NCBI GenBank assembly: GCA_022820995.1
Contig: JAJEEM010000032.1
Span: 1-64,000 of the forward strand
From: Gemmatimonadota bacterium
GTDB lineage: Bacteria; Gemmatimonadota; Gemmatimonadetes; Palauibacterales; Palauibacteraceae
DNA: 64,000 nucleotides
Direction of reading: 5' to 3'
Translations under genes and position numbers: made by a program
In this document: positions 1 through 64,000 of the stretch, piece by piece
How positions within the stretch are numbered: position 1 is the first letter of the stretch
How the letters are laid out: every line of letters starts with the position of its first letter
Notes under the pieces: generated by a model
Seen by the model: only the letters and a program-made list of their open reading frames with translations
Database searches by the model: none
Told to the model about the DNA's origin: nothing

Positions 1-747
1 CGGGACGGAAACGGGGGGTCGTGGGCCCAAAACGCCCGGTTTTCGCGTCTCCGAGCCCCTTCAGAGGCCAAAAATCGGCCGGATCGGCGCCATTCGGCCC
101 GACACCGGCCGATTTGTCGACCTGTTCAGACCTTCCCTAGCAGTGACTCGTTTCAGGTCTCTTTGGGCTGGAACCGGACGTTCGAGTGGACCTCCGGCGT
201 TCGCTTGGCCTACAACCGGACCTTCTCTCCACCCGCAGCTTCCTACTCGGTGCGGCTGCGCCCGGACATCGCACTCTATCTTCCCGACGGACCGAACGCA
301 GATCTTCACCTGTTCGACGCGAAGTTCAGCGTTCGGAGACTGTCCGACGCGGGGCTCGATACGGGGGAAGGGGGAGAGCGGCGGGCGGAAGCCGAGGAGC
401 GGAAGGGCGTGTTCACGCGCGGCGATCTCTACAAGATGCACACCTATCGGGACGCGATTCGGAACACCCACTCGGTGTGGATCCTGTACCCTGGCACCGA
501 GTTCCGTTTCTTCGACAGCTCGAACCCGGGGTCGGTGGTCCGGTCCCCGGAGGATCTGCCGGATTCGATTTGCGGGGTCGGCGCGATTCCGTTCGCCCCC
601 AAGCCGGACGGTGGATCCGGTCCATCGCCGCATCGCGAAGCGGTCGCGACGTTGCGGAAGTTGCTCGGGCGGCACCTTCCCGGCGCGGGGGCCGACCGGA
701 GGCGAAATCTGGTTGCCGGTTTCACTCGCTTCTCGGCAGCGGACTGA
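1..747 (+). CDS. DUF2357-like PD-(D/E)XK nuclease C-terminal part (partial)
   Basis: The frame is open from the left edge to the TGA at 745-747. The readable domain is the last ~200 residues, from about position 151. It holds the PD-(D/E)XK pattern: RPDIALYL, then LFDAKF (the D...D-x-K core), then DLYKMHTYRDAI. This arrangement is known from the nuclease part of DUF2357 proteins, McrBC-associated or restriction-like components. Roughly the first 120 bases translate into Arg/Pro-rich sequence that does not look like the family, so this is either a window-truncated gene or a remnant keeping only the nuclease domain. A TTG at 163 is the only nearby start and has no clear ribosome site. The stop abuts the convergent antitoxin stop with no gap. 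Confidence 0.6.
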   Translation, partial: RDGNGGSWAQNARFSRLRAPSEAKNRPDRRHSARHRPICRPVQTFPSSDSFQVSLGWNRTFEWTSGVRLAYNRTFSPPAASYSVRLRPDIALYLPDGPNADLHLFDAKFSVRRLSDAGLDTGEGGERRAEAEERKGVFTRGDLYKMHTYRDAIRNTHSVWILYPGTEFRFFDSSNPGSVVRSPEDLPDSICGVGAIPFAPKPDGGSGPSPHREAVATLRKLLGRHLPGAGADRRRNLVAGFTRFSAAD

Positions 748-1146
748 TCACTCAGCGGTTTCGTCCTCGCCGGCACCCCTCATCAGTTCTTTCAACTCGC
801 GGGTCGGCTCGGGCGGGTGCTGCACCATTTCGGTCACGCGGGCAAATCCTTCGGGCGACAGCTTGATCTGCTCGCGGCTCGACCCCAACCAGTGCTCCAG
901 CCACCGGCTTGTGAACTCTTCAGCGTCAGCCCGCGCGAAATTTGCGGGTAGCGGACGTTCGGCGGAGGGATCGCCACAGCTGTGATCGGGGAGCCGATAC
1001 TTTTTCGACTTCAGTGACCGTGGGTCCGCTGAGAGCACGCTTCTGAGCCCGTCCTCGATCACCTCCGCAAGTGTCTGACCGGTGTTCGCGGCATGGTGCC
1101 GAGCGCGGGCGAGCAGTTCATCGTCGATGTCGAGGGTCGTCTTCAT
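748..1146 (-). CDS. Ribbon-helix-helix antitoxin, VapB-like N-terminus, unpaired
   Basis: A 132-residue protein. Residues 1-40 (MKTTLDIDDELLARAR, then GQTLAEVIEDGLRSVL) are a typical VapB/DUF2191 ribbon-helix-helix DNA-binding domain, and KYRLPDHS resembles the linker that follows it in VapB proteins. The tail is unusual: KLSPEGFARVTEMVQ and HPPEPTRELKELM resemble the C-terminal toxin-binding region of DUF1778/TacA antitoxins. It may be a chimera of two antitoxin types. No PIN or GNAT toxin gene is adjacent; the neighbours are a nuclease fragment, tail to tail, and an amidohydrolase. It is therefore an orphan antitoxin or a regulator. Confidence 0.7.
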   Translation of the reverse strand: MKTTLDIDDELLARARHHAANTGQTLAEVIEDGLRSVLSADPRSLKSKKYRLPDHSCGDPSAERPLPANFARADAEEFTSRWLEHWLGSSREQIKLSPEGFARVTEMVQHPPEPTRELKELMRGAGEDETAE

Positions 1147-1180
1147 GCATGAATATTACGCGCCGCAGCCCACCCCCGCG

Positions 1181-2698
1181 CTAACGGACGAACATGACGG
1201 GGCGCGTGGGGAGGGCGTCGACGTCGATCACCTTCCCCTCCTTCATCACCATCGCCTGCTGTCGGATGTTCTGGATGTCGTCCAGAGGGTTCGCGTCCAG
1301 GAGGACGAGGTCGGCGAACTTGCCCGCCTCGATTGTGCCGAAGTCATCGAGGGCGCGGGCGGCGAGGGCGCCGTTGCGGGTGCCGGCCATGATGGCTTCC
1401 GACGGGGTCATGCCGAGTTCGACGAGGCCTTCGATCGCCAGCAGGGTGCCGATGCCCGGCTCCTGCCAGATCGGCTTCGGCTCGCGCAGGAACTGGATGT
1501 CGGCGGCGGGGAAATTGTCCGTGCCCAGCGTGACGATGCAGCCCGCGTCGATGAGGCTCTTCGCGTTCTGGCGACGCATGGCGTTGCCGTGGCCGAGGGC
1601 GTTGCGCTCCCGGCGCAGCTCGAACGACGTCTTCTCCCGCTCGACGGGCCGGCGCAGGCGTCCCCATTCGGCGGACTTCCCCTCGCTGGCGAGGCGTTGC
1701 TCGGCGGCCGCGACATCCGCGAGGTGCTGCTCCCATGCCGCGCCCGTGATCGTGTTCACGAGCATCGAGCAGATCACGCCGCGCTCACGGATCTGCGTCA
1801 GCAACTCCTCCGAGTAGGGCCGGCCGGCCAGGAGTTCCGGGTGCTGGATGAGGTCGATGCCCGCTTCCACGGCGAGACGCAAACTTTCCGGGTTGGTGGC
1901 GTGCGTTTCAGCGACGAGTCCGCGTCTGTGGGTCTCCTCCACGATCACCCGCTGCGCCTCGGGAGAGAAGCCGATCATGGTCGGGTAGGACCAATGGCTG
2001 CTCCCCCCGTACTTCACGAAGTCCACGCCCTTGTCGAGGTAGTCGTTGATCGCGACGCGGAGCTCCGCAGGGTACATGTCCATGAGGTCCTCGCCGGCGC
2101 CCTGCGCGAGGTGGTCGGAGAACTGCTCCTCCCACAGGGACAGATCCGAGTCGTCGATCAGGGAGAACGTGACGGAGAAGGCGCCGCCCCAGCCGACGAT
2201 GTTGCCGGCCACCTGCATGCGTGGGCCCACCTCGCGACCCGCAGCGATCGCGTCGCGCACCTCGATGAGTTGCGGGAGCTGGCCGTAGCTGTCGCGCACG
2301 TGCGTCACGCCGTACTTCAGGTGCATCTGCGCCGCTTCGAGGGCGATCTCCGCCCCGCGCTCCCAGTAGAAGACCGCATTCTCCTTCCGGTGCTTCCCGA
2401 AGCCGGCGCCGTAGAGGCTCGTGTGCACGTTCGTGTCCACGAAGCCGGGCGTGAGGAACTTCCCCGCCCCGTCGATGATTCGCGCGCCGTCCGGCACGGC
2501 CGTGGAGCCGCTCGGCCCCACGGCGCCGATGCGGGCGCCTTCGATCACGACCGTGGCGTCCGCCATCGGGGCGCCCCCGTTCCCGTCGATGACCGTGGCC
2601 CCGACGATGGCGATCGTTTCCTGTGCAACGCCCGGTGATGGCGGCGCGGAAACGGTTAACGCTACGGCAAATGGAGCGATGAATCGGCGAGCCAGCAT
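1181..2698 (-). CDS. Secreted metal-dependent amidohydrolase
   Basis: A 505-residue protein with a Sec signal peptide ending near PGVAQE (residue 26), then an amidohydrolase superfamily TIM barrel. The start at 2698 was chosen over a longer frame because a GGGAGG ribosome site lies 6 bases upstream. Visible landmarks are the composite beta-sandwich start (IVGATVIDGNGG), the strand-1 site GFVDTNVH (residues 85-92), a barrel Lys in DFVKYGG, two His in AETHA and LIQHPE, and the Asp of TLGTDNF. The first metal-binding His of the usual H-x-H is Asn here (N90-V-H92), so the metal site may be mononuclear. Family members act as imidazolonepropionase- or prolidase-like hydrolases; the substrate cannot be told. 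Confidence 0.88.
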   Translation of the reverse strand: MLARRFIAPFAVALTVSAPPSPGVAQETIAIVGATVIDGNGGAPMADATVVIEGARIGAVGPSGSTAVPDGARIIDGAGKFLTPGFVDTNVHTSLYGAGFGKHRKENAVFYWERGAEIALEAAQMHLKYGVTHVRDSYGQLPQLIEVRDAIAAGREVGPRMQVAGNIVGWGGAFSVTFSLIDDSDLSLWEEQFSDHLAQGAGEDLMDMYPAELRVAINDYLDKGVDFVKYGGSSHWSYPTMIGFSPEAQRVIVEETHRRGLVAETHATNPESLRLAVEAGIDLIQHPELLAGRPYSEELLTQIRERGVICSMLVNTITGAAWEQHLADVAAAEQRLASEGKSAEWGRLRRPVEREKTSFELRRERNALGHGNAMRRQNAKSLIDAGCIVTLGTDNFPAADIQFLREPKPIWQEPGIGTLLAIEGLVELGMTPSEAIMAGTRNGALAARALDDFGTIEAGKFADLVLLDANPLDDIQNIRQQAMVMKEGKVIDVDALPTRPVMFVR

Positions 2699-2717
2699 TG
2701 TGCGCCTCCCACTTCGT

Positions 2718-3104
2718 TCAGGCGCCGAACAACTCCTCGCAGAGATCCCGGATCCTGTGGATGGTAAACGGGGATCGCAGGAGGCCGTCGCGAACGTCGC
2801 CAAGGAGCGTTTCGCTCATGTCTTGCCGCAATCGGCATTCGCCTCTGCGCATGGCATCGAGGAGTTTGTCGACTTGGAACAAATCCGCGGTCGAATAATG
2901 AACCGAAGTTGCGTGACGAACGAAGGGATGGTCTCCCGGCTCTAGAACGACCGTATCGTCGGTGAATTCCGTCGCGGTCCGCAGCATGACCGCCACCACT
3001 TCCCGTCCGTCATGGATTGGATCCGTGAGCACGAAGTAGAGATGGAATCCATCAACCCCCGGGGCTCGGTACAGGATGGCTCGACCCGCGCCGAGAACAT
3101 TCAC
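2718..3104 (-). CDS. Putative toxin partner of Panacea antitoxin (PemK/MazF-like)
   Basis: A 128-residue protein starting with GTG, which overlaps the stop of the upstream Panacea gene (GTGA at 3101-3104), so the two are probably translationally coupled. The sequence HLYFVLTDP, a VVLEPGDHPFVRH segment and a following beta strand resemble small SH3-like PemK/MazF-related proteins. That family call is tentative because no catalytic residues are assigned. Its strict coupling to a Panacea-domain gene supports a toxin role, since Panacea antitoxins pair with many unrelated toxins. The C-terminal ~40 residues are predicted helical and charged. Confidence 0.6.
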   Translation of the reverse strand: MNVLGAGRAILYRAPGVDGFHLYFVLTDPIHDGREVVAVMLRTATEFTDDTVVLEPGDHPFVRHATSVHYSTADLFQVDKLLDAMRRGECRLRQDMSETLLGDVRDGLLRSPFTIHRIRDLCEELFGA

Positions 3105-3658
3105 GCACCATAGCGATCAGCGAAGGCCGACTCGGCCTCCATCGTCCGTTTGATCTCCAAGGCCGTATTCCTCGAAAACCCTTCACTCATCAGGATGTCC
3201 TGCAGGTGGATGGGTCTTCGCGATCCCCCGGGGTCCTGCCATTCCGGAAGACCGTGCGAGTAGTCGCGCAGATCCCAACCGCTCATCGCCCCGAACTCCT
3301 CCCAGATCCGATCAAGTAGCTCCTCCTCAGCCGGCGACAGCTCGGTGTTCGGCAGCGCATCGGGTCCAAGGAGCCGGACATGGTTGCCACTTCGTTCGGA
3401 GATGACAGTGTGCCAGTAGGAAGGACCCTCAGGGGCAACTGGTTCGTTGATCTTGTCGAGCGTCGCGCTGAGAATCGGACCCTGCGGCAGTGAGAAGTAC
3501 GTATCGAACGTGAGGGGACGGCCCCATCTCAGCAGGGCCGCACGATCGGTGAGATAGAGCAGCTTGACGAGCTTGAGAACGCTCATGCGACCGCCGCCAT
3601 GGCCGAGCAGCCGGGCGGCAGCCTGCGTTGTCTTTGTTTCGTCGAATCGAAGAACCAT
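3101..3658 (-). CDS. Panacea/SocA-like (DUF4065) antitoxin
   Basis: 185 residues from the ATG at 3658; an upstream TTG at 3694 would add 12. It has the Panacea (SocA-like, DUF4065) hallmarks: an N-terminal helix pair with MSVLKLVKLLYLTDRAALL, the FSLPQGPIL loop, and a C-terminal region with GWDLRDYSHGLPEW. Panacea proteins are known as versatile antitoxins that neutralise diverse toxins; SocA also acts as a proteolytic adaptor. The gene precedes and overlaps the small putative toxin by 4 bases. Neither candidate start has a strong ribosome site. A second Panacea gene lies at 53084-53641. Confidence 0.8.
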   Translation of the reverse strand: MVLRFDETKTTQAAARLLGHGGGRMSVLKLVKLLYLTDRAALLRWGRPLTFDTYFSLPQGPILSATLDKINEPVAPEGPSYWHTVISERSGNHVRLLGPDALPNTELSPAEEELLDRIWEEFGAMSGWDLRDYSHGLPEWQDPGGSRRPIHLQDILMSEGFSRNTALEIKRTMEAESAFADRYGA

Positions 3659-3799
3659 GCGGCAAACGATGGTCGCGTGCCCTACAAGCGTCAAGCCAAC
3701 CAGACGCTGAACTGGCGGCCTCCGCCCCGGGACAGGTGCGGTGGAGTGGGTTCGGATGGCAGGTTGGTCATGGATCGATACAATAGGCGCGAGGTACCG

Positions 3800-5542
3800 A
3801 TGAAATACGCTCTGCCCCTGATTCTCGTCTCATCGCTCACGCTGAGTTCGACGCACCACGGATCGCGCCCGACGCCGGAACCGGGCCGAACCGGGCCGGA
3901 GCCGTCCCGCGCGCCGCCATCGGAGCGGGCGATGGACACGTATCCGAAGAACCCGGCCATCGATGCGCTCAACTACGCCTTCGCGCTCACGCTCTCCGAC
4001 GAGACGGACGCGATCTCGGGCGAGGCGATGATCGATCTCCGGTTCCTGGAGGCGGGGATCGAGGAGGTGCGGCTGGATCTGATCGGGCAGAACCCCGACG
4101 GGACCGGCATGCGGGTCCAGGGCGTGACGGGCACGGGCGGCGCGCTGGAGTTCGAGCACCGGGACGACGCGCTCTTCGTCGCCCTCGCGCCCCCGGTAGA
4201 AGCCGGCGAGCGGCGCCGGATCACGGTCGCATACGAAGGGATCCCGGCCACCGGTCTCATCATCGGGCCCAACAAGCACGGCGACCGCACGTTCTTCAGC
4301 GACAACTGGCCCAACAAGGCGCGGAACTGGCTGCCGACGATCGACCACCCGTACGACAAGGCGACGAACGAACTCATCGTCACGGCGCCGGCCCACTACC
4401 AGATCATCTCCAACGGGCTGCTCATCGAAGAGACGGACCTCCTGGACGGCACGCGCCGCTCACACTGGAAGCAATCCGTCCCGATCGCGACCTGGCTGTA
4501 CGCGCTCGGGGCGGCCCGCTTCGCCGTGCAGACGGTGGACTATTACAACGGGGTGCCGATCCAGACCTGGGTCTACGCCCAGGATCGCGACGCCGGCTTC
4601 CACGACTTCGCGGTGCCGACGAAGCAGGCGATGGAGTTCTACGGCGACATGGTCGGCCCGTACTCGTACGAGAAGCTGGCGAACGTGCAGTCGAACAGCG
4701 TCGGAGGCGGGATGGAGGCGGCGACCGCCATCTTCTACGGCGACGCCTCGGTCACGGGCGAACGGGACGTGCGCTGGCGGAACGTGATCATCCACGAAGT
4801 GGCGCATCAGTGGTTCGGGAATGCCGTCACCGAATATGACTGGGACGACGTCTGGCTGAGCGAAGGTTTCGCGACATACTTCACGCTGCTCTTCATCGAA
4901 CATCAATACGGGCGCGACGAGTTCATCGAGCGGTTGAAGGTGAGCCGCGACCGGATCCGCGACTTCATGGCGGAGAACGCGGACTATCGGATCGTTCACG
5001 ACAATCTCTCGGACATGAGCCGGGTGACGAGCGGGCCGGGGACGTACCAGAAGGGATCCTGGGTCCTGCACATGCTGCGCGGGGTCGTCGGCGAGGACGC
5101 GTTCTGGGCCGGGATCCAGGACTATTACCGCGAGTTCCGGGACGGGAATGCGACGACGGCGGATTTCAGGCGGGCCATGGAGGAGGCGTCGGGTCTCGAT
5201 CTGCGCATGTTCTTCGACCAGTGGCTCTACCGCGGCGGGTGGCTGGAGTACGAGGGCGGCTGGAGCTACGACGCGGCGGCGGGAGCGATTCACGTCGACA
5301 TCCGGCAGACGCAGGACGAACGCCACACGTTCCGCATGCCGGTGGAGATCGCGATCCATCTTCCCCCGGATGGCCCGCTCGAGGGCGGGGTGCACGGGGC
5401 CACCCGGCCGCCTCGATTCGAAGTGATCGACGTCGACGGGCGGGAGGGCCGGTTCACGATCCCCGTTCCCGCCGAGCCGCTCGACGTCGTCTTCGATCCG
5501 AACACGTGGCTCCTCATGGATGCCGTCTTCGAGCGGCGCTAG
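3800..5542 (+). CDS. Exported M1 family metallopeptidase
   Basis: A 580-residue protein with an N-terminal signal sequence (KYALPLILVSSLTLSS). The start at 3800 has GAGG 5 bases upstream; longer in-frame starts lack this. The zinc site is H332-E-V-A-H336 with E355 in WLSEGFATYF, the standard HEXXH-18-E of gluzincins. The exopeptidase GAMEN motif appears as GGGMEAAT. The C-terminal part is shorter than in full ERAP-type enzymes but fits bacterial M1 proteins. Its role is probably periplasmic or outer-face peptide degradation, in line with the many other exported hydrolases nearby. Confidence 0.92.
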   Translation: MKYALPLILVSSLTLSSTHHGSRPTPEPGRTGPEPSRAPPSERAMDTYPKNPAIDALNYAFALTLSDETDAISGEAMIDLRFLEAGIEEVRLDLIGQNPDGTGMRVQGVTGTGGALEFEHRDDALFVALAPPVEAGERRRITVAYEGIPATGLIIGPNKHGDRTFFSDNWPNKARNWLPTIDHPYDKATNELIVTAPAHYQIISNGLLIEETDLLDGTRRSHWKQSVPIATWLYALGAARFAVQTVDYYNGVPIQTWVYAQDRDAGFHDFAVPTKQAMEFYGDMVGPYSYEKLANVQSNSVGGGMEAATAIFYGDASVTGERDVRWRNVIIHEVAHQWFGNAVTEYDWDDVWLSEGFATYFTLLFIEHQYGRDEFIERLKVSRDRIRDFMAENADYRIVHDNLSDMSRVTSGPGTYQKGSWVLHMLRGVVGEDAFWAGIQDYYREFRDGNATTADFRRAMEEASGLDLRMFFDQWLYRGGWLEYEGGWSYDAAAGAIHVDIRQTQDERHTFRMPVEIAIHLPPDGPLEGGVHGATRPPRFEVIDVDGREGRFTIPVPAEPLDVVFDPNTWLLMDAVFERR

Positions 5543-5668
5543 CGCAGCGCGGCGAGCGGCGCCCCTGTTGTTACAGGGCGAGGGATCGTGCCGCCGCGCT
5601 TGCACGGCGCCGGACGCCCGGGACAGCTTTGACGCCGCACTGACTCGCTCCAGAGGGGGACGCTCCAC

Positions 5669-7009
5669 TTGACGATCGATCGACGGGAGTTTCTGAAGAG
5701 CGCGACGGCCGGAGCGGCTGCGGCCGGACTGTCGCTCGGCGGCTCACCCCCCCTCGGCGGCGCACCGCCGCCTCCACGCTCGGCTCCCGTGCGACGCCCT
5801 GCCGGCCAACCCCCCGACATCGTCGTGATCGGCGCCGGGAACTTCGGGATCTGGACCGCGCTCAACCTCGTCCGCCTCGGGGCCACGGTGACCGTGGTCG
5901 ACGCGTACGGCCCCGGCAATTCGCGCTCCACCTCGGGCGGGGAAACGCGCGGCGTCCGTTCCTCCTACGGGGGGCGTCCGGAGGGCTTCGTCTGGAACCG
6001 CTGGGCCAACGAGGCCATCCGCCGCTGGATCCAGTGGGACGAAGAGGGACAGGAACTCCTCCTGCCGCGCGTCTTCTATCAGACCGGCGATCTCATCCTG
6101 CGCGAGGAGATGGTCCCCTATCTCGAAGACACGATGGCCCAGTGGGACCGGCTCGGCGTCGACTACGAGCTGCTCGACGTGGACGAGATCAACTATCGCT
6201 GGCCCTGGATCCGAACGGAGGAGGGGGTCTCCCTCGGACTTCACGAACCTGACGCGGGCGTCGTGCGGGCGCGGCGGGCCATCGAATCCGTGGCGAAGCG
6301 GTTCGAGATGGAGGGCGGCGAAATCCGGATCGCGCGCGCGGCGCTCGGAGGAGCGGACGGTCGCCGGCTGAACGATGTGACCCTTGGGGACGACGAATCG
6401 CTCTCGGCGTCCACCTTCGTGTTCGCGGTCGGGCCCTGGATCGGAAAGACGTTCCCGGAACTGTTCGGGGACCGGATACGCATCCCCGTGGGCAACGTCT
6501 TCTACTTCGCGGTCCCGGATCGGCGCTTCATGTTCCCCAACATGCCGAGCTACGGCGTGCCGGGGTGTACGGGCTGGCCCGCGCTCGGCCCGGACCACCG
6601 CGGCTTCCGCGTGCGGGTCGGCGGGCAGCAGGGCGACGATCCCGACACCAGCGACCGCTGGGTGCCGCCCGAGGCCCACGAGCGGCCCCGCGAGATCCTC
6701 GAGCGCTACTTCCCCGACATGGTGGGCGCGGCGGTCAACGAGACGCGCGCCTGCCACTACTGCTTCGGCCCCAGCCGCAACTTCCTCATCGACAGGCACC
6801 CCGACTTCGACAACGTGTGGCTCGCCGGCCTGGGGACGGCCGAGTCGTTCAAGCAGGGGCCGGTGCTCGGCGAGTACATCGCCAAACGCGTCCTGGAGAT
6901 CGAGGACGATCCCGAACTCGCGGAACAGTTCAGGTTCTCGCTCGAGGCGCCGGAGGGACGAGATCCCGGGGCGGCCCTGGACCCTGATCTGGAGGATCTC
7001 GGAGGTTGA
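5669..7009 (+). CDS. Tat-exported FAD-dependent oxidoreductase (DAO family)
   Basis: 446 residues from a TTG start with a purine-rich AGAGGGGGA site about 8 bases upstream. The N-terminus has a twin-arginine signal (DRREFLKSATAG). The Rossmann motif DIVVIGAGNFGIW with a following acidic residue (VVDAYGPG) binds FAD. The C-terminal half carries the DAO/MSOX-type elements GRHP-like LIDRHPDFDNVWLAG and a GxxxSFKQGP loop. The family oxidises secondary or N-methyl amino acids (sarcosine oxidase, N-methyltryptophan oxidase). Its stop overlaps the start of the next gene (TTGA), so it is the first gene of a three-gene unit ending at 9569. Confidence 0.88.
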   Translation: MTIDRREFLKSATAGAAAAGLSLGGSPPLGGAPPPPRSAPVRRPAGQPPDIVVIGAGNFGIWTALNLVRLGATVTVVDAYGPGNSRSTSGGETRGVRSSYGGRPEGFVWNRWANEAIRRWIQWDEEGQELLLPRVFYQTGDLILREEMVPYLEDTMAQWDRLGVDYELLDVDEINYRWPWIRTEEGVSLGLHEPDAGVVRARRAIESVAKRFEMEGGEIRIARAALGGADGRRLNDVTLGDDESLSASTFVFAVGPWIGKTFPELFGDRIRIPVGNVFYFAVPDRRFMFPNMPSYGVPGCTGWPALGPDHRGFRVRVGGQQGDDPDTSDRWVPPEAHERPREILERYFPDMVGAAVNETRACHYCFGPSRNFLIDRHPDFDNVWLAGLGTAESFKQGPVLGEYIAKRVLEIEDDPELAEQFRFSLEAPEGRDPGAALDPDLEDLGG

Positions 7010-8931
7010 GCGGGCGGCGCGTGCTCCCGACAGCGGCTCTCGCCTTCGTCGCCGCGGCCGTCACCGTATCGGGCTGCTACGGCCCGCTGCGACTCACGCC
7101 GTCGGACCACGCCACGGTCCTCGCCGAGCAGCGGTTGGAGGCGGAGCACCCGGCGACCCCGGGACCCTACGAGGTCCGACGCCTCTACTACGGGAGCGGC
7201 ACGGACAGGCGCCGGCCCGAGTACCGGGACTCGGTGTCGATCGTGACCGAGACGGTCGACGCCTCGAAGCTCGTCTCCCTCGGCGAGTCCGCGAGCGAGC
7301 GAAACGGCTACTGGGGCTTCACGCCGAAGGAGTTCCCCATCAACGGGCGCGCCTGGTATCCCGAGGGCGAGGGTCCCTTCCCGCTGGTCCTCATCGTCCA
7401 CGGGAACCACGACATGAAGGACTTCTCGGACCCCGGGTACGGCTATCTCGGCGAGTTGCTCGCCAGCCGCGGTTACGTGTTCGCCTCCGTCGACATGAAT
7501 TTCATCAACGGCGGCATCCGCAACGAGAACGACGGGCGGGGCTGGTTCCTCCTCAAGCACATCGACGCCTTCAAGGAGTTTGCGGCGGACGAATCCACCC
7601 CCTTCTTCGGGAAGATCGACTTCCACCGCATCGCCCTCATCGGCCATTCCCGCGGGGGCGAAGCGGTAGGGCACGCCGCAGCCTTCAACCGGCTGTCCCG
7701 GTATCCGGACGACGCTTCGCTGGAGTTCGACTTCAACCACGGGATCCGCGCGATCATCGCCATCGCGCCCGTCGACGGACAGTACCTCCCGACAGGACGC
7801 TTCGTGCCCGTCGAGAACGTCAACTACATGGTCTTCCACGGCTCGCACGATGGCGATGTCACGAGCTTCCACGGCCTGCGCCTCTATAATCGCCTGTCGT
7901 TCACCGATAATGGCGACTACTTCAAGACCGCGATTTACATGTACCGGGCCAATCACGGACAGTGGAATACCGTCTGGGGGAACAAGGACAACGGCCCGCG
8001 CAGCGCCCGGCGTCTCGACCTGCGGGGACTCATAGACGGAGAAGCGCAGCGCGAGTTCGGGGAGATCTATATCTCGGCCTTCCTCGAGACCACGCTCCGC
8101 GACAAGCCCGACTACATGCCGATGTTCCGGGACCACCGCGCGATCGGCGGCTGGCTGCCCGAGACGATGTACATCACGCAGTTCGAGTCGAGCAGTTTCC
8201 GTCCGCTCGCGTCGTTCGAGGAGGACATCGACCTCACCACCGGCACCGCGCCGGGCGTGACGCTGGAGGGAGATTCGCTCGGGACATGGCGGGAGAACCT
8301 CCTCGACCTCCGCTCGCGGAACCGGCCCACGACATCGAGTTCGCAGGACAACAACGCGCTCTGGCTGGGCTGGAACAACCGGGTCGCCGGCGACGAGGAC
8401 GCGGTGGGGACGCCCGCGAGCTACGCCATCGCGTTGCCGGACGGGCTGGGGTCGGAGTGGGGCCTGAGCGCCGCCTCCCACCTGGATCTGCAACTTGGGG
8501 CGGTGGAGGGCCGGCCGGGGCCGCGGAGCCCGGGGGACGACGACGCGAACGCGGGTGCGTCCCCCGCCGCGGCAGACGCGGCCGAGGACCGCCGGGATGA
8601 GTTTCGCGACGAAGACGACGAGCCGGTGGATCTGTCCGTCGTGGTCACGGACGCGGACGGCGAGGCCGCGAGCGTGCGGCTATCGGACTACGGACCCATC
8701 CGCCGACCCCTGGAGACCGTCGTGCGGCGCCGCAACGACGCGGAGTCCTTCGACAACCAGTGGGAACTCGTGCTCCAGTCCTTCTCCCTCCCGCTCGCGG
8801 ACTTCGTCGAAGCCAATCCCTCGTTCGATCCGGCCACGCCCCGCGAGATCCGCCTCCTCTTCGACCGCACCGCCGCCGGCACCGTCGTCGTGGACGACAT
8901 CGGCTTCTCGGAAAGACGGCCCGACCGTTGA
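7006..8931 (+). CDS. Lipoprotein alpha/beta hydrolase
   Basis: A 641-residue protein. A hydrophobic N-terminal stretch ends in the lipobox VSGC, so it is probably a lipoprotein. The catalytic domain begins with LVLIVHGNHD (oxyanion region), and the nucleophile elbow is GHSRGG in RIALIGHSRGGEAVG, as in dienelactone-hydrolase or chlorophyllase-like enzymes. A second half with acidic, low-complexity segments follows. The TTG at 7006 overlaps the upstream stop; the GTG at 7021 is an alternative and keeps the signal intact. The substrate is unknown; it is an ester or peptide hydrolase by fold. Confidence 0.82.
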   Translation: MSGRRVLPTAALAFVAAAVTVSGCYGPLRLTPSDHATVLAEQRLEAEHPATPGPYEVRRLYYGSGTDRRRPEYRDSVSIVTETVDASKLVSLGESASERNGYWGFTPKEFPINGRAWYPEGEGPFPLVLIVHGNHDMKDFSDPGYGYLGELLASRGYVFASVDMNFINGGIRNENDGRGWFLLKHIDAFKEFAADESTPFFGKIDFHRIALIGHSRGGEAVGHAAAFNRLSRYPDDASLEFDFNHGIRAIIAIAPVDGQYLPTGRFVPVENVNYMVFHGSHDGDVTSFHGLRLYNRLSFTDNGDYFKTAIYMYRANHGQWNTVWGNKDNGPRSARRLDLRGLIDGEAQREFGEIYISAFLETTLRDKPDYMPMFRDHRAIGGWLPETMYITQFESSSFRPLASFEEDIDLTTGTAPGVTLEGDSLGTWRENLLDLRSRNRPTTSSSQDNNALWLGWNNRVAGDEDAVGTPASYAIALPDGLGSEWGLSAASHLDLQLGAVEGRPGPRSPGDDDANAGASPAAADAAEDRRDEFRDEDDEPVDLSVVVTDADGEAASVRLSDYGPIRRPLETVVRRRNDAESFDNQWELVLQSFSLPLADFVEANPSFDPATPREIRLLFDRTAAGTVVVDDIGFSERRPDR

Positions 8932-9569
8932 ACGACACCGACACCCGCCCCGCGGGCTCCGTCACGCGCGACCTGAGCCGGCGCGAGCATGAGGGCAAAC
9001 CGGTGCACGCGCTCGTTGCGACCCGCGTGGTTGGCGCGGGTCGGGACGATCTCTGGGACGCGCTGACGAACGCCGCCCGGATCCCGAAGTGGTTCCTGCC
9101 GATTTCCGGCGACCTGAGCGCGGGCGGCAGCTACCAATTGGAGGGAAATGCGGGCGGCGAGATCATCGCGTGTGAGCCGCCGGAACGCTTCGCCCTGACG
9201 TGGCGCATGCACGGAGACGTCAGCTGGGTGACGGTGACGCTGTCGGAGATGCCGGAGGGCCGCACCGAGGTGCGTCTCGAACATCTCGCGCAGTTCCCGC
9301 AGGAGTTCTGGGAAGAGTTCGGGCCGGGGGCGGTCGGCATCGGCTGGGACATGGCGCTCTTCGGCCTCGAAGAGCACTTCTCCCCGGCCCCCGCGGTCGT
9401 CCCGGAGACGGCGGAAGCATGGGTCGCCTCGGAAGAAGGGATGGATTTCGCCCGCCGCAGCAGCGCCGCGTGGTGCGAGGCTTCGATCGCCCTCGGAACC
9501 GACCGGGCAGTTGCACAGGCCGCCGCCGACCACGTGACCGCCTTCTACACCGGCGAGGACCCGACCTGA
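8928..9569 (+). CDS. SRPBCC (AHSA1-like) domain protein
   Basis: 213 residues from a TTG that overlaps the previous stop (TTGA at 8928-8931). The sequence has the SRPBCC/AHSA1 pattern: an N-terminal strand VATRVVGAGRDDLWDALT, then WFLPISGDL, GGSY, PPERFALTW and the C-terminal helix. Such domains bind hydrophobic ligands or Hsp90-type clients. No signal peptide is seen, so it is probably cytoplasmic, although the two upstream genes encode exported proteins. It ends 13 bases before the convergent permease stop. Confidence 0.85.
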   Translation: MNDTDTRPAGSVTRDLSRREHEGKPVHALVATRVVGAGRDDLWDALTNAARIPKWFLPISGDLSAGGSYQLEGNAGGEIIACEPPERFALTWRMHGDVSWVTVTLSEMPEGRTEVRLEHLAQFPQEFWEEFGPGAVGIGWDMALFGLEEHFSPAPAVVPETAEAWVASEEGMDFARRSSAAWCEASIALGTDRAVAQAAADHVTAFYTGEDPT

Positions 9570-9582
9570 TCCGAGCCAGCCG

Positions 9583-11211
9583 TCAGCCCGCGAACTCCAG
9601 CCGTTCGACCCGGGGACCCAAGGCGCGCCGCACGATGGCTGGGGCGAGGACGTTGGCCACCGCCAGAACGGCGAGCGTTCCGAGCGTCCGTGCCGTCGTG
9701 GAATAGGCCATGTGCAGCAGGGGCGGCAGGATCAGCCCGACGAAGATCCCGAAGATCACCATGGCTGCGAACACTGTGCCGCTCCATTGCGCCTTCCGCG
9801 GCGGCTCGGAGAACGGGAGACGTGGCGCCCATAGCAGCGACACCTGGAGCACCAGGCTGGAGAGAAGGCCCAGCATCGCGGCGTGACCCGCCGCATGCCA
9901 TACGTCCTGGAAGGCCCAGGCGAAGATCGCGGCGACGAAGACCGTGTACGGGAGGAGGAAGAAGAGGATCACGCAGTAGCCCGTTCGGACCACGATCCCA
10001 GCTCGATCCACGGGTGTGCTGAAGAAGATCCACGCGGCCCGGAACGAGTCGCTCTGACGCAGACTCTGCATCAGCATCAACGGGCCACCGAGCGCAACCA
10101 TGTGGATCAGCAGAAGTCTTGCGGCTTCGAAGCCGCGGGCCACGAACGGATCCGGCAGCGTCCCGTCGCTGAGCGAGAGGAACACGTATATCACCGTCGT
10201 GGGCAGAATGCCGAGTACGCCCAGTCGAAACCTCGTGTCGTGACGAAAATTGCCTCGGACGAGGGTCTGGATCACGCGCGACTCCGCAGAGAAAATGCGC
10301 CTGCCGTTGCGTGCAAACCGTGACCGCCGCGGGCTTGCCTCGCCGACTTCCGTCAGCGCACCCAGGCGTTCGGCGTACGTGAGGGAGAGCCTCCGACCCA
10401 CAAACAGCAGGAGCGCCGCCGTACTGCCCGTAGCGAGGAGGACGCCGGACCCGGCGACGCGGCTCCACTCGCCGGAAGCGAGAGGCAATATCCCGGCGAA
10501 CCACGCGGGAGGAAGGAGAAGAAACGCGGCCGAGGGTTGGTAATCCCGCACGGCCAGCCAATCCAGGGCCATGGGCCCGAGCAGGGGCCAGGCGAAGATG
10601 ACCGTGGTCAACAACAGTTGGACGTAGGACAGCACCCGTCGCAGTCGCTCGGGGCGCACCACCCGCAGAAGGGCGGCGTAGGTGAAGATCAGCGCCAGCG
10701 AGGTCCACATGATCACGCCCGGTAACGCCACCAACCATGCCGCGGCGGGCGCCGGGCCGTACTGAATCAGTAACGGGAGCACTGTGAGTCCGCCCAGGAG
10801 TACGCCGACGATGCCGGTGTACACGAGGACGTTCGTGAGCTTCGACACGAAGTAGGTGCGGGACGAGACGGGCTGGTAGGCGAGAATCTCGTAGTCGTCC
10901 GGCGAGATGACGACCGAATTGAAGTCGAGGAGGATGACCATGGCCACGATCAAGGTGACCATGGAAAGCGAGAACAGGCCGGACAGGAACAGGCCGGGGA
11001 CCATGCCCGCCCCACCCGTGATCATCAGCCCCATGGCGCCGTACATGAGCAATGGCAGCCACGGGATCTCCGGGCCTTCCCGCTCTTGTGACATCCCCAA
11101 CTCGAAGGGAGAGGCGGAACGAAGGTCTGTCTTCAACATCGCGCGGGTGAGCGTGAGCCATTGAGCGTCGTCTGCACCCAGCGCCCGGATCGCGCGGCGG
11201 AGGAGACTCAC
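9583..11211 (-). CDS. ABC-2-like transporter permease
   Basis: A 542-residue, strongly hydrophobic protein with about 11-13 predicted membrane spans arranged as two halves around a soluble segment near residues 265-310 (ALTEVGEASPRRSRF). The GTG start overlaps the stop of the ATPase gene (GTGA at 11208-11211), which marks it as the membrane partner. No binding protein or export signal for a substrate is near, so the cargo is unknown. It is the last gene of the minus-strand unit that begins with the aminotransferase at 14269. Confidence 0.85.
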   Translation of the reverse strand: MSLLRRAIRALGADDAQWLTLTRAMLKTDLRSASPFELGMSQEREGPEIPWLPLLMYGAMGLMITGGAGMVPGLFLSGLFSLSMVTLIVAMVILLDFNSVVISPDDYEILAYQPVSSRTYFVSKLTNVLVYTGIVGVLLGGLTVLPLLIQYGPAPAAAWLVALPGVIMWTSLALIFTYAALLRVVRPERLRRVLSYVQLLLTTVIFAWPLLGPMALDWLAVRDYQPSAAFLLLPPAWFAGILPLASGEWSRVAGSGVLLATGSTAALLLFVGRRLSLTYAERLGALTEVGEASPRRSRFARNGRRIFSAESRVIQTLVRGNFRHDTRFRLGVLGILPTTVIYVFLSLSDGTLPDPFVARGFEAARLLLIHMVALGGPLMLMQSLRQSDSFRAAWIFFSTPVDRAGIVVRTGYCVILFFLLPYTVFVAAIFAWAFQDVWHAAGHAAMLGLLSSLVLQVSLLWAPRLPFSEPPRKAQWSGTVFAAMVIFGIFVGLILPPLLHMAYSTTARTLGTLAVLAVANVLAPAIVRRALGPRVERLEFAG

Positions 11212-11999
11212 GCGTGTTCGTCAGCGGGACGCTCTCGATCCCCAAGCGCCTTGAGAAGATCGCGCGTCACCTCACCTGCGTCTCGTACTCCGGTGAGCCG
11301 GGCGAACGCCTCTTCCAGGCCGCCCGTCCCGGTCTCGGCGGCGATCCGCTCGGGCGCCCCTTCCGCGATCTTCCGTCCCTTGTCGACGATCACGATCCGC
11401 GTGCAGATCCGTTCCACGACCTCGAGGATGTGGGAGCAGAACAGGATCGTACGACCCTGGGAGGCGAGTTCGCGCAACAGTTGCTTGACGACCAGCGCAG
11501 CGTTCGCGTCGATCCCGTTCAGCGGCTCATCCAGGAAGAGCACTTCAGGGTTGTCCAACAAGGCGGCGCTGATCAGGATCTTCTGGCGCATCCCTTTGGA
11601 GTGCCCCGCCAAGCGCCGGTCCCTCGCATCGAGAACCTCGAACAGCTCCAGGAGTTGGTTGATCTTCCGATCCGCGCGCCTTCCTTCGATCCCCCTCAGG
11701 TTCGCGACCATCGTCAGGTACTCGCCCGCGGTCAACGTCTCGTACAACGCCCCGGCTTCCGGGACGTAGCCGAGCCGGCGCTTGACCTCCAACGGGCTCT
11801 GTTCGACATCGAAGCCGGCCACCGACGCGGAGCCGTTCGTCGGCTTGATCATGCACGTGAGGATCTTCACGGTCGTCGTCTTGCCGGCACCGTTGGGTCC
11901 GAGGAGGCCCAGGATCTCCCCCGGTTCGACGCGAAGATCGAGATCCTCGACGGCCTTCGTCGCGCCGAAGTGTCGGGTGAGACCGCGCGTCTCGATCAA
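11208..11999 (-). CDS. ABC transporter ATP-binding protein
   Basis: A 263-residue nucleotide-binding domain. The Walker A motif is GPNGAGKTT (about residues 34-42) and the Walker B is VLFLDEP. The signature loop reads GHSKGMRQK rather than LSGGQ, which is common in ABC-2 exporter ATPases of the CcmA/YhaQ type. Switch His is present in FCSHILEVVE. Translation is coupled to the permease by a 4-base overlap, and only 3 bases separate it from the PorV-like gene upstream. It energises the adjacent permease. Confidence 0.93.
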   Translation of the reverse strand: MIETRGLTRHFGATKAVEDLDLRVEPGEILGLLGPNGAGKTTTVKILTCMIKPTNGSASVAGFDVEQSPLEVKRRLGYVPEAGALYETLTAGEYLTMVANLRGIEGRRADRKINQLLELFEVLDARDRRLAGHSKGMRQKILISAALLDNPEVLFLDEPLNGIDANAALVVKQLLRELASQGRTILFCSHILEVVERICTRIVIVDKGRKIAEGAPERIAAETGTGGLEEAFARLTGVRDAGEVTRDLLKALGDRERPADEHA

Positions 12000-12002
12000 A
12001 GT

Positions 12003-12980
12003 CTAGCGGAAGCTGAGGCCGAAGCGGTGGGCGTTTCCGTCCACGTCGAAGGCCTGAAACGCGTATTCCAGGGTCAGCGCGTCGCCCGTGAACGCGAGAC
12101 CGAACGTGAGCGGGCTCCGTTCGTCCTCCACCACGCGCTGGAGTCCGGCGCGGAGGCGGAAGGTGTAGCCCTGGACGGGCCAGTAGGAGATCTCGACGCC
12201 GCCGGCCGGGACGATCTCGCCATCCCGACGCCGGGCGATCTGGCTGGTGAGAAACATGTCCAGTTCCCCGACCTCGAAGGTCTCCGTCGAAATCCCCAGG
12301 GCGAGTTGGGTGGGGATTCTGTCGGTGATGTCCCTCGTCTCCAGGTCCGGTCCCAGGTTGCGGACGGCCAGGCTGACCATCGCGGGTCCGAACTCGCGCG
12401 CCACCCCCAGGTCCATCACGAGCGTACGGTCCCGCAGCGCGCGCTTGTAGTGAAGCTCGAGGTACTTGGCCACGACGCCCACATCGACCGCGCCGAACAA
12501 CGCGCGGGCGTAACCGAGCGAGGCAGCGAACTCGGTCACGGGTTCGCCCTCACCGAACGCCGCGACCTGGAGGTCCGGATACGAGGTGGCACCGGCGCCG
12601 CCGTGGCGCATGTACTGGAGACCGACCGCGAAGTCGCCGAGTCCGACGCCTCCCTTCGAGGCGAGCGTCGCGAGCGTGCCTTCCGAACCGTACCGGTGCA
12701 GACCCGCCGCCATGCCGTCTACCCGCCCTATGAGGGCAGGTGCGTAGAAGAGGAGGTCCGCCCCACCGCCCAGCAGGTAGGGCGCGTTCCCGTACGCCGC
12801 CGCTTCCACGCTGGCCGGGGCCTGGAGTACGAGGGCGCGGTAGTACTCGCGCTCCGTATGGATCTGGGCCCGGCCCCCGCCCGCGGTGGCACCGGTTGCC
12901 AGAACCGCGAGCGCCAGGGAGACCGCGAGCCGTGCGGTGGGAGATGGAGCGGCCCCCTCCCGCGCGGGCCTCAGTCCCAC
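12003..12980 (-). CDS. PorV/PorQ-like outer-membrane beta-barrel protein
   Basis: 325 residues with a signal peptide ending about GGGRAQ (residue 38). The rest is alternating beta strands rich in Gly and aromatics. The final strand LEYAFQAFDVDG...HRFGLSFR matches the closing strand of PorV/PorQ-type barrels, FadL-like relatives known from type IX secretion and other outer-membrane roles in Bacteroidota. No other type IX components are visible. The GTG start overlaps the aminotransferase stop by 10 bases. The function is inferred only at fold level. Confidence 0.75.
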   Translation of the reverse strand: MGLRPAREGAAPSPTARLAVSLALAVLATGATAGGGRAQIHTEREYYRALVLQAPASVEAAAYGNAPYLLGGGADLLFYAPALIGRVDGMAAGLHRYGSEGTLATLASKGGVGLGDFAVGLQYMRHGGAGATSYPDLQVAAFGEGEPVTEFAASLGYARALFGAVDVGVVAKYLELHYKRALRDRTLVMDLGVAREFGPAMVSLAVRNLGPDLETRDITDRIPTQLALGISTETFEVGELDMFLTSQIARRRDGEIVPAGGVEISYWPVQGYTFRLRAGLQRVVEDERSPLTFGLAFTGDALTLEYAFQAFDVDGNAHRFGLSFR

Positions 12981-14269
12981 AGGCGCTCCGTATCGACGAA
13001 CTCCCGGAATCCGTCCGGATCGTCGGCGGCGCGCTCGATGCGATCCACGCCGCGCTCGATGTCCTCCATGCTGTTCGCGATCGAGAGGCGGAGGAAGTGC
13101 TGGCCCTCGGAACCGATGCGGCAGAAGGAGGCCCGGTCCATCGTCGCCACGCCGTAGCGGTAGAGCAGGAACATCTGCAGCATGCCCGACGGCGTCGTCC
13201 GCGCGCGGGATTCCGCGGGCATGGCGTCGTGCGCCTCGAACACGCCCAGCCGCTCACACATGCCCGACACGTTCGGGAAGACGTAGAACGCGCCCTTCGG
13301 CAACTGGCACCTCAGGCCCTCGATCGCGTTGAGCGCGGGCACGATGAAGTCCCGCCGCCGCTCGAACTCGCCCACCATGTGCGTCACGACGCCGGTCGTG
13401 GCCGGGTCCTCGTACGCCGCGCGCCCACCTTCCTGCAGGAATGGCGGAACACACGACATGATGTTGATGTTCAACTGCTTGAAGACGTCGGCCTCCTCTT
13501 CCGTCGGCAGGACGGCCCAGCCCAGGCGCCACCCGGTCATGGCGAATCCCTTGGAATGGCCGCTGGCTATGACCGTCCTCTCCGCCATCCCCTCGTGCGA
13601 CGCGATGCTGTGGTGCTCCAGGCCGTCGAACAGGATGTGCTCGTAGATCTCGTCGGAGTAGATCCGGACATCCGGGTGACAGCGTTCGCGGATTACCGCC
13701 GCGATGCCCGCAAGATCCTCGGCCGACAGCACGCCTCCGGTCGGATTGGAGGGCGAACAGAGGATGATGAGCCGGGTGCGCTCGGAGAGGAGCGCCGCAA
13801 GGTCGTCCGCCGTGAACGCGAACCCCTTCCCCTCCGAGAGGTGCAGCGGCACCGGGCGCGCGCCGACGAACGTCGCCCAGGACTCGTAGATGGGGAATCC
13901 GGGACTCGGGTAGACGACCTCGTCACCCCGGTCCACGTACGTCTGGAAGGTGTAGCCGATCGGCGGCTTGGCCCCGGGGGTGACGACGATCTGATCCGCC
14001 CCGGCGGAAATCCCGCGCGTGGCCGAAACATGGCGCGCGATCGCCTCGCGGAAGGACGGGAGCCCAGCCGCGTCGCAGTACCCCGAATTCCCGGCCTCGA
14101 GTTCCGCGACGGCAACCCGATTCAGGTGAGGCGCGCTGCGGAAGTCCGGCGCGCCGATGTTGAAGCGGATGACGTCCATCCCCCGGTCGAGACACACCTG
14201 GATGTCGTCGTTGACCTTGAAGGCGTTCTCGGTTCCGAGATCGGCGAGGCGCTGCGCCAGGATGGGCAT
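12971..14269 (-). CDS. Class I/II pyridoxal-phosphate aminotransferase
   Basis: 432 residues from the ATG at 14269, with a GAGGGGGA ribosome site upstream; the longer open frame is unsupported. It has fold-type I landmarks: SPSNPTGG, the Asp-Tyr pair in IYSDEIYEHILF, the cofactor Lys in SGHSKGFAMTGWRLGW, and FLRLSIAN near the end for the carboxylate-binding Arg. It belongs to the aspartate/aromatic aminotransferase superfamily; the substrate is not determinable. It is the promoter-proximal gene of the four-gene minus-strand unit down to 9583. Confidence 0.92.
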   Translation of the reverse strand: MPILAQRLADLGTENAFKVNDDIQVCLDRGMDVIRFNIGAPDFRSAPHLNRVAVAELEAGNSGYCDAAGLPSFREAIARHVSATRGISAGADQIVVTPGAKPPIGYTFQTYVDRGDEVVYPSPGFPIYESWATFVGARPVPLHLSEGKGFAFTADDLAALLSERTRLIILCSPSNPTGGVLSAEDLAGIAAVIRERCHPDVRIYSDEIYEHILFDGLEHHSIASHEGMAERTVIASGHSKGFAMTGWRLGWAVLPTEEEADVFKQLNINIMSCVPPFLQEGGRAAYEDPATTGVVTHMVGEFERRRDFIVPALNAIEGLRCQLPKGAFYVFPNVSGMCERLGVFEAHDAMPAESRARTTPSGMLQMFLLYRYGVATMDRASFCRIGSEGQHFLRLSIANSMEDIERGVDRIERAADDPDGFREFVDTERLWD

Positions 14270-14385
14270 GCCCGATAATGTCCCCCTCGCCCACCCGCTG
14301 CCAGTGGAGAGGAGAAGCTGCACTTCGGGACGGAGTACGGCGTCGAACGAGGTGGCAGTGGGCGTGTTGTCGAATAGCTGGCAAC

Positions 14386-14400
14386 CATATACCATATATG
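14386..14400. promoter_or_regulatory. Inverted repeat before vapBC, candidate autoregulatory operator
   Basis: CATATA-CCA-TATATG is a perfect 6-bp inverted repeat ending 2 bases before the antitoxin start at 14402. It is AT-rich in otherwise GC-rich DNA. VapB-type antitoxins are known to repress their own promoter by binding such repeats. There is no clear Shine-Dalgarno between it and the start. Confidence 0.55.
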
Positions 14401-14401
14401 A

Positions 14402-14716
14402 ATGAGCAGAATCAAGACGACGGTTTACCTGCGCGCGACGGACTACGGCAGGCTGAAGTCGATCGCCGATGCCGAGAACCGCTCGGCGGCGGAACTGATC
14501 CGTGAAGCGGTGGGCGAATACACCACACGCAAGGTACGGGCCCTCTTGCCGCGCAGCATCGGAATGGGCGACAGCGGCGTGCCGGATCTGGCCGAACGAT
14601 ACGAGGACTACCTCCACGGATTCGGAGAGGACACGCCCGCCGGAGACGTGCCGGAAGCCGACGGTGAACCGGGAAGGCCGGACAGCGGCGCCGCGCCGCA
14701 CGGCGACCGCGCGTGA
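14402..14716 (+). CDS. vapB: VapB-type ribbon-helix-helix antitoxin
   Basis: A 104-residue protein. Residues 2-45 (SRIKTTVYLRATDYGRL, then RSAAELIREAVGEYTTRK) form a CopG/ribbon-helix-helix DNA-binding fold. The acidic, Pro/Gly-rich C-terminal half is expected to wrap around the toxin. Its stop overlaps the toxin start (GTGA at 14713-14716). The inverted repeat directly upstream is the likely operator. Confidence 0.85.
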   Translation: MSRIKTTVYLRATDYGRLKSIADAENRSAAELIREAVGEYTTRKVRALLPRSIGMGDSGVPDLAERYEDYLHGFGEDTPAGDVPEADGEPGRPDSGAAPHGDRA

Positions 14717-15126
14717 TCGTCGCGGACACCAGTGCAATGGTGGCGCTGCTCGACCGGGGGGCACGGGATCATGAGACCCTCCGCGATGCCTACGAGCTGC
14801 GACCCGGAGAGTGGATCCTCCCTTGGGCCATCCTCCCTGAACTGGACTACATCGCCGCGGCCAGGCTGGGGCGGCGTGTAGCGGCTGCTCTGCGCGAGGA
14901 CCTCGCCCGTGGGAGGTTTACGATCGAGTGGGGGAGACTCGCCGATCTACGCCGAGCGGAGGAGTTGAACGTATCCTATCGTTCGCTGCGCCTTGGGTTG
15001 GTGGATGGGGTGGTCATGGCGGTGGCCGAACGCCTCCGCGCGCGGGCGATTGCGACGGTCGATCTGCGCGATTTTGGAGCCGTATCCCTTAAGGGGCAGC
15101 CGCAACTCTGGCCGCGAGATCTCTAG
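14713..15126 (+). CDS. vapC: VapC-type PIN-domain ribonuclease toxin
   Basis: 137 residues from a GTG overlapping the antitoxin stop. The PIN acidic residues are visible: D in MIVADTSAMVALLD, E in LPELDYIAAARLG, D in GLVDGVVMAVAERL and D in IATVDLRDFG. This is the usual constellation for a metal-dependent endoribonuclease of the VapC family. With the RHH protein it makes a standard VapBC module. Confidence 0.92.
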   Translation: MIVADTSAMVALLDRGARDHETLRDAYELRPGEWILPWAILPELDYIAAARLGRRVAAALREDLARGRFTIEWGRLADLRRAEELNVSYRSLRLGLVDGVVMAVAERLRARAIATVDLRDFGAVSLKGQPQLWPRDL

Positions 15127-15145
15127 AGAACCTGCGGGAGGATCC

Positions 15146-16510
15146 ATGTATCGAAGAACCGTGACCGGTCGGGTCGTGCGCGCCGGACTCCTGGCGGCGC
15201 TGCTGCTTCCTCTGGTGCCCGTCTCAGCGGATGGGCAGGAGGCGCGGCGGCGCTGGGAGCGGATGAACCAGATGCGGCGCGAGAAGTTCGATGTCGTGCT
15301 GCCCGAGGTCATGCGCGAGAACGGGATCGACATGTGGATCACGATGCGCAGGGAAGGACTCGACGATCCGCTCACCCCCGATTTCGGGCCCGGGTACGTG
15401 AATCCCATCGGGTACTACGTCTTCACGGACCGCGGCGGTGACCGGATCGAGCGCGCCGCCCTGGGAATCGGCGGATACCTGCTTGCCGGAAACGGCGCCT
15501 ACGACATCGTCACCGGCAACTTCGACCTTCGGGAGTTCGTCGCCGAGCGGGATCCGGAGCGGATCGGCCTCAACATGGGGTCGAACATCGGCGCGGCCGA
15601 CGGACTCTCCCACACCGGCTACCAGCACCTCGCGGAGACGCTGGGCGAACCGTGGGCGTCGCGTTTCGTCTCCGCGGAGAAGCTCGTCTCCGATTTCAGG
15701 TCGCGCCGCGTCGCATCGGAGATCGCGGGCTTCGCCGAGGCGGGCGAGATCTCGCGCGAACTCGCGGAACGGGCCCTCTCGAACGAAGTCGTCACGCCCG
15801 GCGTCACGACGCTCAGGGATGTGGCATGGTGGCTCATGGACCGGCTGCTCGAGCGCGGGCTCGGTTCCTCCTTCGGCTTCCCGTCCATCTATATCACGGG
15901 ACCCGAAGGCATCGAGGCGACCTCCAGCGACCGCATCATCCAGGGCGGCGACGTCATGATGATCGACTGGGGCGTCTGCCACCTGAACTTCTGCACGGAC
16001 ATGAAGCGCGTCGCCTACGTGATGCGGCCGGGGGAGACGGAGGCGATGCCGGGCGTGCAGAACGCGTTCGACCGCGCGATCGAAGCTCGGGAGGTGTCGC
16101 GCCGCGCGATCCGGCCCGGCATCACCGCGCGCGAGAACATGGACCGGATCGGAGCCGCGCTCACGGCGGCCGGGTTCAATCCCATCCCCTTCAACCAGCC
16201 CGCGGATGGGCCGCGGACGGACGTGACCTGGGAGGGACACCACTCGGTCGGCAACCTCGGCCACGGGATTGGCCCCTCGATCGCGACGTGGAACCCGCGC
16301 CGCCTCACCTTCGAGGTCGTGCCGTCGAATCTCCTCGCGATCGAAATGTTCGCGTACACCGCGGTCCCCGAATGGGGGGGCGCGAAGCTGCGCGTGCCGC
16401 TGGAGGATGATGCGGTGGTCACCGAACGCGGCGCCGAGTGGCTCTATCCCGCGAACAGCCGGCTCCTCCTGATCAAGTCCGATCCCGCCGCGCGGCGGAC
16501 CGTTTCGTGA
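15146..16510 (+). CDS. Exported M24 family peptidase (aminopeptidase P-like)
   Basis: 454 residues from ATG at 15146 with GGGAGGAT immediately upstream. It has a signal peptide (AALLLPLVPVSADGQ), an N-terminal creatinase-like domain to about residue 190, and a pita-bread catalytic domain. Metal ligands are visible as D in MMIDWGVCH, D in FCTDMKR, H in NLGHGIG, E in LLAIEMFAY and an acidic residue in PLEDDAVVTERG. Members cleave X-Pro bonds or similar. It follows the VapC gene by 19 bases. Confidence 0.9.
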   Translation: MYRRTVTGRVVRAGLLAALLLPLVPVSADGQEARRRWERMNQMRREKFDVVLPEVMRENGIDMWITMRREGLDDPLTPDFGPGYVNPIGYYVFTDRGGDRIERAALGIGGYLLAGNGAYDIVTGNFDLREFVAERDPERIGLNMGSNIGAADGLSHTGYQHLAETLGEPWASRFVSAEKLVSDFRSRRVASEIAGFAEAGEISRELAERALSNEVVTPGVTTLRDVAWWLMDRLLERGLGSSFGFPSIYITGPEGIEATSSDRIIQGGDVMMIDWGVCHLNFCTDMKRVAYVMRPGETEAMPGVQNAFDRAIEAREVSRRAIRPGITARENMDRIGAALTAAGFNPIPFNQPADGPRTDVTWEGHHSVGNLGHGIGPSIATWNPRRLTFEVVPSNLLAIEMFAYTAVPEWGGAKLRVPLEDDAVVTERGAEWLYPANSRLLLIKSDPAARRTVS

Positions 16511-16529
16511 CCCGGAGCCGTCCCGGGAG

Positions 16530-17501
16530 ATGACCACGCTCCACGAGCTTCTTGTGCGTGCGAGTCGCACGTTTGCGGTCGGCATCGAGATCCTCCCGCC
16601 CCCTCTGCGGGACGAGATCACCGTGGCCTACCTGCTGCTGCGCGTCTCCGACTACCTGGAGGACAACCAGGAAATCGCGGAGGAAGAGAAGGTCTCGCTG
16701 CTGGAAGAGTGGCGGCGCGTGCTCGACGGAGGTCCCGGACGCGCGGCGCTTATCGATCGCCTGGGAGAAGCCGCGGAAGACACGCCGGACGCGTCCGTGG
16801 CCCGGCACACGGCGCGCGTTCTCGAAGGACTCGACCGCCTGGCGCCCGAGGCGCGCGAGATCGTCGTGCGCCGGGTGCGGGAGTCCAGCGCCGGGATGGC
16901 GCGGTGGACGGAGCGGGGATCGGAGTTCGAGACCGAGGAGGACCTGGACGACTACATGCACGAAGTCGCCGGAAGGGTGGGACACCTGCTGACGGAACTG
17001 TTCGCCCATCGGCTGCCGGGCGTCGGAAGGGACCGTACACGAATGATGGCGCTGGGACGGGAGTTCGGCCTCGCGCTGCAGACGGTCAACGTGATCAGAG
17101 GGCTGCACGAAGACCGGCATCGCGGCTGGGTGTACGTGCCCGCGTCCTTCCTCCCCGACGGCATGGATCCCCGCGAATTGTTCGAACCCGCGAACCACGC
17201 GGCGGCGATGACGGTGCTCGAGCGACTCGTCGAGAAGGCCGACCGCCACCTGGCGGCGGCCCGGAGCTACATGCGGATGATCCCGAGACGGTACCACCGG
17301 GTGCGCCTCTTCTGCCTGCTCCCGCTCCTCTTCGCCGTGCGGACCCTGGCCATCAGCCGCACGAATCCGGAGGTGCTGGACCGGGAGACGAAGATGTCCC
17401 GCCGCGAGGTCCTCGCGATCACGCGCCGTGCGAAGCTCTTCGGCTTCTCCAACCGCTGGATCGCGCGGTACTGCCGCCGGCTCGCCGCGCGGGGCGCCTG
17501 A
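16530..17501 (+). CDS. Squalene/phytoene synthase family protein
   Basis: A 323-residue all-helical prenyl-condensing enzyme. The first aspartate-rich motif is D41-Y-L-E-D45 and the second is NVIRGLHEDRHRG (187-199). The usual RD of the second motif is RG here. YMHEVAGRVGHLL matches the conserved YCHYVAGxVG helix. The family condenses two farnesyl or geranylgeranyl diphosphates head to head, giving squalene, dehydrosqualene or phytoene; which one is not clear. It starts 19 bases after the M24 gene, probably in one transcript. Confidence 0.88.
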   Translation: MTTLHELLVRASRTFAVGIEILPPPLRDEITVAYLLLRVSDYLEDNQEIAEEEKVSLLEEWRRVLDGGPGRAALIDRLGEAAEDTPDASVARHTARVLEGLDRLAPEAREIVVRRVRESSAGMARWTERGSEFETEEDLDDYMHEVAGRVGHLLTELFAHRLPGVGRDRTRMMALGREFGLALQTVNVIRGLHEDRHRGWVYVPASFLPDGMDPRELFEPANHAAAMTVLERLVEKADRHLAAARSYMRMIPRRYHRVRLFCLLPLLFAVRTLAISRTNPEVLDRETKMSRREVLAITRRAKLFGFSNRWIARYCRRLAARGA

Positions 17502-17522
17502 CGGACCGCTGGCGTCCGGAGA

Positions 17523-20500
17523 TCAGGGGGCGCGCGCCAGCCGCCAGCGTTCCCGCCGCGCCTCGAGGTTGTACTGCGTCATCACCAGCGCCGGCACGAC
17601 GACCATGAGGAGGATCGTGGCGATGAACACGCCGAAGCCGACGGAGGTCGCCAGCGGTACGAGGTGCTGAGCGTACGTGCTCGTCTCGAAGACCAGCGGA
17701 GCCACGCCCAGGAATGTCGTAATCGACGTGAGCATGATCGCCCGGAACCTCTCCTTGGCCCCGCTGATGATCGCCTGCGCGGGCTCGAGGCCGGAGTCCC
17801 TGAGGTCGTTGATGAACCGGATCATCATGAGGGAGTCGTTCACGACCACGCCGAAGACGCCGACGAGTCCGTACAGCGACCACAGTCCCCAACTGAGACC
17901 GAGCAGCATGTGGCCGGCGAGCGCGCCGATCGCGCCGAGCGGAACGGCGGCCATGATGATGAGGGGCTGCGTGTACGAGCCGAACGGGATCGCCATCAGG
18001 CTGTACATGATGAGGAGAGCGAGAATGAGCGACCGGCCAAGCACGGAGATCGCGTGATCCTGCTCTTTTCTCTGGCCGCCGTACGTGTAGGCGAGATCCG
18101 GGTTCTCGCCCGTCAGTCGCGCGAGGACTTCGTTGTCCAGCCTGGCGTTCACCTGCTGGCCGGTGGCGATGCGCGGATCCACGTCCGCCGTGATCGTGAC
18201 GGCGCGGCGTCCGTCGACGCGGTGAATGGCGGCTGACGAGCGGGAGAATCCGGCGGACGCGATCTGACCCAGCGGCACTTCGCCCCCCGGCGTGCGGACG
18301 AGGTAGTTCTCGACGTCGGTCGCGGAGTTGCGCTCTTCCTCGGGAAGCCGCACCCACACCCGCATGTCTTCGCGGCCCCGAGGCACCCTCAGCGCTTCCG
18401 TCCCGAAGAAGGCCGAGCGCACCTGCGTCGCGAAGCGGTCGAGCGTCAGGTCCAGGGAGCGGCCCTCCGGATTCAGCTCCAGCTGAAGTTCCCGGAACCC
18501 TTCATCGAGGTTGCTCCGAACGTCGAAGGTCCCCTCCATGGCCGTCAGCTCAGCCGCGAATTCGCCCGCAATGGCCTCCAGGCGATCCGGATCCGGATGG
18601 GAAAGTTCGTAGTGAACGGGCAGCCCCAGCCCCAGAAGGTTCGATGAGATCGAGAGCGATTTCGCCTCGGCCGCGACCCCGACCTCTTCCCGCCACACGC
18701 GCTCGAAGGTGGAAGCGGCGATGCCCCGGCTGTTCCAGTCGTGGAGCTTGAACTGCACCGTGCCGAGATGGCCGCGAGCCGCCTCCACCGCGTCCCCTCC
18801 GAGAGGATCGTACAGTGCCGCCAACTCGCCCACGGTGACGGCGACGTCGAACTCCAGCGGGTCCTCACCTCCGTCGTCCTCCTCCGCAAGGCGGGCCACG
18901 GCCCGGTGTCCCGCGGCTTCGATTTCCGCGACGATCCGGGCGGTGCGTTCGGCCGGGGTCCCCGTCGGCATCTCCAGGTTCGCCGACACGACATCGCCCT
19001 CGATGGGGGTGATGAACTGGTTGGGCACGATGCCCGACGCCACCGCCCCCAGCGAGATCACGAGCAGGCCGGCCGCGGCGACGAGAATGATGGAGGGCTG
19101 CTCCGTCGCGAGGCGGAGTCCGCGGTCGAGCGGTCCGTCCGCGATGCGCTTCATCGTCCGGTCCACAGCCCCCTGGGCCCGCTCCAGCATCCGATGGGCG
19201 GCGCCGGACCTCCGCACGCGTCCGGGAGCCGCCAGGTGGGAGAGGTGGTTCGGCAGAACGAGCAGCGATTCCATCAGCGAGATCACGAGTACCGCGATCA
19301 CCACGAGTGGAATCCCGCGGCCGAGTTCTCCCTGCGGGCCGGGCGCGTTCAGCAGCGCGGCGAAGGCCGTGATCGTCGTGAGAACCGAGAATATGACGGG
19401 AGTGCTGACGCGGCGCGTGCCGCGGATGGCGGCCGCCAGCCCCCGGTGTCCCCGCTCTCTCTCCGCGAAGATGCTCTCTCCGACCACGATCGCGTCGTCC
19501 ACGACGATGCCCAGCGCCAGCACGAGCGCCATCAGCGAGAACATGTTGATCGAGATGCCCAGGAAACTCATCACGAGGAACGCGCCCATGAACGAGACGG
19601 CCAGGCCCACGGCCACCCACATGGCGAGTCGGATCTCCAGGAAGAGAGCCAGCGCCGCGAAGACGAGCGCGAACCCGATCAGGGCGTTCTCCGTCATGAG
19701 GCCGAGACGCCCGCTGACCTCCTCCGAGTCGTCCTTCCACAGTTCCACCGAGACGCCCGCGGGCAGGGCCGGCACGACTTCGTCGTCGAGATACCGCTTC
19801 ACGGCTTCGGCGATGTCCAGCACCTGCTCGTCGGAGGTCCGGTACACGTCGACCCGGACCGCGGTCTGCCCGTTGTAGCGCACGCTCAGATCGGTGTCGG
19901 CGAAACCGTCCCTCACCGTCGCGATCTCGCCGAGCCGCACCGACGTGCCGTCGGGCCGGCCGAGGAGGATGATCTCCTCGAAATCCACCTGCTCGTAGTT
20001 CTGCCCCAGCGTGCGAACGAGGATGTCCTCGCCGCTGGTGGACACCCGGCCGGCGGACAGTTCGAGTGAACTCTGCCGCACCGCGAACGCGATGTCGTCC
20101 AGAGTCAGACCGAGGGCGCGAAGCCGTCGCAGGGGCACCTCGATCGAGATCTAGTACGGACGGGCGCCGCTGATCTCGGCCAGCGACACCTCCGGGAGGG
20201 CGGAGAGTCCCTCCTCTATGCCGTACGCCAGTTCCTTGAGCGTACGCTCCGGCACGTCGCCGTACACGAGAAGACGAATGACGCTCTGCCGACTCGTGAT
20301 CTCCCGTATCTCGGGCCGTTCGGCGGCGGCCGGAAAGGTCGGGATGCGGTCGACCTCGGCCTTCACTTCGTTGAGGGCGCGGTTGACGTCCGTTCCCGAG
20401 GTGAACTCCGCGATCACCGACGCGAGCCCCTCGGAGGCGGTGGCTTCCACCCGGCTCAGGCCGTCCACCGCCCGGATCTGCTCCTCGATCCGGCGGACGA

Positions 20501-20750
20501 TGGACTCCTCGACCTCCTCGGGAACCGCGCCGGGATAGGGGACGACGATCTGGACGCGGTCCAGGGAAAAATCGGGCAGGACTTCCTGGACCAGGTTCCG
20601 GGCCGAGGCCAGGCCGGCGAGGACGAGAAACAGCATGACCACGTTTGCGGCGATGCCGTTCTTCGCCATGAAGCCGATGGGGCCCCGGATGCCGCTTCGG
20701 TCGAAGTGACCGTCGTCACTCACACGGCGCTCTTCCGTGATGTGTCCCAC
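17523..20750 (-). pseudogene. RND efflux pump inner-membrane protein with in-frame amber codon
   Basis: A full-length AcrB/HAE-type RND transporter (~1075 codons) reads from GTG 20750 (or GTG 20723, with GGAAGAG upstream) to 17523. It is interrupted only by TAG at 20151-20153. The N-terminal part (199 codons) ends SGARPY and the second part continues ISIEVPLRRLRALGLTLDD in the same frame. The family consensus has Glu after this Tyr, so a single GAG to TAG change explains the stop. The second part keeps the proton-relay Asp pair in LGIVVDDAIVVGES and both membrane bundles. No membrane-fusion protein or TolC gene is adjacent. The pump is probably inactive unless the amber is suppressed. Confidence 0.85.
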
Positions 20751-20758
20751 CTCCCCTC

Positions 20759-20844
20759 AGCCGACGCTCGAGGCCTGACGATCGACGCTCGCAGGGCTTA
20801 CGATCGACGCTCGCAGGGCTGACGATCGACGCTCGCAGGCCTAA
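20759..20844. repeat. 22-bp tandem repeat, three units plus one degenerate
   Basis: Units at 20779-20800, 20801-20822 and 20823-20844 share the core CGATCGACGCTCGCAGG, with a shortened, diverged unit at 20759-20778. They lie just upstream of the RND gene start. Nothing coding is seen between 20751 and 21003 apart from this array. It may be a binding array or simple slippage product. Confidence 0.85.
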
Positions 20845-21003
20845 CGGTTTACGCGGCGCGCGACCGATTCGCCAGAGCGCGGGGTGAACGGATCCCGGGC
20901 GTCATGTCCCCGAAACTTTTGCCATCCGTTGTCCGAACGTATTCTCTTCGGTTGGAATGGGGAGAGATCTGGGTTGAAATGAGGAGATGAGATCAACTCG
21001 CGG

Positions 21004-21629
21004 ATGACGATTCCATCCAGCTACGCTGCCGGGTACGAGGCCGCGCGGGCCATCGATTCCCGGCTTGCGGACGATTACATTCGTCATACCACGCTCGGCG
21101 ATCCCCTTGCCGACCGGGTCGTCGAGGATCTTGCGGCGACCCACGCCCCCGGCGAGGTACACGCGCTCATAGCTTCCGCCCTGCGGGATCCGTTCGAGTT
21201 GCCCGATGGCCTCCCCGACTCCCTGAGGGAACTGGTGGCGGAGGTATCCGTCATTCCGGACTGGTACGATCCGGAACTGGCGCAGGCGGCCACGCGCGGC
21301 TTCATCCGCAATTCCAACATCATACCGGCGGCCCTGGCCGGAGCCGCGATCGTGGAGGGCTTTTCGACGCTGATCAGCAAGTCCTTCAGGATTCGGGGCC
21401 GCATCACGCAGAACGGGGTACGCCGCCTTCGCCAGAACCTTCTGCACCTCGCCGACCAATATCTCCCCGGCGGGATGGAGCCGGGCGGGGACGGCTGGAG
21501 ACTGACGCTTCGCATCCGACTCGTGCACGCACAGTCCAGAATGTTGCTCAAGGCTTCCGACGAGTGGGACTCGGCGGCTCACGGCATTCCCCTCAGTGCG
21601 GCCCACATCATGCTCGCCTCCACGACCTT
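21004..21629 (+). pseudogene. 3'-truncated MpaB-family (DUF2236) oxygenase fragment
   Basis: The first ~205 residues are clearly paralogous to the intact oxygenase at 62295-63476. Matching blocks include SYAAGYEAARA with SYIVGHERARE, PGGxGWRLTLRIRLVHAQ with FGDGWKLTVRIRLIHAQ, and HGIPLSAAHIMLAST with EGVPLHMAHMALAST. Homology stops at about 21624-21632, and from there the frame merely reads antisense through the truncated gene on the other strand to 21864. Roughly half of the family length is missing, including later haem-pocket regions. Confidence 0.8.
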
Positions 21630-22238
21630 CTCGATCTCCACCGTCCAGCCCTCGTCGTGCCGCGTCGTCTCGACGCGGATGGGGCCTTCCCACGCCTGGT
21701 TCTCGGAGCGGCTGTCGTCGAAGAGCTGGACGTCCTTGAGCGCCCCGCCGGGATTCACGAGGAACATGAACCCGTTGCGGCGGTCGAGGTACGTATCGAG
21801 CGCCACGCCGAAGACGTCCGATGACCCGCTGTTGAAGTCCTGCTTCAGGCTGGAGATGAAGTAGCGCTCGGGCTCCGAATCGTGGCAGATCGCGCCGATG
21901 TAGAGGGCCCGGTCGTCGTACACGAAGTAGACGACGGTGTTCTCGGTGGCGGGCGCCCCGGTGTCGGGACGGGACTGGACGAACCCGGTCAGGGGCTGAG
22001 CCTGCTGCCAGACGGGCTCGTCGAGGCGGCCGTCCACGGTGGGCGGCGCATCCGTGCGCAGGGCCGCGGCCGTCGGGCGCGGCGCGGACTCGACCGCGAT
22101 CCGGGCCGGCGCCTCCCGAGCCGGCTCCTGTGCCAGGGCCCCCGCCGGCGCCGGCGCCGGCGACCCGAGCAGGAGGATGAGCTGAACGACGCAAAGGCCG
22201 CTTCGGGCCGCAAGACGGGGCGTGGCGGGACCGCTCAC
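21579..22238 (-). pseudogene. 3'-truncated DUF5916-type carbohydrate-binding-like exported protein
   Basis: It begins with a signal peptide (residues ~1-36) and a CBM9-like N-terminal domain: PTVDGRLDEPVWQQAQ, YFVYDDRALYIGAI, and NGFMFLVNPGGALKD, as in the large DUF5916 outer-membrane-associated proteins of 700-900 residues. It reads normally to GWTVEIE (about 21630), then loses homology and stops 16 codons later inside the opposing MpaB fragment. It follows the threonine dehydratase gene by 11 bases. Confidence 0.78.
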
Positions 22239-22249
22239 CCGCGAACCGC

Positions 22250-23236
22250 TCAGTTCCAGCTCAGGCCCCGCAGCCGTTCGACGTCGAGATTCCCGCCGCT
22301 GAGGACACAGGCGACCTTCGTCCCCTCAGGGGCGTCGATGAGGCCGTGCAGGACGGCGGCGACCGACGCCGCGGCCGCGCCCTCCGTCACGAGCTTCGCC
22401 CGCGTCATCAGCCACAGCATGGCGTCGAAGATGTCCTCGTCCGGAAGCGTGACGACGCGCTCCACGAAGCGGCTCACCACGGACGCCGTGTTGTCGCCGA
22501 CGCGCATCACCTTCAGCCCGTCGATCACGCAGTCCACCGTCTCCAGCGTGACCATCTCGCCGGACTCGACGGTGCGCTTCATCGCCGGCGCCCCCGATGA
22601 TTCCACGCCGATCACGCGGATATCGGGGTTCGCGCCCTTCAGCGCCATCGAATTGCCGGAAATGAGACCGCCCCCGCCGATGGGGATGACGACGACCTCG
22701 ACCTCCGGCCAGTCCTCGAGAATCTCCAGGCCGAGCGTGCCCTGGCCCGCGATCAGCCGCGGGTTGTCGAACGGGTGCACGTACGTGAGTCCGCGCTCCT
22801 CGACGAGTTCCAGCGCCCGCTCGTTCGCCTCGTCCCAGATCGATCCGTGCAGCACGACCTCCGCGCCGTATCCCTCCGTGGCCGCGACCTTGGCCGGGGT
22901 CGCGTTCTCCGCCATCACGACGACGGCGGGAATCCCGTACAAGCGGGCCGCCAGCGCGACGCCCTGCGCGTGGTTCCCCGCGGAGGAGCAGATGATGCCC
23001 CGCGCCTTCTCCTCCTCGCTCATGTGGGCCATCACGTTCAGCGGCCCCCGCACCTTGTACGAACCCCCGCGCTGGAAGAGTTCGGCCTTGAGCCGGATGT
23101 CGAACCCTGAGGCCTCGCTCAGCGAGCGCGACGTGAGGAGAGGGGTGTGGTAGACGTGCGGCGCGACGTGCTCCCGCGCGCGCTCGAAGTCCTCGAGGGT
23201 CAGCGTGAGTCCGGGGATCTCGACGTGTGGCGTCAC
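22250..23236 (-). CDS. Threonine/serine dehydratase family PLP enzyme
   Basis: 328 residues from GTG 23236; the longer frame upstream is Arg-rich and unsupported. The cofactor Lys is in QRGGSYKVRG, the phosphate-binding Gly loop is IPIGGGGLISG, and SSAGNHAQGVAL is the Asn loop contacting the pyridoxal ring. This is fold-type II, as in catabolic threonine dehydratase or serine racemase. There is no C-terminal ACT regulatory domain, which argues against the feedback-regulated biosynthetic form. It deaminates L-Thr to 2-oxobutanoate or L-Ser to pyruvate. Confidence 0.9.
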   Translation of the reverse strand: MTPHVEIPGLTLTLEDFERAREHVAPHVYHTPLLTSRSLSEASGFDIRLKAELFQRGGSYKVRGPLNVMAHMSEEEKARGIICSSAGNHAQGVALAARLYGIPAVVVMAENATPAKVAATEGYGAEVVLHGSIWDEANERALELVEERGLTYVHPFDNPRLIAGQGTLGLEILEDWPEVEVVVIPIGGGGLISGNSMALKGANPDIRVIGVESSGAPAMKRTVESGEMVTLETVDCVIDGLKVMRVGDNTASVVSRFVERVVTLPDEDIFDAMLWLMTRAKLVTEGAAAASVAAVLHGLIDAPEGTKVACVLSGGNLDVERLRGLSWN

Positions 23237-23393
23237 TCGGGCCGTCTCTCTCGGGTGGGCGTGGGCTGGCGACCGGGTCTTCGTCCGGATCCGCCTCCGG
23301 GTCCGCCGGAGCGTGGTCGATAATCCCCGAAACGGAGTGGACACGCAACGGGCTGTGTTGGCCTCCCGGCTTGTCCCATGATCAGATTGTCTT

Positions 23394-23423
23394 GCAAATT
23401 TGCATTTCAAATGCAAATATGCA
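23394..23423. promoter_or_regulatory. AT-rich nested palindromes upstream of DUF4143 ATPase gene
   Basis: A 19-bp perfect palindrome, TTTGCATTTCAAATGCAAA (23399-23417), is flanked by GCAAATTTGC (23394-23403) and an imperfect TGCAAATATGCA (23412-23423). The motif TGCAAAT/ATTTGCA thus recurs in about 30 bases of AT-rich sequence. It ends 16 bases before the ATG at 23440. It is likely a repressor-binding site overlapping the promoter. Confidence 0.65.
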
Positions 23424-23439
23424 GCATGAGAGGAACGCG

Positions 23440-24657
23440 ATGCCATACCTGAAGCGAGCTCTGGAACCCGTCCTCAAGCAGGCTGCCACGCAGTTCCCCG
23501 CCGTGGTACTCACGGGGCCGAGGCAGGCGGGGAAGACGACGCTGCTCAAGCATCTGTTCGGGCGGGAGTACTCATACGTCTCGCTCGAGCTTCCCGATAT
23601 GCGTGCCGTCGCCTTCGAGGATCCGCGCTCGTTTCTGGATCGTTTCTCTCCACCCGTGATCTTCGATGAGATTCAGTACGCGCCGGAACTGCTGCCGTAT
23701 CTCAAGGAGATGATCGACGAGGCTCGCGATGAGGCCGGGCAGTTCATCCTGACCGGATCCCAGAACCTCCTGCTGATCGAAAGGGTCACGGAATCGCTGG
23801 CGGGGCGCGCCGCGATTCTTCGCCTGCTCCCGATGTCGCGAAGGGAGGCCTTCGGTATCCCGGAAGCGCCTCTCGCCTGGGAAGCGGAGGAGGGGACCGG
23901 CGTCCAGCGGACCCTCTCTCAGAAGGATCTGTGGCGGGAGTTTCTGCGGGGCGGATATCCGGAGTTGGTGGCAAATCCCGGGCGGAACATCCAGCTCTGG
24001 CACGCGAGCTATACGCAGACGTATCTGGAGCGAGACGTGCGAAGCCTGCGGCAGGTCGGCGACCTCACGCAGTTCCAGAACTTCCTCCGGGCCCTGGCCG
24101 CACGGAGCGGACAACTCCTGAATCTGAGCGACCTGGCGCGCGACCTGGGCGTGGCCGTGAACACCGCCAAGGCGTGGCTGTCGGTCCTGGAGGCGACCCA
24201 CCAGGTCTTCGTTGTACGGCCCTATTTCGCCAACATCGGCAAGCGGTTGGTCAAGGCTCCGAAGGTCTACTTCGCGGATACCGGCACACTCTGCCACCTG
24301 ACCGGCCTGAGGGATCCGGAACACGCGGCCGGGGGCCCGATGGCGGGATTTCTGATGGAGACGGCCGTTGTGGGTGAGATCATCAAGACGCTCACCAACC
24401 GGGGGTTGAGTCCCCAGGTGTATTTCTGGCGCACGGCCTCGGGCGCCGAGGTCGACTTTCTGGTCGAGGCCGGGACGAAGCTCATTCCCGTCGAGGTAAA
24501 GAAGAGTGCGACGCCTCGTCCGGCGATGGCCGTCTCGCTGCGCACGCTCCAGCGGGACCTGGAGGGCCGGGTGGGCCCGGCGTACCTGATCCACGCCGGC
24601 GATGGCCGCCTTCCACTCGGCGCGGGAGTCACCGCCGCGGGATTCTCCGAACTCTAG
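23440..24657 (+). CDS. AAA ATPase with DUF4143 domain
   Basis: 405 residues from ATG 23440, with GAGAGG 6 bases upstream. The N-terminal AAA_14-type ATPase has Walker [10 protein letters not shown] (~residues 26-34), Walker [12 protein letters not shown] and sensor ILTGSQN. The C-terminal DUF4143 region holds a winged-helix-like segment ([19 protein letters not shown]) and a PD-(D/E)XK-like core, E-VDFLVE followed by IPVEVKKS. The family is widespread in bacteria and archaea with no settled role; mobility or toxin-like functions have been suggested. It is transcribed away from the threonine dehydratase gene, and the palindromic site lies between them. Confidence 0.9.
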
Positions 24658-24705
24658 CCACGGGCTGTCAGCCGGCGTCGAGGCCGGCGCCGCCGACCTT
24701 GCGGC

Positions 24706-26118
24706 GTGAGGCGTTTGTCGGCGACACTCAAGCCTCCTCCCCGCACGGACAGCCAGCCGAGGATCCGCCACTTGAACCGGTCACCGGACACCCCGACACC
24801 CGCGCGCGAGCGCTTCGGCACCCGCGCCGGTTTCGTGCTTGCGGCGGTGGGGTCCGCCGTCGGGCTGGGAAACATGTGGCGCTTCCCGTATCAGACGGCG
24901 GAGGGCGGCGGCGCGGCCTTCCTCGTGGCCTACGTCTGCATGGCGTTTCTCATCGGCGTGCCGATGATGCTGGCGGAGTTCGCGGTGGGGCGGCGCGCGC
25001 GCCGGTCGGCCATCGGCGCCCTGCGCTCGATCGGCGGCAGGCGCTGGGCCGCGGCGGGGCTCCTCTTCCTCGTGACGTCGACCGTCATCATGGCCTACCT
25101 GTCCGTCATAACGGGCTGGGCGCTGCGGTACGCGCTCGACGGCCTGACGACCGGATTCCATGCCGACGCCGCGGGGCGCTACGCGTCGGTCGCGTCCGGA
25201 CCCTCGGCGGTCGTCTTCCACCTGGCGTCGATCGCCGCGACGGTGGGGATCGTGGTATTCGGCGTCCGCAAGGGAATCGAGCGGGCGAGCATGCTCCTCA
25301 TGCCGCTCCTCTTCCTCCTCCTCATCGGCCTCGCGGTCTGGGCCGCGACGCTGCCGGGCGCCGCGGAAGGATACCGGTTCTACCTCTCTCCATCGCTTGG
25401 CGAACTGCTGGATCCCGTCGTACTGCAGGGCGCGGCCGCCCACGCCTTCTATTCTCTGAGCGTGGGGATGGGGATCATGGTCACCTATTCCTCCTATCTC
25501 TCGAAGCGCACCAACCTCGGCCGCGAGAGCGCCGTGATCGCGCTCTCGGACTTCTCCGTCGCCTTCGTCGCGGGGCTCGTCGTCTTTCCGATCGTCTTCG
25601 GGCTCGGACTCTCCGAGGATGTGGGGGAGAGCACGCTGGGCGTCCTCTTCATCTCGCTCCCGAGCGCGTTCGCGCAGATGGAAGCGCTGGGCCGGGTCGT
25701 GGGCACGCTGTTCTTCGTCGCCGTGATCGTGGCGGCGATCACCTCGGCGGTCTCCCTGTTGGAGGTGGCGGCGTCGATCCTCATCGACGAACGGGGCTGG
25801 ACGCGCCGCCGGGCGACGCTGACTTCGGGTTTCCTGATCGCGGCGATCGGGATCGCGCCGGCGCTCTCCCTCGGCGCACTGGGAATCATGGATCAGGTGG
25901 CGGCGGAACTCCTCACGGTGCTCGGCGTACTCGCCATCGCGGTGCTCGTGGGTTGGGTGATGAAGCACCCGGAGGAGGAACTCCGGATCGGGGCCTCGCC
26001 ACGGTTCGCGCGGCTGATCCCGACGGCGCGCTTCCTGATTCGCTACGTGGCGCCGCCTCTGCTGGCGTACGTGAGCTGGATCGCGCTGCGGCAGACGATC
26101 CGCGTGATCGCGGGCTAG
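24706..26118 (+). CDS. Sodium-dependent neurotransmitter:sodium symporter (NSS/SLC6) family transporter
   Basis: Up to 470 residues (GTG at 24706; the conserved part starts at residue ~36, so a later start is possible). The helix 1 signature [20 protein letters not shown] with the unwound region and [12 protein letters not shown] is diagnostic of LeuT-fold NSS transporters. About eleven to twelve spans follow, including a helix 6 segment [18 protein letters not shown] and helix 8 residues for sodium binding. It imports amino acids or related amines with Na+. It is followed 20 bases later by the aromatic biosynthesis gene. Confidence 0.92.
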
Positions 26119-26138
26119 ACCGGACCCCGGAGCGAGAC

Positions 26139-27224
26139 GTGCCGAACCTGGATCGACTCAGAGACGAACTCGCGCGCATCGACCGCGAGTTGCTCGAACT
26201 CGTAGCGCGGCGGCAGGAGGTCTCCGCGAGGGTCGGGGAGCGAAAGCGCGCCTCGCAGACACCCCCGCGCGACTACCGGCAGGAAAAGGTCGTCATCGAG
26301 CGGGCCCGCGCCGCGGCGAGCGACCTCGGCCTCTCGCCGCGGCTGGCCGAGGACCTCGTCCTTTCGCTCATCCGTTCGTCGCTCACCGTTCAGGAACGGG
26401 GCAGCGTGGCGGCGGCAGCGAGAGGAGGCGGGAAACGCGCTCTCGTCATCGGCGGTTCCGGGAAGATGGGCGGGTGGTTCGTCCGCTTCCTCTCCTCCCA
26501 GGGGTTCGAGGTGGAGAACGCCGACCCGAACGGGGGGGATCACGAGGACTGGACGACGACGTCGCTGGACCACGACCTGATCGTCGTGGCGACGCCGATG
26601 GTCATCGCCAACGAGATCCTCGGACGGCTGGCGGCGATCGGACCGCCGGGCCTCGTGTTCGATATCGGTTCGCTCAAGAGTCCGGTGCGCTCCGGTCTGC
26701 TGGCGCTGGCGGAGGCCGGGGTCCGCGTGACATCCGTCCACCCCATGTTCGGTCCCGACACAGAACTCCTCTCGGGAGAACACGTGATCTTCGTGGACGT
26801 GGGTTGTGCCGACGCGACGGAAGGCGCGGAAGCGCTCTTCGCCTCGACGATGGCGACGCGAGTGCGCATGGACCTGGAGAGCCACGACCGGGTGATGGGG
26901 TTTGTGCTGGGGCTCTCGCACGCCCTCAACATCGCCTTCTTCACGGCGCTGGCTCGCTCCGGCGAAACGACGCCGCGCCTCGCGGACGTGTCGAGCACGA
27001 CGTTCGAGGCGCAGCTGGACGTGGCGCGGGCGCTGGCCGGCGAGAACCCGCACATGTACTTCGAGATCCAGTCCCTGAACGAGTACGGGGACGTCGCGCT
27101 GAAGGAACTCGTGGCGGCGGCGGAAAGGGTCCGCGACGCGGTCGAAGCGGGAGACGAGGACGCCTTCGTCGCCCTGATGTCCGCCGGCCGCGACTACCTG
27201 GAGTCCCGCGGCTCCCCGGAGTAG
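26139..27224 (+). CDS. tyrA: Bifunctional chorismate mutase / prephenate dehydrogenase
   Basis: 361 residues from GTG 26139, with CGGAG upstream. Residues 1-85 form an AroQ-type chorismate mutase helix bundle ([19 protein letters not shown], then [13 protein letters not shown]). Residues ~95-361 are the NAD-binding prephenate dehydrogenase: [11 protein letters not shown]ossmann loop, [18 protein letters not shown], and a helical dimer domain with [15 protein letters not shown]. This is the T-protein arrangement of enteric TyrA, making 4-hydroxyphenylpyruvate for tyrosine synthesis. Confidence 0.92.
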
Positions 27225-27381
27225 CGCGGGCGGCGGGCCCGGCGCGGTTCGACTGGCGTTCGGACGTTGATAATCCCTATCTTGCACAGGCTGGATGCGG
27301 GGAGGGGTCATTGCGTCCAAACGCCGAGCGGGGGCGCGGTGTTTGCCCGGTTGCATTCGGGCGACAGCCGGTGAGGTCCAC

Positions 27382-29814
27382 ATGAAGAAGTTCGTGATCG
27401 CGGCTCTGGGAACGGCGGCGCTGTATCTCGCCGTCACGGGCAAGGATGCGCCGCTCGGCGCACCCTCTCACGCCCTTGCGGTCGCGCCGGCCCCGGACAC
27501 CCTCGCGAACTCGGTCATCCAGACGGTGTGCACGCGCTGCCACAACGACTCGCGCAGGGCGGGCAACCGCTCCTTCCTCGAGTTCGACGCCGCGGAACCG
27601 CAGGCCGACCCGGAGGCCGCCGAACAGATGATCCGCAGGCTCCGGGCCGGCATGATGCCGCCTCCCGGCGTGAGGCGTCCGGACGAGGCGACGCTGACGG
27701 CCGTGGTCGAGGAACTCGAGACGCGCATGGATGCCGTCGCGCGCGAGAACCCGAACCCGGGGACGCGGACCTTCCAGCGCCTCAACCGCGCTGAGTACCG
27801 GCGCGCGGTCCAGGACCTGCTCGACCTCGACGTCGACATGGAGGCGTTCCTCCCGACCGAGACGATCAGCGACAACTTCGACAACATCGCCGACGTCCAG
27901 ATGATGTCCGCGACGCTGATGGAGGGCTATCTGCGGGCGGCGAGCGAGATCAGCCGCATGGCGATCGGCGACCCGGACGCGGGCCCGCGCCAGGTCACCT
28001 ACAAGGTGCCGAAGACGGCGTCGCAGGCGGTCCGGGCCGAAGGCGCGCCCTTCGGGACGCGGGGCGGGATCTCCGTCATTCACGTCTTCCCGGCCGACGG
28101 GGAGTACGTGTTCAAGATGGACATGCACCCGGGCCCGACAGGGTTCCTGTACGGGATGACCGCGCCGGATGAGAAGATCGAGGTGTCGATCGACGGCGCG
28201 CGCGTGGCGCTGCTCGAGATCGACCCGTTCATGTCGGAGTCCGATCCGCAGGGGATGGTGATCGAGACCGAGCCGATCCACGTGCGTGCGGGTCCGCAGC
28301 GGGTCACGGCGGCCTTCCTCCTCAACGCGGAGGGACCGGACAACGACCTCATCAAGCCGATCGACTACAAGCTCGCCGACTCGAACATCGGCAGCGCCTA
28401 CGGCGTGACGACGCTCCCGCACCTGCGCGACTTCCTCGTCACCGGGCCGTTCGCGGTCACAGGCATCTCGGAGACGCCGAGCCGCAAGAGGATCTTCTCG
28501 TGCCGGCCCACGGCGCCCGACGAGGAGCGGCCCTGCGCGCGGCAGATCATCAGGACGCTGGCGGCCACGGCCTATCGCCGGCCGCTGGAGACGGATGATG
28601 TCGAAGACCTCATGGTGTTCTTCGACCTCGGCAGCGAGGAGGGCGGTTTCGAGTTCGGCATCCGCACCGCGCTCCAGGCGATCCTCGCGAGCCCGCACTT
28701 CGTCTTCCGTCTCGAGGAGATGCCGGCGGACGTGGCGCCCGGGGACATCTACCGCTTGAGCGACATCGACCTCGCCACCCGGCTCTCGTACTTCCTGTGG
28801 GGCACGCACCCGGACGGCGAACTCGTGGAGCTGGCCGACGCGGGCCGCCTGTCGGATCCGGCGGTGCTGGAGGCCCAGGCGCGACGCATGCTCGAAGACC
28901 CGCGGTCGGAGGCCATGGCGACGCGCTTCGCCTACCAGTGGTTCCGCCTGCAGGATCTGGAGAAGATCCACCCCGACGCGCTGCTCTACCCGTACTGGGA
29001 TCACCGGCTCGTAGAGGCGATGCTGCAGGAGACGCAGCTCTTCTTCGAGCATCTCCTGCGTTCGGACGCTTCATTCTTCGAACTGCTCACCGCGGACTAC
29101 ACGTTCGTGAACGAGCGTCTCGCGCGGCACTACGGGATTCCGGACGTGACCGGGGAGGAGTTCCGCAGGGTCGAAATTCCCGACGAGGCACGCCGCGGAC
29201 TGCTGGGTCACGGGAGCATCCTCACGCTGACCTCGCACGCGGACCGCACCTCGCCGGTCCTGCGCGGGAAGTGGGTGATGGAGGTTCTGCTCGGGACTCC
29301 GCCCCCGCCGCCTCCGCCGGACGTGCCCGACCTCGAGGCGACGGACGAGGCGGAGGACGGGCGCTTCCTGACCGTGCGCGAGCGGCTCGAGATGCACCGC
29401 TCGAACCCGGCCTGCCGGTCGTGTCACCGGGTGATCGACCCGATCGGCCTCGCGCTGGAGAACTTCGACGTCACCGGCGCATGGCGGATCAAGGACCAGG
29501 GCCGGACGGTGGACACGTCGGGCGAACTCTACGACGGGACCCCGATCCTGAGCGCCTCGGATCTGAGGGCGGCGCTTCTCGAGCGGGAAGACTCGATGGT
29601 CCGGACCTTCATCGAGAATCTCATGGCCTACGCCCTGGGCCGCCGGATCGAATACTACGACATGCCCACGGTGCGGGAGATCGCGCGCGTGGCGGAGGCC
29701 GATGACTATCGGATGACATCGTTCATCATGGAGGTCGTGAAGAGCGCGCCCTTCCAGATGAGCGCCGTCGAGATGTTGGCGGAAGAAGATATCGACGCAG
29801 GCGGCGAGCACTGA
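27382..29814 (+). CDS. DUF1592/DUF1588-type exported cytochrome-like protein
   Basis: 810 residues from ATG 27382, with GAGG upstream; a hydrophobic signal segment follows. A haem c motif C50-T-R-C-H54 opens the protein (Planctomycete cytochrome-like), followed by DUF1587 (RTFQRLNRAEYRRAVQDLL), a carbohydrate-binding-like region, DUF1595/DUF1592 (SYFLWGTHPDGELVELA), DUF1588 (GILT-like SILTLTSHADRTSPVLRG) and DUF1585. A second C678-R-S-C-H682 motif lies in the DUF1588 part. These proteins occur in pairs with DUF1552 proteins; their reaction is unknown. Confidence 0.9.
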   Translation: MKKFVIAALGTAALYLAVTGKDAPLGAPSHALAVAPAPDTLANSVIQTVCTRCHNDSRRAGNRSFLEFDAAEPQADPEAAEQMIRRLRAGMMPPPGVRRPDEATLTAVVEELETRMDAVARENPNPGTRTFQRLNRAEYRRAVQDLLDLDVDMEAFLPTETISDNFDNIADVQMMSATLMEGYLRAASEISRMAIGDPDAGPRQVTYKVPKTASQAVRAEGAPFGTRGGISVIHVFPADGEYVFKMDMHPGPTGFLYGMTAPDEKIEVSIDGARVALLEIDPFMSESDPQGMVIETEPIHVRAGPQRVTAAFLLNAEGPDNDLIKPIDYKLADSNIGSAYGVTTLPHLRDFLVTGPFAVTGISETPSRKRIFSCRPTAPDEERPCARQIIRTLAATAYRRPLETDDVEDLMVFFDLGSEEGGFEFGIRTALQAILASPHFVFRLEEMPADVAPGDIYRLSDIDLATRLSYFLWGTHPDGELVELADAGRLSDPAVLEAQARRMLEDPRSEAMATRFAYQWFRLQDLEKIHPDALLYPYWDHRLVEAMLQETQLFFEHLLRSDASFFELLTADYTFVNERLARHYGIPDVTGEEFRRVEIPDEARRGLLGHGSILTLTSHADRTSPVLRGKWVMEVLLGTPPPPPPPDVPDLEATDEAEDGRFLTVRERLEMHRSNPACRSCHRVIDPIGLALENFDVTGAWRIKDQGRTVDTSGELYDGTPILSASDLRAALLEREDSMVRTFIENLMAYALGRRIEYYDMPTVREIARVAEADDYRMTSFIMEVVKSAPFQMSAVEMLAEEDIDAGGEH

Positions 29815-29851
29815 GGGGGCCGCCCGGCGGAACAGATCAGGAGGAGTGAGC

Positions 29852-31252
29852 ATGGAACTCATCACAGGTAAGCACATCTCCCGCCGCATGGCCCTGAAGG
29901 GCGTGGGAGCGACGGTGGCGCTGCCGTTCCTCGATGCGATGCTGCCGGCCGGCCGGCTGTGGGCCTCCACGAAGTCGCTCACGGACGTGAAGCGGTTCGT
30001 GGCCATCGAGATGGTGCACGGCGCCGCCGGCTGCAACGAGTGGGGCGCGTCGCAGTTCATGTGGTCGCCCGAGAAGGTGGGGCGCGACTTCGACCTCTCG
30101 CCGAGCAGCCTGAGCCCGCTCGAGCCGTGGCGCGACTACCTGACGATCATCTCGAACACCGATGTCGAGAACGCGGAGGCGAAGGCGCCGAAGGAAATCG
30201 GCGGCGACCACTTCCGCTCCAGCGCCACCTTCCTCACGCAGGCGCACGCGAAGCAGACCGAGGGCTCCGACGTATTCGTCGGGACCTCGATGGACCAGTA
30301 CTACGCGCAGCGCTTCGGGCAGGACACGCCGATCCCCTCCATGCAGCTCTGCATCGAGAACGTGGACCAGGCCGGCGGGTGCGCGTACGGCTACGCCTGC
30401 GTGTACACCGACACGATCAGCTGGGCCTCGCCGACGGAGCCGCTGCCCATGATCCGCGATCCGCGGGCCGCGTTCGACCAGTTGTTCGGGGCCGGCGGGA
30501 CATCGGAGGACCGGGCCCGGCGCCGGCGCACCGACCGCAGCATTCTCGACTGGATCATGGGCGAGGTCGCCGGCCTGAAGCGCGACCTCGGGGCCACGGA
30601 CCAGCGGCGGCTGGACCAGTACCTCGACAACATCCGCGAGATCGAGCGCCGCATCGAGCGCATCGAGGCGTACAACACGAGCGGGGAGACGCGCGAGATC
30701 CCCGAGGCGCCGCCAGGCGTGCCGGATGACTTCGCCGAGCATGTGCACCTCATGTTCGACCTGCAGGCGCTGGCCTTCCAGTCGGACCTCACGCGGGTGT
30801 TCTCGTTCAAGCTGGGCCGCGACGGCTCGGGCCGCGTGTATCCCGGCAGCGGGGTGGACGCCGGCTTCCATCCGGCCTCGCACCACGGCGGCCGCGAAGA
30901 GCGCGTGCGGGACTACGAGCAGATCAACCGCTACCACGTGAGCATGGTGCCGTACCTGCTCGAGAAGCTGGCCAGCATCGAGGAGCCGGACGGAAACCTG
31001 CTCGACAAGAGCATGATCCTGTACGGCTCGCCGATGGGCGACTCGAACCTGCACAACCACAAGCGCTGCCCGCTGTTCGTGGTCGGGAAGGCCGGCGGCG
31101 AACTCGAAGGCAACATGCACATCAAGGCGCCGGACGGGACGCCGATGGCGAACGTGATGCTGAGCCTGATGCACAAGCTCGGTCTGGAGGACATGGAGAG
31201 CTTCGGCGACAGCACCGGCGATTTCTCGTTCTCGGCGGTCGCGCAGGACTGA
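29852..31252 (+). CDS. DUF1552 domain exported protein
   Basis: 466 residues from ATG 29852, with an AGGAGGAG ribosome site. The N-terminus SRRMALKGVGATVALPFLDAM looks like a twin-arginine signal. The body matches DUF1552: EMVHGAAGCNEWG, GGDHFRSSATFLTQ, SMQLCIEN, and HHGGREERVRDYEQIN. Partner of the DUF1592 protein 37 bases upstream; the two families nearly always occur together in Planctomycetota, Gemmatimonadota and relatives. The biochemical role is unknown. Confidence 0.9.
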   Translation: MELITGKHISRRMALKGVGATVALPFLDAMLPAGRLWASTKSLTDVKRFVAIEMVHGAAGCNEWGASQFMWSPEKVGRDFDLSPSSLSPLEPWRDYLTIISNTDVENAEAKAPKEIGGDHFRSSATFLTQAHAKQTEGSDVFVGTSMDQYYAQRFGQDTPIPSMQLCIENVDQAGGCAYGYACVYTDTISWASPTEPLPMIRDPRAAFDQLFGAGGTSEDRARRRRTDRSILDWIMGEVAGLKRDLGATDQRRLDQYLDNIREIERRIERIEAYNTSGETREIPEAPPGVPDDFAEHVHLMFDLQALAFQSDLTRVFSFKLGRDGSGRVYPGSGVDAGFHPASHHGGREERVRDYEQINRYHVSMVPYLLEKLASIEEPDGNLLDKSMILYGSPMGDSNLHNHKRCPLFVVGKAGGELEGNMHIKAPDGTPMANVMLSLMHKLGLEDMESFGDSTGDFSFSAVAQD

Positions 31253-31287
31253 GCCGGCAGGTCGGTCAGAGGGTCGGAGGCAGATCG

Positions 31288-33330
31288 ATGTTGAAGAGAA
31301 TCGGCAAGGCCGGCCTTCGGGCCGGGATCCTCGTTGCGCTTTGCGCGACCACGCTGTGGGCGGCCACCGCGATGGATGCCCCCGTCGCGGAGGCAGCCGC
31401 GCGAGGGGACATCGAGTCCGTTCGGACGCTCCTCCGCGACGGAGCGGATGTGAACGCGGCCCAGGGCGACGGGATGACCGCGCTGCACTGGGCGGCCCTG
31501 CGGGGCGACGCGGAGATGGTGTCGGTGCTCGTCTACGCCGGGGCCAACGTCACGTCGACCACGCGTTTGGGCGCCTACACGCCACTCCACCTCGCGAGCA
31601 GGGACGGCCGGGCCGGGGCGGTCACCCTCCTGCTCGAAGCCGGAAGCGACGCCAACGCAGCGACAACGACCGGCGCCACAGCGCTCCACCTTGCGGCGGC
31701 GGGCGGGGACGTCCCGACCCTCACCAGCCTGCTCGAGGCCGGGGCCGAGGTCGGCGCGCAGGAGCAGGCCAACGGTCAGACGCCGCTCCACTTTGCGGCC
31801 GCCGCCGGCCGTCTCGAGGCTGTGCAAACCCTGATCGCGCACGGCGCGGACGTGTCGGTTGCGTCCCGCGTCCTGGACTTCGTCGAGAAGGCGCGCACCG
31901 ACAGCGAGGCCCGGGGCCGTCGCCGGGAGGTTCTGACCGCGATTCGAAAGGCCGAAGCCGAAGCTCGCGGCGAGACCGTGGTGGCCGGGATCACCCGTAC
32001 AGATACGCCGTCCGGGCAGGAGCCGACCCGGCGCGAAGCCGCCGACCGGGCGGATCGGGACCAGACGGGCACGGCCCCCGCGACGGGTCAGGGTGCGGGC
32101 GCCAATCCCGGCCAGGAGACTCCGCCGCCGGAGTCCGAGGCCGCGCAGGGCGAGGATCCTCCCGAGCCCGCCGAGGAACCCGAGGAGGCTGAGGAAGCTG
32201 AGGAAGCCGCGGGCGAAGAAGAGTCCCCCGAAGCAGAAGCAGAGGAGATTCCCGAAGAGCCGGCGGAGGAAGAGGAGGCTGCCGAGGAACCGGCAGAGAA
32301 GCCGGAAGAGGAGACGACGCCTGCGCCGCGGCCGCTGAGCTACTCGGACATCGTCGGCAAGCAGGGCGGCATGACCGCGCTCCACTACGCGGTTCGCGAA
32401 GGCCACTTCGAGACCGTCAAGGCCCTCCTCGCGGCGGGCGCGGACATCGACGGACGGACGGGGGGCGACGAGAGCACGCCGCTCGTCGTCGCCACCGTGA
32501 ACGGGCACTACGACCTCGCCGGCTGGCTGCTGGAGCAGGGGGCGGACCCGAACCTGGCCAGCGAAGACGGCGTGGCTCCGCTCTACGCGACGATCGCCAA
32601 CCGCTGGGCGCCCAAGGCGCTGTACCCGCAGCCCACCGCGTTCCGGCAGCAGGAACTCGATTACATGGAGCTGATGGAGATGCTCCTCGCCGCCGGGGCG
32701 GATCCGAACGCGCGCGTGAACACGCACATCTGGTATTCGGCCTACAACTTCGACCTGCTCGGCGTGAACTTCAGCGGCGCGTCGCCCTTCTGGCGCGCCG
32801 CGAAGGCGCTCGACATCCCCGCGATGAGAATGCTCGTGGCGGCCGGGGCCGACCCGCATATGCCGACGAAGAAGGCTCCCGAGCGCCGTCGCCGGTCCTC
32901 CGACGATGACGACGAGGAAGAAGATCCGAGTGGACTGCCGCCGGTCGAGGTCGGGGGGCCGGGCATCCCGCCGCTCGTCGCAGCCGCGGGATACGGCTAC
33001 GGGCGCTCACGCACGGGCAACCAGCACCGGCATCGGCCCGATGAGTGGATGGCCACGGCCAGATACCTCGTCGACGAGCTGGGCGCGGACGTCAATGGCC
33101 GCGACTCGGATGGCTTCGGCGCGCTCCACTACGCCGCGGCGCGCGGCGACAACGAGCTGATCGAGTACCTCGTCGGCAAGGGCGCCGACCCGCTGATCGT
33201 GGCCCGCAGCGGCCAGACGACGGTCGACATGGCGAACGGACCCATCCAGCGCGTGCAGCCGTTCTTCGAGACGATCGCCCTCCTCGAGGGCATGGGCGCG
33301 AAGAACAACCACAACTGCCTCAGCTGCTAA
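31288..33330 (+). CDS. Secreted ankyrin-repeat protein with Glu-rich linker
   Basis: A 680-residue protein. After a signal peptide come about five N-terminal ankyrin repeats (residues ~30-190; for example GMTALHWAALRGDAEMV, ATALHLAAAGGD). Next is a charged region, then a strongly Glu/Pro-rich linker (~residues 265-345), and then a second set of ankyrin repeats to the end. A Cys pair closes the protein (NCLSC). It is third in the unit with the DUF1592 and DUF1552 genes, a recurring trio in related genomes. It is probably a periplasmic or surface protein-binding scaffold. Confidence 0.88.
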   Translation: MLKRIGKAGLRAGILVALCATTLWAATAMDAPVAEAAARGDIESVRTLLRDGADVNAAQGDGMTALHWAALRGDAEMVSVLVYAGANVTSTTRLGAYTPLHLASRDGRAGAVTLLLEAGSDANAATTTGATALHLAAAGGDVPTLTSLLEAGAEVGAQEQANGQTPLHFAAAAGRLEAVQTLIAHGADVSVASRVLDFVEKARTDSEARGRRREVLTAIRKAEAEARGETVVAGITRTDTPSGQEPTRREAADRADRDQTGTAPATGQGAGANPGQETPPPESEAAQGEDPPEPAEEPEEAEEAEEAAGEEESPEAEAEEIPEEPAEEEEAAEEPAEKPEEETTPAPRPLSYSDIVGKQGGMTALHYAVREGHFETVKALLAAGADIDGRTGGDESTPLVVATVNGHYDLAGWLLEQGADPNLASEDGVAPLYATIANRWAPKALYPQPTAFRQQELDYMELMEMLLAAGADPNARVNTHIWYSAYNFDLLGVNFSGASPFWRAAKALDIPAMRMLVAAGADPHMPTKKAPERRRRSSDDDDEEEDPSGLPPVEVGGPGIPPLVAAAGYGYGRSRTGNQHRHRPDEWMATARYLVDELGADVNGRDSDGFGALHYAAARGDNELIEYLVGKGADPLIVARSGQTTVDMANGPIQRVQPFFETIALLEGMGAKNNHNCLSC

Positions 33331-33556
33331 GCCGCCCGCTCCCGAGGGGTTTCCCGGGTTCAATCCCGTCTTCCTCGCACCAGGCGAGATATTCATCAAT
33401 AGAGCGGTGAAACTCCTGGCGTAGCTGCTTCGTGTCCGTCGCCTCAAACGTCGCGATCGGATACGGACCGCTGTTGACGACCCGCCCGTGGAGGACGTTG
33501 CTCGAGTCGTCGGACCCCACGGCAGCCAGGTATCCTTTGTATTCGATGACGCTCAA
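33320..33556 (-). CDS. HicB-like antitoxin domain protein lacking the DNA-binding tail
   Basis: 78 residues from a TTG that overlaps the end of the NYN gene (TTGA at 33553-33556). The sequence IEYKGYLAAV, VLHGRVVN, TFEATDTKQLRQEFHRS and IDEYLAWCEEDGIEP is the HicB-type partial RNase H fold. Normal HicB_2 proteins continue into an RHH or HTH domain after the EP-KP segment; here it ends at GRLSS, so that domain is missing. The 3' end overlaps the ankyrin gene by 11 bases, tail to tail. Confidence 0.75.
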   Translation of the reverse strand: MSVIEYKGYLAAVGSDDSSNVLHGRVVNSGPYPIATFEATDTKQLRQEFHRSIDEYLAWCEEDGIEPGKPLGSGRLSS

Positions 33557-34195
33557 GATTGACGGCTCGCTGGGAAAACGTAGTCGGAATGGATGCGAAG
33601 TTCCTCGGCCCCCGGATTCGAAAGACTGTCCAGATAGACTTGTAGCCCCTCCCGTCGTGCCAGCTTGAGGGCGGGCACCATGTCCGCGTCGGCAGTGACG
33701 ACTACGACATGACCGACGAGGCGCTTGAATGCGAGGGAGGCGATATCGAGGCCGATGCGCATGTCAACGCCTTTCTGCTTCAAGTTTGGACGAATGTTCA
33801 TCAGCTGTAAGGGGTCGCGGTTTGCCTTCCATCAAGGACCTGGCCACGCTCCTTTTGATTCGCCAACCCTGAGCAACCACATCCCCTCTGCGTACAGCAA
33901 CGTACGGTTCCCGTTCCAGGTCTCGGTGCAGTTGCTTGGTCTTGCCACCCACACTTGGGTCAGCGAGTAGCGTGTCGATCTTGTTCATGGGGTTGATTCT
34001 CTTCCCGGAAGGCGGATCGGCGGTGTAGTAGAAGACCCGGTAGAGCGGGGCCGAGATTCCCCGGGAAGCAAGGTGGTCGACGATATCGCGCACATGACCG
34101 ATAACGTCTCGCGCCTCGGCCGGCTCATCCCGACGTGACTCGATGTCGCGTCGGAGGAACTCTCCGTCGATCAGGATGGCCAGGCGGGTTGTCAT
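33553..34195 (-). pseudogene. NYN-domain (PIN-like) RNase gene, frameshifted
   Basis: The first frame (34195 to 33764) starts MTTRLAILIDGEFLRRDIE and contains the NYN features VFYYTADPP and DTLLADPSV, ending on course at RPLTADE. The remainder, from about 33795 to 33553, carries IRPNLKQKGVDMRIGLDIA and VVVVTADADMVPALKLARRE in another frame. Removing one C near 33796 restores a continuous LTADE-IRPNLKQKGVD. The acidic residues of the active site are split between the two frames. An ATG at 33801 could restart translation of the second half. Either a broken gene, a +1 recoding site or a sequencing error. Confidence 0.75.
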
Positions 34196-34240
34196 GCGGG
34201 ATCCAAGATTCGTTGCAGCACGATCGAAGAAATCCGACAG

Positions 34241-34309
34241 AAAAAAATGGCCCCCGCGTCCGTTAGGTAGCCAAACCAGGGTAAGGGCTTGGCCCGGTAC
34301 GCGGGGGCC
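34241..34309 (-). terminator. Structured RNA leader with intrinsic-terminator form before NYN gene
   Basis: On the minus strand an 11-bp perfect stem (arms 34299-34309 and 34249-34259, GGCCCCCGCGU with its complement) encloses 39 bases. That loop holds an inner 6-bp hairpin (GCCAAG with UUUGGC). A run of seven T follows at 34247-34241. This is the form of a rho-independent terminator with an unusually elaborate loop. It lies 46 bases before the NYN start, so it could be an attenuator, a riboswitch-like leader, or the end of a small RNA made from about 34310-34450. Confidence 0.65.
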
Positions 34310-34451
34310 TCTCGGAGCCTTGCTACCACCAGATTACCAACCTTGGGCCTGTAGGCGCAAGCTGCTCGACGCCTCCCGCCAGCCGTTTCTTTTGGGGGCT
34401 GCGGGTAGGGTGGAGCGATGTTCCGAAGTCCAAATGGAACGAGCCTTTAGC

Positions 34452-34838
34452 TTAAGTTGGAACCCGCTGGGAGACGGAGATGGGGTAGCCGTCTGGGTCC
34501 CGGAGGGTGAACTCGATGGAGCGGGCGTTCGGGTTCAGGTGCGGCTCGTCGAGACAGTCGGCGCCCATGGCGCGGGCGCGCTCGAAGACGGCCTGCGCAT
34601 CCTCGGTGTAGAAGTAGAGAAGGAGGCCTCGGCCGGGCGTCCCCTCCTCCGGATCCGTCATCCCCGGGTGGGCCTTGAACTCGCGGTGGTGCAGCATGAG
34701 TTCGACGCTTCCGTCCGGCGCGAGGAGTCGCTCGAAGTGATGGCCGCCGCGCCCGCTCACGAAGCCGAAGAGTTCGACATACCAGGCTGAACTCGCCGCC
34801 ACGTCGCGGACGACCAGCATCGTATGTGGACGCCCCAT
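34452..34838 (-). CDS. VOC (glyoxalase/bleomycin-resistance) family protein
   Basis: 128 residues from ATG 34838. The paired beta-alpha-beta-beta-beta units of the vicinal oxygen chelate fold are seen: TMLVVRDVAASSAWYVELFGF, then LMLHHREF, LLLYFYTEDAQAVFERARA, IEFTLRDPDGYPISV. Metal-ligand positions are H5 region, H/E in the middle and E in IEFTLRDP. The function is unknown: dioxygenase, glyoxalase or fosfomycin/bleomycin-type resistance. The upstream 270 bases contain no gene and largely belong to the IS element. Confidence 0.85.
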   Translation of the reverse strand: MGRPHTMLVVRDVAASSAWYVELFGFVSGRGGHHFERLLAPDGSVELMLHHREFKAHPGMTDPEEGTPGRGLLLYFYTEDAQAVFERARAMGADCLDEPHLNPNARSIEFTLRDPDGYPISVSQRVPT

Positions 34839-34882
34839 GATGGCAAGCTTGGCGTCGAACCGGGGTCGGTGGCATTCGAGTC

Positions 34883-36175
34883 TGGTACTGTCGTATGTCC
34901 GGCCTCTTGATGCGGCGCTCGGTGGCCGCGGGCCTGTATGGTGTTCGTGAGATCGGATCCAAATCGGCGTCGCGGGCTCTCTGGCCCTGATGCTGGTACT
35001 GGTTTTTCCGACCCCGTCGTTCCGACCGTTTGCCCTTACCCGTTCCTGCGTCCTGCTCGCATCTCCCGACAACTGCTCTGATCGTGTTTCTCTCCTTTCG
35101 CCGCCGAGTCAGGCGGCAGCGCGAAGTTGGTAGGTTTCCTTTTTCGTGCTCAGCGCCCAGACGATGCGTGCCGTTCTGTTGGCGAGCGCCACGGCGACCA
35201 GCATCTTCGGCTTGCGCGCCAACATTCCGGCCAGCCACGGGTCCGGTACCGCGCCGCGTCGGCTCGCCTGTCGGATAACCGCCGTGGCTCCGATGATCAG
35301 CAGCCTCCTCAGGTCGCGCTGCCCCATCTTCGATATCCTGCCCAGCCTCGGCTTGCCTCCGGTCGTGTGTTGGCGCGGCACGAGACCGAGCCAGGCCGAG
35401 AAGTCGCGGCCGCGCCGGAAGCTCTCCATCGGGGGCGCGAAGGCCTGAATGGCCAGAGCGGTGACCGGCCCGATTCCCGGGATCGTCATCAACCGCGCCG
35501 TCTCTTCGTCCTTCCGCGCGCAAGCCCCGAGCTTCTTGTCCAGCCCACCGATCTTCTCATCAAGTTCTTCGATCTGCCCGAGCAGCAGACGGCCCAGCTC
35601 AACGACCTCCTCCGGCAGGACACGGTCCCCATCTTCCAGCACCCCGGCCAAGCGCCCGAGCCGAGCCCTGCCCTGCGGAGCCACGACACCGAACTCGGCC
35701 AGATGACCCCGAAGCGCGTTGATGATCTGGGTGCGCTGGCGCACCAGAAGGTCACGGGTGTGAAAGAGCATCGCCTGCCCCTGCTGCGCTTCGGTCTTGA
35801 CCGCGACGAAGTGCATGGTCGGCCGCTCGGCCGCTTCCGTGATCGCCTCCGCGTCCGCCGCGTCGTTCTTTTGCCGCTTGACGAACGGCTTCACGTAGAT
35901 CGGCGGAACCAGCCGCACCTCGTGACCGAGTGCCTCGATCTCCCGCCCCCAGTGGTGGGCGCTGCCGCAAGCCTCCATCGCCACCGTACACGGCGGTTGC
36001 GAGGCGAGAAAACTCAGCACCTTTCCCCGGCTCAGTTTCCTGCGGTATGCGACCGACCCGTCCGGCCGCGCCCCGTGCACCTGAAAGCTGCGCTTTGCAA
36101 GATCGATCCCGATGACGCTAACCTTCTCCATTGGATGCCTCCTCCCTCAGATGGTCGATTGATCGCTCAGTACCA
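34883..36175 (-). mobile_element. IS110-family element, IS1111 group (approximate limits)
   Basis: An element of ~1.3 kb with a DEDD transposase. The 8-bp motif TGGTACTG at 34883-34890 is inverted at 36168-36175 (CAGTACCA). A further copy lies at 34994-35001. These fit the short subterminal inverted repeats of the IS1111 group. The ~220 bases between the transposase stop and 34883 are non-coding. In this group the bridge (seek) RNA is encoded at that 3' end. IS110 elements make no target duplication, so exact ends cannot be set from one copy. Confidence 0.7.
35109..36131 (-). CDS. IS110/IS1111-type DEDD transposase
   Basis: 340 residues with GGGAGGAGG upstream of ATG 36131. The RuvC-like DEDD domain shows D in IGIDLAKRSFQVHG, E in VAMEACGSAHHW and D-D in RQKNDAADAEAI. 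The C-terminal Transposase_20 helix-hairpin-helix region reads IPGIGPVTALAIQAF, followed by the Ser region FSAWLGLVPRQHTTGGK. The length and all landmarks look intact, so the element may be active. It recombines DNA guided by a bridge RNA. Confidence 0.95.
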   Translation of the reverse strand: MEKVSVIGIDLAKRSFQVHGARPDGSVAYRRKLSRGKVLSFLASQPPCTVAMEACGSAHHWGREIEALGHEVRLVPPIYVKPFVKRQKNDAADAEAITEAAERPTMHFVAVKTEAQQGQAMLFHTRDLLVRQRTQIINALRGHLAEFGVVAPQGRARLGRLAGVLEDGDRVLPEEVVELGRLLLGQIEELDEKIGGLDKKLGACARKDEETARLMTIPGIGPVTALAIQAFAPPMESFRRGRDFSAWLGLVPRQHTTGGKPRLGRISKMGQRDLRRLLIIGATAVIRQASRRGAVPDPWLAGMLARKPKMLVAVALANRTARIVWALSTKKETYQLRAAA

Positions 36176-36277
36176 TCTTTGGCACATCGCGATGCCTTCG
36201 GGAGGGGGCGTCCACTCCATCGGCGTGAGGCCCGCACCCGTCGCGGACACGATCGGTTCCCGGCTGCCGGCCGTCGA

Positions 36278-37669
36278 CTAGTGGTTCGAGTTGTTCGTCT
36301 GCGCCTGGGCGGCGCGGCGGGCCTCCTCGCGGGCGGCGACGAGCGCCTCGAACTCCGCGGGGTCCAGGTACGTCACATCGACCCACAGGTGCGCCATCTC
36401 GTCGACAGTCCGGTCCCCGTAGTCGACCCACTGTTCATGGTCGGGGTTGTTCGGGTTCTCCGGCGTATTGTCGTGCCAGGCGGTGATGACGAGCGTCGTG
36501 CCTGCGGGGAGGAGCGGGGCGGCGTCCTCCTCGTAGATGTAGTTGATGTGCCAGTTCCACTGGAAGTTGTCGACCTGGTTGATCAACTCCTTGCGGCCAT
36601 CCGGATAGATCGCCTCGAGCGACATCGCCTTGCCGCGCATGTGCATGTGCGGCTGGAAGTTCTCCAGGCGCGCGGGCCAGCGCAGCGTGTGGAAATCCTG
36701 TGTGACCGCGACCTCGCCCGGCGGAATGTCGAGACCCGTCCGGCCGGTGGCGTTGTAGAACATGAGCCGGGTGCGGTTCCGGGGTTCCTCGCCCTTCGGA
36801 TAGAACCACACGCCGAGTTCGACGTAGCTGTCCTCGATCCGCTTGCCCATCGCGTGGAGGTGGACCTCCCAGCGGATCTCGGAGCCGGGGAGCATGACCT
36901 TGCCCGCGCCCTCGGGGAAAATCTCGCCCTCCTTGCCCACGGCCCACTCCATGAAGAGGCCCGGGCCGCCCATCGCGCCCCCGCGCGTGCTCGCCTCGAC
37001 GATCCCGGCGCTCATGGGGCTCTCCTCCTCGTCCTGCTGGAGGAAGGCGAGAACGTGGTGGGTGATCGTGCGCGCGTCGTTGCCGGCCGGCTTGATCTCG
37101 ATCGCCTTCACCCAGCGCGGCTCGGTGAGGCCGGTCGGCGTGGTCGGCCGCCACCACTTGTCCATCGTCTCGGCTTCGAGGGTGTACGGCTCCGACGCGA
37201 CGATCAGATCCGGCTCCCCGAAGTCGGCCTTGAGGCGCCATTCGTTCGGGTCCGGGAACTCGGCGGGCGGCGGGAGGTCCGCGGGATCGCCCTCCACGCG
37301 GCCGCCATCGATCCACGCGACGATCGTCTCGATCTCCTCGCTCGACAGACTGCGATCGTTCCTGAACTCCTGGATCCCGACCGTCGGGTCGAGGTGCCAG
37401 GGCGGCATGATGCGGTCCGAGACCTTCTCGCGGATGCCCGACGCCCAGCGGTAGGCGTCCCGGTACGTGAGGAGCGCCATGGGGGCGATCGAGCCCTCCT
37501 GGTGACACTCCTGGCAGTTCGCCTGGAGGATCGGCGCCACGTCCCGGTTGAAGGTCACCTCCCCGGGCCCGCTCTCCTGCGCCTGCGCCGGCCCCGTGGC
37601 GCCCGGCGCGCCGAGCGCCGCTGCGATTGCGATTGCGGCTCGCGTATGGGAGATCGGAGTCTGTCTCAT
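36278..37669 (-). CDS. Exported cytochrome c / copper monooxygenase-like protein
   Basis: 463 residues with GGAGGAG 7 bases before ATG 37669 and a signal peptide. A haem c site C52-Q-E-C-H56 lies in an N-terminal cytochrome domain, with MPPWH as a likely distal Met. The C-terminal ~300 residues resemble the peptidylglycine alpha-hydroxylating monooxygenase (PHM)-like fold: THHVLAFLQQ, EVHLHAMGK, FQPHMHMRGKAM and ITAWHDNTPENP supply copper-type His clusters. It is probably a periplasmic redox enzyme; substrate unknown. It ends 146 bases from the transposase start. Confidence 0.85.
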   Translation of the reverse strand: MRQTPISHTRAAIAIAAALGAPGATGPAQAQESGPGEVTFNRDVAPILQANCQECHQEGSIAPMALLTYRDAYRWASGIREKVSDRIMPPWHLDPTVGIQEFRNDRSLSSEEIETIVAWIDGGRVEGDPADLPPPAEFPDPNEWRLKADFGEPDLIVASEPYTLEAETMDKWWRPTTPTGLTEPRWVKAIEIKPAGNDARTITHHVLAFLQQDEEESPMSAGIVEASTRGGAMGGPGLFMEWAVGKEGEIFPEGAGKVMLPGSEIRWEVHLHAMGKRIEDSYVELGVWFYPKGEEPRNRTRLMFYNATGRTGLDIPPGEVAVTQDFHTLRWPARLENFQPHMHMRGKAMSLEAIYPDGRKELINQVDNFQWNWHINYIYEEDAAPLLPAGTTLVITAWHDNTPENPNNPDHEQWVDYGDRTVDEMAHLWVDVTYLDPAEFEALVAAREEARRAAQAQTNNSNH

Positions 37670-37724
37670 GGTCGTGCTCCTCCAGCTTGCCTCGGAAGAC
37701 GTCCCCGAATTGGAAGGCGTCGCC

Positions 37725-38567
37725 TCACGGGTTGACGATGACCCGAACGAACCCGTTCGTCCAGCAGCATTGGGCGTGCCCCGCGGCGGAGACGCCCGAT
37801 CCGTCGTTCGCCCGCACGCGCAGGATGTACTCGCCGGGCTCGCTGAAGGTGACCGGCGTGATGGCTTCCGCTCCCCTCGATGGGACGCGGGCGGTCCGCT
37901 CGCCGAACGTCACGTCGCCCGGACCCTGGTGCTTGAACCACGTGAGGTTGACCGGCGAGCCGTCGCGGCTCCCGGCGACGAAGTGACTGCGTCCCACGCC
38001 GTCGTCCCGAACGTGGACGCTCACGTCGAGCGGTTCTCCGACCCGGGCTGAAAGGGGGCCTCCCCAGGCGCCGGCCGGTCCCGCGCCTTCCTCGCCCGCT
38101 CCGAAGCGGAGGACCGGGGGCGTGTTACCGTCGCCGGCTTCTCCCTTGAGCGCGTCGATCTGCCAGTCCCGGTGCACATGGCCGGGGACGCGGAGCGTCT
38201 GGCCGCGCATCCTCAGCGTCCAGTAGACCTTCCCCTCGCCGAGATCCGCCGGGACCCGGACGACGAACACCCCGTAGTGGCGACGCGGGGAAAAAGAGGT
38301 GGGCTGGGCCCCCTGGTACTCCGCCGGCTCGATCGTGTTGTCCGGCCCCAGGGGGACCTCGATCGTCTCGTCGAAGTTGCGGTTGAAGTAGCCGAACGAG
38401 AGCGACAGGGTGCCGTCCGCGTTCGGATACCACCCCTCGTAGGCGGGGGTCACCGTCTGTCCCCGGCCGCTGGGATTACCGAGAGGGATCTGACCGGCGA
38501 GCGGCAGCGCCTCGGCAAACAGCGCCGCGATGACCGCAGCGGGCGCCAGGATCCGGGCAGGTCTCAC
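37725..38567 (-). CDS. Secreted protein of unknown function
   Basis: 280 residues from GTG 38567, overlapping the creatininase-like stop (GTGA at 38564-38567). It has a signal peptide (residues ~1-25, ending LAGQ). The body is beta-rich with a repeated ligand-binding or immunoglobulin-like look (GWYPNADGTLSLSFGYFNRN, RRHYGVFVVRVP, EPLDVSVHVRDDG, SEPGEYILRVRAND). A CC pair occurs near the end. I do not recognise a family. It is the middle gene between the creatininase-like and haem/copper proteins and is likely co-transcribed with both. Confidence 0.75.
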   Translation of the reverse strand: MRPARILAPAAVIAALFAEALPLAGQIPLGNPSGRGQTVTPAYEGWYPNADGTLSLSFGYFNRNFDETIEVPLGPDNTIEPAEYQGAQPTSFSPRRHYGVFVVRVPADLGEGKVYWTLRMRGQTLRVPGHVHRDWQIDALKGEAGDGNTPPVLRFGAGEEGAGPAGAWGGPLSARVGEPLDVSVHVRDDGVGRSHFVAGSRDGSPVNLTWFKHQGPGDVTFGERTARVPSRGAEAITPVTFSEPGEYILRVRANDGSGVSAAGHAQCCWTNGFVRVIVNP

Positions 38568-39478
38568 CGGCCCGCTTCCGCCATGCCCGCCTCGATCGAG
38601 GCCCGGATCGCCTTCACCGTCTCCTCCACCCGGAACCGGAGCAGCTTCTTGCCGGTGGCGATCGCCTCCTCCTTCGGGGCGATGGAGACGCCGTTGATGC
38701 TGGCTCGGCCGGCGGCCACGCGCTCGTCGTAGCGCACCATCGTCGGGTCCTCGACCATCATGATCGCGGTGATGACGAAGTCGTCGTGGATCCCCTCGGG
38801 GTCGGTCTCGAAGATGCCGAGTTCCGTGTTCATCCAGTCGTGGACGTCGCGGTAGCGGTAGAACTCGGGGATGAAGTGCGCCTGCGCGTCGTACCAGCGC
38901 TCGTTCAGGCGGGCGGCGACCGCCTCCATGCCCGACTGGTTCCCGCCGCTGTCGCCGAAGAGGATGATGTGCTCGAACCCGTGCGCCTTGAGGCTCGAGG
39001 CCACGTCATCGAGCACCGCCTCGAAGGTTTCCTGGCGAAGGCTGATCGTCCCGGGATACCGCATGTGCCCGGACGGCTCGTCGATGTCGCCCTCGGGCAC
39101 GAGCTTGATGATCGGGGCGCAGAGGGCGTTCCCGAGTTCGCGGGCGACCCCCTCGCAGGCGCCCTGCAGGACGTAGTTGTGCTTGCCGGTGGCGAGATAC
39201 GGGCCGTTCTGCTCGATGCCGCCCGTCGTGATGATCGCGGTGGTCTTCCCGGCCGCCATCGCGTCCCGGACCTCCATCCACGTCATCTCCTCGATCCACA
39301 CCGTGTCGAACGCCTCGATCGGCCGCTCGGAGACGAGTTCCTCCTGCACCTGGCGCTCACGCTCGGCGGCCATCCGGGCGCGCTCCTCAGGCGTCATGTT
39401 CCGCTGCTGCCCGGCCAGGGCCGTAGCGGAGACCGCGAACAGCGCGAGCAGGGGGAGGATCAATCGGGGCTTTCTCAT
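38564..39478 (-). CDS. Exported creatininase-family protein with altered metal site
   Basis: 304 residues from ATG 39478 (GAGG 7 bases upstream), with a signal peptide (PLLALFAVSATALAGQ). It carries the creatininase fold motifs TTGGIEQNGPYLATGKH, PSGHMRYPGTISL and ILFGDSGGNQ. In characterised enzymes the first motif is EQHGPHLPL-x-x-D with Glu, His and Asp binding metal; here the His is Asn and the Asp position holds His or nearby residues. Activity as an amidohydrolase is therefore uncertain. Confidence 0.85.
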   Translation of the reverse strand: MRKPRLILPLLALFAVSATALAGQQRNMTPEERARMAAERERQVQEELVSERPIEAFDTVWIEEMTWMEVRDAMAAGKTTAIITTGGIEQNGPYLATGKHNYVLQGACEGVARELGNALCAPIIKLVPEGDIDEPSGHMRYPGTISLRQETFEAVLDDVASSLKAHGFEHIILFGDSGGNQSGMEAVAARLNERWYDAQAHFIPEFYRYRDVHDWMNTELGIFETDPEGIHDDFVITAIMMVEDPTMVRYDERVAAGRASINGVSIAPKEEAIATGKKLLRFRVEETVKAIRASIEAGMAEAGR

Positions 39479-39617
39479 GGGATACCTCGTTCCGGCGAAC
39501 GTTGGAGAACGACGACAACCTCCAACGCTAGCATCGCGCGACATCCCCGGACCAGTGCGGCTGTGGGCACCCGGATCCCGCGAGCACCCCGGTGCGTCAC
39601 GTCCAGGCAGCCGCGGC

Positions 39618-42600
39618 CTACCGGGGCACGAACGCAGGTAGACCGAAACTCACGTACACCAGTTCCGGATCCCGGGCGCTTCCAGCCGCCCTGTCCGCGG
39701 CAAGCGCGGCTGCCTGGCGAGCCGGGTCCCCGCGTCGAATGCCGCGAACGCGGCCCGTGGCCCTGTCCATGACGATCGCCATCGGCCGGTTCGTATCGCC
39801 GTCGAGCGTGGCCGTGCCCTGGGGGCCGGAGAGCACGATGCTCTCAAGCGACCCTCGCCAGCCGTCCTCGAACGGGATCGTGAAGAGGAAGGTGCCGCCC
39901 CCGTGGTCGACCTCGTCGACGGCGAAAGCGAGCGAGAACAGAGGCGCTCCCCACGGACCGAAGCCCTCCACGCGGTAAGGGCCGCCGCGGGACGGGACCA
40001 CCGCCGGCGCATCCAGCACGAACGCCGGATACAGATGCAGTCCACCGTCCGCATCCACGCTACCCCAAAGCAGCAGCCTGGTCCCTCGCGCCGGACCCGT
40101 GGCCGTTGCGTCCATGTCCGCCGCTCCGCTCCGGTAAGTCAGCGCCTTGCCGAAGTGGTAGTCGCTGATCCAGGCGGGGTCGCAGCCGCTCCCCATCACG
40201 TCGGGGATCGAACTGGAAATCAGGCTGTCACCCCGAGCGTCGTACCCCGGCACCCCGATCTCGCCCTGGCCGTACGGGTAGTCGGGATCGTCATCGAAAG
40301 CGATGCCGCATGGCGTGTGCCGGAGGCTCAGGTTGTGGCCCAGTTCATGCGCCATGACATAGGGTTCCGGCAGGCCGACGCTCGAGAATCCGGGCAACCG
40401 GCCGACTCCCCGAACGGCGGATCGTCGCACGGGTTCCATCACCCCGTAGTAGTGCCCCGTCCCCCCCTCCATCGTCCTGACAAGCCCGATCTCCGACAAC
40501 AGGTCTCTCCACTGGGCCAGAGAGCGGGGATCGTTCGTCGTCACATAGGGTTTGCGTACGGTCACGTTCCACTCCTCCACAGGGAGGACGTGTCGGACGA
40601 AGCCGCCCGCGTCCTGGCTGGACGCGAAATCGTCGGCCCAGTCGAGGACGCTGCTGTCCGGTAGCGACTGGTAGAGGACCGGGACGATCGTCACGTCGAG
40701 ATGAGGCACCTCCCGGACATCCAGCGCCAGGCGCCCGTCCGCGGGGATCCGGACCGTGCTTCCCGCCGCCCGCGGCATAACGCTGTCCGGATCGACCTCG
40801 ATCACGACCTCGACACCCGGCCTCACGACTTCCGCGGGAATCGTTGCCCCATAGGACTGCGAGAGCTCCTCCGGCCTCGGCGAGAGCGGAAGCCCGCGTC
40901 CGGATTCGAGCTCCATCGACACGGTATGCACTTCCGAACCGGCCATGTAGAACGTGGCTCGCGCTCCCGGCTGGTGGGAATTCGCCCGGTCGGCGGTCGC
41001 AAACACCCGGAGCAACGCCGGGCGTCCGGCGATCAGCGGGACGTCACCGTCCAGGCTCTGTGCGGCCTGGGTCAAATGCACGGAGGGGATGTCCAGCAGG
41101 AAGGGCGCGGGAGTACAGTTCTCCCCCGGCGTATGCCGGGCGATGGATCCGAGCCACGACTGGAACCAGGTCACCTCCGGGGCGCAGACGCCGCTGTCGT
41201 TCCAGCGGAAGTCGGAGAGTGCCGCAAGGTCGACGAGCGAGCCCGGCAGCGTCCCCGTGAACCGGTTGTCCGACAGATCCAGCGTCTCGAGTCTCGTGAG
41301 GCGACCCAGTTCGTCCGGGATGTTCCCGGTCAACTCGTTCGTTCCGAGATCCAGAAGCCGCAACGGGTCCAGCTGTCCGATCGCGCCCGGGATCGCACCC
41401 GTGAGTCGGTTGCCACCAAGATCGAGTCGGCTCAGTGCGTTCAATTCTCCGAGTTCGGATGGAATCACGCCGGTCAGCCGGTTATGGCTCAGATCGAGGT
41501 CACGCAGGGAAAGGAGTGTTCCGATCTCGGTCGAAAGCGACCCTTCGAGCCCGTTGTCCCGGAGATTGAGCGCGATGGGCAGACCTCGCTCGTCCACCGT
41601 TACCCCGTGCCACTCCGCGACGGGCTCGTCGGTCAGCCAATTGGTGTTGCGGGTCCATTGATCGCCGCCCGCCCGCTCATACAGCGACGCCAGCGCATCT
41701 CTGACACAGGGTCCACCGCCTTGATTGACCGTCAGCCCGGCCAGCCAGTCCTGAAAGGCGCGGTCCGTCGGCGAGCAGAGTCCGGTGTCCCGCCACAGGA
41801 ATCTGTCGAGCGACAGATTGACGAAACCGGCTGGAATCGGACCGGTGAGCCCCGTGCCTCCGATGGACAGGTTTCTGAGATTCGAGAGCAGCGCGAGTTC
41901 GGGCGGAACTGGTCCGGTCAGGTCGTTGTCGTAGATGATGAGGTCTCGGAGGTTGGTGAGGTTCCCCAGTTCGGGCGGGATCGGTCCCGTGAGCTCGTTC
42001 CGCGCGAGCCAGAGCTGTTCGAGTGAAGTCAGACTGCCGAGCCACGACGGAATCTGTCCGGTCAGGCGATTGCCCCACACGTCGAGTTCCCGGAGGCCCG
42101 TCAGCGCCTGCAGGGCCGACGGAAGCGGCCCCGTGAACTCGTTCCCGAAGAGAGAAAGGTGTACCAGGGTCCCGAGATCACCGAGCCAGACCGGGATCGG
42201 TCCCTCGAGCCGGTTCAGGCCGAGATACAGCCGGCTGAGCCGGGGGAGATGGGAAAAGGTGACGGGAATCGCGCCGGTGAGTTCGTTCCGGCTGAGGTCA
42301 AGCCAATTGACTTCAGTGAGTTCGCCGAGTTCGGAGGGAATCGAGCCGCTGAGCTTGTTCCCGTCGAGGTGCAACCGCTGAAGACCGGCGAGGTCGCCAA
42401 GCTCCGCAGGAATCGGGCCGCTCAGTTCGTTGTCCCCGAGGTCGAGGTACCGGAGGGTCCCCAAGCCTGCCAGTTCCAGCGGGACAGGTCCCCGGAGTTC
42501 ATTGTCCGCCAGCAGGAGACGTTCGATCTCCGCAAGGTCTCCCAGTCGATCCGGGACGGGTCCGGACAGCTTGTTCCGGGAGAGTTCGAGTCTCCGCAAT

Positions 42601-44207
42601 CCCGTCAAGGCGCCGAGTTCGGGCGGGATCGGACCGGCCAGACCGTTGGCCGTGAGGCGCAGCGCGGTCACCTTGTCGTTCTCGTCCACGGTGACGCCGT
42701 GCCATTCCCGGAGCGGACGCTCGGACGTCCAGTTCCGGTTCGTCCTCCAGTTCGTGCCTCCCGCGCCTGCATAGAGAGACTCGAGAATGTCGCGCTCGGA
42801 CAGGTCGCACTCCTCTCCCGTGCCCTCGTGTGATTCGATCGCGGCGAGCCATGCGCGGAATCTGTCGTCGGCGGGTGCGCAGAGGTTTGTCCCGCTGTAG
42901 CTGAACCGGGTCAGAGCCACCGATGTAAGCGCCAGCGGTATCGATCCGGAAAGCTCGTTTCCGTCCACGGCGAGCACCGTCAAGTGCCCCAGCTGGCCCA
43001 GATTGGAAGGGAGCCGGCCCGTCAATCCGTTGTTGCTCAGGTCCAGGCCCGTCACGAAGCCGATGGAGTCGGTCGTGACCCCGTACCACTGGCTGATCGA
43101 ACCCTCCCCCCACCCGTCCCGGTTCGTCCAGTCCGGTCCACCCGTGGCTTCATGGAGAGCGTTCAGGACTTCAACGTCCGCAATGTTGCAGAGTGAGGCC
43201 CCGAGACTCCGGATCCTCGCGGCCCAGGGGATCCATTGCGGCGTACCCGGCACGCAGAGGGAGACTCTCACGATCTGCAGACGGGTCAACTCGATGAACG
43301 AGGAGGGGAGCGGGCCGGTGAGGTTTCTGCCCCCCAGGATGAGCCATGTGAGATCGCGAAGGTTCCCCAGTTCGGGGGGGATCGGCCCCTGCAATCTGTC
43401 CGAAAAGAGGCTCAGCCCGGTGAGCGGGAGCTTGCCGATCTCGGGCGGAATCGGCCCCTCGAGTTCGTTGTCCGCGTCGGCCGCGATGTTCAGGTCGCTG
43501 AGCCGCGTGAGTTTGCCCAGTTCGGGCGGGATCGGACCGGTCAGGGGATTGTGCCAGAGCGTCAGGCTTCTCAGTTCCGACAGGTCGCCCAGTGCCGGCG
43601 GAAGAGGGCCACTCACGTTGTTGCTCTGCAGGTTCAACTCGATCACCCGACCCTGGTCGTCGGTGCCGACCCCGAACCACTCCCCCAGCGGGGCGGTACT
43701 CAGCCAGTTGTCGTTCCTCTTCCAATCGTCGCCGGCGGTGACGCGGTAGAAGGTCGTGAGGACCGCTCGATCGAGGTCCATGACGGAGACCGCCGCCTGG
43801 CCCGTTACCGATCCGGCGGTTGCGCGGATCGTCGCGCTGCCGTCCGCGACGGCGCGGACCAGGCCTGTTGCGTCGACGGTGGCAACCGATGTGTCGCTGC
43901 TCGCCCAGGTGACAGCCACGCCCGTCATGACCTGCCGGTTCTGGTCCCGCACTTCGGCCCTCAATCGTGCCGTGTCGCCCACCGCCGTGAACTGGACGGA
44001 ATTCGGACTCACAATCACGCTTGCAGGCCGGGCCGGTTCGGGAGGGGGTGGCGGCTGAGGGCGGGGATCGGGAGTCGGGTCGGTAGCGCCGCCGCCGCAC
44101 GACAGCACGGCCAGCAGGCCAGCCAGGGTCACGGCGCGCCCCGGGACGCAAACTCGAGGGCTGCGGCGAAGCTGGCCTGAGCGAGCAAGACAAGACTCTC
44201 CCGACAT
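39618..44207 (-). CDS. Giant lipoprotein: BIG2, leucine-rich repeats and metzincin-like protease
   Basis: 1529 residues from ATG 44207 with AAGGAG upstream. A lipobox places C37 at the membrane anchor (AVLSC-GGG). A Pro-rich spacer and a BIG2 immunoglobulin-like domain (~residues 60-145) follow. Next come four blocks, each opened by a cap motif of the type LYERAGGDQWTRNTNW...EWHGVTVD and followed by plant-type LRRs (LTGPIPPELGNLTNL). The C-terminal third is a metalloprotease: H1287-E-L-G-H1291-N-L-S-L-R-H1297 with a downstream Met-turn candidate DVMGSG. Gly of HEXXHXXGXXH is Ser. It is probably a surface adhesin-protease. Confidence 0.88.
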   Translation of the reverse strand: MSGESCLARSGQLRRSPRVCVPGRAVTLAGLLAVLSCGGGATDPTPDPRPQPPPPPEPARPASVIVSPNSVQFTAVGDTARLRAEVRDQNRQVMTGVAVTWASSDTSVATVDATGLVRAVADGSATIRATAGSVTGQAAVSVMDLDRAVLTTFYRVTAGDDWKRNDNWLSTAPLGEWFGVGTDDQGRVIELNLQSNNVSGPLPPALGDLSELRSLTLWHNPLTGPIPPELGKLTRLSDLNIAADADNELEGPIPPEIGKLPLTGLSLFSDRLQGPIPPELGNLRDLTWLILGGRNLTGPLPSSFIELTRLQIVRVSLCVPGTPQWIPWAARIRSLGASLCNIADVEVLNALHEATGGPDWTNRDGWGEGSISQWYGVTTDSIGFVTGLDLSNNGLTGRLPSNLGQLGHLTVLAVDGNELSGSIPLALTSVALTRFSYSGTNLCAPADDRFRAWLAAIESHEGTGEECDLSERDILESLYAGAGGTNWRTNRNWTSERPLREWHGVTVDENDKVTALRLTANGLAGPIPPELGALTGLRRLELSRNKLSGPVPDRLGDLAEIERLLLADNELRGPVPLELAGLGTLRYLDLGDNELSGPIPAELGDLAGLQRLHLDGNKLSGSIPSELGELTEVNWLDLSRNELTGAIPVTFSHLPRLSRLYLGLNRLEGPIPVWLGDLGTLVHLSLFGNEFTGPLPSALQALTGLRELDVWGNRLTGQIPSWLGSLTSLEQLWLARNELTGPIPPELGNLTNLRDLIIYDNDLTGPVPPELALLSNLRNLSIGGTGLTGPIPAGFVNLSLDRFLWRDTGLCSPTDRAFQDWLAGLTVNQGGGPCVRDALASLYERAGGDQWTRNTNWLTDEPVAEWHGVTVDERGLPIALNLRDNGLEGSLSTEIGTLLSLRDLDLSHNRLTGVIPSELGELNALSRLDLGGNRLTGAIPGAIGQLDPLRLLDLGTNELTGNIPDELGRLTRLETLDLSDNRFTGTLPGSLVDLAALSDFRWNDSGVCAPEVTWFQSWLGSIARHTPGENCTPAPFLLDIPSVHLTQAAQSLDGDVPLIAGRPALLRVFATADRANSHQPGARATFYMAGSEVHTVSMELESGRGLPLSPRPEELSQSYGATIPAEVVRPGVEVVIEVDPDSVMPRAAGSTVRIPADGRLALDVREVPHLDVTIVPVLYQSLPDSSVLDWADDFASSQDAGGFVRHVLPVEEWNVTVRKPYVTTNDPRSLAQWRDLLSEIGLVRTMEGGTGHYYGVMEPVRRSAVRGVGRLPGFSSVGLPEPYVMAHELGHNLSLRHTPCGIAFDDDPDYPYGQGEIGVPGYDARGDSLISSSIPDVMGSGCDPAWISDYHFGKALTYRSGAADMDATATGPARGTRLLLWGSVDADGGLHLYPAFVLDAPAVVPSRGGPYRVEGFGPWGAPLFSLAFAVDEVDHGGGTFLFTIPFEDGWRGSLESIVLSGPQGTATLDGDTNRPMAIVMDRATGRVRGIRRGDPARQAAALAADRAAGSARDPELVYVSFGLPAFVPR

Positions 44208-44235
44208 TGCACAACTCCTTCTCTCCGGCCCCCGT

Positions 44236-44283
44236 TCACTAGATGTTCTACTCACTAGATATTCTATTCACTAGATGCTCTAT
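44236..44283. repeat. 16-bp tandem repeat, three units
   Basis: Units at 44236-44251, 44252-44267 and 44268-44283 follow TCACTAGAT-[GA]-[TC]-TCTA-[CT]. They are AT-rich and lie 29 bases upstream of the LRR-protease start, in the gap between that gene and the divergent MBL gene. They are probably part of a promoter or regulator-binding array. Confidence 0.85.
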
Positions 44284-44444
44284 TCGACCGCGTCCGCCTC
44301 GTTCCGCGTACACGCTCGTGTGCCGGAGCGGTGCCGGAGCGATCCCGGCGCAAACTGTCCGGCCGTGGTTCCCCGGAGGTCTGGCGGGCGCCACCCTCGA
44401 TGGGAGAAGATTCGGGTCAGGTTTCTCTCCTTCCGGAGGCACGC

Positions 44445-45437
44445 ATGGTTCGGCGGACTTCTCCTCGCGTTCATTTGCTGGCTTTTCCTTTCCTCGCCGC
44501 CTGCGGGGCGCCCGGCGAGACCTCCCCGGAAGCCGCGGTCCAGGCCGCGGTGGCGGGGCCGGCGACGTCCGATCCGTACGCGCACGGGTTCACGGACGAC
44601 GACTATCCGCGCGTGATCGAGGTTGCTCGGGACGTCTACGCGTACGAGCAGATCCACCCGACGGGGGGTGAGATCATCACGACGGTGAGCCTCATTGTCA
44701 TCACATCGGAGGGGGTGCTCGTCGCGGACGGGCAGGAGAACCCCGAGGAGACGCAGCGGCTCGTCGACACCGTCGCGGGCATGACGGACCGGCCGATCAC
44801 GCACGTCGTCGTCGCCTCGGACCACGGGGACCACACTGGCGGCAACTCCGCCTTCCCGGCCGGGGCTCGCTTCCTCGCGCATCCCACCTCCGCGGCGATT
44901 CTGGAGGAGAGCGCGGTCAACCCGAACCGGCCCGAGGGCGCGCCGCCGGTCATCGTCCCGACGGAGATCGTGGGCGAGACTACGGTGCTCGAACTCGGCG
45001 GACGCGAGATCCATCTCCTGCACCTCGGCCGGGCGCACACGGGCGGCGACCTCGTCGTGTACGTGCCGGAGGGGAAGGTGTTGTTCATGAGCGAGACGTA
45101 CCTGAAGCACATCTTCCCGGCCATGCGTTCCGCGTATCCCTCGGAGTGGGTCGCAATGCTGGACCGCGCTCTCGAGATGGACGTGAATGTCTACGTGCCC
45201 GGACACGGGGTGATGGAGTCGCCGGAGATCCTCGAGGCGGGGCTCGTGTCGTTCCGCGATGCGGTACAGCGGGTCGTGGAGGGGGCGGCGCGATTCCACG
45301 GCGATGGGCTGAGCGCCGAGGAAGCGGCGGCGGCGGCGTCGTTCGGCGCCATCGAGGAATGGTCGCTTCGGGACAGCCAGAAGCCGCGGGCGATTCAGCG
45401 CGTCTACATGGAACTGAACGGAGAGTTGCCGGGATGA
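44445..45437 (+). CDS. Metallo-beta-lactamase fold lipoprotein
   Basis: 330 residues from ATG 44445 with CGGAGG upstream. A lipobox LAAC gives C20. The MBL core is HVVVASDHGDHTGG, where S125 replaces the first His of HxHxDH. It continues with LGRAHTGGD, LFMSE (Glu for the usual bridging Asp) and YVPGHG. The changed ligands suggest one metal or a different chemistry from beta-lactam hydrolysis. The stop overlaps the start of the next gene (ATGA), so it is the first gene of a four-gene unit. Confidence 0.87.
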   Translation: MVRRTSPRVHLLAFPFLAACGAPGETSPEAAVQAAVAGPATSDPYAHGFTDDDYPRVIEVARDVYAYEQIHPTGGEIITTVSLIVITSEGVLVADGQENPEETQRLVDTVAGMTDRPITHVVVASDHGDHTGGNSAFPAGARFLAHPTSAAILEESAVNPNRPEGAPPVIVPTEIVGETTVLELGGREIHLLHLGRAHTGGDLVVYVPEGKVLFMSETYLKHIFPAMRSAYPSEWVAMLDRALEMDVNVYVPGHGVMESPEILEAGLVSFRDAVQRVVEGAARFHGDGLSAEEAAAAASFGAIEEWSLRDSQKPRAIQRVYMELNGELPG

Positions 45438-47572
45438 GCACGCGGAACAGCAAAAGCACGGGCCCGGGAATCGGGGGACGGTGGAGTCGGGTGGCCGGCC
45501 TCGCCGCGGTCGTGGCCGGCTTCGCGTTCGGCGTCGGAGCGCTCCAGGCGCAGTCGCACGTGACCGTGGACATCGGGGCCCGGGATCCCGCGTTCTCGCC
45601 GGACGGGTCGACGATCGCCGTCTCCATCCTGGGGAAGATCTGGACGCTTCCCGCCGAGGGCGGCGCGGCGTGCCAGCTCACGGACGGGGCCTCGTGGGAC
45701 ACACGCCCCGCCTGGTCGCCTGACGGCCGCTTCCTCGCCTACGCCGCGAGAACCCGGGAGGGGGCGGACATCCTCGTGCGCAACATGGCCACGGGGGGCG
45801 TCCGCTTCCTGCACCACGTTCCGGGGTCCGTCGGGCACATGCAGTTCCATCCGGACGGAAGCCAGCTCTTCTTCGTGGACGACCGCTCGCAGTACGAGGC
45901 GCACGTGTGGCGGATCCCGCTGGCGGGCGGCGAGGCGGAGCAGATCACGCACACCCGGAACTGGCACGAATGGTCGTTCGCCCTCTCGCCGGACGGGAAC
46001 CGGATCCTCCTCGAGACGGGGCGCTTCGACGGCACGGACCTGTACGAACTCGACCTGGAGGAGATGTCGCTCGAACAGGTCACGGACACGCCGGAGCGGG
46101 AGATGGCCGTCGCGTGGAGCGCGGACGGAACGCGCCGCGCGCACGTGATGACGCACAACGGTGCCGATCATATCGTCGTGTCGGTGTCCGGCGAGCGGAA
46201 GCTCTTCCTGAGCGCCTTCGACCAGAAGCAGCTCGCGTTCCACCCCTCCGGCGAGTGGCTCCTCGTCCTCGGGGGGCGGCGGCTGCAGCGGCTCGACCTG
46301 GAGAGCGGCGAGTTCGCTCCGATCCCCTTCGAGGCCCGATTCGAGGTTGCCGGGGATCCAGCCGACGATCTGCTGATCACGAACGTCCGCCTCTTCGACG
46401 GCACGGGCGACGAGGCGGTCGCGGGGGCGGCGGTGCTCGTCCGCGACGGGCGGATCGCCGAGGTGCGGACAGGCGCGGAGGCGAGGGTCCCGGAGATCGC
46501 GCCCGGCACGCCGGTCATCGACGGGGGCGGCCGCATGCTGCTCCCGGGGCTGATGGACAACCACTACCACTACTGGCAGCCCCTCGCCGGCGCGGACCTG
46601 CTGGCCGCCGGGATCACCGCGATCCGCGATCCCGGCTCGGCGATCCAGGACGCGATGGACTTCAAGGACGCGGTGCGGCTGGGCGTGCTGGCCGGGCCGG
46701 ACGTGTACACGGCCGGTCCGCTGATCGACGGCCCCGCCGGCTACCACCCGCTGGTCGACGTGAGCATCGACGACCCCGCGGCCGCCCCGGCGCTCGTCCG
46801 CGCGCTCAAGGAACAGGGCGTCGACCTGCTGAAGGCGTATTTTCTGCTCGACCCGGACGTGCTCGCTGCCGTCGTGGCCGAGGCGCGCGTCCAGGGGCTG
46901 CCGGTCACGGGGCACATCGGCGTCCGCACGAGCTGGCGCCAGGCGATCGAGGCCGGGATCAGCGGGTTCAACCACATCCGGGTGTGGCGCGACTTCCTGC
47001 CCCCGGAGATCCAGGTCGACGGCCGGGACATGTCGCTCGACGGCGGACGGAACCCCGTCGGACGCATGCAGGCGGACTGGCGGGAGATCGATCCGGCGAG
47101 CCCCCAGGTGGCGTCGCTCCTCGAACTCATGGCGGAGACCGAGACGGGGCTCGACCCCACGCTCTACATCCAGGAGATCGAGGACAGCGACCGCTCGCGC
47201 TTCTCGCTCCCGGAGTTCCACGCCGCCCGGCAGGCGTACGAGCGCATGGGCGAGTTCGTGCGCCGTGCCGTCGAGGCCGGGGTCCCGCTGCTTGCGGGCA
47301 CGGACAACGTGGGGCTGTTCAACGAACTCGAGGCGTACGCGGAGGCCGGCGTGCCGAACGCCGCGATCCTGCGGGCCGCGACGGCGAACGGCGCGCGGTG
47401 GCTCGGGAAAGAGGACGACTTCGGGACCGTGGCGCCGGGCCGCCGCGCGCACCTGATCCTCGTGGACGGAGATCCGCTGGCGGACATCGCCGACCTGCGG
47501 AATATCGATCTCGTCGTGAAGGACGGTGTGATCGTCTTCGGGGGGCCTCCGGCGGAGCCGCTCGTCCCGTGA
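45434..47572 (+). CDS. Exported amidohydrolase with N-terminal TolB-like propeller
   Basis: 712 residues from ATG 45434, coupled by overlap to the MBL gene. After a signal anchor, residues ~45-310 are WD40/TolB-like blades (RDPAFSPDGSTIAVSI, RPAWSPDGRFLAYAA). The rest is an amidohydrolase barrel with GLMDNHYHYW (H-x-H), a Lys in DLLKAYFL, H in VTGHIGV and FNHIRV, and the Asp of LLAGTDNVGL. This propeller-amidohydrolase fusion is common among secreted enzymes of Gemmatimonadota-like bacteria. Substrate unknown. Confidence 0.9.
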   Translation: MSTRNSKSTGPGIGGRWSRVAGLAAVVAGFAFGVGALQAQSHVTVDIGARDPAFSPDGSTIAVSILGKIWTLPAEGGAACQLTDGASWDTRPAWSPDGRFLAYAARTREGADILVRNMATGGVRFLHHVPGSVGHMQFHPDGSQLFFVDDRSQYEAHVWRIPLAGGEAEQITHTRNWHEWSFALSPDGNRILLETGRFDGTDLYELDLEEMSLEQVTDTPEREMAVAWSADGTRRAHVMTHNGADHIVVSVSGERKLFLSAFDQKQLAFHPSGEWLLVLGGRRLQRLDLESGEFAPIPFEARFEVAGDPADDLLITNVRLFDGTGDEAVAGAAVLVRDGRIAEVRTGAEARVPEIAPGTPVIDGGGRMLLPGLMDNHYHYWQPLAGADLLAAGITAIRDPGSAIQDAMDFKDAVRLGVLAGPDVYTAGPLIDGPAGYHPLVDVSIDDPAAAPALVRALKEQGVDLLKAYFLLDPDVLAAVVAEARVQGLPVTGHIGVRTSWRQAIEAGISGFNHIRVWRDFLPPEIQVDGRDMSLDGGRNPVGRMQADWREIDPASPQVASLLELMAETETGLDPTLYIQEIEDSDRSRFSLPEFHAARQAYERMGEFVRRAVEAGVPLLAGTDNVGLFNELEAYAEAGVPNAAILRAATANGARWLGKEDDFGTVAPGRRAHLILVDGDPLADIADLRNIDLVVKDGVIVFGGPPAEPLVP

Positions 47573-48348
47573 TCGACCCCCTCGCAGCAGGCGCCATCGA
47601 AGCCGTCGCCGTCGAATTCGCTGCCCTCGCGGCGCCGCAGGTGGAGCCGGCGGGCGGGCTCCTGCCGGCGCTCTCCGACAACCCGTTGCTCGCGCTCGGC
47701 GCGCTCTTCGGTGCGGGCGTCCTCACGAGCACGAACCCGTGCATCTGGCCGATGATCCCGATCACGTTCTCGGTCATCTCGGGGACGGCGGGCGAGGGTC
47801 AGCCGCGAAGGCGCACCATCGGACTGACGCTCACGTACGCGCTGGGACTGGCGCTCCTCTACTCGCTGCTCGGCGTCATCGCCGGGCTCAGCGGCACCGT
47901 GCTCGGGTCGATCGGAGCGAGCTTCTGGGCGCTGTTCGCGACCGGGAACCTCCTCCTCTTCTTCTCGCTGTTCATGCTGGACGTCTTCCCGGTCCCGGTG
48001 CCGAAGCGGCTCCTGGCGTGGGCGAGCAGCCGCGGCGGCGGGTCCTACCGGGCGGTGTTCCTCCTAGGCGCGACCTCCGGCATCGTGGCTGCGCCGTGCG
48101 GGGCGCCCGCCTTCGCCGTGGTCCTCACCTGGGTCGTCGCCGAACAGGCCGGGCTCATGGGGTTCGTCTACCTCTTCACCTTCTCGATCGGCATGACCGC
48201 CGTGCTCATCGCCGTCGGCCTGTTCTCGGGGACGCTCGCCGTGCTGCCGAGGTCGGGGACGTGGATGATCTGGATGAAACGGGCCGCAGCCGTCATCATG
48301 ATCGGGATGGCGCAGTTCTACCTCATCCGGGCGGGATACTTCATGTGA
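47569..48348 (+). CDS. CcdA/DsbD-type thiol electron transporter
   Basis: 259 residues from GTG 47569, overlapping the previous stop (GTGA). It has about six membrane spans. Paired cysteines sit in STNPCIWPMIP and IVAAPCGAPAF, the positions that shuttle electrons across the membrane in CcdA and the DsbD beta domain. It would pass reducing power from cytoplasmic thioredoxin to the periplasmic TlpA-like protein encoded next, with which it overlaps by 4 bases. Confidence 0.92.
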   Translation: MIDPLAAGAIEAVAVEFAALAAPQVEPAGGLLPALSDNPLLALGALFGAGVLTSTNPCIWPMIPITFSVISGTAGEGQPRRRTIGLTLTYALGLALLYSLLGVIAGLSGTVLGSIGASFWALFATGNLLLFFSLFMLDVFPVPVPKRLLAWASSRGGGSYRAVFLLGATSGIVAAPCGAPAFAVVLTWVVAEQAGLMGFVYLFTFSIGMTAVLIAVGLFSGTLAVLPRSGTWMIWMKRAAAVIMIGMAQFYLIRAGYFM

Positions 48349-48908
48349 ACGCAAAACCGGGACACGTCGCCACGCGCGCGATGTTCGCGGCGCTGGCCGC
48401 AATCGCCGGTGCCGCCCTCCTGTCGGCGGGTCCGCTCCAGGCGCAGGCGGGCGCGGGGCAGGTGAGCCTCGCCACCGGAACGCAGGGGCCGGACGCCACT
48501 CTGCAGGATCTGGACGGCAACGAGATCCAGCTCCTCGACTACGCCGCCGGCAAGCCCACGCTCATCGAGTTCTGGGCCGCGTGGTGCGAACAGTGCGAGG
48601 GGCTGCAGCCCGAGATCGACCGGGTGCAGGCGGACTTCGGCGACCGGGTCAACGTCGTCGCCGTCGCCGTGGCCGTGGCCCAGTCGCTGCGCCGCGTGAG
48701 GCGACACGCGGAGGCGCACGGGGCGGAGTATCCCTATCTGTGGGATGCGGATGGCGCGGCGGTGCGCGCCTACTCGGCGACCACGACCTCGATCGTCGTG
48801 ATCCTCGACGCGGAAGGGAAGGTGGCCTACACCGGCGTCGGCCCCGACCAGGATCTCGTCGGGGCCGTCACCGGTATCCTCTCCGATCAGGAAGCGGGAG
48901 GGGATTAG
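48345..48908 (+). CDS. TlpA-like periplasmic thioredoxin
   Basis: 187 residues from GTG 48345, coupled to CcdA (GTGA). A signal segment ends near PLQAQAG. The thioredoxin fold has its active site in FWAAWC81-E-Q-C84, with DLDGNEIQLLDYAAGKPTLIEF as the TlpA-type lead-in. It probably receives electrons from CcdA and reduces periplasmic disulfides, sulfenic or selenenic acids. The convergent candidate selenoperoxiredoxin gene ends 3 bases away and is a plausible client. Confidence 0.92.
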   Translation: MNAKPGHVATRAMFAALAAIAGAALLSAGPLQAQAGAGQVSLATGTQGPDATLQDLDGNEIQLLDYAAGKPTLIEFWAAWCEQCEGLQPEIDRVQADFGDRVNVVAVAVAVAQSLRRVRRHAEAHGAEYPYLWDADGAAVRAYSATTTSIVVILDAEGKVAYTGVGPDQDLVGAVTGILSDQEAGGD

Positions 48909-48911
48909 CTC

Positions 48912-49508
48912 CTACGGGTCGACAGGCTCGGGCGTCACCTCGTCGATGATGGCGGCGAGTTGATCGTAGGCGGCGGGATCCACCTGGTTGAAGCTCGGAA
49001 TCACGCCCGCGATGCGGCCGTCCGGGCCCACGACGATCACGGCGCGGCTGTCCACCGCGTTGCTGTCCCTCAATCCTCCGCCGAAGGCGACGTACGTCCC
49101 CCCGTCGTTGTCCGCGTCGCTGCCGAACAGGAAGGGGAAGTCCTCGTCCTTCAGCCATGACGCGAGTTCGTCGACCGGGTCGTTCGAGATGCCGACGAGA
49201 ACCACGTTCCGGCCCTCGTTGAAAACACTTGCGTACTGATCACGGTACGCTCTCATCTGAACCGTTCAGCCACGCGTCCTGACTCTGAAGAAGAAGGCGA
49301 GGACGACGGTCTCGCCCCGGTAGTCGCTGAGGCGGATCGGGTCCTCGAGCGCGCCGTAGCGCGTCGCGCCCGGGAGCGCGAAGTCGGGCGCCATCTCGCC
49401 CACGGCGAGCAGTTGCGAGTCCTGCGCGCTCACCGGGGCCGCGCCTCCGATGGCGAGCGTTCCGGCCAGGCCCAGCGCGAGGGCGGCGGCCAGGACAAGT
49501 CTCCGCAT
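48912..49508 (-). CDS. Exported peroxiredoxin, candidate selenoprotein (UGA at catalytic position)
   Basis: 199 codons from ATG 49508 with AAAGGA upstream. A signal peptide ends near PVSAQ. The AhpC/TSA fold runs MAPDFALPG, VVLAFFFRVRTRG, TGA at 49266-49268, then TVQMRAYRDQYASVF, GRNVVLVGISND and IVVGPDGRIAGV. The TGA is codon 81, in the same frame, at the position of the peroxidatic Cys of the PGCT-like motif. No other Cys occurs in the protein. A hairpin matching bacterial SECIS rules follows. Read as a stop, it would give an 80-residue stub and a 114-residue ORF. A Cys TGC to TGA null mutation is the alternative. Confidence 0.75.
49231..49268 (-). promoter_or_regulatory. Candidate bacterial SECIS element with the UGA codon
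   Basis: After UGA (49268-49266) and 15 bases, the minus strand forms GCGUAC (49250-49245), an 8-base loop CGUGAUCA, and GUACGC (49236-49231). The stem is perfect. The loop starts 21 bases after UGA and has G at its second position, as required of bacterial SECIS hairpins read by SelB. Confidence 0.6.
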
Positions 49509-49654
49509 GTCTCGGTCCTTTCGTGCGGGTGGAAGACAGGTGGAAGAGCCATGCCGAAGGGTGGCGCGCCCCCGGCGTTCGCGCCAGAGTTGAACGACGC
49601 CTCGCCGCCGGAGGCTGAAGACCGATGCTCACCCCGCCCTCAAGGAGGCGCCTC

Positions 49655-51130
49655 ATGATCCGTCCATTCCGAGGCCGTCCATGGCGTCGTGCCGTCGCCT
49701 GCGTCGTCGCCGTCGTTCTCGCGGCTCCCGCGTCCGGGTGCGCCCAGGGGAACGGCGATCCCGTCGACGATCCGCGCTTCGAGCAGGCGGTGGCCCTGTT
49801 CGAGGCCTGGCTCGACGCGAAGATGGCGTACGAGAAGATTCCCGGCGTGTCCGCGGCGCTCGTGCACGACCAGGATCTCGTCTGGGCCAGCGGGTACGGG
49901 TACGCGCACCGAGATACCGGGGTCCCCGCGACCCCGTCGACGATGTATTCGGTGTGCTCGATCTCGAAGCTCTTCACCTCCATCGGCGTGATGCAGCAGC
50001 GGGACGAGGGCAAGCTGGGTCTCGACGACCCCGTCTCCGCGCACCTTCCGTGGTACGACCTCGAGCAGGTGTACCCCGACGGCCCGAGCGTGAGCGTGGA
50101 GGGGATCCTCACCCACTCCTCCGGACTCCCGCGGGAATCGGCGCACCCCTACTGGACCGGTCCCGATCACCCCTTCCCGACGGTGGACGAGATCATCGAA
50201 GGGCTGGCGGAGCAGGAGACGCTGTATCCCGGCCGCCGCTACTTCCAGTACTCGAACCTCGGCATGGCGCTGGCGGGGCAGTTGGTCGAGCAGGCGTCGG
50301 GGATGACGTACGACGAGTACATCCGGAGCCGGATCCTGGAGCCGCTCGGGATGACGGACACGTATACCGACATTCCCGTCGAGCACCGGGGCGGCCGCTA
50401 CGCCACCGGATATTCGCGGCTCGAGCGGGACGGCGACCGGGCCGAGGCCCCGTTCTTCCAGGCGCTGGGGATGGCCTCCGCGGCGGGGTTCGCCTCCACC
50501 GTGGAGGATCTCGCGCGCCTCGCGTCGTGGCAGTTCCGGCTGCTGGAGAACGGCGGGACGGAGATTCTCGACGCGAACACGCTGAGGGAGATGCACCGCG
50601 TGCACTGGGTCGACCCGGATTTCGACACGATGTGGGGGCTCGGGTTCGCCGTCGCGCGCCGCGACGGGGAACGCACGGTGGGTCACGGCGGGAGCTGTCC
50701 GGGCTTCCGCTCGACCTTCCAGATCCTTCCGGCGAAGAAGCTGGCGGGCACGGTGATGATGAACGCCCAGGCCAATCCCACCGACGTGTGGACCAAGATG
50801 ATGGCGACGCTCGGCGCGGCCTTCGAGGAGATCCGGAGCGATCCGGGCGGTGGGACCCCGCGCCCGGCCTCCCTGGCGGAGTACGAGGGACTCTACCAGT
50901 CCACGTGGGGAGAGACGGTCATCCTCAGGTGGGACGACGGTCTCGCGGCCCTCGGCGTCCCGACGAACGATCCGCTCGAAGCGATGACGAAGCTGCGGCA
51001 CGAGGACGGCGATACCTTCCGGCGCATGCGGGACGACGGCGAGCCGGGTGAGGCGTACATCTTCCACCGTGAGGACGGCGCCATCGCCCGGTACAGCGTC
51101 CACGGAAACTTCTCGAACAAGGTCCGGTAG
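49655..51130 (+). CDS. Lipoprotein serine hydrolase, beta-lactamase/DD-peptidase fold
   Basis: 491 residues from ATG 49655, with AAGGAGG 6-8 bases upstream. A lipobox ASGC gives C29. The class C-type active site is S102-I-S-K105 in YSVCSISKLF, with YSN in QYSNLGMALAG and HGG in VGHGGSCPG replacing KTG. A C-terminal ~100-residue domain follows. Such proteins are esterases or D-amino-peptidases more often than beta-lactamases. It lies 6 bases before the aminotransferase gene. Confidence 0.9.
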   Translation: MIRPFRGRPWRRAVACVVAVVLAAPASGCAQGNGDPVDDPRFEQAVALFEAWLDAKMAYEKIPGVSAALVHDQDLVWASGYGYAHRDTGVPATPSTMYSVCSISKLFTSIGVMQQRDEGKLGLDDPVSAHLPWYDLEQVYPDGPSVSVEGILTHSSGLPRESAHPYWTGPDHPFPTVDEIIEGLAEQETLYPGRRYFQYSNLGMALAGQLVEQASGMTYDEYIRSRILEPLGMTDTYTDIPVEHRGGRYATGYSRLERDGDRAEAPFFQALGMASAAGFASTVEDLARLASWQFRLLENGGTEILDANTLREMHRVHWVDPDFDTMWGLGFAVARRDGERTVGHGGSCPGFRSTFQILPAKKLAGTVMMNAQANPTDVWTKMMATLGAAFEEIRSDPGGGTPRPASLAEYEGLYQSTWGETVILRWDDGLAALGVPTNDPLEAMTKLRHEDGDTFRRMRDDGEPGEAYIFHREDGAIARYSVHGNFSNKVR

Positions 51131-51136
51131 CGGACG

Positions 51137-52396
51137 ATGACGACGGCGATGACCACTCTTTCCGGTCCTTCCGGCAGCCTCATTCCCGAGGCGGCGACGC
51201 GCGAAGGGAACGACCCGATCTTCGCCCTGCACGGCGAGGCCGTGCGGCGGGCCGCGGCGGGCGAGTCGATCCTGAACTCGACGCTCGGGGCGCTGATGAA
51301 CGATGACGGAAGCCTCGCGGTGATGCCGGCGGCGGCCGAGGCGCTGGGCCGCGTGCCGCACGCGCGCGCCGCCGGCTATGCGCCGATCTCCGGAGACCCT
51401 CCCTACCTGGCCGCGGTGATCGCGGACCTCTGCGGGGAGGGCGGCCTGGCCGAGCAGGCGGTCGCCGTCGCCACGCCGGGGAGCACCGGGGCGATCCACC
51501 ACGCGATCCTGAACTTCCTCGAGCCCGGGCAGGCGGCGCTCACGCCCAGCTACTACTGGGGACCGTACCATACGATCTCGACCCATTCGGGCCGCGCGGT
51601 CGAGACCTTCAACATGTTCGACGCCGGGATCCGCCTCGACGTCGGGGCCTTCCGGGAGGCGCTCGAAGGCCAGATCGAACGGCAGGGGCGGTCGCTCGTC
51701 CTCTTCAACTTCCCCTGCAACAACCCCACGGGGTATTCGCTCGACGAGTCGGAGTGGGAGGCGGTGGCGGAGATCGTGCATGAGGTCGGCCGGCGGGGTC
51801 CCGTCGCGTTCCTCCTCGACCACGCGTACGCGAAGTTCGGGGACGAGGGGTCGAACCGCTGGCTCGGCCACCTCCCTCGGATGATGGAGTCCGCGACGGT
51901 TCTCGTGGGCTGGACGGTGTCGAAGTCGTTCGCCCTCTACGGCGCGCGCGTGGGGGCGCTCGTGGCGCTCCACCGGGAGGCGGAGGAGCGGCAGCGGATC
52001 TCGAACGCGCTCGGGTTCTCGTGCCGGGCCACGTGGTCGAACTGCAACCACCTCGGACTGCTCGGCGCCACCGAACTCCTCACGGATCCGGAGTTGCGGC
52101 GGCGCACGGACGAGGAGCGCGCGGGGATGATCCGCCTCCTCAACGAGCGGGTCGCGGTCTTCAACGGGCTTGCGGGGGGCGCGGGGCTGACCTACCCCCG
52201 CTACGAGGGGGGCTTCTTCGTTTCGGTGTTCACGCCGGACGCGGAGGTGACGGCCGCAACCATGCGCGAGGCCGGGGTGTACGTGGTCCCGATGGAGGGC
52301 GCGGTACGGATCGCGCTCTGCGCCACGCCGGCGCACTCGATCCCGCGGCTCGTCGAAGCGCTGGCCGAGGGGATCGCGACCGCCCGCGCCGCCTGA
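51137..52396 (+). CDS. Class I/II aminotransferase (aromatic/aspartate-like)
   Basis: 419 residues, start ATG 51137. Fold-type I landmarks: TPGSTGAIHHAIL, PSYYWGPY, the NPTGY in FPCNNPTGYSLDE, D in FLLDHAYAKF, and the cofactor Lys in WTVSKSFALYGARVG. The last resembles tyrosine/aspartate aminotransferases rather than the enzyme at 12971-14269. The substrate is unclear. It probably shares a transcript with the serine hydrolase and rhodanese genes. Confidence 0.9.
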   Translation: MTTAMTTLSGPSGSLIPEAATREGNDPIFALHGEAVRRAAAGESILNSTLGALMNDDGSLAVMPAAAEALGRVPHARAAGYAPISGDPPYLAAVIADLCGEGGLAEQAVAVATPGSTGAIHHAILNFLEPGQAALTPSYYWGPYHTISTHSGRAVETFNMFDAGIRLDVGAFREALEGQIERQGRSLVLFNFPCNNPTGYSLDESEWEAVAEIVHEVGRRGPVAFLLDHAYAKFGDEGSNRWLGHLPRMMESATVLVGWTVSKSFALYGARVGALVALHREAEERQRISNALGFSCRATWSNCNHLGLLGATELLTDPELRRRTDEERAGMIRLLNERVAVFNGLAGGAGLTYPRYEGGFFVSVFTPDAEVTAATMREAGVYVVPMEGAVRIALCATPAHSIPRLVEALAEGIATARAA

Positions 52397-52424
52397 GCGG
52401 CCCGGCGGGGAGGCTTCCGGGAGA

Positions 52425-52973
52425 ATGATGATGGAACGACAGAATGCAGCCCTGGTTCTCGCAGCCCGCGGGCTGCTGGCTCCGACGCTCGTACTCGTCG
52501 CCGTCGCCGGTTGCGCCGGTCAGGCCCGCCTGACGGACGAGGAGAAGCTCGCGCGCGTGGAAGAGATGGTGGAGGAGGTCGAACGGCGCTTTCCCGAGGT
52601 GGACGCCGTCACCGTGGAGGAGGTGGGGCGGCTGCTCGAGACCGGAAGCGTCGTGCTCGTCGACGCCCGGGCGCCCCGCGAGCGCGAAGTCTCCTGGATT
52701 CCCGGCTCGATCACCTCCGAGGAGTTCGAGCAGGACCCGGACCGGTACGCGGAGCTGACCGTCGTGGCCTACTGCACGATCGGACACCGGAGTTCGGAGT
52801 ACGCGAAGCGCCGGAGCGAGGAGGGCCGGCCCGTCCTCAACCTGCGCGGGAGCCTCCTCTCATGGGCCCACGCCGGCGCGCCGCTCGTGGGCCCCGACGG
52901 ACCGACGAACCGCCTCCACGTCTACGGTGAGACCTGGAACCTCGCCCCCGCCCGCTACGAGACCATCTGGTAG
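52425..52973 (+). CDS. Rhodanese-like lipoprotein
   Basis: 182 residues from ATG 52425 with GGGAGA upstream. A lipobox AGC gives C30. The rhodanese domain has VTVEEVGRLLETGSVVLVDAR, GSITSEEF and the active-site loop C117-T-I-G-H-R-S, then the Trp-rich C-terminus. It may transfer sulfur or act on periplasmic thiols. A degenerate partial copy of this type of gene lies at 54405-54505. Confidence 0.88.
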   Translation: MMMERQNAALVLAARGLLAPTLVLVAVAGCAGQARLTDEEKLARVEEMVEEVERRFPEVDAVTVEEVGRLLETGSVVLVDARAPREREVSWIPGSITSEEFEQDPDRYAELTVVAYCTIGHRSSEYAKRRSEEGRPVLNLRGSLLSWAHAGAPLVGPDGPTNRLHVYGETWNLAPARYETIW

Positions 52974-53083
52974 GCGCGGCAAGCCCAGGCGTGGGAAGGG
53001 TGTTGAGCCTCGGATGACGCCCATGCCGTATCATGGGTTGTCGTGAGAAACACCCTGGAGAACACAAGCGGCCCGGGTAGAGT

Positions 53084-53641
53084 ATGACAAGCATGGAGCG
53101 GATCGCGCATTCCGGCACGAGAGGATACCAAACTGCGGCGCAACAGCTGATGACGGATGCCCCCGTACCGGCGATCCTGGTGGCGGAGCACATCCTTCAC
53201 CTGCGCCAGCGGGCCGGGGTCGAAACCAACTTCGCCGACCTGCTGGGGCTGACGTACCTGGCGCACGCGCTCACGCTTTCCTGTCACGGCGAGCCCTTGT
53301 TCGTGGACAACGTCGAGGCGTGGGCGCCCGGTCCGTCGATCCCCGCGGTCTACGGGTCCTTTCAGCATCATCGCATGAATCCGATCCGCCGTCCGGGCAC
53401 TCCGGGCGACATGTTGCTCGGCCCCAAGGCCCGAGCCGTGATCAGCGCCGTCGAAGACACCTATCGAGAGGACGACTGGAGGACGCTCACGGGTCGTATC
53501 ACCGCCCCCGGGGCGCCCTGGTACAACACCTTCTTCGGCCTTGGGGAGGGATCCGTGATCCCCAACGAGGCCATTCGGATCTACTATGACGCGTTGATCG
53601 CGAGCGCCGGTGCGGAAGAGCAGAGTGCCCTCGCCCACTGA
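53084..53641 (+). CDS. Panacea/SocA-like antitoxin
   Basis: 185 residues (ATG 53084; the ATG at 53093 is an alternative). Panacea-domain features: VAEHILHLRQRAG, a helix LLGLTYLAHALTLSCHGEPLF, VEAWAPGPSIPAVYG, and a C-terminal helix ISAVEDTYREDDWRTL with HP-like ITAPGAPWYN. It is the second Panacea gene in the window and is diverged from 3101-3658. The 36-codon membrane protein gene overlaps its 3' end. Confidence 0.8.
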   Translation: MTSMERIAHSGTRGYQTAAQQLMTDAPVPAILVAEHILHLRQRAGVETNFADLLGLTYLAHALTLSCHGEPLFVDNVEAWAPGPSIPAVYGSFQHHRMNPIRRPGTPGDMLLGPKARAVISAVEDTYREDDWRTLTGRITAPGAPWYNTFFGLGEGSVIPNEAIRIYYDALIASAGAEEQSALAH

Positions 53642-53735
53642 CGAGGCGCTTCGTGCAATTCAGACCACGGCGACCGCGATCGCGATCCTGCTCGGCGTCG
53701 CGCTTACGCTGCTCGAGATCAGCCGACTCATATAG
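53625..53735 (+). CDS. Single-span small membrane protein, candidate Panacea-paired toxin
   Basis: A 36-codon frame from GTG 53625, with GGAAGAG about 5 bases upstream, ends at TAG 53733-53735. It overlaps the Panacea gene by 17 bases in another frame. The product is a short polar head (PSPTDEALRAIQT) followed by one hydrophobic span (ATAIAILLGVALTLLEI) and a basic end (SRLI). Small membrane toxins paired with Panacea antitoxins are known. Coding is inferred from the ribosome site, overlap and amphipathic layout only. Confidence 0.5.
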   Translation: MPSPTDEALRAIQTTATAIAILLGVALTLLEISRLI

Positions 53736-53759
53736 CGCGTCACCCCGGAACCAGCCCGG

Positions 53760-54344
53760 TCAGCGCGGGGGGTCGCCGAATACGGGGGCGAAGATGCTTG
53801 AGAGGTCGATCACGCCGACTTGCGTGTCGCCGAGATGGACGGGGAGCCGGCGGCCGAAGCGCTCGGGCCCGAGGCGCAACGTTGATCCCGCCCCGGATCC
53901 CGGGCCGAAGCGGTACACATCGACCTGATTCTCGGTGGGGTCCACGATCCAGTACTCGCGCACGCCTTGGCGCTCGTAGAGCCGCCGCTTTTCGCCGCGG
54001 TCGCGCTCGGCCGTGGAGGGGGAGAGAACCTCGACGACGAGGTCCGGCGCCCCCACGAGTCCCGCCTCCTCGACGATGTGGCGCCGTTCGCTGGAGACGA
54101 AGAGAATGTCCGGCTGCACTCCCTCGCCGGTGGCCGGAAACTCGACCCCGGGGGCGGCCACCACTTCGCCGTGTCCGGGCTCCTCCAACAACTCGGACAG
54201 CCTCATCAGGAGCCGCTTGCTGACCACCTGATGGCGCCACTTGGGGGCAGCGGTCACGTGCAGGATCCCGCTGATCGCCTCGTAGCGGTTGCCATCGTCG
54301 GGCATCCGCTGGGCGTCCCGCCAGGTCCCTTCGGTAAGTTGCAT
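53760..54344 (-). CDS. Uma2 family (DUF820) PD-(D/E)XK endonuclease-like protein
   Basis: 194 residues from ATG 54344. The Uma2 pattern is GNRYEAISGILHVTAAP, GVQPDILFVSSERR, LVVEVLSPSTAERDR, and KRRLYERQGVREYWIVDP, with the nuclease D and E-V-L residues. The family is common in Cyanobacteria and environmental bacteria and has an unsettled role, often near mobile DNA. The longer upstream frame reads antisense through the rhodanese remnant and is not used. Confidence 0.88.
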   Translation of the reverse strand: MQLTEGTWRDAQRMPDDGNRYEAISGILHVTAAPKWRHQVVSKRLLMRLSELLEEPGHGEVVAAPGVEFPATGEGVQPDILFVSSERRHIVEEAGLVGAPDLVVEVLSPSTAERDRGEKRRLYERQGVREYWIVDPTENQVDVYRFGPGSGAGSTLRLGPERFGRRLPVHLGDTQVGVIDLSSIFAPVFGDPPR

Positions 54345-54404
54345 GGTTCGCACATCATAGCTCCGCGCTCGCGTCCAATCCAACCCGGAACCAATGATGC
54401 GCGG

Positions 54405-54505
54405 CACCGTCACCGCGTCCTCAACCGCGTGGAAGGGGTGATGGAAGGAGGAGGGCGGCCACTCGAGATCGGGAGCGTCATGCTCGTCGATGCCCGGGAG
54501 CGCCG
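54405..54505 (+). pseudogene. Rhodanese gene remnant
   Basis: Translation gives VEGVMEGGGRPLEIGSVMLVDAR across the best part. This matches the rhodanese at 52425-52973 (EEVGRLLETGSVVLVDAR). DNA identity is high over roughly 65 bases around CTCGAGAT-CGGGAGCGTC, with indels upstream. No catalytic loop follows. It is a decayed partial copy. Confidence 0.6.
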
Positions 54506-55080
54506 ATGGAGTCCTGACCGGTCGCCGAGGCAGGAGTGACGACGTTCCCGAGCGCAGGACCACATCGGGCTCCGACCGCGCCGCCCGGATCTTCTGCTGT
54601 CAGCGACGACTGCTGCTCCGCTCGCGGGTCGAACTCCTGAAGGCGATGGCACCGAAACTGTCGTGGGTTCCCGTGATCCTCGTGACGCATCCCGGCGCAG
54701 GCGTCGCAGGTTGACCGTAATCCTGCCAACGCGCGAGACACACCCTCAGGGAATAGGAGCGACGAGCCCCGGATCCAGGGCTAGCGGCGCTCATTTCGGA
54801 GCATGTGCCGCCACTCCCGGACCAGGTTCCCGCGACCGGGCGTCGGCCGTCGACGGACCAGCGACCCATCACTTTTCGACCAAAACTCATCGATTTTGAT
54901 ACAACATCCATCGATTTCGCACCTATCGGGCCGGCCGGGGACCCCCCTAGCTTGTTGGGCAGCGTCACGCTTGGAGCGGACGAGTCAGGCGTGTGGAGTG
55001 CGTAGACGGTCGCTACCGCCAGACGATTTCGAGCCCCAAGCTGAAGTCGATGGTCGACCGTCACAAAGGTGGGGTGTCCA
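54506..55080. other. Intergenic stretch without a convincing gene
   Basis: About 575 bases between the rhodanese remnant and the inverted repeat at the peptide locus. Base composition becomes more AT-rich from about 54870. Two direct copies of CATCGATTT (54888-54896 and 54909-54917) are spaced 21 bp apart, two helical turns. A short frame at 54805-55005 has a protein-like end (KLIDFDTTSIDFAPIG) but no recognised family or clear ribosome site. Confidence 0.5.
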
Positions 55081-55099
55081 GGATATGGGGGTCATATCC
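55081..55099. promoter_or_regulatory. Inverted repeat upstream of the six-cysteine peptide genes
   Basis: GGATATG-GGGGT-CATATCC has perfect 7-bp arms. It ends 32 bases before the first peptide gene start at 55132. It is a candidate operator or short leader hairpin for the cluster. Confidence 0.5.
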
Positions 55100-55131
55100 G
55101 GGTCTGAACCAAGGACGGAGGGGGTGTCGCG

Positions 55132-55425
55132 ATGTTCACTCAGCGAATCGCGCGGACAGTGTACCGGTTCCTTCTTGCTTCAGCACTTCTTGCGGGGGGA
55201 ATCATCGTCGGAGGGGCCATTGCGCCCACACCGGTTTCGGCGGCCATGTCCTGCGAGAACAACTCATGCCAGCTGTATGGGCGAGTCGAGGGTGACCTAA
55301 TGTGGTGGTGCAACGATGGAGATGCCGCTGACGGCATGCAATGCGACGCTACGTGGGTAAGCGTTGACGGCCCCCTCGGACCGGAGTTGCAGCCTCACTG
55401 TCGCGACGCCGCGTGCCTCTTCTGA
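55132..55425 (+). CDS. Small secreted six-cysteine protein (peptide A)
   Basis: 97 residues from ATG 55132 with GGAGGGGG 7 bases upstream. The N-terminus is an export signal (FLLASALLAGGIIVGGAI) ending in the motif APTPVSA. The mature part has exactly six Cys: C-x4-C-x13-C-x10-C-x18-C-x4-C, ending C-R-D-A-A-C. It shares the cleavage-region motif AP-x-P-x-SA and the terminal C-x-D-A-x-C with the next gene, so the two are paralogues. I recognise no known family. It opens a lower-GC cluster that runs to 58604. Confidence 0.72.
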   Translation: MFTQRIARTVYRFLLASALLAGGIIVGGAIAPTPVSAAMSCENNSCQLYGRVEGDLMWWCNDGDAADGMQCDATWVSVDGPLGPELQPHCRDAACLF

Positions 55426-55491
55426 AGAGCTAGCGTAACATAATCAGAAATCTTACACCCTCGTAACTCACACAGTTGAAGGGAGGAACTC

Positions 55492-55755
55492 TTGTCTCGA
55501 AACGTAAAGAAGGCAACGACTTGGTTCGCGGTCGCACCGCTAGTGGTACTGCTCGGCATGATTCTCGGTAACGCCACTGCCCCCGCGCCGGCTTCGGCGC
55601 AGGAAGATCCTTGGCCAGGCTGCGATCAGGACGAGTGCACTTACTGGAGTCCGATCGACAGAAGCATGTGTCTGGATTCGCTAGGCAATTCCTGGACCAA
55701 CTGCTCAATGTACAGTGGCCGCTGCTTTGATGCCGATTGCGACATCATCGTCTAA
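55492..55755 (+). CDS. Small secreted six-cysteine protein (peptide B)
   Basis: 87 residues from TTG 55492, with GGGAGG 5 bases upstream. An export signal (FAVAPLVVLLGMILGN) leads to APAPASA, then a mature part with six Cys: C-x4-C-x10-C-x10-C-x6-C-x4-C, ending C-F-D-A-D-C. It is paralogous to peptide A with a shorter fourth spacer. Its 3' end overlaps the propeller lipoprotein gene by 26 bases in another frame, pointing to coupled expression. Function unknown; a disulfide-bonded exported peptide is the likely product. Confidence 0.72.
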   Translation: MSRNVKKATTWFAVAPLVVLLGMILGNATAPAPASAQEDPWPGCDQDECTYWSPIDRSMCLDSLGNSWTNCSMYSGRCFDADCDIIV

Positions 55756-56869
55756 ACGCTACCTGGCGCTTCTATCGTTAGCCGTAACGGGCTGCAGTTC
55801 CGACGGAACGACCAGTACGGTCCATCCTCTCCAAGAGGAACTGCGGAATCTGGAGGCCGGAGCGACTGCGATCATCCGACCCGATACGGCGCCGCCGGCA
55901 GCAATGAACGAGGAGGCGGCGTCTCGCTGGCGGCTCACGCGCCGAGCCATTCTCGATGCTCGTCCAGGACCCGTTCTTGGGAGCTTTGACGAAGATGGGC
56001 CAGCCGTCTTCGCGGCGCACGTTGCCGTTACGTTGGGGAGTGGCGGTCGAACACACGTCCTTGATGCCATGAGCGGGCGCGTTGTCGAGTTCGATTCTGT
56101 GGGACGCTTTATGTCGGAATTTGGCAGAGTTGGCGATGGCCCGATGGAGTTCCGGACGCCAAGGGACATCGATGCGTGGGGTGATTCACTTCTGGTCACA
56201 CAAGACGGGCGCGTGAAAGTGTTCCATCGGTCAGCAAGTGAGTACTTGCCGAGGGACCATCTCCCTGTCCAGATACCCCTCTATTCCATTTGCCCCTTGG
56301 ATGGAAATGTCTTCGCCAGCGTGCAAAGACAACCAAACGCACCACTCACCAAGTACGATCCCCAGACCTTGATGCCGGCGGGTTCATTCGGTCGGGGTTA
56401 CCCGTCCGGTCCTGACCTCGTTCGTGCACGGCTGTCACTTGGCCCCGTTGCCTGCGCTGAAGATCCGGCCCGGGTTGTGCACGCATACCAGTACCTGCCC
56501 GGATTGAATGCCTACACTCCGCATGGCGATCAGGCATGGTCCGCGTTCCTCTCAGATTACATGGAAGGCAAATGGACCTACACCGCCGCTGGTTGGCTCG
56601 AAACTCCAATCGGTGCTAAGGAAACCCTGACCAATTTGGTCGCTACCAGCTCCGGGTTCGTTGTGGCATCCTATTTTCGGACAGACGAATCAGCACGTGG
56701 TACCAGTCGGGTTTATCTGCTGGATGCAAGCACCGGTCACGGTGCGCTGCTTGAGGAGACCGACGCACCGGATCGTGAGATCATGGCGATCGCCGAGGAT
56801 CGTTACGTTACCCATGTAATCGGGCCGTACCCCAGACTTCGGATTTGGTACATGGACGACCTGGAATGA
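55730..56869 (+). CDS. 6-bladed beta-propeller lipoprotein (copy 1)
   Basis: 379 residues from ATG 55730 (a GTG at 55715 is also in frame). The lipobox is VTGC. The signature THVLDAMSGRVVEFDSVG, FMSEFGRVGDGPMEFRTP and C-terminal GPYPRLRIWYMDD is typical of NHL/6-bladed propeller proteins. It is clearly paralogous to the next gene (HPL-EEL, PDT-P, RRAILDARPGP, SDYMEGKWTY). It overlaps peptide B at its start and the next gene at its end (ATGA). Likely an outer-face or periplasmic binding protein for the peptides or another ligand. Confidence 0.82.
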   Translation: MPIATSSSKRYLALLSLAVTGCSSDGTTSTVHPLQEELRNLEAGATAIIRPDTAPPAAMNEEAASRWRLTRRAILDARPGPVLGSFDEDGPAVFAAHVAVTLGSGGRTHVLDAMSGRVVEFDSVGRFMSEFGRVGDGPMEFRTPRDIDAWGDSLLVTQDGRVKVFHRSASEYLPRDHLPVQIPLYSICPLDGNVFASVQRQPNAPLTKYDPQTLMPAGSFGRGYPSGPDLVRARLSLGPVACAEDPARVVHAYQYLPGLNAYTPHGDQAWSAFLSDYMEGKWTYTAAGWLETPIGAKETLTNLVATSSGFVVASYFRTDESARGTSRVYLLDASTGHGALLEETDAPDREIMAIAEDRYVTHVIGPYPRLRIWYMDDLE

Positions 56870-57984
56870 CGTCCGCACGCGTGCTTCGCGGCGCCTGCCT
56901 GATCCTCCTTCCACTGCTTATCGGTTGTGCAGAAATTGTCCCGGAGGGCGTCAATCATCCGTTACGTGAAGCGCTGGCGCAAATTGCGGAGGAGGCGACG
57001 GCGTTTCTTCCACCCGACACGGTCCCTTCAACGAGGATGACCGACGATGCACGGGTGCGGTGGACACAGCTCCGGCGCCGGATTCTCCAGGCGCGTCCAG
57101 GGGCCATCATAGGTGCCCTTGATGGTCACGGCGCAGATGTCTTGGCCGAACTGACCGAAGTCGTGATTCCGGCGAGCGGCGAGATCTACGTTCTGGACGG
57201 TCGCAACGGCAGAGTGATTGTGTTCGATTCCGCAGGAGTGGTCGTGGACTGGTTCGGTCGCATCGGTGACGGCCCGAATGAGTTCCGGCTTCCCGCACCC
57301 ATCCAGGTCTTGGGCGACACCTTGCTCATGGGGCAGACGGGCGCGGTAAAGACCTTCACGCGTGGCCTCGCGGGATTCGAGTGGTACGACCTGGAGACGA
57401 TCGAGACGGTCCCATTCTCAATGTGCGCTAGCGACGGCCGCATCTTCCTCGGTGGCCACCGCGAACCCGAAGGCATGGTGCGACAATATCGACCCAGCGG
57501 CGGTGTACCGTTCGGACTCGGGTACGTCTTCGGATCACCGGGGATGCAGAGGTCTTTGTCCGAAGGGATCATCACTTGCGAGAATGGCGTTGATGTCGTC
57601 GTGTATGGACACCGACATTCTCCCTCATTGGTTGCCTATTCTTACGATGGGCGAAAGGCGTGGTCCACCAGCCTCTCGGATTACGTGCAAGGATATTGGC
57701 TTGAGATCGGATCCCTGAGAGGCGCACCGGTGCCACCGCGGGAGACTCTATCGAGGCTGCTCCCCACGGGAGTCGGGTTCTTGATGGCGTCGTACTATCG
57801 TGAACTCGAGACGGGTGAATCAGGGGTGCGGACATACTTGCTGGATTTCGCAACTGGAGAAGGTGGATTACTGGAGGAAAGCTCATCGGATGGGCGCATT
57901 CTCGCTATGAATAGCGATCTGTATGTGCGAAGTGTGCCCGGCCCGTACCCGCGGCTCCAAATATGGCACATGGAACAAGGATGA
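56866..57984 (+). CDS. 6-bladed beta-propeller lipoprotein (copy 2)
   Basis: 372 residues from ATG 56866, overlapping the previous stop. The lipobox is LIGC. It mirrors copy 1: IYVLDGRNGRVIVFDSAG, WFGRIGDGPNEFRLPAP, SDYVQGYWLE and the end GPYPRLQIWHME. The duplicated pair suggests two ligands or a heteromer. Its stop overlaps the thioredoxin-like gene start (ATGA at 57981-57984). Confidence 0.82.
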   Translation: MTSARVLRGACLILLPLLIGCAEIVPEGVNHPLREALAQIAEEATAFLPPDTVPSTRMTDDARVRWTQLRRRILQARPGAIIGALDGHGADVLAELTEVVIPASGEIYVLDGRNGRVIVFDSAGVVVDWFGRIGDGPNEFRLPAPIQVLGDTLLMGQTGAVKTFTRGLAGFEWYDLETIETVPFSMCASDGRIFLGGHREPEGMVRQYRPSGGVPFGLGYVFGSPGMQRSLSEGIITCENGVDVVVYGHRHSPSLVAYSYDGRKAWSTSLSDYVQGYWLEIGSLRGAPVPPRETLSRLLPTGVGFLMASYYRELETGESGVRTYLLDFATGEGGLLEESSSDGRILAMNSDLYVRSVPGPYPRLQIWHMEQG

Positions 57985-58604
57985 AGATAATGTCCGTTAG
58001 AGCGAGGCGCCGCGTGGCAATCCTGGCGTTGTTTGCCGTCGGCTTGACCGTTGGATGGGCACGACTCTTGCCCCTGCCAAGCGTTAGTGTGCAGTGGAAT
58101 TCGCGCACGTCGTCAGAGGAGTATAGACCTCTCGTGCGGTTGCAGGAGGGAAAGGAAATACTCCTTGTGGCGATCGTGTCGTCGAATTGTTTCTGGTCCA
58201 ATTTGCCGGAGACGATCGAGGGGATCAGGGCCGCAAAGATCCTCGTCCAACGGCAGGCGCGGGACGAGGGATTGGAGTTCGTGACAATGGGTGTAGCCCG
58301 AGATATGGTGGCGTCTGCAGGTATTGAACATTTGGAAGAACATGGCCTATTTGACGAAGTACTGGCGGGTCGAGGCTGGCTAAATAGCGGCGTGTTACAG
58401 TTTATCTACAACGATGAGATTCCCGGCTGGGCGGCGACGCCGCAGGTGGTCGTAATCGAGCAAACAGTGACGCTGGATGCGGGGGCGCGGAGGATCGAGG
58501 GTCGGAGGGAGGTCCTGAGAAAACTCGGTGCGAAGGAGATCGAAGAGTGGGTGGCAGAGGGTGCCGTTGTCGACCTGTCCGCGGAGCGTTCAAGAAGCGG
58601 GTGA
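57981..58604 (+). CDS. Thioredoxin-like membrane-anchored protein with a single active-site cysteine
   Basis: 207 residues from ATG 57981. An N-terminal membrane anchor (VAILALFAVGLTVGW) is followed by a thioredoxin-like fold: EILLVAIVSSNC70-FWSNLPETI, FVTMGVARDM, and TPQVVVIEQ, a cis-Pro-like position. Only C70 occupies the redox site, so it is not a classic CxxC protein and may work in isomerase or resolving mode. It is the last gene of the coupled cluster. A link to disulfide formation in the six-Cys peptides is inferred from position only. Confidence 0.7.
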   Translation: MKIMSVRARRRVAILALFAVGLTVGWARLLPLPSVSVQWNSRTSSEEYRPLVRLQEGKEILLVAIVSSNCFWSNLPETIEGIRAAKILVQRQARDEGLEFVTMGVARDMVASAGIEHLEEHGLFDEVLAGRGWLNSGVLQFIYNDEIPGWAATPQVVVIEQTVTLDAGARRIEGRREVLRKLGAKEIEEWVAEGAVVDLSAERSRSG

Positions 58605-58658
58605 TGTCCGGCTACGGGACAAGAGTCAGTCGCATCAACGCTGAGATCGCTCCGTGGG

Positions 58659-60197
58659 CTACGGGACGAGGCCGGCTGCGGAGGTTCGCGCGATGAAGCC
58701 CGCCAGCGTCTCCCGCCACTGCGGGAGCAGGCTCTCCTCGACGTACATCATGTGTCCGGCGGCGAAGTCGTCGCGCGTGATGTTGTCGCGCAGGTCCGGC
58801 GGCAGGCCGAGTTGCTCGAGCGACCACACGATGGGGAAGTACGGCGTCGCGAAGTCGTAGATCCCGTTGATGAGCAGGACCTCGAGGCGCGGGTTGCGTT
58901 CGATCGCGTGCGCGAGGTCGGGTCCCACGTTGAGGGCCGAGCCGCCGAACGGTCCGCGCCGGCCCCCCTCCCGCTCCCAGTTCCACGGGCGCGCCATCCC
59001 GCTGGGCCAGTACTCCCGGTCGCCGTCGTAGCCGAGTTCGTCCCGCACGTACGTATTGAAGAGGGAGGTGTAGGCCGAACTGATGGCCGAGGATTGCGCA
59101 TCGTGGTCGGGGGTCAGGTCGAGCACGTCTCCCGTGGGTCCCGTGAACCGCGTGTCGAGCCGCGCCAGCGTGAGCCGCCGGTCCCGCAGCAGTTCCTTCT
59201 CGAACTCCGGCGCGGAGACGCGCAGGTCGGCCTTGTCCAGGTACTCCATGCTCAGCCCCGTGTACTCGTGCATCTGCCGCAGCACCCGCGCGCGCAGTTC
59301 GGGATCCACGGCGGTGCCGGCCAGCAGCGCCTGCGCGTAGTCGGTCAGCGCCCACGCCTCGACCTCCTTCATGAACGCCTCGAGGTCGTCGGGGCGGCCG
59401 CCCGGCAGCATGTCGTGGTACTCGGCCGCGACCGCGAAGGAGGGGACGTTCGTGATGAAGCCGATGTGGGACCCATCCGGGAACTGGAGCGTGTTGAAGT
59501 CGATGACGGCGGAGACGAGCACGACCCCGTTGAGGTCGATGTTCGCATTCTGCAGGTGCCGGGCCAGAAGCACGGACCGCGTCGTGCCGTAGCTCTCGCC
59601 GAGGATGTAGCGCGGCGAGTTCCACCGGTTCTTCTCGCTCAGGAAGCGGCGGATGAACTGGGTGAGGGACGCGGCGTCCTCGTCCATCCCCCAGAAATCG
59701 GTCCCGTCGGCGTCACCGGCGGGGCGGCTGAACCCGGTCCCGATCGGGTCCACCATCACGACGTCCGCGATGTCGAGGACGGTGTAGCCGTTGTCGACCA
59801 GCGGGTACGGGGGCGGCGCCTGCTGGCCCACGTTGGGCGTGACGACGCGGCGCGGTCCCATGATCCCCATGTGGAGCCAGAAGGAGGCGGACCCGGGCCC
59901 CCCGTTGTAGGCGAAGATGATGGGGCGCGTGGAGGGGTCTCCGCCGTTCGTCCGGAAGTATCCCGTGTAGAAGAGTTCTCCCGTCGCGTTCTCCTCGTTG
60001 TCGCGGAGGATGACGCTGCCGACGACGGCCTCGTATTCGACGGTCGCACCGTCCACGACGATGGAGTGGTTCGACGCCCAGCGGGCGGGCTGAGGCTCGG
60101 AAGCGTTCCCGCCGGCCCCGGGTTCGTCCTGCGCGAGCGTGCCCGCGGGCAGAAGGCCGAGCGCGAGGACCGGTGTGATCAGGCTGAGCGGCTTCAT
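58659..60197 (-). CDS. Exported S10 family serine carboxypeptidase
   Basis: 512 residues from ATG 60197 with GGAGG upstream and a signal peptide ending TLAQ. The catalytic triad is visible as S in YILGESYGTTRS, D in LLINGIYDFATP and H in FAAGHMMYVEE. IFAYNGGPGSASFWLHMG supplies the oxyanion hole. It removes C-terminal residues from peptides. The GC content returns to the local norm here. Confidence 0.93.
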   Translation of the reverse strand: MKPLSLITPVLALGLLPAGTLAQDEPGAGGNASEPQPARWASNHSIVVDGATVEYEAVVGSVILRDNEENATGELFYTGYFRTNGGDPSTRPIIFAYNGGPGSASFWLHMGIMGPRRVVTPNVGQQAPPPYPLVDNGYTVLDIADVVMVDPIGTGFSRPAGDADGTDFWGMDEDAASLTQFIRRFLSEKNRWNSPRYILGESYGTTRSVLLARHLQNANIDLNGVVLVSAVIDFNTLQFPDGSHIGFITNVPSFAVAAEYHDMLPGGRPDDLEAFMKEVEAWALTDYAQALLAGTAVDPELRARVLRQMHEYTGLSMEYLDKADLRVSAPEFEKELLRDRRLTLARLDTRFTGPTGDVLDLTPDHDAQSSAISSAYTSLFNTYVRDELGYDGDREYWPSGMARPWNWEREGGRRGPFGGSALNVGPDLAHAIERNPRLEVLLINGIYDFATPYFPIVWSLEQLGLPPDLRDNITRDDFAAGHMMYVEESLLPQWRETLAGFIARTSAAGLVP

Positions 60198-60245
60198 CTT
60201 TCCTCCTGCTGCATAAAAACGATCCGCGGGGTCGCGGGTTGATCG

Positions 60246-61094
60246 TCAGCGGCCGGCGGCGGCCATTCCGAGGGCAACGGCTTCGGGCTGGGTGACGATG
60301 ATCACGCGGAACCCCTGCTCAATCCGCATGGCGATGTCGTCCACTCCCGCCGTGACGCCGCACGGCACGTCGAACTCGAGACAGGCGGCGAGCACGATCT
60401 GGATCGCCTCCTCCACCTTCTCCATGTCTCCATCGTAGACGCGCCGGAGGTCGCCCGGCCCCGGGGAGACGGCGCTGACGCCGGGGGTGGACACGATCTC
60501 CCGCACGTTGTCGATACCGAGCTGGTCCTCAATGAGGAGGAAGCTGATGAGGCGGCCGTCCGGATTGCCCGGCCAGGCGGCATCGCCGAGCGCGTCGACC
60601 GCGAGAGCCGCCTCCTCCGCAGTCTCGACGTGGGGGTAGACGATTCCGGAAACGCCGGCCGCCAGGCCCTGCGCCGCACGGTCCCGCGCCTCGTCGTGCC
60701 CGTCCCGGATCGGGGGGATCCGCAGCAGCATCGGGTGCGGCATCATGTGCCCCGAGGCTTCCGACATCCCGGCGGCGTAACTCTCGAGCGCGGGGATGTC
60801 GAAGGGGCCGGACTCCAGCGAGTAGAACACGAAATCGAGGGGACGGTTTGCGGCCATGGCGGCGCCGGCCTCGGGTGTGTGATCCCCGGAGAAGAGTCCG
60901 AAGACGGCGTCCCCGGCGGCGAGTTGGTCCACGATCCGGGTGTCGGCGGCCTCCTCGGGCTCCACCATGGCGTCCGTTTCCTCCTCTCCGGGTGCGCCTC
61001 CGCAACCATGGAAGAGAGCGATGCCCCCCGCGACGCTCCCCGCGAGCCGGAGAGTTCGGAGCGACGGATTCCTGCGCGTGTTCCTGGCAGCCAT
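60246..61094 (-). CDS. HpcH/HpaI aldolase-like lipoprotein
   Basis: 282 residues from ATG 61094. The N-terminus has a lipobox FHGC (C31). The barrel has HpaI/2-dehydro-3-deoxyglucarate aldolase-like elements: FVFYSLESGPFDIPAL, LLRIPP, GVSGIVYPHVETAEEA, FLLIEDQLG and SAVSPGPGDLRR. The usual enzyme is cytoplasmic; a lipid-anchored form is unusual. It may be a pyruvate-dependent aldolase working in the periplasm or a repurposed barrel. Confidence 0.82.
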   Translation of the reverse strand: MAARNTRRNPSLRTLRLAGSVAGGIALFHGCGGAPGEEETDAMVEPEEAADTRIVDQLAAGDAVFGLFSGDHTPEAGAAMAANRPLDFVFYSLESGPFDIPALESYAAGMSEASGHMMPHPMLLRIPPIRDGHDEARDRAAQGLAAGVSGIVYPHVETAEEAALAVDALGDAAWPGNPDGRLISFLLIEDQLGIDNVREIVSTPGVSAVSPGPGDLRRVYDGDMEKVEEAIQIVLAACLEFDVPCGVTAGVDDIAMRIEQGFRVIIVTQPEAVALGMAAAGR

Positions 61095-61210
61095 GAGACA
61101 CCTCGGGGTCGGGAAGGCCGGTTTTCCACCGCCGCGACAGGCTCTCGCGACAGGTCTCGCGGCCCTCGTCAGCCTCGGGTTAGTCTAATTTCAGGAAAGG
61201 GGGTCCCGCC

Positions 61211-62287
61211 ATGCGCACGCCGAGAGATTTCGCCCGCACGCGAAGGAAGTTCGTCGAAGAGGCTGCTCTGGGCGTCGCGGGCCTCGGCCTGCTCCCGGCC
61301 GCCGCCTGGTCCTGCCGGGACGCACCCGACCCGGGGGCGTCGACCGCCGGCTCGCGCGGCGCGTCCTCCGTTCCCGCGACGGGGACCGGCCTCCTCTCCG
61401 ATCCGCGCTACCTGGACCACGTCCTGATCCGGCCCGACGGCGGGCGCCCGCCGGAGATTCCCGACCGCCTCGTACGGATCCAGGAAGAACTCGTCGCGCG
61501 AGGGCTGGACGAGGCCACGGTTCCGCTCGCGCCGGCCGCCGAGGCGATGCCGCACATCGAGGCGCTCCACACGCCGGAACACGTGGCGTCGATCCGTGAC
61601 ATCGAGGTCTCGGGCCCGGTCGCGGAACTCGCCGTCTCGGGCGCGCTGACCGCAATCGATGCCGTCGTCGCGGGGCAGGTACGGAACGCGTTCTGCGCGA
61701 TCCGGCCTCCGGGTCACCACGCGAACAACACGGGCGCCGAGGAAGGGTTCTGCTACTACAGCAACGCCGGGGTGGCCGCGAGGTACGCGCAGCAGGTGCA
61801 CGGATTCGAGCGGGTGCTCGTCATCGACTGGGACTACCACCACGGGAACGCGACGCAGAACGCCTTCTACGATGATCCGTCCGTGCTCTTCTTCTCCGCC
61901 CACGACTGGGCCGCCTACCCCCAAACGGGCGACCCGGCCCTCACGGGCGAGGGCGAGGGAAGCGGACTCAACATCAACGTCCACCTCGACTGCGGCGCCA
62001 CGGACGACGACATGCTGCGCCGCTGGGACGACACGCTCTCGCCCGCCGTCGCCGCCTTCGATCCCGACTTCGTCATCCTCTCGGCGGGCTTCGACAGCCG
62101 GGTCGACGACCTCCTGGGCTGCTTCTCGCTCACGGACGACGCCTTCCGGCGCATGACGCGGCTGGCGATGGACTACGCGGACGCCTGCTGCGAGGGGCGC
62201 ATCGTCTCGCTGCTGGAGGGCGGCTACAACCTCGACGGCACCGCGCTCGCCACCGCCGCCCACATCGAGACCCTCCTCGAGGGATAG
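61211..62287 (+). CDS. Exported histone-deacetylase-family amidohydrolase
   Basis: 358 residues from ATG 61211. The N-terminus has a twin arginine followed by a hydrophobic stretch and a possible lipobox (AWSC, C35). The HDAC/acetylpolyamine amidohydrolase core is complete: AIRPPGHHAN (general base pair), VLVIDWDYHHGNATQ (zinc D and H), LSAGFDSRVDD (zinc D) and LLEGGYNLDG. The export signal is unusual for this family. Extracytoplasmic deacetylation of polyamines or sugars is possible. Confidence 0.9.
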   Translation: MRTPRDFARTRRKFVEEAALGVAGLGLLPAAAWSCRDAPDPGASTAGSRGASSVPATGTGLLSDPRYLDHVLIRPDGGRPPEIPDRLVRIQEELVARGLDEATVPLAPAAEAMPHIEALHTPEHVASIRDIEVSGPVAELAVSGALTAIDAVVAGQVRNAFCAIRPPGHHANNTGAEEGFCYYSNAGVAARYAQQVHGFERVLVIDWDYHHGNATQNAFYDDPSVLFFSAHDWAAYPQTGDPALTGEGEGSGLNINVHLDCGATDDDMLRRWDDTLSPAVAAFDPDFVILSAGFDSRVDDLLGCFSLTDDAFRRMTRLAMDYADACCEGRIVSLLEGGYNLDGTALATAAHIETLLEG

Positions 62288-62294
62288 AACGGCG

Positions 62295-63476
62295 CTACCA
62301 CCGGCTGGACTCGGCGTCCTTCACGGCGTCGGGCATCCGGTAGCTGATGCCGATATCGTCGTACACGGAGCGTTGCAGCATGCCGGCAAAGTTGGTGACG
62401 GAATGCGGCTCGGCGCCGGGCACGATCCTCGAGCGGATGATCTGAAGCCTCCGCTGTATCCGCACGAGCTTCAGCACGCCGACGGTGGACTGCCGGGGGT
62501 AGTCGAAGGCGTCGGCGAGGTTGTTTCCTATGAGCGCCCGGGAGGTCTTGAGCAGGACGCTCATCAGTTTCCTGCGCTTCGCGGGGTCGGTAACGCCAAG
62601 CAGTTCCGGGACCGTATTGATGTAGCCGTGCGCAACTTCCACAGCCGTGGGCCCGGGCGGGCGTTCGCACAGGTGCGCGATCCTTCGCAGGTGCAGGGCA
62701 TCGTCTTCGTTGCGGAACAGCAGCCTGTCCGGCACGCCGAGCAGCCAGGTGACGTAGCGCCACATGTGCATGAAGCCGTCGCGTTCTTCTTCGGTCAGTC
62801 GCAGCCCCAACCTTCGCACAGCCTGCAGGTTGATGGCGGAAAACCCGGTCGACGCCAGTGCCATGTGCGCCATGTGTAGCGGCACTCCTTCGGCCGGCAC
62901 GTCCCATTCACTCGAGTCGAGCAACAGCCGCCGTACCTGGGCGTGGATAAGCCGAATGCGGACGGTGAGTTTCCAGCCGTCTCCGAATCTGTCGAGTCCA
63001 CCGGGCAGGGTGATCTCAACCAGATGCCGGGTATTCTGCTTGACCCGACGCAGGTTCCCCGCGGTTCGCCCCGTAATGTAGAACCCCTTCGCCAGTCCCT
63101 CGGACAACCCGGTGACGAGCGACGCCAGCACAAGTCCGACAAAGAACAGGTCCGAGTATCTGTGAAACGCACGAGCGCCGACGCGGGCTTTCTCAGGGTC
63201 GAACTCGAAGGGCGGCGGACCGTCGACCGCGTTGAAGAAATCTCTCAGCGCGGCCGGAGCGTCTCGCATTCCTTCTTCATCACGTTCCATCCCCGCAGCG
63301 ATCAGGCGATGGCGTGTCGCCTGGTCAACGTCCGCGAGCGCCTCCATGGCGGCATCCGCCGGAGGGTCGCCGATGCGCGTGTGCTCGACATAGGCGTCGG
63401 CCAGGTCCGGGTCTGCCTCGCGGGCTCTTTCGTGTCCGACGATGTACGACGTGGGAGGATGTATCGCTTGGGTCAC
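62295..63476 (-). CDS. MpaB-family (DUF2236) oxygenase
   Basis: 393 residues from GTG 63476. It is all-helical with the DUF2236/MpaB landmarks GLAKGFYITGRTAGNLRR, GDGWKLTVRIRLIHAQ, VPLHMAHMALASTGFSA and YVTWLLGVPDRLLF. These are haem-b oxygenases including latex-clearing protein relatives and MpaB. It is the intact paralogue of the truncated gene at 21004-21629. It is convergent with the HDAC-like gene, with 7 bases between stops. Confidence 0.87.
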   Translation of the reverse strand: MTQAIHPPTSYIVGHERAREADPDLADAYVEHTRIGDPPADAAMEALADVDQATRHRLIAAGMERDEEGMRDAPAALRDFFNAVDGPPPFEFDPEKARVGARAFHRYSDLFFVGLVLASLVTGLSEGLAKGFYITGRTAGNLRRVKQNTRHLVEITLPGGLDRFGDGWKLTVRIRLIHAQVRRLLLDSSEWDVPAEGVPLHMAHMALASTGFSAINLQAVRRLGLRLTEEERDGFMHMWRYVTWLLGVPDRLLFRNEDDALHLRRIAHLCERPPGPTAVEVAHGYINTVPELLGVTDPAKRRKLMSVLLKTSRALIGNNLADAFDYPRQSTVGVLKLVRIQRRLQIIRSRIVPGAEPHSVTNFAGMLQRSVYDDIGISYRMPDAVKDAESSRW

Positions 63477-63645
63477 CCGTTGCCTTCTTCCGCAAGATCG
63501 GCTCGCGGCAACCCCTCAAAATCGGCATCTCGCCAAGATAGGACGGCAACCCGTCGAAGACTACGCAATCGGGTTGGTCAAGCGGACTGACGACAATCGC
63601 GGCACCCGTGGCGCCGCTGGGCGCAGTGCCGAAGGCCCTAAGGGA

Positions 63646-64000
63646 TCAGACGTTGAAGCGGATGTGGAGGATGTCGCCGTCGGCGACGACGTAGTCCCTG
63701 CCCTCGACCTGCAGCAGTCCCGCCTCCTTCACCGCCTGCTCGGAGCCGTACTCCGCGAACACCTCGTACGGGATGACCTCCGCGCGGATGAAGCCTCGCT
63801 CCATGTCGGAGTGGACCCGGCCCGCCGCCCGCCGGGCGCGCGTGCCGCGCCGGATCGTCCATGCCCGGACCTCGGCCGGCGCGGCGGTGAAGAAGGAGAT
63901 GAGGTCGAGGAGACCGTAGGCCGAGCGGATGAAGCGGGCGAGCGCCGGTTCGCGCAGGCCGAGCGCTTCCACGAAGGCGGCGCGGTCCTCCGGGTCGAGG
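63646..64000 (-). CDS. ychF: YchF-type ribosome-associated ATPase, C-terminal part
   Basis: The frame runs off the right edge (coding to 63999). The visible ~117 residues contain the helical domain end and the TGS domain: LISFFTAAPAEVRAWTIRRG, AGRVHSDMERGFIRAEVI, and the terminal YVVADGDILHIRFNV. This matches the conserved end of YchF/OLA1, an Obg-family ATPase that binds ribosomes. The G-domain motifs are outside the window. Confidence 0.93.
   Translation of the reverse strand, partial: LDPEDRAAFVEALGLREPALARFIRSAYGLLDLISFFTAAPAEVRAWTIRRGTRARRAAGRVHSDMERGFIRAEVIPYEVFAEYGSEQAVKEAGLLQVEGRDYVVADGDILHIRFNV

Follow-up and report, generated by a model that had tools for sequence, protein, structure and literature searches.

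The minus-strand gene at positions 48912 to 49508 of the window (the whole 64,000-nucleotide stretch of Gemmatimonadota DNA that was analyzed) very probably encodes a selenocysteine (Sec) peroxiredoxin of the AhpC/TSA type, in which the TGA at codon 81 (49266 to 49268) would be decoded as Sec. This prediction draws on the open reading frames (ORFs), Pfam matches, homologues, and a structural model, and Sec is the likely reading of the TGA because the codon is conserved in the phylum together with a hairpin sequence that hardly changes. An 80-residue ORF (49266 to 49508) and a 114-residue ORF (48912 to 49256) lie in a common frame on the minus strand and are separated by the TGA and three sense codons, the ATG of the second ORF being codon 85. 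When the TGA was read through, the resulting 198-residue protein matched the AhpC-TSA profile in a Pfam search at 69.6 bits (cutoff, 26), and its sole Cys-type position was codon 81. An earlier note on this DNA had described one AhpC/TSA frame broken only by the TGA, with the TGA in the place of the peroxidatic Cys and no other Cys in the protein. The ORF list and the read-through translation agreed with the first and last of these statements, and the alignment of homologues, which carry either TGA or TGC at codon 81, agreed with the second.

Conservation of the TGA was followed in 155 homologous loci, of which 152 reach codon 81 (L050, L133, and L054 do not and were left out); removal of 28 copies identical in codons 34 to 179 left 124 distinct loci. 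Codon 81 was TGA in 121 of these and TGC in three, one of which (L055) is a distant relative with 35% identity. The 121 TGA copies were 46 to 100% identical in protein sequence to the window gene; many of the loci come from close relatives, and the locus counts are not independent. At the genus level, the TGA was present in the genome that carries the window and in 15 of 16 relatives, the sixteenth match ending at a contig end. An assembly error was rejected as the source of the TGA, since 121 of 124 distinct loci carry it; the possibility raised in the earlier note, that the codon at 49266 to 49268 is truly TGC or TGT, was not realized, and independent assemblies have the same TGA.

A SECIS-like hairpin at 49231 to 49250 on the minus strand starts 15 bases after the TGA. 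Its 6-bp stem (GCGTAC/GTACGC) closes an 8-base loop (CGTGATCA) that has G at position two, and the distance from the TGA to the loop is 21 bases, a geometry that had been described correctly beforehand. In the bacterial SECIS model, as given in the accessible part of PMC13188914, the loop has 3 to 9 nucleotides, the upper stem has 4 to 16 bp, the spacing is 16 to 37 nucleotides, G is found in the first two loop bases, and the minimum free energy is -7.5 kcal/mol or lower. The window hairpin falls within each of these ranges, with a calculated energy of -8.8 kcal/mol for a 46-nucleotide segment. The model is a loose one, as compatible stems of at least 6 bp with fitting loop and spacing arose in 62.1% of 20,000 synonymous recodings that followed the codon usage of the window, and a perfect 6-bp stem at the same site arose in 38.6%. 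Likewise, 76 of 200 shuffled sequences folded at least as well as the 46-nucleotide segment (z = -0.22). Because chance yields such stems often, the hairpin was rejected as stand-alone evidence, and the argument that the earlier note had built on a single sequence proved weak and within chance; it is conservation across homologues that fills this gap.

The 20-mer that forms the hairpin was identical in 114 of the 121 TGA copies, the other seven kept at least five of the six stem pairs, and all six pairs were present in 120 copies. None of the three TGC copies had the 20-mer. The model also names constraint by selection, and codons 87 to 92 had the lowest synonymous difference of 144 six-codon windows (0.016 versus a median of 0.464; windows touching codon 81 were excluded). 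Codon 89 was CGT in 117 TGA copies and CGG in four, never CGC or CGA, and CGC accounts for 38% of Arg codons elsewhere in the same genes; therefore, the loop always begins C-G-[U/G]. Similarly, codon 90 was GAT in 119 of 121 copies, even though GAT supplies 22% of the Asp codons in the rest of these genes. No covariation was found in the stem in a test on five sequences, a test that is of no use here because the stem does not vary. These results indicated that the position of the TGA and the conservation of the hairpin, not the hairpin itself, exceed chance. A point against the Sec reading is that the 8-base loop is unlike the loops predicted downstream of three further in-frame TGAs in this genome, which are GGA or GGU triloops.

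The genome that carries the window (3.72 Mb, 94.7% complete) was found to possess the genes for Sec synthesis and insertion. SelB (367.7 bits; cutoff, 242) and tRNA-Sec (79.7 bits; cutoff, 47; anticodon tca) are both on contig C74, and SelA and SelD, each over its curated cutoff, are on contigs C34 and C78. SelB and tRNA-Sec, whose absence the earlier note had named as a refutation, are thus both present. The SelD gene (L154; C78, approximately 177779 to 178705) has an in-frame TGA of its own at match residue 11 (GAG-TGA-ACKLG). A hairpin with a GGA triloop is predicted just after this TGA, and SelD itself is likely a selenoprotein.

Co-occurrence was then considered across 149 genomes drawn from the class, of which 115 matched a Cys-relative query at an E value of 1e-30 or better. 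An in-frame-TGA copy was present in 95 of these and absent from 20, the TGA being counted anywhere in the match across this draw and the codon itself being inspected only in fetched loci; 13 of the 20 genomes without TGA were inspected, and all had TGC. Four TGA genomes (G026, G004, G017, and G003) lay outside the tRNA-Sec draw, leaving 91. The search detected tRNA-Sec in 86 of these 91, as opposed to 5 of the 20 genomes that have no TGA copy (Fisher P = 1.4e-10, not corrected for relatedness). In the five TGA genomes in which the search did not find tRNA-Sec, SelB was over the cutoff in three (G181, G065, and G125), G009 had only a partial SelB where a contig ends, and the profile search gave no SelB over the cutoff in G183; a further search of G125 gave a tRNA-Sec match barely over the cutoff. 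SelB was also over the cutoff in all five genomes that have tRNA-Sec and no TGA copy, and therefore the Cys form also occurs in genomes that use Sec.

The AlphaFold2 model of the read-through protein had a pLDDT of 87.6, with values below 50 in most of residues 1 to 29. Residue 81 was near the start of a helix (residues 79 to 90), which is where peroxiredoxins usually have their peroxidatic residue. Foldseek matched the model with a probability of 1.00 to BCP-type chains (3hjp and 5epf) and to AhpE (1xvw), at 24 to 30% identity. Thr78 was kept in 117 of 121 TGA copies and Arg155, which from the alignment and the known family pattern we take to be the catalytic Arg, in all 121. The domain, the fold, and the catalytic Thr and Arg are thus those of a peroxiredoxin; as a group, however, the TGA copies lack the active-site Pro of the PxxxTxxU motif. 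At this site, 118 of 121 had Phe or Tyr, and Val, Ile, and Pro were found once each. The accessible part of PMC13188914 calls this Pro highly conserved, and Cys copies do keep it, in 3 of 3 cases in the homologue alignment and in 15 of 15 in a further set of regions (two of these regions also contributed to the alignment). Among full-length database proteins with Cys at the catalytic site, 9 of 10 had Pro, the exception being P0003, with Phe. Loss of the Pro is not universal, since the TGA copy at L204:7506-8521 (genome G087) keeps it; this copy lies beside a TGC copy and has the same hairpin 20-mer, which the TGC copy lacks. As to further Cys residues, 104 of 121 TGA copies had none in the aligned part, and 17 had one, at position 26 or lower. 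In the TGA copies, therefore, further Cys occurs only in the leader.

The peroxiredoxin is predicted to be exported. Its first 28 or so residues (49425 to 49508, minus strand) form a putative signal peptide, recognized by inspection only, with a basic start, a hydrophobic stretch, and VSA before QD. Convergent with the gene is a plus-strand gene at 48345 to 48908 for a TlpA-like thioredoxin with a WCEQC motif and with Redoxin, AhpC-TSA, and Thioredoxin Pfam matches. Upstream of it, at 47569 to 48348 on the plus strand, is a gene for a CcdA-type membrane electron transporter whose only match is DsbD_TM (130.6 bits), and its stop codon overlaps the putative tlpA start. The GTG starts of both genes (48345 and 47569) were chosen by inspection. 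Neighbors were examined at 79 loci, 75 of which have at least 2.5 kb downstream. Both CcdA and TlpA were present at 59 of these 75 loci, at 58 of them in convergent orientation, with a median gap of 92 bp. The two conserved Cys residues of CcdA were found in 60 of 60 matches, and both Cys residues of the TlpA CxxC were found in 61 of 61. The pair occurred at about 60 of the 79 loci, compared with 7 to 12 of 79 for four other neighbors from the window, and was the most conserved neighbor of those tested. In the close group of TGA loci formed by L073, L075 to L077, L082, L084, and L085, no CcdA/TlpA match was found within 6 kb downstream. Elsewhere in the window, the plus strand at 52425 to 52973 encodes a Rhodanese-domain protein with a lipoprotein-like start.

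We propose a sequence of steps for this system. SelB would bind the hairpin and deliver Sec-tRNA-Sec to UGA codon 81, and the peroxiredoxin would be exported to the envelope. There, Sec would attack peroxide and become a selenenic acid. Since the peroxiredoxin has no resolving Cys, we propose that it is reduced externally, the oxidized Sec being reduced by the CxxC of the neighboring TlpA-like protein, which CcdA would in turn recharge from cytoplasmic thioredoxin. The export and relay steps are somewhat more probable than the reverse, and the TlpA-like CxxC protein together with CcdA is the likely reductant of the peroxiredoxin. The earlier note had suggested a Sec-only, exported enzyme that needs an external reductant, and this suggestion gained support from the Cys counts and from the CcdA/TlpA neighbors. 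For the full scheme of an envelope selenium peroxide shield in Gemmatimonadota, running from CcdA through TlpA to an exported, Sec-only peroxiredoxin with the Pro-to-aromatic exchange and a SECIS element preserved as essentially one 20-mer in the phylum as sampled, we consider the chances to be evenly balanced. If the relay is true, Sec is used in the oxidizing envelope with a dedicated reductant.

A real, if lesser, possibility is that the gene encodes a Sec peroxiredoxin for which TlpA is not the reductant. Another thioredoxin or a small thiol would then reduce the enzyme, or the enzyme would be cytoplasmic, and the pair would serve, for example, cytochrome c maturation. TlpA- and ResA-type proteins commonly serve cytochrome maturation, and the best NCBIfam match of the TlpA neighbor was ResA, although far below the cutoff. 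Moreover, the genes are convergent and do not belong to a common operon, the complete pair is missing from the vicinity at 16 of 75 loci, and the signal peptide was assigned by eye. This possibility is countered by the frequency of the pair relative to that of the four other neighbors. The pair was also found in only 1 of 14 Cys-copy regions (one region also has a TGA copy), which is a weaker test because the relatives are more distant. In addition, an envelope peroxiredoxin, PprX, is supplied by the TlpA of Caulobacter in a ScsB-TlpA-PprX relay, according to the accessible part of PMC5403849.

It is highly improbable that the TGA is a true stop, lying either within a decaying peroxiredoxin gene or ahead of a separate 114-residue protein that begins at the codon-85 ATG. 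The presence of this ATG three codons after the TGA speaks for such a protein, as does the fact that 109 of the best 120 (of 782) protein matches have 110 to 117 residues and start at that Met. The 114-residue piece, however, lacks the catalytic position, and a stop would account poorly for a TGA that is retained in nearly all distinct loci and that tracks tRNA-Sec across genomes. Decay would not be expected to leave the part ahead of the TGA so well conserved in protein sequence despite codon change; mean protein identity among TGA copies was 76% before the TGA and 62% after it, and 48% of the identical residues before the TGA were encoded by different codons. Reading of the TGA as another residue such as Trp or Cys, through a changed code or simple suppression, is scarcely credible: one database protein (P0111) has Trp at the site (GWTIQ; FFYQARTKGWTIQ), possibly from a gene call that took TGA as Trp or from a TGG codon, but TGA is not reassigned because it ends other genes in the window (47570 to 47572 and 48346 to 48348), in relatives with Cys the codon is TGC and the 20-mer is missing, and the Sec gene set is in the genome. 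With Sec as the preferred reading of the TGA, a predicted selenoenzyme that is widespread in the phylum sits in databases mostly as fragments without the active site.

Sec peroxiredoxins with a TxxU motif are already known. The catalogued Prx family (PF00578/COG1225), as presented in the accessible parts of PMC13188914, PMC9312934, and PMC2398784, includes PrxU of Eubacterium acidaminophilum; it has the same Pfam domain as the window gene and the placement of Sec at the peroxidatic position that is predicted for that gene. The window lineage differs from it in the replacement of Pro in 120 of 121 TGA copies and in having a putative signal peptide and CcdA/TlpA neighbors. The variant traits here are accordingly the loss of Pro in most copies, the predicted export, and the CcdA/TlpA linkage. 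The window protein scored 37.4 bits against the NCBIfam PrxU model (NF040737), below its cutoff of 270, and membership in any named NCBIfam equivalog was rejected, as none reached its cutoff. The BCP/PrxQ and 1-Cys AhpE proteins share the predicted fold, and AhpE, by the title of 1xvw, has a single catalytic Cys; unlike the window protein, they use Cys, and Pro is retained in 2ywn and 2cx3, the chains that were aligned. The same genome also carries, on contig C35 (L003:1276-1980 and L004 near 1501 to 1944), two AhpC/TSA genes with an in-frame TGA in a WUPYC motif. Such UxxC Prx-like proteins resemble the window protein in having an AhpC/TSA domain with an in-frame TGA, but in theirs a Cys lies three residues beyond the Sec position (UPYC), and the predicted hairpins have GGA or GGU triloops.

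The ScsB-TlpA-PprX envelope peroxide relay of Caulobacter was reportedly described by Cho et al. in 2012, and the proposed relay would resemble it with selenium at the working end. In both, a transporter and a TlpA-like thioredoxin accompany an envelope peroxiredoxin, here a predicted one encoded beside them. ScsB comprises more than a membrane part in its domain organization, whereas the window transporter consists only of DsbD_TM domains (approximately 260 residues; CcdA-like), and the window peroxiredoxin is predicted to be of the Sec type. The Gemmatimonadota gene was not found in the accessible portion of the literature searched, a scope that excluded most subscription papers and bioRxiv. 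The word Gemmatimonad is absent from the main text of PMC13188914 and PMC5029168, and the gene is absent from the available passages of PMC9312934, PMC2398784, PMC4491210, PMC5403849, and PMC10469786.

A midpoint-rooted tree of 132 rows (120 TGA and 12 Cys) required six state changes, at least five of them forced by supported branches, and thus exchange between Sec and Cys happened repeatedly. The loss of Pro in most TGA copies and in only one of the Cys copies examined provides a test of which features selenium makes dispensable, and genomes with TGA and TGC copies side by side are natural controls. P0003, the metagenome protein with Cys and Phe, is separated in the tree from the adjoining predicted Sec gene L090 by a very short branch and is nearly identical to it, reflecting either a replacement of Sec by Cys in recent time or an error in the sequence. 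Three loci (L075, L076, and L077) come from records titled Gammaproteobacteria; their genes are identical or almost identical to those of Gemmatimonadota records, and the bins are probably mislabeled.
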